A DNA stretch of 20,294 bases, taken from a virus. The stretch's first letter is position 1, and every line of letters begins with the position of its first letter. This document shows positions 1-20,294 of this stretch, one piece after another. The notes under the pieces were generated by a model, which was not told the DNA's origin, made no database searches, and saw nothing but the letters and a program-made list of their open reading frames with translations. A program made the translations under genes and the position numbers. The stretch covers positions 1 to 20,294 of the IMG/VR virus record IMGVR_UViG_3300020810_000016. One strand, given 5' to 3'.

Positions 1-745
1 GTAGTTTTGTTAGAATAGTTGTAAGAGATTTTGCCTTAAACAGATGAGCCTCATCACCAACAATACACCCAAATTGTTCAAAGTAACTTTTTGGAAACTT
101 GTAGATAGACTGCCAAGTAGAAATGACAACACGTTTAGTTACATTCTTATCATGTCCACTATAAATCTTCTGCATATACTCTTCTTGCCATCCATAGTCG
201 ATAAAGTCAGAATACATCTGTTCAACTAGAGATGTTGTAGGAACAAGAATAAGAATTTTATCTGTTGCTTCTTTTTCTAAAAGCAACATATAATATCTTA
301 CCAAAATATAGATTATAAGTGACTTACCAGAAGCGGTAGGACTAAGAAGAAGGGCCCTATGGTTTCTAATAGCATAATCCACGGCATCAACTTGATAATC
401 ACGAGGTTTGATATTTCTTCCATTGGATCGAAGTCTAAGCTGTCTAATGAATCCATCAAGAGTTGCTCTGTCGATTGTTTTTTCATTTTTTAGTTCCTCA
501 CTAATTTCATAATTGTCACCATAGTCATCTAAGTATTTTATTAGATAGGGTAACAGTCCAGCATATAGTTCTCCAGTTGCTGGAGAAAATAATCTAATTT
601 TACCATCCCAAATTCGGTTACGATATGCGGGCATAAACTTTGCCCCCGGCACCTCAAATGTAAAGAAGTCGGCCAAAGCACGAGCAGTGCTTCGTTCTGT
701 ATCTACATAAAGATACACCTCATTCTTTTTTGAGATATTTGTCAT
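1..745 (-). CDS. uvsW: UvsW-like superfamily 2 DNA/RNA helicase, N-terminal part (cut by window edge)
   Basis: An open frame starts with ATG at 745-743 and runs off the left edge (about 248 codons). T4 UvsW is a superfamily 2 helicase that unwinds branched DNA and R-loops and shifts replication from origin-dependent to recombination-dependent initiation. Visible landmarks are a small N-terminal domain with RIWDGKIRLFSP (residues about 44-55, T4 has a close counterpart), a Q-motif-like region PRDYQVDAV (114-122), Walker A SPTASGKS (135-142), motif Ia LVPTTSLVEQM (168-177) and the Walker B DEAH box (231-234). The C-terminal RecA-like domain lies outside the window. The start codon shares one base with the uvsY stop (TAATG), so the two are probably translationally coupled. 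Gene order uvsY-uvsW agrees with T4-like phages. Confidence 0.93.
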   Translation of the reverse strand, partial: MTNISKKNEVYLYVDTERSTARALADFFTFEVPGAKFMPAYRNRIWDGKIRLFSPATGELYAGLLPYLIKYLDDYGDNYEISEELKNEKTIDRATLDGFIRQLRLRSNGRNIKPRDYQVDAVDYAIRNHRALLLSPTASGKSLIIYILVRYYMLLLEKEATDKILILVPTTSLVEQMYSDFIDYGWQEEYMQKIYSGHDKNVTKRVVISTWQSIYKFPKSYFEQFGCIVGDEAHLFKAKSLTTILTKL

Positions 746-1173
746 TAAATAGCACCGTCAACAAACTTACGCCATTCAATTGCATTCTTAATATCCCATC
801 CACGCTGTTGTATCTGTTTTAGAATTCGTTCACACGAATCTACGCACATAGAATAGTATTCCACCTTCTGTTTAAGTTTGATGAGTTCTTCATCAGACTC
901 TAAGTAGATAGGTAAATCTTGTTTTAGAATTTTATGATCGAAAGGATTATCACGATATACTTCTGGTGATGATTTACCACCATAGTATTCCCATTTCTGT
1001 CTATACTTTACTTTATAATTACCTTCATTCATCAATTTCATTTGACGAAAATTATTATAGATAGTAAGGTATTTTTGATGGAGAGATGCAGAACGAAGAG
1101 ATTCGTCTGCGAGTTCCAAATCATCTATTTTCAGGTCTTTTTCAGCCTGTGATTGTAATTCATCAAGTGTCAT
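745..1173 (-). CDS. uvsY: UvsY-like recombination mediator protein
   Basis: This 142-aa protein (T4 UvsY is 137 aa) is rich in Lys/Glu and predicted mostly helical. In T4, UvsY loads the UvsX recombinase onto gp32-covered single-stranded DNA. The central signature VKYRQKWEYYGGKSSPEVY (about residues 55-73) is the recognisable feature of the family, followed by a helical C-terminal part with two cysteines (about 110-114) that presumably serves oligomerisation. Translation starts at ATG 1173 with AAGGATG (1189-1183) nine bases upstream. The gene overlaps uvsW by one base. It follows a 125-nt untranslated region holding a late promoter and a strongly base-paired leader, described separately. Placement after the capsid block and before uvsW supports the call. 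Confidence 0.92.
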   Translation of the reverse strand: MTLDELQSQAEKDLKIDDLELADESLRSASLHQKYLTIYNNFRQMKLMNEGNYKVKYRQKWEYYGGKSSPEVYRDNPFDHKILKQDLPIYLESDEELIKLKQKVEYYSMCVDSCERILKQIQQRGWDIKNAIEWRKFVDGAI

Positions 1174-1200
1174 TATTTTTCACATCCTTAATAATAAAAG

Positions 1201-1291
1201 TGAGCAGTGATTGGTTAGAACTTGCTGTTCTATATTATCTCACTGAGGAGACTCAAAGTTGATTGTTCAAGTCAACCTTATCATCTGCTCA
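1201..1291 (-). ncRNA. structured 5' leader RNA of uvsY (candidate)
   Basis: The transcript predicted from the late promoter at 1303-1296 would begin near base 1290 and fold at once. A 7-bp stem UGAGCAG/CUGCUCA (1291-1285 with 1207-1201) continues after one bulged A into UGAU/AUCA (1283-1280 with 1211-1208), then a small internal loop, then GGUU/AACC (1277-1274 with 1216-1213). That makes 15 base pairs. The enclosed region holds a hairpin AGAAC-AGCAA-GUUCU directly next to the long stem, and weaker options such as GACU/AGUC. The structure ends 11 bases before the uvsY ribosome binding site. A role in mRNA stability or translational control is inferred. The base pairing is read directly. Confidence 0.55.
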
Positions 1292-1295
1292 TACT

Positions 1296-1303
1296 TATTT
1301 ATA
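1296..1303 (-). promoter_or_regulatory. T4-type late promoter (TATAAATA) for uvsY-uvsW
   Basis: Minus-strand TATAAATA is an exact match to the T4 late promoter -10 consensus. It overlaps the stop codon of the preceding gene (1301-1299). With the T4 spacing the transcript starts near base 1290, the first pairs of the leader stem. Confidence 0.75.
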
Positions 1304-1847
1304 ACCTACGAATTTCGAAGTCTGTAAACTTAAATGTTGCAGACGCAGTAAGACTTGCCACATCAGTGTCTTGAACAGTAAAATCGACTCCAGTAAGTTC
1401 TGTTGGGAACATTCCTTTGTATGTAATTTGCAATATAGGGTTATTTTTATTTGACAGAATAGTAAGTGTCCCATCACTAAACATAGAAGAGACACCACCA
1501 CCAGGCTGTGTGTCTGTATTAGAATTTGTCATATCACTAAATTGCTCTCTACTATTAGGAAATCCTACTCCAATAATCCAATTATAAATTTCTTCCCAAT
1601 TCTCATAAGTTTCATTTATCAGAAATTCTAAAGTTAAGTCACTATATTCAACACTATCGCCCGCTACAAAAATGTCCTTAAATGGTGTGCTAATTCTTGC
1701 ATCACCACTTAAAGTAACTGTTGGAAGATTTGCCTTTGTGACAAAATACTCTACTTCTGGTAATCTATTAATAGAAAACCTAAACTGAGATGCTGAAGCA
1801 TAATCTAAGTTTGTTGGTAATCTACTTAATGCTTTTAATTCTGCCAT
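1299..1847 (-). CDS. tail-tube-fold protein (gp19 paralogue; possibly the gp3 tail-terminator equivalent)
   Basis: This 182-aa protein shares with tail tube proteins the opening pattern FRFSINRLPEVEYFVTKANLP (about residues 22-42), a midsection GDSVEYSDLTLEFLINE (63-79) and the helix YENWEEIYNWIIGVG (80-94). The true tube gene 19 at 7457-7990 has the same layout (FKVLLTAPG, EFFVKGASLPG, GDREFEPWTTTIIND), so this looks like a second copy of the fold. From memory, marine T4-like phages carry a tail completion or tube-like gene between 23 and uvsY, often labelled gp3 or tail tube. Its own late promoter lies 23 bases upstream, and AAGGA sits before the ATG. It could be a tail terminator, a baseplate tube initiator (gp54/gp48 type) or a minor tube subunit. 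The sequence alone does not decide. Confidence 0.6.
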   Translation of the reverse strand: MAELKALSRLPTNLDYASASQFRFSINRLPEVEYFVTKANLPTVTLSGDARISTPFKDIFVAGDSVEYSDLTLEFLINETYENWEEIYNWIIGVGFPNSREQFSDMTNSNTDTQPGGGVSSMFSDGTLTILSNKNNPILQITYKGMFPTELTGVDFTVQDTDVASLTASATFKFTDFEIRRL

Positions 1848-1869
1848 TTTAGTATTCCTTTTATAAGAC

Positions 1870-1877
1870 TATTTATA
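1870..1877 (-). promoter_or_regulatory. T4-type late promoter (TATAAATA) for the tube-fold gene
   Basis: Exact minus-strand TATAAATA followed by GTCTTATAAAAGGA, 23 bases before the start codon at 1847. It sits just after the gene 23 terminator, so the tube-fold gene is a separate late transcription unit. Confidence 0.75.
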
Positions 1878-1888
1878 ATGCCACAAAT

Positions 1889-1917
1889 AAAAAAAGGGAG
1901 AGCCCGAAGACTCTCCC
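1889..1917 (-). terminator. rho-independent terminator after gene 23, UUCG tetraloop
   Basis: Read on the minus strand, GGGAGAGTC-TTCG-GGCTCTCCC forms a 9-bp stem (one G-U pair) capped by the very stable C(UUCG)G tetraloop and followed by seven T. It begins about 33 bases after the gene 23 stop and ends 11 bases before the next late promoter. This closes the most abundant virion transcript. Confidence 0.9.
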
Positions 1918-1950
1918 CATCAAGATTGGTAAACCCAATTCTTATTTTTG

Positions 1951-3234
1951 TTACATGATGTTTGTAACTTGAACTCTTCTGTAGTAAGTGTTTGTGTTTG
2001 CAGTCAAAGCACCTAGTCCAGCAGTTGTTCCCTGTGCGAAAGGATTTGCAGTTAGACCATAACGTGTCTTAAATCCGATCTTAGGTTGGAAAGTGTTTTC
2101 ACCAACCGCACGAACCATCTGTAGTGGAACGTATGGGCAGTAGAAAAGACCTGCATCATAAGGGGAAGATCCCTTATAACCAACAACATAATACTGTTTG
2201 TCAGCAGTGTTTGCAGAATACGGGTCGATATACACTTTGTAGCGTCCGTTAAGAACACCAGCAAATGTGTTACCAGCATCGTCAACACTTAGGTTGTTGT
2301 TAAGAGCAGGAGATGTATCAAGAACACCTGCCATCTGAAGTGCAGAAGCAACATCAGAAGAACAGATAATCATGTTACCCTTACCTCTACGAGTCTGTTG
2401 AGCGATTGCGTTAGCATCTCTTTCAACTTGGAACATAAGTCCTTTGAACTTCTCAACACTCCAACGTCCGTTTGAATCAACGTCCATGTCGAAGATACCA
2501 GCAGTTGCAGTATCGTTCTGAGCACCCTTAACAGCAGTTGTGTAGATAGTTCTAACAACTTCTCTGTTGATTTCTGCGAGAATTTCAGCAGAAAGGATGT
2601 TTGCAAGTTCTGTCTCAGCATCCAAACCGTGGATTGCCTTGAGGTCTTGTGCAAGTTCCATTGTGTATTCTGCCTTTAGGGCACGTGACTTTGCAGTAAC
2701 GGTTTGTTTCTCGATTGAGAATGCCATTTCTGCGAAAGAGTTACCAGCAGAATCACCTTTTGCTTCAGCAGCAGCAGTGGTCATACCTGTTCCGTTGGTG
2801 TATGTGCCTGGAGCAGCATCATTCAACAGGGCAGGGTTAGTTCCTGCTTGTGTTCCAGCACCAGAGAAATCTGTGTCTGCTTCATTGAACATAGACTCAG
2901 TTCCAGCCTGTGATGTATAACGAGAACGCATTGCGAAAATCAAACCTGTTGGGCCTGTCATTGGTTGAACACCAGCGACATCATATGCGATTAGGTTTGG
3001 CATTGCACGGCGAACAAGTGAAATTAGGATCGGATCCCAATTATCAACATTACTACCTGTTGCGTTAGTTGGTGCAGCTTCTGAGAGGAATCTTCCATCC
3101 TCACGAAGTGCTTTTTCTTGGTTTTCTAGAATTACAGTTGTAACAGCTCTGCGATACGAATCCTTGATCTCTGGGAGGTCATTGTGTTCTAGCACTGGCT
3201 GCCATTTTTCCTGTAGATGCTCTGTATTGAACAT
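1951..3234 (-). CDS. 23: major capsid protein gp23 precursor
   Basis: This 427-aa HK97-fold major head protein is shorter than T4 gp23 (521 aa), as is usual in marine relatives. The N-terminus (LQEKWQPVLEH, residues 8-18) and the block NWDPILISLVRRAMPNLIAYDVAGVQPMTGPTGLIFAMRS (about 65-104, the most conserved part of the family) identify it clearly. T4 gp23 is cut by the gp21 protease after a (I/L)XE motif. Here FLSE ending at residue 52 is the likely site, releasing an N-terminal delta peptide during head maturation. The C-terminus holds the conserved GENTFQPKIGFKTRYG stretch. A perfect AGGAG precedes the ATG. An own late promoter upstream and a UUCG terminator downstream frame it as a high-output unit. 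No gene 24 (vertex) paralogue follows. Confidence 0.97.
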   Translation of the reverse strand: MFNTEHLQEKWQPVLEHNDLPEIKDSYRRAVTTVILENQEKALREDGRFLSEAAPTNATGSNVDNWDPILISLVRRAMPNLIAYDVAGVQPMTGPTGLIFAMRSRYTSQAGTESMFNEADTDFSGAGTQAGTNPALLNDAAPGTYTNGTGMTTAAAEAKGDSAGNSFAEMAFSIEKQTVTAKSRALKAEYTMELAQDLKAIHGLDAETELANILSAEILAEINREVVRTIYTTAVKGAQNDTATAGIFDMDVDSNGRWSVEKFKGLMFQVERDANAIAQQTRRGKGNMIICSSDVASALQMAGVLDTSPALNNNLSVDDAGNTFAGVLNGRYKVYIDPYSANTADKQYYVVGYKGSSPYDAGLFYCPYVPLQMVRAVGENTFQPKIGFKTRYGLTANPFAQGTTAGLGALTANTNTYYRRVQVTNIM

Positions 3235-3269
3235 GTTAGGTTCTCCTTATTGAGTTATTTTGTTTCAAA

Positions 3270-3277
3270 TATTTATA
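3270..3277 (-). promoter_or_regulatory. T4-type late promoter (TATAAATA) for gene 23
   Basis: Exact minus-strand TATAAATA in the 56-base gap between genes 22 and 23, 36 bases before the ATG at 3234, with AATAAGGAGAA as ribosome binding site. The leader is short and shows no obvious fold. Confidence 0.8.
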
Positions 3278-3290
3278 ATATTTCAGTTTT

Positions 3291-4499
3291 TTAGCTACGA
3301 GCACGTTTGACGTTCCGACTGATAGCATTCATGTATGCTGCCATAGCATCAGAAGTGTCAATCGTATCAGTGCCAGTCGTATCAGTATCAACTGATTCTG
3401 TTACAGTCGCAGCAGACTTAGGGAAATAACTTTCCTTTAGTGAGTTTAGTTTGTCTTTGAAGGTTTCTTCATTAACAAAATCAACTTCATCTGCAAGTGA
3501 CTTAAACTTCTCGACTTCCGTATCTGTCAAGTCTTCAGAGACTTCAGCAAACACAGACTCCCGAACCAACTCCCCTACAGATTTATTCAATTCTGCATTT
3601 TTAGAAATTTGTTCGTTGAGTTTCTCTTCTAGTTGGTCAATCTTTTCAGATTGGGCTTCTAGAATATCATACTTTTCATCTGGAACATCAATATAATGTT
3701 CTTCAAATAGCGCCTTTAGACCAGAGATGAAATCTTCAGCAATCTCGCCTTTGAGACCTCTCTCAATTGCAATCTCGTTCTCTTTCATCCACTCTTCTAC
3801 AACATAGTCCATGTATGCATCAACTTTTTCGGTCAATTCATCACGAATTCTATTGACTTCCTCGGCGATTTCTTGAGTTTTTGATTCCTCAATTCTTTCA
3901 ACCTCAGAGCGAAGTTTAGATTTAACCGCAGCCTCGAAAATAGTTGCAGCCTTATCCTTAAATTCTTCAGATAGTTCTTCACCTTCAGTAAGTGCAGAAA
4001 CATCTTCTGAAACATCTACTGATGCAAGACGTTCATCCAAAGTAGATTCGTCAACTTTCACTGACTCTTCTTCTTCTCTGTCTTTCATCATAGCACCGTA
4101 TGCAGCAGTAAGTTCTTTAGCATTCATACCAGTCATTTTTTCAATCATGGCATCTTTCATTGCTTCTTTAGTCATACGAGCTTCGTCTAGTTCCTCACCA
4201 TCGTGTTCAACTTCAACACTAGCGGCAAGAGGTTCTTTAATTTTGGTTGGTTCGTCATCACCACCGGCATCTTTTGCACCCTTATTCTGAGCATCTTTAA
4301 CAGGTTTTGTTGCTTTTGCGGCATCAGCACCTTTCTTCTCATCTGGGGATACAACTGCTTTGCCAAGGTCTTGAACTTCACCATCCACCTTATCCATTGA
4401 TTCACCTTTAGCGGCACCATCTGTTGGTTGCTTTGCTTCTTCAAGCTCTGCAGCAACTTCCGCTTCTAGTTCCTCAATTGTCTTGTCGAGTTCTGACAT
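3291..4499 (-). CDS. 22: prohead scaffolding core protein gp22
   Basis: This is a 402-aa, highly acidic, Glu/Lys/Ala-rich protein with long predicted helices and coiled coils (about residues 185-370) and a basic C-terminus (NVKRARS). In T4, gp22 (269 aa) forms the inner core on which gp23 assembles and is then degraded by gp21. Identity rests on composition plus position between protease 21 and capsid 23. The extra length comes from a low-complexity N-terminal region (about 20-100) rich in Asp, Lys and Ala, which I associate with the longer scaffolds of marine T4-like phages. Several (I/L)XE tripeptides are available for gp21 cleavage. The ribosome binding site AAGGAG and a late promoter lie in the 43-base gap upstream. 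Confidence 0.88.
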   Translation of the reverse strand: MSELDKTIEELEAEVAAELEEAKQPTDGAAKGESMDKVDGEVQDLGKAVVSPDEKKGADAAKATKPVKDAQNKGAKDAGGDDEPTKIKEPLAASVEVEHDGEELDEARMTKEAMKDAMIEKMTGMNAKELTAAYGAMMKDREEEESVKVDESTLDERLASVDVSEDVSALTEGEELSEEFKDKAATIFEAAVKSKLRSEVERIEESKTQEIAEEVNRIRDELTEKVDAYMDYVVEEWMKENEIAIERGLKGEIAEDFISGLKALFEEHYIDVPDEKYDILEAQSEKIDQLEEKLNEQISKNAELNKSVGELVRESVFAEVSEDLTDTEVEKFKSLADEVDFVNEETFKDKLNSLKESYFPKSAATVTESVDTDTTGTDTIDTSDAMAAYMNAISRNVKRARS

Positions 4500-4530
4500 T
4501 GGGATTTCTCCTTAGTTTGGTTATATCATT

Positions 4531-4538
4531 TATTTATA
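4531..4538 (-). promoter_or_regulatory. T4-type late promoter (TATAAATA) for gene 22
   Basis: Exact minus-strand TATAAATA between genes 21 and 22, 32 bases before the gene 22 start. Confidence 0.75.
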
Positions 4539-4542
4539 ATGA

Positions 4543-5187
4543 TTAAAGTTTTGACAAAAACTTTGCAAAGGCAAGTGCGGAAACTTTACTGTCTCTTTGT
4601 CTTACCCCTTCATTGATTTCGTCTTTGATCTTTTGGATTTCTACTTCTTTAAGTAATCCATTATCCCAAACCCATTCTTTACCCTCCATAATACCTTCAA
4701 CGAAGGCTTGTGGAGCAGAAGGGTCTGCAACAATATCTGCCGCAGTGGCAAGATAAAAATCATCTTTAACATAGTTTGCACCACCTCTAGATACTAGTGA
4801 ACCCATGCCTCTAGAAGAGACACCAAGTTTACCACCATCTTTAATTAGTGCTTTCGCAATTTCCCCCATTGGAGTAGAGAGCAGTTTCGCCTCACCAACA
4901 AAGTTCTTTCCATCAGCTTCAAGTTTAGTAATCATATGCGATACTCTGTCAAGATTGACAGTTGGGCCTTCTGGATGACCCAGTTCCCCAAACGCACGAC
5001 CTTCAGCAACAAATTCTTTATTATAACGAGCGACTTCTTTTTCAAGCACACTCATTGGATAGACACGACCATTTCTATTCTTCTGGTCGGCCTGCATGAA
5101 GATTCCACGAATCTTCATATCTTTTCCACCGTCTTTTTCTTCAACGATGTATTCTACTTCTTGTATTTGTTCTGCAATAAGTTTCAT
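4543..5187 (-). CDS. 21: prohead maturation protease gp21
   Basis: This 214-aa serine protease (T4 gp21 is 212 aa) cleaves the scaffold and the gp23 N-terminus inside the prohead. Family signatures are KNRNGRVYPMSVLEKEV (residues 36-52), the catalytic His in GELGHPEGP (H71), the nucleophile region LGVSSRGMG (S124/S125) and DIVADPSAP (151-159). The protein also self-cleaves in T4, which may apply to the charged tail after about residue 175. It starts two bases after the stop of the 82-aa gene and precedes the gene 22 promoter by a few bases, so it is probably made from the gene 20 transcription unit. Confidence 0.95.
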   Translation of the reverse strand: MKLIAEQIQEVEYIVEEKDGGKDMKIRGIFMQADQKNRNGRVYPMSVLEKEVARYNKEFVAEGRAFGELGHPEGPTVNLDRVSHMITKLEADGKNFVGEAKLLSTPMGEIAKALIKDGGKLGVSSRGMGSLVSRGGANYVKDDFYLATAADIVADPSAPQAFVEGIMEGKEWVWDNGLLKEVEIQKIKDEINEGVRQRDSKVSALAFAKFLSKL

Positions 5188-5189
5188 GG

Positions 5190-5438
5190 TTAATATCCCG
5201 AATTCGTAATTGCTGTTCCATAAAGTGTAGTTGCACCACGCAACCCTTCACCAGCGAGAGTATGAACAACAATGCCTGCTCCAGCACCAACGTAAATAGT
5301 TCCTACGTCAGCATCATCAGCAGAATTCCGAACAGTGATAGTTTGTGCAGAACCAGTATTAAAAACCCAAACAGCATTTTCATCTGTAAATTTAGTAGTT
5401 CCAGATGCTAATTGAGTTGCTGTTCCTTTTACTTGCAT
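5190..5438 (-). CDS. small beta-rich protein of unknown function in the head gene cluster
   Basis: This 82-aa protein is dominated by Thr, Gly, Ala, Val and short beta-forming segments. It has no signal peptide or membrane segment, no long helix, and an aromatic end (AITNSGY). The alternating pattern around VWVFNTGSAQTITVRNS and the Gly/Ala-rich GAGAGIVVHTLAGEGLRGA suggest a small beta-sandwich or barrel. It starts with ATG and AGGATT eight bases upstream, 11 bases after the preceding stop, and is followed by gene 21 after two bases. In T4 this site holds gene 68. This protein does not resemble the helical, charged core proteins. A capsid-surface or other small virion protein is a guess from composition and place only. 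I recall similar short proteins in marine phage genomes but cannot name a family. Confidence 0.7.
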   Translation of the reverse strand: MQVKGTATQLASGTTKFTDENAVWVFNTGSAQTITVRNSADDADVGTIYVGAGAGIVVHTLAGEGLRGATTLYGTAITNSGY

Positions 5439-5449
5439 TGTCCTAATCC

Positions 5450-5701
5450 TTACATTACCGTTAATACTTCTTTTTCAAAATAGTCTAATATCTGTTTTTG
5501 CGGAACATTAAACTTTTTTGATACAGAAGTAATTGTTTTGTCAAAAGTATTTAGGAAATCTGAAGGTTTAGACTCCATTTCCTTAAAAATAGCGTCAACA
5601 GCCTTCTTCATCTTAGGAGATAACTTCTTATACTCCTTAGACATTTTATGCTCATCTTTTTCTGGTAAGTCCTGTTTGAACTCAGAAAGAGTTTTACTCA
5701 C
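5450..5701 (-). CDS. small helical Lys-rich protein, gene 68 position
   Basis: This 83-aa, lysine-rich, helical protein starts with GTG (5701-5699), and its start lies inside the end of the gp67-like gene (8-base overlap), which implies translational coupling. Residues 18-45 (KMSKEYKKLSPKMKKAVDAI) and 45-80 form at least two amphipathic helices. In T4 the gene after 67 is 68, a 141-aa prohead core component. Place, size class and charge fit a reduced gp68, but I see no sequence motif that proves it. The reading frame is clearly real because spacing and overlap with both neighbours are tight. Confidence 0.7.
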   Translation of the reverse strand: MSKTLSEFKQDLPEKDEHKMSKEYKKLSPKMKKAVDAIFKEMESKPSDFLNTFDKTITSVSKKFNVPQKQILDYFEKEVLTVM

Positions 5702-5876
5702 TATCTTCTTCTACCTTTGGTATATGATGTGTTACAAAACTATTTGCAACTTCTTGTCTTTTTGTCTCTAGTGCAGCCCCAACCTTTTGAGATAGAGCAT
5801 TATTGAAATGAGATTCTGCATCCAGATTCTCTCCATTACCAATTGCGTCAACAAAGTCTCTAATACTATTACTCAT
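5694..5876 (-). CDS. 67: gp67-like prohead core protein
   Basis: This 60-aa protein has the pattern FVDAIGNGENLDAESHFNNA followed by KVGAALETKRQEVANSFV. It matches the T4 gp67 layout (IEAI..., then FAEAMA..., then a Lys/Glu helix, IA..F), after which both proteins become acidic (here HHIPKVEEDSE). T4 gp67 (80 aa) is an internal prohead core protein cleaved by gp21 and needed for correct head shape. This copy lacks most of the T4 acidic tail. It follows gene 20 by two bases, as in T4, and has AAGGAG before its ATG. Confidence 0.8.
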   Translation of the reverse strand: MSNSIRDFVDAIGNGENLDAESHFNNALSQKVGAALETKRQEVANSFVTHHIPKVEEDSE

Positions 5877-5878
5877 AT

Positions 5879-7393
5879 TTATTCTCCTTTAGTGGGGTCA
5901 TTTTGAGCATAGAAGTCATCTCCGCCTGCAGCATCTTCACCACCACCTTCATTTTCAATTTGTCCATCAATCTCATCAATTTCTTCATCAGTGAGTCTGA
6001 GGATATTCTTTTTAACATATTCTTTAGAGAAGTATGTTCCAACATAAGATTCGATTTGTCCAAGCATATCCAATCTTTCTCTTAGAATTTCCGTATTCTT
6101 CAGTTCTGTAAAGTGACCATCTTGCAGATAATCAAACTGAATGTGTTCTTTAAGTGAATCCCACTCTTCAGTGGCAATAACACCCTTTAGGATAAGTTGT
6201 GTTCTAAGCATATCTGAGAACATAACTGCAAATCTTTTACGAAGTCTTTGAACAAACTTTGTAAATTTAAGTTCGTCACGAGTAATGTTATCAGAACGTC
6301 CAATAGAAAAGTTGTTTTCAGCTTCTAGTCTTGAAATAGGAACATTCAATGAACGATAGAGTTTCTTTTTAAAATATTCAATATCGTCAATCTCACCAAG
6401 GTTTGAACCGCCAGGCAAGGTTGTAATCTCTGTTCCTCTACCACCTTCTCTACGAGGCAACCAAAAGTCTTCTAACATTGACATATGGTTTCTATCATCT
6501 CTGATTTCACCAGTTCTTGCATCATATACCAACTTGTTACGATAACGATTCATAACATCTTTTAGGTATTGTTCTGCCTTTGCCTTTGGTAGATTACCAA
6601 CGTCAATATAAAAGATACGTCTTTCGGGCGCACGAGAGATACGATAGATAACCAACGCATCTTCAATCATTCGCAACTGATTGACAGGTTTAATTGCTTT
6701 ATGTAAATGTGAAAGGACTGTTCCTTTTTGTGCGTCTATTTGACCAGAAGGACAGTATGTAATTGAATCGGCAGTGATACGAATACCAGAAGTAGAACCA
6801 CTGGTTTGATCAATACCCTTTTCATTATACAAATAAAATTCCTCGACACCTTTAATAATGTCAGTTCCCTTGTCACTCTTATCTTTACGAACTTCACGAA
6901 CCTTTCGAATTTTACGAGGGTCAATGTAACGAAGTTCTTGAATACCAAGAGATGGATTTTTCTTATCAATCACTTTATGATAGTATAATCTACCATCAAC
7001 ATACCAACGCCTAAAAATGTCATGTCCTTTGGCATTAAAGTCCAAAAGAGATAACACGGTGTTGAATTCTTCTCTGATTTTTCTTTTAATTTTATCAGAA
7101 TATTCTAGTCTATCTAAAGATATAGAAACCGATTGGTCTCTTTCGTCTGATACAACAGCCTCATTAACAATATCTTCAATTGCCATGTCACACTCTGGTT
7201 GCATAGCAATGTCACGATATCTACGAATTAAGTCAATTTCTGACCTATCTCTTCCGTCAATATCGAGTAGTTGAGTAAAAAACCCACCACCAGCAATATC
7301 AAATGCACCGTCATCAGAAGTGGGAAGAGTGAAACCATCACTCTTCCCCTCATCTTTTGCTCTAGTTATTCTAAATCCAAACAGTTCAGCCAT
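5879..7393 (-). CDS. 20: portal vertex protein gp20
   Basis: This 504-aa protein (T4 gp20 is 524 aa) forms the dodecameric portal through which DNA is packaged and to which the neck attaches. Diagnostic stretches shared with T4 are FRRWYVDGRLYYHKVIDKKNPS (about residues 104-125), LRYIDPRKIRKVREV (134-148), DALVIYRISRAPERRIFYIDVGNLP (about 245-269) and ITRDELKFTKFVQRLRKRF (about 368-386). The C-terminal tail is acidic, with a Gly/Glu/Asp-rich low-complexity end, as in relatives. It has its own late promoter and the ribosome binding site AGGAG, and leads a run 20-67-(83 aa)-(82 aa)-21. Confidence 0.97.
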   Translation of the reverse strand: MAELFGFRITRAKDEGKSDGFTLPTSDDGAFDIAGGGFFTQLLDIDGRDRSEIDLIRRYRDIAMQPECDMAIEDIVNEAVVSDERDQSVSISLDRLEYSDKIKRKIREEFNTVLSLLDFNAKGHDIFRRWYVDGRLYYHKVIDKKNPSLGIQELRYIDPRKIRKVREVRKDKSDKGTDIIKGVEEFYLYNEKGIDQTSGSTSGIRITADSITYCPSGQIDAQKGTVLSHLHKAIKPVNQLRMIEDALVIYRISRAPERRIFYIDVGNLPKAKAEQYLKDVMNRYRNKLVYDARTGEIRDDRNHMSMLEDFWLPRREGGRGTEITTLPGGSNLGEIDDIEYFKKKLYRSLNVPISRLEAENNFSIGRSDNITRDELKFTKFVQRLRKRFAVMFSDMLRTQLILKGVIATEEWDSLKEHIQFDYLQDGHFTELKNTEILRERLDMLGQIESYVGTYFSKEYVKKNILRLTDEEIDEIDGQIENEGGGEDAAGGDDFYAQNDPTKGE

Positions 7394-7434
7394 AATATTT
7401 CTTTTCTCCTACTAGAGTTATTTTCTAACAGGAT

Positions 7435-7442
7435 TATTTATA
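7435..7442 (-). promoter_or_regulatory. T4-type late promoter (TATAAATA) for gene 20
   Basis: Exact minus-strand TATAAATA in the 63-base gap between genes 19 and 20. Its first bases are also the last bases of the 9-bp hairpin that follows gene 19. Confidence 0.78.
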
Positions 7443-7460
7443 AGACTTTTTAAGTCTTAT
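7440..7460 (-). terminator. perfect 9-bp hairpin after gene 19, fused to the gene 20 promoter
   Basis: ATAAGACTT (7440-7448) and AAGTCTTAT (7452-7460) are perfect inverted repeats around a 3-base loop. The hairpin includes the gene 19 stop codon and ends within TATAAATA. There is no T run, so it is not a classical intrinsic terminator. A role as a 3' stabiliser, processing site or weak pause is inferred. Confidence 0.45.
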
Positions 7461-7990
7461 GCAGCACCACCACTAGAACCAGTTCCATCAAAATGAGTGT
7501 ATCTCCAAGTGACAGTAAATGTTTCTACTTCACTTGCAGTATCCCAATTCAATTCGATTGCGTCCATAGCAGTTGGCCAGCAGTTTCTAATCACATGTGT
7601 TTTCAAAACATTGTCGTTTTGACGACCCAACTGTTGAACTGTCAAATCAGCAACATATTCGTTGAAATTTGCAGCAGCATTATTGGTGTTAATGTCTTGA
7701 ATAACATTCATCCACTGTTCAATCATGTTACGAACTGCAAAGTCCGTATCATTGATAATTGTTGTTGTCCAAGGTTCGAACTCTCTGTCTCCATTAACAT
7801 GTAGAATTCTTCCACGATAGTTAATAGGAACTTCTGTAATTGTCTGCCCAGGCAAAGATGCACCTTTCACAAAGAACTCTGCATTACTAACAGCAGTAAC
7901 TCCGCCAGGAGCAGTCAGAAGAACTTTGAATTGGTTAGCACGAGCACCCCCACCAAGGAGGTTTGATTTAAATTGATCTAAAGTAGCCAT
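7457..7990 (-). CDS. 19: tail tube protein gp19
   Basis: This 177-aa protein (T4 gp19 is 163 aa) polymerises into the inner tail tube. It shows the family layout: ANQFKVLLTAPG (about residues 18-29), AEFFVKGASLPGQTI (about 37-51), NGDREFEPWTTTIINDTDFAVR (about 67-88) and NCWPTAMDAIELNWDTASEVETFTVTWRY near residues 136-164. The last block is the most conserved segment (T4: GLWPTNVGELQLDWDSNNEIQTFEVTLALDYW). It starts two bases after the sheath gene stop with AGGAGG-type ribosome binding inside the sheath C-terminus, so 18 and 19 form one unit. Confidence 0.96.
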   Translation of the reverse strand: MATLDQFKSNLLGGGARANQFKVLLTAPGGVTAVSNAEFFVKGASLPGQTITEVPINYRGRILHVNGDREFEPWTTTIINDTDFAVRNMIEQWMNVIQDINTNNAAANFNEYVADLTVQQLGRQNDNVLKTHVIRNCWPTAMDAIELNWDTASEVETFTVTWRYTHFDGTGSSGGAA

Positions 7991-7992
7991 TT

Positions 7993-10161
7993 TTAACCTC
8001 CTACCTCACTAAATGAAACACCAGTTCTCACAGCAATGAAGTTGAGAGTGATGAAGTTGATTGAACGAGCGGGTTTGATGAAAATGTTTGCAACAAACTC
8101 ATTTCTGTCAATTACTTCTCCAGTGTTATTGGTTTCGTCTGCAACCACTGAGAAATCAGTGATACCTCTACGTCCTTGAACATCTCTGAGGAATGGTTCA
8201 ACCATGTTTCTAAACTGAGCACGAGTGAACTCATCATTGAACTCAAAGAGTTGGAACTTAGCAGCAGTTGCAATTGCCTTTTCAAGAACCAAGAACAATC
8301 TACGAACATTGATTCTGTCAAATGCAGAAGGTCTTGCAAGTGCAGTCTTGTCACCGAAGAGAACTGTTCCTTGGCCTGGGAATGTAACAACAGGGTTAAT
8401 TCTAGCAGGATATAGGATATCTCTTTGTGTTTTAGTTGGGTTAAATGCGAGTTTAACAGCACCACGAATCTGTCCACGATTGTAACCGCCAGGCGAGAAC
8501 CAAGGGTCAGCAACTGTGTCAGTGTTAGCACACAAACCAGCAATGTCTCCGTTTAGAGGAACAAAACGATATACATCGTTATACTTGTCATACATGTATT
8601 TGTAACCACTGTCAAATACAGCATAAGAAGAAGAGTTCATCTGGTCGAAGAAGCCTTTTACGTTAGTGGTCTGAGTTGCACCAGATGTGATACCAACCAC
8701 ATCTTCTCTACGAGGAGAGATGAATACAACGCAATCTTTTCTGAAATCACCGAAATCAATCATGTTTTTCGCATGAGTAACACCGTCTGTTCCAGTTTGT
8801 CCACCACCGGCCAATACTAGATTTACGTCAACTGTTTCAACATCTTTTAGGTAGTCATATGCAAGTGATAGTTCACCAACTGTTGGTGCAAAATCATCAG
8901 AACCGATAGAAAGTGTATCAGTAATAGGAAGATGGTTTGCATCAAAGTTAGTTGTTGCACTTGCAGAACTAATTGCAACACCCCAATCTTCACCATCAGA
9001 ATCGACACCATCTATTTCAGATGCCGGATGACTCATCCACCAAACATGCATTGAACCTCTGTTCACTATTGTTTTGTAGAAATTAGAACCACCCTGTGGA
9101 GTTTTAGCATTTGGATGTTTAGACAAGAATGAGAATGTTTCGATTACTGCAAGTGTTCTGTTTCCAGCAACATCTACATCGTAACCAGTGATTTCGCCTC
9201 TTGTGTCATAAACTACAACGTGCATTTCGTCTTCAGCAGAACCTAGTCCTTGTCCCTTTGCCCAATCAGATGTGCCTGGAGCAGCATCAAACAAGTCATA
9301 GAATCTCCAACGTCTGCGAATTGCAGTTCCGTCAGCGATGACAGATTGGATACCACCAGAATTTGTATCATCCAACAGACGAACAGTTAGATCGTTTGTT
9401 GCGATTGCAGTTACTTCATACTGATGTCCAGCAGTCTCTTGTAGATAGATAACATCACCAACTTGGAATTCTGTTCCATCATCAACGGTTACAGTTGTAT
9501 CACCAACTGCAAGAGCTCCGTCTGTAAGTGAAGTTACTGTCTCTTCAAAAGCTTCAGCAGACGGACAAAGTGTAACCCCAACAGAGTTACCCCATGCGCC
9601 TGGATACTTTGAAACCCAGTTTCCTAGTGATGCAGAACCATCTGCATAATTGTTTTCGTAAAAATCATCGTTTGTAATTCTTGCACCAAGTTTTGCTGTA
9701 ATAGTAGCAGCAGAAGCGGGTGCAGAACTGAATGAAAGTGTAGTTGATGTCACTGTAAAGGCAGTAGTTACAACACCATTAACTTCAACTGAAAGCAAGT
9801 CTGCATCAGATACAGCTTGTGATAGTGTGAAGTCAGTTGTTGAACCATCGCCAGTAGCAGAGAGTAGTGATGCACCGCCGCTTGCTACAGCGTTACGAGC
9901 ACCAGTTTCGACACGAACAACTTTCAAGTTATTTGTATATTGCAAGAAGTTGGCGGCAGTAAACCAAGTTTCGAAATTCGTATTGTTTGGTTTACCAAAG
10001 GTATTGATCAACTCTTCTTCCGAACCTACTGTGATGACTTCATTCATCGGCCCCTTCTGAGTGGCAATTGCGATACCACCGATAGAAGTAGCAACAGCGG
10101 GAACGACATTAGTTAGATCAATTTCCTTGACTTGAACGCCAGGGGATACTTGAAATGCCAT
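7993..10161 (-). CDS. 18: contractile tail sheath protein gp18
   Basis: This 722-aa protein (T4 gp18 is 659 aa) forms the contractile sheath. The N-terminus SPGVQVKEIDLT (residues 6-17) followed by VATSIGGIAIATQKGP is typical. The C-terminal third carries the most conserved core, from GYNRGQIRGAVKLAFNPTKTQRDILYPARINPVVTFPGQGTVLFGDKTAL through DRINVRRLFLVLEKAI to FVANIFIKPARSINFITLNFIAVRTGVSF. Two beta-rich segments at about residues 100-160 and 207-285 look inserted and resemble repeat modules of phage fibres (see findings). Upstream lie AGGAG and an exact late promoter. Gene 19 follows after two bases. Confidence 0.97.
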   Translation of the reverse strand: MAFQVSPGVQVKEIDLTNVVPAVATSIGGIAIATQKGPMNEVITVGSEEELINTFGKPNNTNFETWFTAANFLQYTNNLKVVRVETGARNAVASGGASLLSATGDGSTTDFTLSQAVSDADLLSVEVNGVVTTAFTVTSTTLSFSSAPASAATITAKLGARITNDDFYENNYADGSASLGNWVSKYPGAWGNSVGVTLCPSAEAFEETVTSLTDGALAVGDTTVTVDDGTEFQVGDVIYLQETAGHQYEVTAIATNDLTVRLLDDTNSGGIQSVIADGTAIRRRWRFYDLFDAAPGTSDWAKGQGLGSAEDEMHVVVYDTRGEITGYDVDVAGNRTLAVIETFSFLSKHPNAKTPQGGSNFYKTIVNRGSMHVWWMSHPASEIDGVDSDGEDWGVAISSASATTNFDANHLPITDTLSIGSDDFAPTVGELSLAYDYLKDVETVDVNLVLAGGGQTGTDGVTHAKNMIDFGDFRKDCVVFISPRREDVVGITSGATQTTNVKGFFDQMNSSSYAVFDSGYKYMYDKYNDVYRFVPLNGDIAGLCANTDTVADPWFSPGGYNRGQIRGAVKLAFNPTKTQRDILYPARINPVVTFPGQGTVLFGDKTALARPSAFDRINVRRLFLVLEKAIATAAKFQLFEFNDEFTRAQFRNMVEPFLRDVQGRRGITDFSVVADETNNTGEVIDRNEFVANIFIKPARSINFITLNFIAVRTGVSFSEVGG

Positions 10162-10216
10162 TTCTGTTTCTCCTTATTGGGTTTATTGTATAGAGTTTTT
10201 TTCAACTTTACACATT

Positions 10217-10224
10217 TATTTATA
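10217..10224 (-). promoter_or_regulatory. T4-type late promoter (TATAAATA) for genes 18-19
   Basis: Exact minus-strand TATAAATA, 55 bases before the gene 18 start. It is divergent from the plus-strand TATAAATA at 10266-10273. Confidence 0.78.
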
Positions 10225-10254
10225 AAAAAGCAAGTTTCAAAAAACTTTTTTATA
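10221..10254. repeat. AT-rich inverted repeat between divergent late promoters
   Basis: ATAAAAAAG (about 10222-10230) pairs with CTTTTTTAT (about 10245-10254). The enclosed segment offers an alternative stem AAGTTT/AAACTT. It lies between the two opposite TATAAATA boxes. It might separate or terminate transcription in either direction, but it is pure AT and weak. Confidence 0.35.
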
Positions 10255-10265
10255 TGCTGACATTT

Positions 10266-10273
10266 TATAAATA
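10266..10273 (+). promoter_or_regulatory. T4-type late promoter (TATAAATA) on the plus strand
   Basis: Exact plus-strand TATAAATA followed by AATGT. With T4 late promoter geometry (the box spans -13 to -6) the start site falls on base 10279, which is the A of the ATG of the 98-aa gene. I found no other exact plus-strand match in the window. Confidence 0.65.
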
Positions 10274-10278
10274 AATGT

Positions 10279-10575
10279 ATGTCAGACTTCTATAACAAAT
10301 ATAAAAAGACAATCAAAGAATCAGCCAAGAGAAACTATCGGAAAAGAATCATTTGGATAAATGAATACCTTGCCAATAAACAATGTAACTACTGTGGTGA
10401 GCCTGAAACGGTTTGTCTCCAATTTTATCCCAACGACAAAGAAATTCGTAGGATGTCAACTAGGAAAGGTTTAGGTGAAGAAGATAGAAAAGAAATTCTA
10501 AATCAAATAAACCAATCTAAAATTGTATGTTCTAATTGTTTTTTAAAATTAGATAATGATATCACTCTTATTTAG
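10279..10575 (+). CDS. small Cys4 protein resembling a histidine-less HNH endonuclease
   Basis: This 98-aa basic protein is the only clear gene on the plus strand. A Lys/Arg-rich helical N-terminus (residues 1-33) is followed by CNYCGE (C36, C39) and, 45 residues on, CSNC (C84, C87). The spacing and surroundings match short HNH nucleases of the type CxxCG...F(D)H...ISxxxx...ILxEIxKCxxxCANCHR: after the first pair comes LQFYPNDKEIRRMS, then a helix EEDRKEILNQINQSKIVCSNC. The expected catalytic or metal-binding histidines are absent (QFYP in place of FDH, NCFLK in place of NCHR). A zinc-bound fold without nuclease activity, perhaps DNA-binding, is inferred. No ribosome binding site precedes the ATG. 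It ends four bases before the 3' end of gene 17, which is convergent. Confidence 0.75.
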   Translation: MSDFYNKYKKTIKESAKRNYRKRIIWINEYLANKQCNYCGEPETVCLQFYPNDKEIRRMSTRKGLGEEDRKEILNQINQSKIVCSNCFLKLDNDITLI

Positions 10576-10579
10576 AAAA

Positions 10580-12226
10580 TTACCATTCTGTATCATGTGA
10601 ACGAACCACTGGACTCCAACGAGTTCCATATTCATCAACAACAGTCTCTCCATATGGGGACTGTAATCCATCATCCATGAATCCGAATGGAGCCATATCC
10701 TGTTCTAGTTGATGTTGTTGTTCCATAAACATTCTAGCACGAATATCATCGTCAGTCAACTCTTTAAAGTATGTTTGTTGAATTAACCAAGAAAAGAGAA
10801 CACAACACATTGCAAGGTCATCTGAGTGTCCATCTTCTGCTTCAAAGGTTTGTCCCTTGAGTATAAATGTAGAAAACTCATTGATTAGATCGTAATCTTG
10901 AATAATTAATTTATCTGTTTCAATAATTTGTTTAAGATTAGAGCAACCTAGTTTTTTAACCGCCTTTGTTGTTCTTACCCCAAGTTGTGCCTTTCCACCG
11001 CTAAACCCACCGCCAACGACTTGACCCGCACGACCACGCATGCTTGCCATTATAAGGTTCTCATACTCTAAGTCAAATTGTAGAGCAGTAGCAACCTGTT
11101 CACCGATATCATTTACCTCAACCATTACATAAGCTTGGTTATATGCATTTGCAACATCATGAATTATATTTGGATATAGAAGAGGTTTTATCTCATTGTT
11201 TCTATATTTTGCAGCAATAGTATAAGGAACGGTTGTCACATCAAACACAATAAATGCAGAATAGTCATTTCTTGTTCCTCTTGCAACGTCACAAATAATT
11301 GTGTATATGTGATCTGGTTGTGGTTTAACATATAAGTCTAATCCAGCATTTGACTTTATAGGATTCATATAAGCCATTGTTTTAATTTTTGCTGGATTGA
11401 TTAGTGTATTTGCAGAACCTAAGAACTCACACTCAAACTCTCTTCTGAACTGTTCTTCAGAAGTGTTTGCAATTGTTTCTTCTCTCCATTTATCATCTCT
11501 GCCTGGAACTTGACTCCAATGAACATCTATGATATTATAAGAATTTCGTTTGTTCTCTGCATCAGTCCATAACTTGTAGAACATGTTCATACCATTAGGA
11601 GTTGATACGATAACAACTTTAGTAGACTTACCAGATGAAATTGTAGGATATACTGAACTAAAGAAGTCCTCTGCAACATTATGTGGAACGAATGCAAATT
11701 CGTCTAAGAACAACATATTGTAAGAACCACCACGAACAGCAGATGATGATGTAGAAGATGCAACGACACGAGAACCATTCTCTAAGTCCACAGAACCTTT
11801 GTTCCATGACACTACCCCTTGCTGTAACCACTTAGGTAGGTTTTCGTATGCAAGTTGAAGTCTTCCAAGAATATCTCTTGCAGTTGCAGCCTTGTTCGCA
11901 AGGATTGCCACGTTCATATTCGCATTGAACAGAACATAATGCAAAACATAAGATACCAGTGTTGTGGACTTACCAGACTGTCGAGGAAGTTTACAAATCG
12001 TAAAACGATTGTTGTGAATTGTTTCTACAATATCTTCTTGAAAATCATACATCTCAAAGGGAACTAATCCCTCATCCAAAGAAACAATACGAATATAGTT
12101 CTTAATGAAATATATGGGATCTTCCATACACTTCTGATATTCTACGATTTGTTCCTTAGTCCACTCTACAGGAACATTGGATTTTTTTAGTAGTGGATTT
12201 CCAAGATAGTGATCATAATTTGCCAT
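10580..12226 (-). CDS. 17: terminase large subunit gp17 (packaging ATPase and nuclease)
   Basis: This 548-aa motor protein (T4 gp17 is 610 aa) translocates DNA into proheads and cuts concatemers. The ATPase domain shows Walker A PRQSGKST (residues 81-88), Walker B MLFLDE (171-176) and coupling motif VSTPNG (207-212). The RNase H-like nuclease domain shows acidic residues in ICDVARG (D313), VMVEVND (E370) and GHSDDLAM (D469/D470). The N-terminus (GNPLLKKSNVPVEWTKEQIVEY) is the usual marine T4-like opening. The start is ATG 12226. I see no clear Shine-Dalgarno sequence before it, unlike most neighbours. It lies 16 bases after a fibre-like gene that separates it from gene 16. Confidence 0.97.
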   Translation of the reverse strand: MANYDHYLGNPLLKKSNVPVEWTKEQIVEYQKCMEDPIYFIKNYIRIVSLDEGLVPFEMYDFQEDIVETIHNNRFTICKLPRQSGKSTTLVSYVLHYVLFNANMNVAILANKAATARDILGRLQLAYENLPKWLQQGVVSWNKGSVDLENGSRVVASSTSSSAVRGGSYNMLFLDEFAFVPHNVAEDFFSSVYPTISSGKSTKVVIVSTPNGMNMFYKLWTDAENKRNSYNIIDVHWSQVPGRDDKWREETIANTSEEQFRREFECEFLGSANTLINPAKIKTMAYMNPIKSNAGLDLYVKPQPDHIYTIICDVARGTRNDYSAFIVFDVTTVPYTIAAKYRNNEIKPLLYPNIIHDVANAYNQAYVMVEVNDIGEQVATALQFDLEYENLIMASMRGRAGQVVGGGFSGGKAQLGVRTTKAVKKLGCSNLKQIIETDKLIIQDYDLINEFSTFILKGQTFEAEDGHSDDLAMCCVLFSWLIQQTYFKELTDDDIRARMFMEQQHQLEQDMAPFGFMDDGLQSPYGETVVDEYGTRWSPVVRSHDTEW

Positions 12227-12242
12227 AACATAGTTCTAATTT

Positions 12243-13205
12243 TTAAGTTGCAGTAAAGTATACAAAATTAAATTGTAAAGTAACATTTGTTCTATTATCT
12301 GCTTTTCTTAAAGAGTTGCCGGTTTTTGCAGCGTAGTATGATGACTCTTTATCACTATCTGTTAATACTGCAGCAGCGCTCCCGCCTGGCCAAGCAAGAA
12401 CAGGCATCCATCCAGAGCCTGGATTAGAACCATCACTTTGCCGTTCTAGATTTCTCCAAGCATGTGATGTTGTTGCACCAGAATCAGTAGGAACAAAAGG
12501 TAGTGTGCAATTACAAGTAATATTAGAATCGACTTGGGACGAAAGTTGGAAATAGGCTTCGGATGTGTTGCCTTCCGACAACCTAAATGGGCCTTCAACT
12601 GCAACCAATCTTCCAATTTTTGCATACTTCATTTTGAGTGTTTCTGATCCACCACCAGCATCACTGAGTTGTATATTAAATGTGCCTTCTTCATAATCGT
12701 CAAGGGCGTTGTTGCCAGAGGTGTCTCCGTTGAAGGTAAGGCCACCACCGGCCAAAAGCCGCATACGTTCTGTTGGACTTGTTTCACCAACATTACACGT
12801 TAGAAAACTAATATACCCGCCGTCAGAACCATTTATTGCTTGTGCAAGATCAATCTGACTAACAATACCACGATTAGATTTGCCTATAATCCGACCACCA
12901 GCAGTTATTGCGTCTAGGGATTGTTTGCTTGTGATATGACCATTGGAGTCAACAGTTACTTGACCGCCACTGGTTGTGATATCCAGATCGGTTGAAGGGC
13001 TACTAGTGCCAATGCCTACTCTGTTATTTACAGAGTCAACTACAAGAGTGTCTGTATCCAGTGTGGTTGCACCAGTAACATCTAGTGTTCCAGCAATCGC
13101 AATATTAGTGTCTAACTTTGCAGAGGTAATCTGCCCGTCAGCAATATCTGCTGTAGCAACTGTGGTATCTCCTAATGAACGAGAACTGATTTTTCTAATT
13201 GCCAT
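12243..13205 (-). CDS. fibre-like virion protein inserted between genes 16 and 17
   Basis: This 320-aa protein has a short N-terminus MAIRKISSRSLGDTTVATAD like that of the other fibre gene at 13621-14364. A beta-repeat shaft follows: TADIADGQITSAKL, GTLDVTGATTLDTDTLVVDS, and NNRVGIGTSSPSTDLDI at about residues 60-77, a phrase very common in marine phage tail fibres. After GNNALDDYEEGTFNIQLSDAGG (about 164-185) comes a globular beta domain with CNCTLPF, probably the receptor-binding tip. The ATG shares a base with the gene 16 stop (TAATG). A trimeric appendage on the neck or tail is likely. The exact attachment site is unknown. Confidence 0.75.
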   Translation of the reverse strand: MAIRKISSRSLGDTTVATADIADGQITSAKLDTNIAIAGTLDVTGATTLDTDTLVVDSVNNRVGIGTSSPSTDLDITTSGGQVTVDSNGHITSKQSLDAITAGGRIIGKSNRGIVSQIDLAQAINGSDGGYISFLTCNVGETSPTERMRLLAGGGLTFNGDTSGNNALDDYEEGTFNIQLSDAGGGSETLKMKYAKIGRLVAVEGPFRLSEGNTSEAYFQLSSQVDSNITCNCTLPFVPTDSGATTSHAWRNLERQSDGSNPGSGWMPVLAWPGGSAAAVLTDSDKESSYYAAKTGNSLRKADNRTNVTLQFNFVYFTAT

Positions 13206-13621
13206 TATTCTTTCCCTTTAAGCATTTTTTGTAATTCAGCAGTAGAACCGACAAACAATGCGTTTGTAACATTCTTTGGTGCAGAGTTAGGAACTTCTTT
13301 AAGTTTCTTCATCTTTGTCTGCAAGTCACCTAGTTTTTCAGTAACCTCTGCTACTTGTTTAATTAAATTTCCAGCAACCTCATAACTGCGAGGATGGTCT
13401 GATTCTCTTGCAAGTTCAAGAATACCATCAATAGCATCCTGTCCTCTTTCAATCAGATTATAAAAGTTTTCTCTCTGATATTTATAATCATTATCTATGT
13501 CTTGTTCATCTAGAGTTGTTGTTGGAACAAGAACAGGTTTTGGTGGAGTAACCTCTTTTGTTGTTTTCTCCACTACATCTGTTATACCAAGAACATTATC
13601 CAGAATTTCTTCTTGTCGCAT
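13205..13621 (-). CDS. 16: terminase small subunit gp16
   Basis: This 138-aa helical protein (T4 gp16 is 164 aa) is the DNA-recognition and stimulatory subunit for gp17. Similar to T4, it has a variable N-terminus, then DIDNDYKYQRENFYNLIERGQDAIDGILELARESDHPRSYEVAGNLI (about residues 42-88; T4: DLEDDYGVVRRNMHFQQQM..., TAKNADSPRHMEVFATLM), and a coiled-coil stretch EKLGDLQTKMKKLKEV (about 94-109). AGGG lies before the ATG. Both ends overlap fibre-like genes by one base (TAATG on each side), so three genes are read as a coupled set. This separation of 16 from both 15 and 17 is not the T4 arrangement. Confidence 0.93.
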   Translation of the reverse strand: MRQEEILDNVLGITDVVEKTTKEVTPPKPVLVPTTTLDEQDIDNDYKYQRENFYNLIERGQDAIDGILELARESDHPRSYEVAGNLIKQVAEVTEKLGDLQTKMKKLKEVPNSAPKNVTNALFVGSTAELQKMLKGKE

Positions 13622-14364
13622 TAGTAGACCCTAATTCCCCACCAGTAAGTTACAGAGTTGTCATCAAAACTTGAAGAACCAGAAGTAATTTGAGAACCGC
13701 CGGCATTCAAATCCCATGTTCCGCCATCTGAATTAACAAAAACTGAAAATCGGTATCTATAATCAGCAGTAGGCTGGATGACGTGCATGTATGATGCAGT
13801 TAGAGTTGCGCCGTCTTGGTCAGATGAACCATCATAGTATCTTTGAGAGTTACAAAACACATCACTCCAAGTAGAACCTCCGTTTGTTGACTGTTGAACG
13901 CCAATTGATACATCCCTTAAAGCTTCAGCATTATCGGTATCAAATCCGGCTGATATACCAAAAATCCAGAACTGTGCTTCACCGTATGTTGATAGATTGG
14001 GTGTCCATGTGTTGTTTGCATCCCCAGAAAACCCATCAGTGGAATCATAATCAACTACTCCATTTGTATTAAATGGAACTACATATTCAGTGTTATCAGT
14101 GAGGTTATTCGCTGCAGTAGTGATTCTAAATCTAAAATAGTCTCTGAATTCTAGTTTGTTCGATTGGATGGCTCCTACCGCCATTTTATCATTAGTAATG
14201 GCACTATTTGCAATCTTTGCCGTAGTGATATTTGAATCTAATATTTTGGCCGTAGTGACGGCACCATCTGAGATTTCGGAAACGGTAACAGAGTTTGCTG
14301 CTAAATCTTCTGCAACAATAACGTCTGTTCCAATCATTTGTGATGTAATTCTTTGAATTGCCAT
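13621..14364 (-). CDS. fibre-like virion protein inserted between genes 15 and 16
   Basis: This 247-aa protein begins MAIQRITSQMIGTDVIVAED, then a short repetitive shaft of about ten-residue units (VTVSEISDGAVTTAKILDSN, ITTAKIANSAITNDKMAVGA) to residue 70. A compact beta-rich C-terminal domain (about 75-247) ends YWWGIRVY. The shaft pattern (AxTxAKIxDxxIT) is common in marine phage fibre proteins. The C-terminal domain, with a cysteine near 171 and regular beta strands, could be a TNF/C1q-like jelly roll binding a surface sugar, but that is a guess. The N-terminus is shared with the 320-aa fibre on the other side of gene 16, suggesting a common docking site. A probable variant late promoter lies upstream. 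Confidence 0.75.
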   Translation of the reverse strand: MAIQRITSQMIGTDVIVAEDLAANSVTVSEISDGAVTTAKILDSNITTAKIANSAITNDKMAVGAIQSNKLEFRDYFRFRITTAANNLTDNTEYVVPFNTNGVVDYDSTDGFSGDANNTWTPNLSTYGEAQFWIFGISAGFDTDNAEALRDVSIGVQQSTNGGSTWSDVFCNSQRYYDGSSDQDGATLTASYMHVIQPTADYRYRFSVFVNSDGGTWDLNAGGSQITSGSSSFDDNSVTYWWGIRVY

Positions 14365-14384
14365 GTTTCTTTATCCTTTAAGAC

Positions 14385-14392
14385 TATTTATT
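14385..14392 (-). promoter_or_regulatory. variant late promoter (AATAAATA) for the 15-16 fibre gene
   Basis: Minus-strand AATAAATAGTCTTAAAGGA differs from the consensus box at its first base. It shares the downstream bases GTCTTA with the exact promoter at 1870-1877, and lies 20 bases before the fibre start, overlapping the gene 15 stop. Confidence 0.45.
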
Positions 14393-15194
14393 CGTCTTCT
14401 CCTGTCTCTGGATTAAATTCTTTTGCGTCTTGGAAGAACGAAGTTGTTTCACTAAAACCAAAATCATCATCATCAGCAAAAGAAGTTACTGGATCGGGAG
14501 TAGCAGTAAACCTTTGTTCTCTTGTTGGAGAAACTGCTGGTAGGTTTGCATACTGATCGACTTGAACAGACTTGATAACCTTCTGAGAAGATACAGGCCC
14601 ATACAAATAAAATTTTGCTGTAAAATTCAAAGTGTAGATAATTGCTCTTCTAGATGCAAAGTCTCCTTCATAATCATCTTCATAAGTAATACCACTCAAT
14701 ATAATAGGAACATCCCGAATAATATCTAAGTCTGGACGTTCTCTAATTGTAATAGTATATTCTGGTTGAAAGAATGGTAGAATTTGTTCTGTAATTTGTA
14801 GTGCGTCATCTGAATTCTTTGCCATAACATACAATTCAAAATTGATGTTATATGGAACAGGCATATATGAAGAAAGAAGTTGATCAGCAGTAGAACTATT
14901 TGTCTTCTTCTTTACTTTAATTGCTCTGTTTAGTTTTCGACTTGCATCATACTCTAGTCCAGTAATCTCAAATCCTAAACGTGGAAGAGTAATTGCAACC
15001 TTCTTAGAAAGGTTTGGGTCTTCCGTTAAACGAGACAACCACTTCTGTTTTGGGCCATATGCAAGTGGCACTTTCATAGTTTGTATAATTGCACCGGCAT
15101 TGTTCTTACGAACAATTTCAATGTCATTAAACATTGTTCCAAATGCAACAACAATATCTCTTGTTGTCTCGTGATAAAAATGTTGTCCAATCAT
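14388..15194 (-). CDS. 15: tail sheath stabiliser / tail terminator gp15
   Basis: This 268-aa protein (T4 gp15 is 272 aa) forms the hexameric ring at the top of the tail where it joins the neck. The N-terminus GQHFYHETTRDIVVAFGTMFNDIEIVR, then KVPLAYGPKQKWLSRL (about residues 41-56) and KVAITLPRLGFEITGLEYDASRKLNR (about 65-90), line up with T4 gp15 (RRYATLMGDLFSNIQIKR, RVPITYASKEHFMMKL, ETILPRINLHLVDFSYNAP). An acidic, low-complexity C-terminus (about 235-268) extends past the core. It starts one base after the gene 14 stop. Confidence 0.95.
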   Translation of the reverse strand: MIGQHFYHETTRDIVVAFGTMFNDIEIVRKNNAGAIIQTMKVPLAYGPKQKWLSRLTEDPNLSKKVAITLPRLGFEITGLEYDASRKLNRAIKVKKKTNSSTADQLLSSYMPVPYNINFELYVMAKNSDDALQITEQILPFFQPEYTITIRERPDLDIIRDVPIILSGITYEDDYEGDFASRRAIIYTLNFTAKFYLYGPVSSQKVIKSVQVDQYANLPAVSPTREQRFTATPDPVTSFADDDDFGFSETTSFFQDAKEFNPETGEDE

Positions 15195-15195
15195 A

Positions 15196-16050
15196 TTATT
15201 TTAATCCTATATCTCCAAATGGATTCGATTCTGTAAAGTCTAGTATCGTATCATCCAATCTTTCAAAATCATTATTATCAGACCTTTCATCTATAGTCTG
15301 AATATTATATTGCTCTAGTATTATATAGGAAGGTGATGCACCAGGCACCGAATTCTCTAATATAATAGAACCACTGTATGTTTCATCTTCAGCAAGAATA
15401 TAATCATTAACACCAGAATCTTCTTGAATAATTAAACCACTTCTATCTTCAAGTCTAATTTGTTCATTAACAGTTCCCTGTTGTTCTAGTGTTACTTGAT
15501 ATTCAAGTTGGTTTAGACTGTTATCAGTTTCTACACCATCAATTTCTGCAATACCAGTTGCAAGGTCTTCATGACCATACTCAAATAAACGACACTTTAA
15601 TTTGTATGCTGGAACATTGTGAACTTGATAGAAAGGATCATCGTGATCCACAAATCCAATTTCAAACAACTTTTGTGTTTTCGGGAAATAAATTAAATCT
15701 CCCTCATTTGGTCTACTTGATACAATTAAATTAGAATCTATAGAAACAAACTGTTCCCATCTTCTTCTTGCAACAATAAATGTTGCCTCATTTTGTATAT
15801 CCAATCCAAACTTTGACATGAGTTCTTTTTCGCCCTCATATCCATCCACATTTTCAAAATACATTTCGATAAGATACGCTTCATTAAAAGAGGATAATGT
15901 ATCCTCTCCAAAAATATCATCTTCATTAACCAGTTTACGAGGCATATAGTAGACATCTTGTCCATAAATCCTCAACTGTTCAATCATCAAGTCTTCATAG
16001 AGTGCCTGTTCTGGTCGTGTTCCAGTATCGAAATATACATTAGTCGGCAT
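15196..16050 (-). CDS. 14: neck protein gp14
   Basis: This 284-aa protein (T4 gp14 is 256 aa) forms, with gp13, the neck that seals the filled head and binds the tail. The diagnostic part is EDLMIEQLRIYGQDVYYMPRKLVNEDDIFGED (about residues 19-50), matching T4 ([29 protein letters not shown]). The C-terminal SNPFGDIG is also conserved. A region at about residues 185-250 contains repeated acidic IxLE/IxQED units (QIRLEDRSGLIIQEDSG, SIILENS, YIILEQY) that look like beta turns of a low-complexity extension not remembered from T4. It starts three bases after gene 13 and stops one base before gene 15. Confidence 0.95.
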   Translation of the reverse strand: MPTNVYFDTGTRPEQALYEDLMIEQLRIYGQDVYYMPRKLVNEDDIFGEDTLSSFNEAYLIEMYFENVDGYEGEKELMSKFGLDIQNEATFIVARRRWEQFVSIDSNLIVSSRPNEGDLIYFPKTQKLFEIGFVDHDDPFYQVHNVPAYKLKCRLFEYGHEDLATGIAEIDGVETDNSLNQLEYQVTLEQQGTVNEQIRLEDRSGLIIQEDSGVNDYILAEDETYSGSIILENSVPGASPSYIILEQYNIQTIDERSDNNDFERLDDTILDFTESNPFGDIGLK

Positions 16051-16053
16051 AAC

Positions 16054-16869
16054 CTACCCTATCATATGCATTGGTGGAAGTTCGTATGCTAATTGAATTT
16101 GTTCCTCAAGTTTTTCGATTTCCGTTTGAGCCTCCTCAAAAAGTTTTGCCCCGTTGAGAGTAACACCACCCAACATCTGAACTCCTTCAAATTTAGAAAG
16201 ATTTGCACCCCATTGACGTTTAATCAACTGTGTAGTATATTTTTTAAGATACATATCATTCCACACATCAGTATATGTTGAAGGATCTAAAACTCTATAT
16301 GCTTCAATTACAATATAATCTCCAGCAGAAACAGCTGTCTGCCAATCCATATCCAAATACAATCTATTTTGGTGCTGATTAAATCGAATAGGAACTTGTC
16401 CAACCAAAATATTATCTAAAAAGTCGATATGTTGCATTGTCATTTGATAGTGAATAACTGATGTTGAACTAAAGTCATACAAGTCATTCAGTCTCAATTG
16501 ATAACGAACATCAAAAAGATTAATATTTGCTTTATCCGAAAAATCAAAAACTCTTACTACACTAAGAATAGATTCTGGAACTGGAATATAATTTTTCTGT
16601 AGTTTCCATGTAGCAGTTGTTGAACCGTCTACATCTGTAACGGCCGTGAGTGTTTCATCACTCCTAGCACGAGTTATATCATCAGCAGTAATTTGATATT
16701 TTAAATAAACCCTCTCAACACCATCATAGTGATATTGTCCAAAATATTGAAGAGCTTCATCTATCCTATCTTCAACTTGATCTGGATCTACATTGATTTC
16801 AATTACTGGTTTACCTAGAGCTCTTAAACAATATTCTTTAAGGTTTGCTCTTGAACTTGGTGTTGCCAT
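16054..16869 (-). CDS. 13: neck protein gp13
   Basis: This 271-aa protein (T4 gp13 is 309 aa) is the head-completion adaptor under the portal. Family features are an N-terminal helix with ANLKEYCLRALGKPVIEINVDPDQVEDRIDEALQYFGQYHYDGVERVYLKY (residues about 8-58), the block LSVVRVFDF in the middle, and LYLDMDWQTAVSAGDYIVIEAYRVLDPSTYTDVWNDMYLKKYTTQLIKRQWGANLSKFEGVQMLGGVTLNG (about 170-240), which is very conserved. It follows the 67-aa gene by six bases with AGGA as ribosome binding site. Genes 13, 14 and 15 are spaced by only a few bases and are surely co-translated. Confidence 0.95.
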   Translation of the reverse strand: MATPSSRANLKEYCLRALGKPVIEINVDPDQVEDRIDEALQYFGQYHYDGVERVYLKYQITADDITRARSDETLTAVTDVDGSTTATWKLQKNYIPVPESILSVVRVFDFSDKANINLFDVRYQLRLNDLYDFSSTSVIHYQMTMQHIDFLDNILVGQVPIRFNQHQNRLYLDMDWQTAVSAGDYIVIEAYRVLDPSTYTDVWNDMYLKKYTTQLIKRQWGANLSKFEGVQMLGGVTLNGAKLFEEAQTEIEKLEEQIQLAYELPPMHMIG

Positions 16870-16875
16870 ATCATT

Positions 16876-17079
16876 TTATCCTAATGCGATTGCCATTGCG
16901 ATGGAGAACCCACTATCTGGTGCATTACCTTCTGCGACTTGAACCACAGTTCCATCACTCTTTTTACTATACATCTTTTGGTCTTCTAAATTGACCGCCA
17001 ATTCACCAACCTCAAGATCAGAAGCCTGCGGCACTGAAGACGCAGTTTCCGATCTTTTGATTTTAATTGCTGTTGTCAT
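16876..17079 (-). CDS. 67-aa protein resembling a stand-alone fibre N-terminal domain
   Basis: This 67-aa protein opens with TAIKIKRSETASSVPQASDL then EVGELAVNLEDQKMYSKKSD. The pattern IxIKRS...L..GELAVN...KMY...DG is the N-terminal attachment module found at the start of many phage fibres and tropism determinants (Mtd N-terminal type). The 804-aa fibre just upstream has its own version (IIQVKRTTTANLPSQLEQGELAYIYD...RLYIGD). Here the module is alone, followed only by a hydrophobic GFSIAMAIALG tail. It could be a small virion protein in its own right or a remnant of a fibre gene. Tight spacing to both neighbours (15 and 6 bases) supports expression. Confidence 0.7.
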   Translation of the reverse strand: MTTAIKIKRSETASSVPQASDLEVGELAVNLEDQKMYSKKSDGTVVQVAEGNAPDSGFSIAMAIALG

Positions 17080-17094
17080 TATCTAATACCTATT

Positions 17095-19509
17095 TTAATA
17101 AGTTCCACCATCAATTCCAGTAACAGTTACAGCACCAGCGGTAACAGTAAAGTTATCAGAACTAAATGATGCGACACCCTTAACAGAAGTTGTTGCAGTA
17201 GCAACACTAAATGTCAAGTCATCTGTTCCATCTGTAGAAGAAACAGTGATGTTTGTTTGTGTTCCGTTACCAATCATTGCAGCAACAGCGTCATAAACTC
17301 TTTCGTCTTGGTAATATAGGTTAGTAGAACCTTCACCAATGTCATCAGTGTCCAGTGTAATAGAAGCACCTAGAGCAACTGTATTAGAGTTAATTGTTAC
17401 TGAATCATTGACAAGTTTTGCATTTGCAATTGAACCAGCCAACATTGCATTGGTAATACCAAGTGCCTTGACTTGTAGACTGTCCCCAGAAATCTCAATA
17501 GATGAGTCGTCCACATTTACTGCATGTGTTACAACATCACCAGAGACAGATGAGGTAATACCAGAACCACCAGTGAAGGTGAAAGTATCACCCAAGTCCA
17601 CTGCGTTTGAACCAGAGTCACCAGACATTGTAATGGTTGAGTTAGTCAACTTGGCGTTTGCAATTGAACCGGCAAGCATTGCATTGGTAATACCAAGTGC
17701 CTTGACTTGTAGAGCATCACTTGCAATCTCAATAGAACTATCATCAACATTTACATCAATTGTATTACCAGTTTTTGTTAATGCATCTCCAGCAGAAATC
17801 TGTCCAGCACCAGAGAACTGATCGAATGTGATATCGTCTGTTCCAAGTGTTGGTGTTCCATTATGTGTTGCAACGTAACCATTATCTGCGTTGTTTGTTC
17901 CTTCTTCAACAAAAGTAAACGCACCACCAGTAATCTCAGACGCTTCGTTTGCATCTGGTGTTCTAGTAAGAACGAATGCAGCAGAAGCTCCACCAGTATT
18001 AGTTACCTTATAGAAACCATTCTCAACTGGGTCAGTCTGATCTTTAACAAGAACTCTATCGTTTGCAGATAGTGTAACACCATCAATTGCGATTGCACCG
18101 TTAGAGGTTGCAGTCAATGTTCCATTAGAGTTGTTGTAGGTTGCAGAAAGGTTTGCAGTTGTAGCAACTCTTACAGAGGCCTTAACGTCAAGTCCATTTG
18201 CAACTTGATCAACATATGCCTTGTTTACAAGTGACTGTGATTGGAAACCAGCACGAGACTCGTAACCAGAGGGAACGATTACTGTTCCTGTTCCATTTGG
18301 TTCTAGTGACAAGTCACCATCTGTATCTGTTGTCGAAACAATGTTTCCATCAATCGTGACATTATCAACATCAAGTGAGGTAATACCATTTAAGTCTGTC
18401 TGAGTATCACCTAGTGATACTGTATCAGAACCGATTGTAATGGAAGAGTTTGTAAGAGATGCATTTGCAATATTTGAAAGTGTATTACTAGACGCATCAA
18501 TTGTCTTGTTTGTTAGTGTCTGTGTTCCAGTAAGAGTTGCAACCGTAGAATCAATTGCAAGAGTAATCTGATCTGCAGCGTGTGTAGATGTCAAACCAGT
18601 TCCACCTAGAATTGAGAGTGTGTCTCCCAAATCTACAGCATTAGAGTTTGAACCATCCGAAACTGTGATTGTAGAGTTTGCCAAATCACCGTTTGCAACA
18701 CCTCCAGATGCAAGAGATACTGCACCAGAAGAAACAGAGAAGTTACTTGAATTAAAAGAAGCGACACCTTTGTTACTTGTAGTTGCGTCTTCACCAGCTA
18801 CTGTAATTGTAGTTCCAGTATGAGTAACATCCATACCCTCACCACCAAGAACTGATAATCCGTGTGAAGATGGAGTTAATGCACCACTGTCTGTTGTTAT
18901 TGTTTTAACAACATCATCACTTAGCGTTACCGCACCACTGGTAACACCAAAGTCTCCAGAATCAAAAGATGCAATACCTTTATTTGAAGTGGTTGCATCC
19001 TCACCAGAAATTGTTGTTGTTCCGGCAGAGTCATCATATGCAACATCAATACCTTCTCCAGCAACTACAGCACCACCAGTTTGATCTTGGATATATTCTT
19101 GTAGTGAAGTTGTTGCATCGACATACATGTTGGTAATAATAGATTTACCAGTTCCATTTGGAGTAACATTGATATTACCATTTGTATCTGTCGAGGAAAG
19201 TGTATTGCCGTCCAATGTAAGATTATCAACATTCCAAACATCAATCTTACTACTTGAATCAACAATAACAGCTGCACTGGCAGTCAATGTGCCATGTGTA
19301 TGATCCATCAAATCAGTATAGTATTTACCACCGATTTTTAATGGTGTGTTAGTATTAGTGGTTGGATCACCAATATATAATCTTCCACCATTTCCGCCTG
19401 CATCAGTATCAGTTGCTGAAGTATCATAAATGTAAGCGAGTTCACCCTGTTCCAACTGTGATGGTAGGTTGGCAGTTGTGGTGCGTTTTACTTGAATAAT
19501 AGTTGCCAT
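17095..19509 (-). CDS. 804-aa repeat-rich fibre-like protein
   Basis: This long appendage protein sits where T4 has gene 12/wac, just before 13. Residues 1-60 form an attachment module (IIQVKRTTTANLPSQLEQGE, later GGRLYIGD). Three copies of a beta module ATTSxKGxASFxSxxFxVxxGAVxx occur at 172-194, 242-264 and 772-794, the last ending the protein. NxDNxTxDGN...TPNGTG occurs at about 93-121 and 380-408. A larger domain at about 415-570 (LVNKAYVDQVANGLDVKASVRVATTANL, then DRVLVKDQTDPVENGFYKV) is of a type widespread in marine phage fibres. A 78-residue tandem repeat spans 588-743. Glu and Lys are scarce, and Thr, Ser, Gly, Asp and Asn dominate. Probable roles are short fibre, whisker or long-fibre part. 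Confidence 0.8.
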   Translation of the reverse strand: MATIIQVKRTTTANLPSQLEQGELAYIYDTSATDTDAGGNGGRLYIGDPTTNTNTPLKIGGKYYTDLMDHTHGTLTASAAVIVDSSSKIDVWNVDNLTLDGNTLSSTDTNGNINVTPNGTGKSIITNMYVDATTSLQEYIQDQTGGAVVAGEGIDVAYDDSAGTTTISGEDATTSNKGIASFDSGDFGVTSGAVTLSDDVVKTITTDSGALTPSSHGLSVLGGEGMDVTHTGTTITVAGEDATTSNKGVASFNSSNFSVSSGAVSLASGGVANGDLANSTITVSDGSNSNAVDLGDTLSILGGTGLTSTHAADQITLAIDSTVATLTGTQTLTNKTIDASSNTLSNIANASLTNSSITIGSDTVSLGDTQTDLNGITSLDVDNVTIDGNIVSTTDTDGDLSLEPNGTGTVIVPSGYESRAGFQSQSLVNKAYVDQVANGLDVKASVRVATTANLSATYNNSNGTLTATSNGAIAIDGVTLSANDRVLVKDQTDPVENGFYKVTNTGGASAAFVLTRTPDANEASEITGGAFTFVEEGTNNADNGYVATHNGTPTLGTDDITFDQFSGAGQISAGDALTKTGNTIDVNVDDSSIEIASDALQVKALGITNAMLAGSIANAKLTNSTITMSGDSGSNAVDLGDTFTFTGGSGITSSVSGDVVTHAVNVDDSSIEISGDSLQVKALGITNAMLAGSIANAKLVNDSVTINSNTVALGASITLDTDDIGEGSTNLYYQDERVYDAVAAMIGNGTQTNITVSSTDGTDDLTFSVATATTSVKGVASFSSDNFTVTAGAVTVTGIDGGTY
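17410..17730 (-). repeat. 78-residue (234-base) tandem repeat inside the 804-aa fibre gene
   Basis: The plus-strand block GCATTGGTAATACCAAGTGC begins at 17447 and again at 17681, 234 bases apart and in frame, with high identity in the flanking bases. It encodes VKALGITNAMLAGSIANAKL in both copies. Confidence 0.85.
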
Positions 19510-19530
19510 TTTTTTCTACCTTGTTTTAAA

Positions 19531-19803
19531 TTAAAATGCTCCACCGTTCAGACGAAGTTCGCCAGTATCGGTTTCGATTCGGTTTGTTATTACAAACTTT
19601 TCTGTGTTTCCATCATATTGTATCATTCCTCCATCTGCAACCGATGTAGCATCAACGTCAGCAAGTTCAGTCAACCTACCCCCTGTAGCACCAGATGGGC
19701 CCTGTGGGCCAGGCACTGTAACACGAGTTACTTGTGGTTGATTTCCTTGAGAAACCGAACCAACTATTGTTCTTGCCTGAGTTACTTTAGCAGAAATAGA
19801 CAT
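19531..19803 (-). CDS. 90-aa protein with collagen-like linker and fibre-type domain
   Basis: This 90-aa protein has a short N-terminal part (SISAKVTQARTIVGSVSQGN), a collagen-like stretch VPGPQGPSGATGG (about residues 29-41), and then RLTELADVDATSVADGGMIQ (42-61) and EKFVITNRIET. The pattern L.DV......G..L.YDG....F is a familiar building block of marine phage fibres. It may be a short trimeric connector or an adaptor for the following 804-aa fibre. GGAG lies nine bases before the ATG, within the end of the upstream gene, and the two genes are two bases apart. Confidence 0.7.
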   Translation of the reverse strand: MSISAKVTQARTIVGSVSQGNQPQVTRVTVPGPQGPSGATGGRLTELADVDATSVADGGMIQYDGNTEKFVITNRIETDTGELRLNGGAF

Positions 19804-19805
19804 GA

Positions 19806-20147
19806 TTAAGAGCTCCTAGAAACACTTGGGTTTACCACAGCATGACCCTCTACAACTCTAGTTTTCGTTCCATCAGAAGCGGTTATCAAAAGATCATAAA
19901 CATATCTTCCCTCTTCTAAAGTTGCAGTTTCAGTGTCAGTAAGTGATATTGTTATTTTTCCAGTTGTGCGGTCAGAATCAAATGTTGACGTAAAAGATGT
20001 TGCAGTTGTTGATGCATATGTTTTACGAATCTGTCCAAGAGCGGTATAACCAGACAAATCTAAAGCTTCTCCAGCACTATCATTAATAGTTACTGTAGTA
20101 GAAAAGTCTGCACCTTGATCAATGAATATATTTGAAATAGTCGCCAT
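19806..20147 (-). CDS. 113-aa beta-sandwich virion protein, BppU-N-like
   Basis: I start this protein at the ATG at 20147 (MATISNIFID), because AAGGAG lies ten bases before it. A TTG three codons further upstream (20156) would sit against the ribosome binding site. The 113 residues show DQGADFSTTVTINDSAGEALDLSGYTALGQIRKTY, a middle strand region, and LEEGRYVYDLLITASDGTKTRVVEGHAVVNPSVSR. This matches the pattern of small baseplate or appendage domains (BppU N-terminal type) in many phages, where it anchors a receptor-binding part. It is the first gene after the late promoter at 20172-20179 and leads the run to the 804-aa fibre and the neck genes. Confidence 0.7.
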   Translation of the reverse strand: MATISNIFIDQGADFSTTVTINDSAGEALDLSGYTALGQIRKTYASTTATSFTSTFDSDRTTGKITISLTDTETATLEEGRYVYDLLITASDGTKTRVVEGHAVVNPSVSRSS

Positions 20148-20171
20148 TCCACACAATCTCCTTCTTTCATC

Positions 20172-20179
20172 TATTTATA
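20172..20179 (-). promoter_or_regulatory. T4-type late promoter (TATAAATA) for the appendage-neck unit
   Basis: Exact minus-strand TATAAATA, 24 bases before the chosen start codon at 20147 and just after a strong terminator. No further exact box appears until inside gene 16, so this promoter probably drives transcription through genes 13-15. Confidence 0.75.
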
Positions 20180-20200
20180 AGGATTGTATGTTAAATAAAA

Positions 20201-20224
20201 TAAAACCCGCCTAAGCGGGTTTTA
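20201..20224 (-). terminator. strong intrinsic terminator (possibly bidirectional)
   Basis: TAAAACCCGC-CTAA-GCGGGTTTTA is a perfect 10-bp stem with a 4-base loop (plus-strand reading). On the minus strand it continues with TTTATTTAA, giving a U-rich tract. It ends the transcript of the gene whose stop codon is at 20250-20248. Confidence 0.9.
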
Positions 20225-20247
20225 GAAGTAATTATGAAGTTATTGAT

Positions 20248-20294
20248 TTATTCACCATCAACAGATGCTTGTGCAGCAAGGTGTGCAGCATAGG
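20248..20294 (-). CDS. C-terminal end of an unidentified protein (cut by window edge)
   Basis: A minus-strand frame entering from the right edge ends with YAAHLAAQASVDGE and TAA at 20250-20248. A terminator follows 23 bases later, which supports a real gene end. Too little is present to name it. An appendage or tail gene would fit the place. Confidence 0.55.
   Translation of the reverse strand, partial: YAAHLAAQASVDGE

Follow-up and report, generated by a model that had tools for sequence, protein, structure and literature searches.

The 20,294-nt stretch of viral DNA analyzed here (the window) carries a gene with the tail-tube fold (1299..1847; PHROG 45, E 5.8e-31) upstream of uvsY (745..1173; PHROG 231, E 8.2e-50), which is followed in the same unit by an incomplete gene for a uvsW-like DNA helicase (2..745; PHROG 16259, E 6.8e-81), all on the minus strand. 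A predicted T4-type late promoter, TATAAATA, occupies 1296..1303 on the same strand, and the stop codon of the tail-tube gene falls within it, at letters 3-5. The window contains nine copies of TATAAATA, compared to 1.2 expected by chance. Placed by T4 promoter geometry, the predicted transcription start (+1) is base 1290, the G of GAGCAG. The initial annotation had described a base-paired leader of 91 nt; the predicted uvsY leader is 117 nt long (1290 to 1174), and within it lies a conserved structured RNA of 89 nt (1202..1290, minus strand) that begins at the predicted +1 and scores 76.1 bits (E 2.8e-15) with covariance model R1. In the related phage Melnitz, a strong intrinsic terminator-like site (L468:29202-29231; Melnitz 129202-129231) lies directly 3' of gene 23 and parts the capsid gene from the tail-tube/uvsY unit.

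Folding of the uvsY leader

The stem segments that the initial annotation had drawn were verified at their coordinates, and the leader folded better than dinucleotide-shuffled sequence. The region 1201-1290 reached -27.0 kcal/mol (z -3.84), a value equaled by 1 of 200 shuffles, and the longer region 1174-1291 gave a z of -2.56. As had been proposed, the other late leaders in the window have no comparable structure: the 90 nt 3' of the other eight TATAAATA sites gave z-scores from +0.60 to -1.29, compared to -3.72 at the uvsY site. Across 71 relatives, the leader fold had a median z of -3.31, and the nucleotide at the predicted +1 was paired in the relatives' folds with a mean probability of 0.95. 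Downstream of two other TATAAATA sites in Melnitz (MZ577096, 30924 and 50110), the next 90 nt fold fairly stably (-20.5 and -19.3 kcal/mol), and these may be further structured late leaders.

Distribution among marine T4-like phages

Relatives were collected from viral contigs by UvsY-based and pattern searches, which together gave several hundred loci. In the UvsY-based sets, the element was present at every uvsY locus with intact upstream sequence, and the loci missed by our first regular expression were contig ends or a spacing variant. A covariance model based on the rod described below recovered the element in ~110 distinct forms from two deep clades of marine T4-like phages, and the stem is retained in both. 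UvsY is 41-48% identical between the clades. Divergent members of clade 2 were first found by the covariance model among contigs fetched for another reason. The clade was gathered with a pattern made from the 5' strands alone, which returned 62 contigs, 61 of them members by the covariance model. One scan pattern was too narrow, with ten matches and a single, already known element.

The sole matches in the phage collection were the cultured Melnitz phages, four strains infecting an OM43 methylotroph; Melnitz-2, the strain that we examined, carries the element. There is one copy per genome in Melnitz and in the long contigs. A candidate second copy in Melnitz was rejected, as the 20-nt match at 7360-7379 is antisense within a coding gene. 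HTVC008M, Mosig, and the cyanophages S-SSM7 and P-HM2 lack the element both upstream of uvsY and in their whole genomes, and four pattern matches in bacterial genomes were all due to chance.

Architecture and covariation

The core shared by the relatives consists of helix P1 (GAGCAG/CUGCUC), a long-range helix GGU-NN-ACUUN/N'AAGU-ACC, and a hairpin, P3. In the window, where all strands of the element read on the minus strand, the 5' strand of P1 (1285..1290) pairs with the 3' strand at 1202..1207, as it does in 83/83 sequences of a combined alignment, with a compensatory C-G/U-A change at one pair. The long-range helix, P1b/P1c, joins GGU-UG-ACUUG (1268..1277) to CAAGU-UCUA-ACC (1213..1224) and covaries among relatives: GGU/ACC becomes GAU/AUC in clade 2, and the final pair is G-C, U-A or A-U. 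All five pairs of P3 (GUCUC, 1248..1252; GAGAU, 1237..1241) show compensatory changes. In clade 2, ACUUU pairs with AGAGU via U.G, and some members have a longer P3. It is well supported that the element forms a closed rod, made of P1, the interrupted helix P1b/P1c of 8-10 bp, and an apical P3 that can lengthen. Of the 15-bp interrupted stem proposed initially, P1 and the GGU/ACC part are conserved, whereas UGAU/AUCA is confined to the window's own subclade.

An internal stretch, AAUAUA (1231..1236), is unpaired in the model and conserved in both clades as AANNUA: the A, A, U and A are each present in 72/72 clade 1 sequences, and the motif in 39/39 of clade 2. Binding of a ligand or a protein, which the initial annotation had raised, is possible, given conserved loop residues outside all model helices. 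In four clade 2 elements (L471, L473, L480, and L514), P3 carries an extra hairpin, UAGUGA...UCACUA, as a peripheral extension. We rejected two other hairpins as general features: P2 (GGUG/CACC) fails in L088- and L005-type sequences, and ACUUNAA/UUUGAGU pairs in 52-69 of 72 cells per pair.

To describe clade 1, we aligned its 72 distinct sequences by hand. They share the skeleton GAG[C/U]AG - linker - GGU - NN - ACUU - N ... N' - AAGU - ACC - linker - CU[A/G]CUC, in which N/N' is G-C in 46 sequences, U-A in 17, A-U in 6, and a mismatch in 3. The combined alignment of both clades (83 sequences), which was fitted to the structure and is biased in its favor, had 96.1% of cells paired, compared to 38-50% with the partner slid by 1-3 columns. 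Compensatory changes in the stem were found: double-change cells numbered 168 in this alignment and 58 in shuffles, with 0 of 500 shuffles as high. Because clade 2 was selected by 5' strands only, its 3' strands provide an independent test, and in 38/38 distinct sequences they match for all six pairs of P1 and all three of P1b.

In a custom tree-aware test of the 72 sequences, N/N' ranked highest among 5356 column pairs, and some of the ranks just below were taken by pairs of P1 and P3; no single pair was significant (best N/N', E 0.18), because these sites changed only 2-3 times. RNAalifold returned the full rod without P3 from the first 62 sequences, and P1 and P3 only, plus one implausible pair, from the combined alignment. 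Cells with G.U far outnumbered those with A.C (93 and 6, respectively), which places the structure on the mRNA strand rather than on DNA or the opposite strand. We consider it well supported that this is a real element, a conserved structured RNA at the 5' end of a T4-type late transcript, directly after the promoter.

The strand AAGUUC is complementary both to GAACUU, with which it forms P1c, and to GAAC, with which it forms an alternative local hairpin, P4 (5' strand GAAC, 1227..1230; 3' strand GUUC, 1218..1221). The inner AGAAC/GUUCU hairpin that had been placed beside the stem can form, but its 3' strand is common to the conserved helix ACUUG/CAAGU, so that the two are mutually exclusive. 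GAAC covaries with GUUC in most of clade 1, and changes in AAGUUC are tracked by both partners in much of it. As a caveat to the rod, the computed single-sequence folds often prefer P4 over P1c: mean pairing probabilities were 0.56 and 0.37, respectively, and 0.91 and 0.09 in the window sequence. P4 is lost in L005, L008, and L448 and was not seen in several clade 2 members, while P1c is retained nearly everywhere; we therefore take the conserved core to be the rod, with P4 as an alternative to it. Judging by these predicted pairings, the RNA of most clade 1 members may exist in two forms, with P1c or with P4.

Relation to the late promoter and the neighboring genes

The sole constant partner of the element is the late promoter. 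In all distinct forms with upstream sequence (97/97), 4-6 nt separate the end of TATAAATA from the first base that pairs (5 nt in 83 of them), and several of our searches had not selected for the promoter. T4 geometry places +1 at the first base of P1 or the one after it. This strict spacing supports a 5'-terminal role, as in the initial annotation; the protection from decay that went with it is something we infer, and we return to it below.

In most relatives the element begins ~12 nt after the tail-tube gene, and it ends 19-30 nt before the AUG. In L490, L500, and L512, another gene comes directly after the element, and uvsY is at a distance of 2.2-2.6 kb. In L490, the interval between element and uvsY (11349-13888) encodes a PP-loop (SGGIDS) protein without a Pfam match and a tryptophan halogenase (PF04820, E 1.4e-47), a couple that is unusual inside a T4-like late region. 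In L473, it is the tail-tube gene that cargo related to that of L500 has moved 2.2 kb from the element, while element and promoter stay together. The cargo in L500 and L473 (reverse strand) is ~2.2 kb long (456 or 437 aa, ~75 aa, plus a third gene). In these two related contigs it flanks opposite ends of the promoter-element unit, as though either the site of insertion or the unit itself had shifted.

Since either neighboring gene can be displaced while the promoter is constant, UvsY-specific control is unlikely, and the displaced neighbors also count against a structure that serves the 3' end of the tail-tube mRNA. The autogenous control by UvsY suggested in the initial annotation was not supported, given the genes that intervene before uvsY in L490, L500, and L512 and a Shine-Dalgarno (SD) region that is not specifically masked: in the relatives' folds it was on average 0.58 unpaired, and no conserved masking was seen across them.

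Possible functions

The independence of both neighboring genes points to control at the level of the transcript or the polymerase, not of a single gene. The reading that we favor, with a probability of about 0.4, is that a paired 5' terminus and probably a bound protein protect the late mRNA from 5'-end-dependent decay. The element would act on the whole transcript rather than on uvsY: the paired terminus, together with a protein recognizing the invariant internal residues, would shield the mRNA of a recombination/replication unit (uvsY, uvsW, then gp55 and 46/47-type genes in Melnitz), and this shielding would set the late output of the unit. As a caveat, the invariant internal sequence exceeds the needs of plain 5' protection. 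In T4 itself, the role of RppH is not established, according to a review (PMC3014915).

Could the element instead be a leader, riboswitch-like or an autogenous operator, that responds to a ligand or protein and controls translation of the first gene through a P1c/P4 switch? The complementarity of AAGUUC to two partners that both track it in much of clade 1, and pairing probabilities divided between P1c and P4, speak for such a switch. P1, however, forms in both states, the element stops short of the AUG by 19-30 nt, the first gene varies among relatives, and P4 is absent from L005-type sequences and was not observed in several members of clade 2. Nor did we find a conserved expression platform, either an SD mask or a terminator. 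The U-tract after P1 is not universal, and an intrinsic terminator was rejected for this reason. A riboswitch is possible despite this lack, and a responsive leader as a whole strikes us as possible but doubtful.

Rather doubtful, too, is a broader proposal, in which the element would represent a new promoter-locked class of nascent RNA, a T4-like counterpart of HK022 put, which, bound to a phage factor or to the late transcription complex, programs the elongation, stability or R-loop avoidance of the following unit, possibly with P1c/P4 strand exchange as a switch. A put-like RNA in the narrower sense would bind the elongating late-modified RNA polymerase and alter pausing or termination downstream; HK022 put itself binds the beta' zinc-binding domain of polymerase and suppresses termination. 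Put-like action fits the placement of the element as well as 5'-end protection does: placement and gene-independence are as in HK022 putL (PMC9378689), the promoter alone is constant among relatives, and conserved internal residues lie outside the helices. We nevertheless judge it unlikely, because put consists of two adjacent stem-loops near the promoter and the element is one nested rod with an apical P3, the ~11.5 kb that follow in Melnitz showed no strong terminator on the plus strand, Rfam gave no match, and transcription here is late, not early.

The position of the element ~12 nt after the tail-tube gene in most relatives, and the finding of no terminator between that gene and uvsY in Melnitz, would suit a 3'-end, processing or insulator structure of the upstream tail-tube mRNA. 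We regard this as quite unlikely: in L473 the element has stayed with the promoter, 2.2 kb from the tail-tube gene, the U-tract is variable as noted above, and the fixed spacing to TATAAATA would be left unexplained.

The oriF origin of T4 is located at uvsY, which brings to mind a DNA-level element, either an oriF-like origin with a transcript R-loop or a leader that suppresses R-loops at the late promoter. R-loops at oriF come from MotA-dependent middle-promoter transcripts, and those at origins are removed by UvsW (PMC3016281). Here, however, the promoter is of the late rather than the middle type, the excess of G.U over A.C indicates that selection acts on the RNA strand, the GC skew of Melnitz follows a monotonic course without a turn at uvsY, and R-loop formation in T4 needs no specific sequence (PMC3016281), all of which makes such an element very improbable. 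Finally, chance structure or shared ancestry without function, although individual pairs fail the tree-aware test, is scarcely credible when fold and promoter spacing persist between clades with UvsY 41-48% identical partner strands outside selection match in 38/38 sequences, and pairing in the combined alignment falls to 38-50% in slid controls.

Comparison with known systems

A conserved RNA fold belongs to a single late transcription unit in T4-like phages that are abundant in marine waters, and its cultured carrier Melnitz (host OM43 strain H5P1) makes it experimentally testable. Searched with Rfam 15, the window matched no family at the gathering cut-off, and a local search to E 10 gave two chance-level snoRNA matches; the relatives likewise had none at gathering, with only chance-level matches in divergent members. 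A tRNA or cloverleaf mimic was rejected, as neither ARAGORN nor Rfam returned a tRNA match and P4 is not universal. Our literature search, with subscription journals largely outside its coverage, found no description of the element, which is apparently undescribed.

The gene 32 leader of T4 and RB69 forms a pseudoknot that is bound by gp32 and controls its own gene. It resembles the element in being a structured leader found in a T4-type phage before a gene for a recombination protein. It differs in being a pseudoknot, whereas the element is a nested rod and is in some relatives followed first by a gene other than uvsY. In the accessible part of the Melnitz paper, a glnA-type glutamine riboswitch is reported near ssrA and the uvsY-leader element is not mentioned (PMC9004378). 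That riboswitch is also a structured regulatory RNA of the same phage, but at another locus, and the uvsY-leader element has no Rfam family. The translation-inhibiting structure in T4 gene e mRNA is likewise tied to late promoters in a T4-type phage; there, the 5' strand is missing from late transcripts, which avoid the structure, whereas here the whole structure lies downstream of the promoter, in the late transcript, and a gene e-type structure was rejected for its wrong geometry (PMC3014915).

HK022 putL lies just downstream of PL, is ~70 nt long, and acts without a dedicated protein factor (PMC9378689). The put sites differ from the element in having two stem-loops, early lambdoid promoters and demonstrated antitermination, compared to a rod, a T4-type late promoter and a function that we infer. 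Like putL and putR, however, the element is a structured RNA that would act in cis, and, as with putL (PMC9378689), it is placed at the predicted start of a phage transcript and would act whichever gene comes first.
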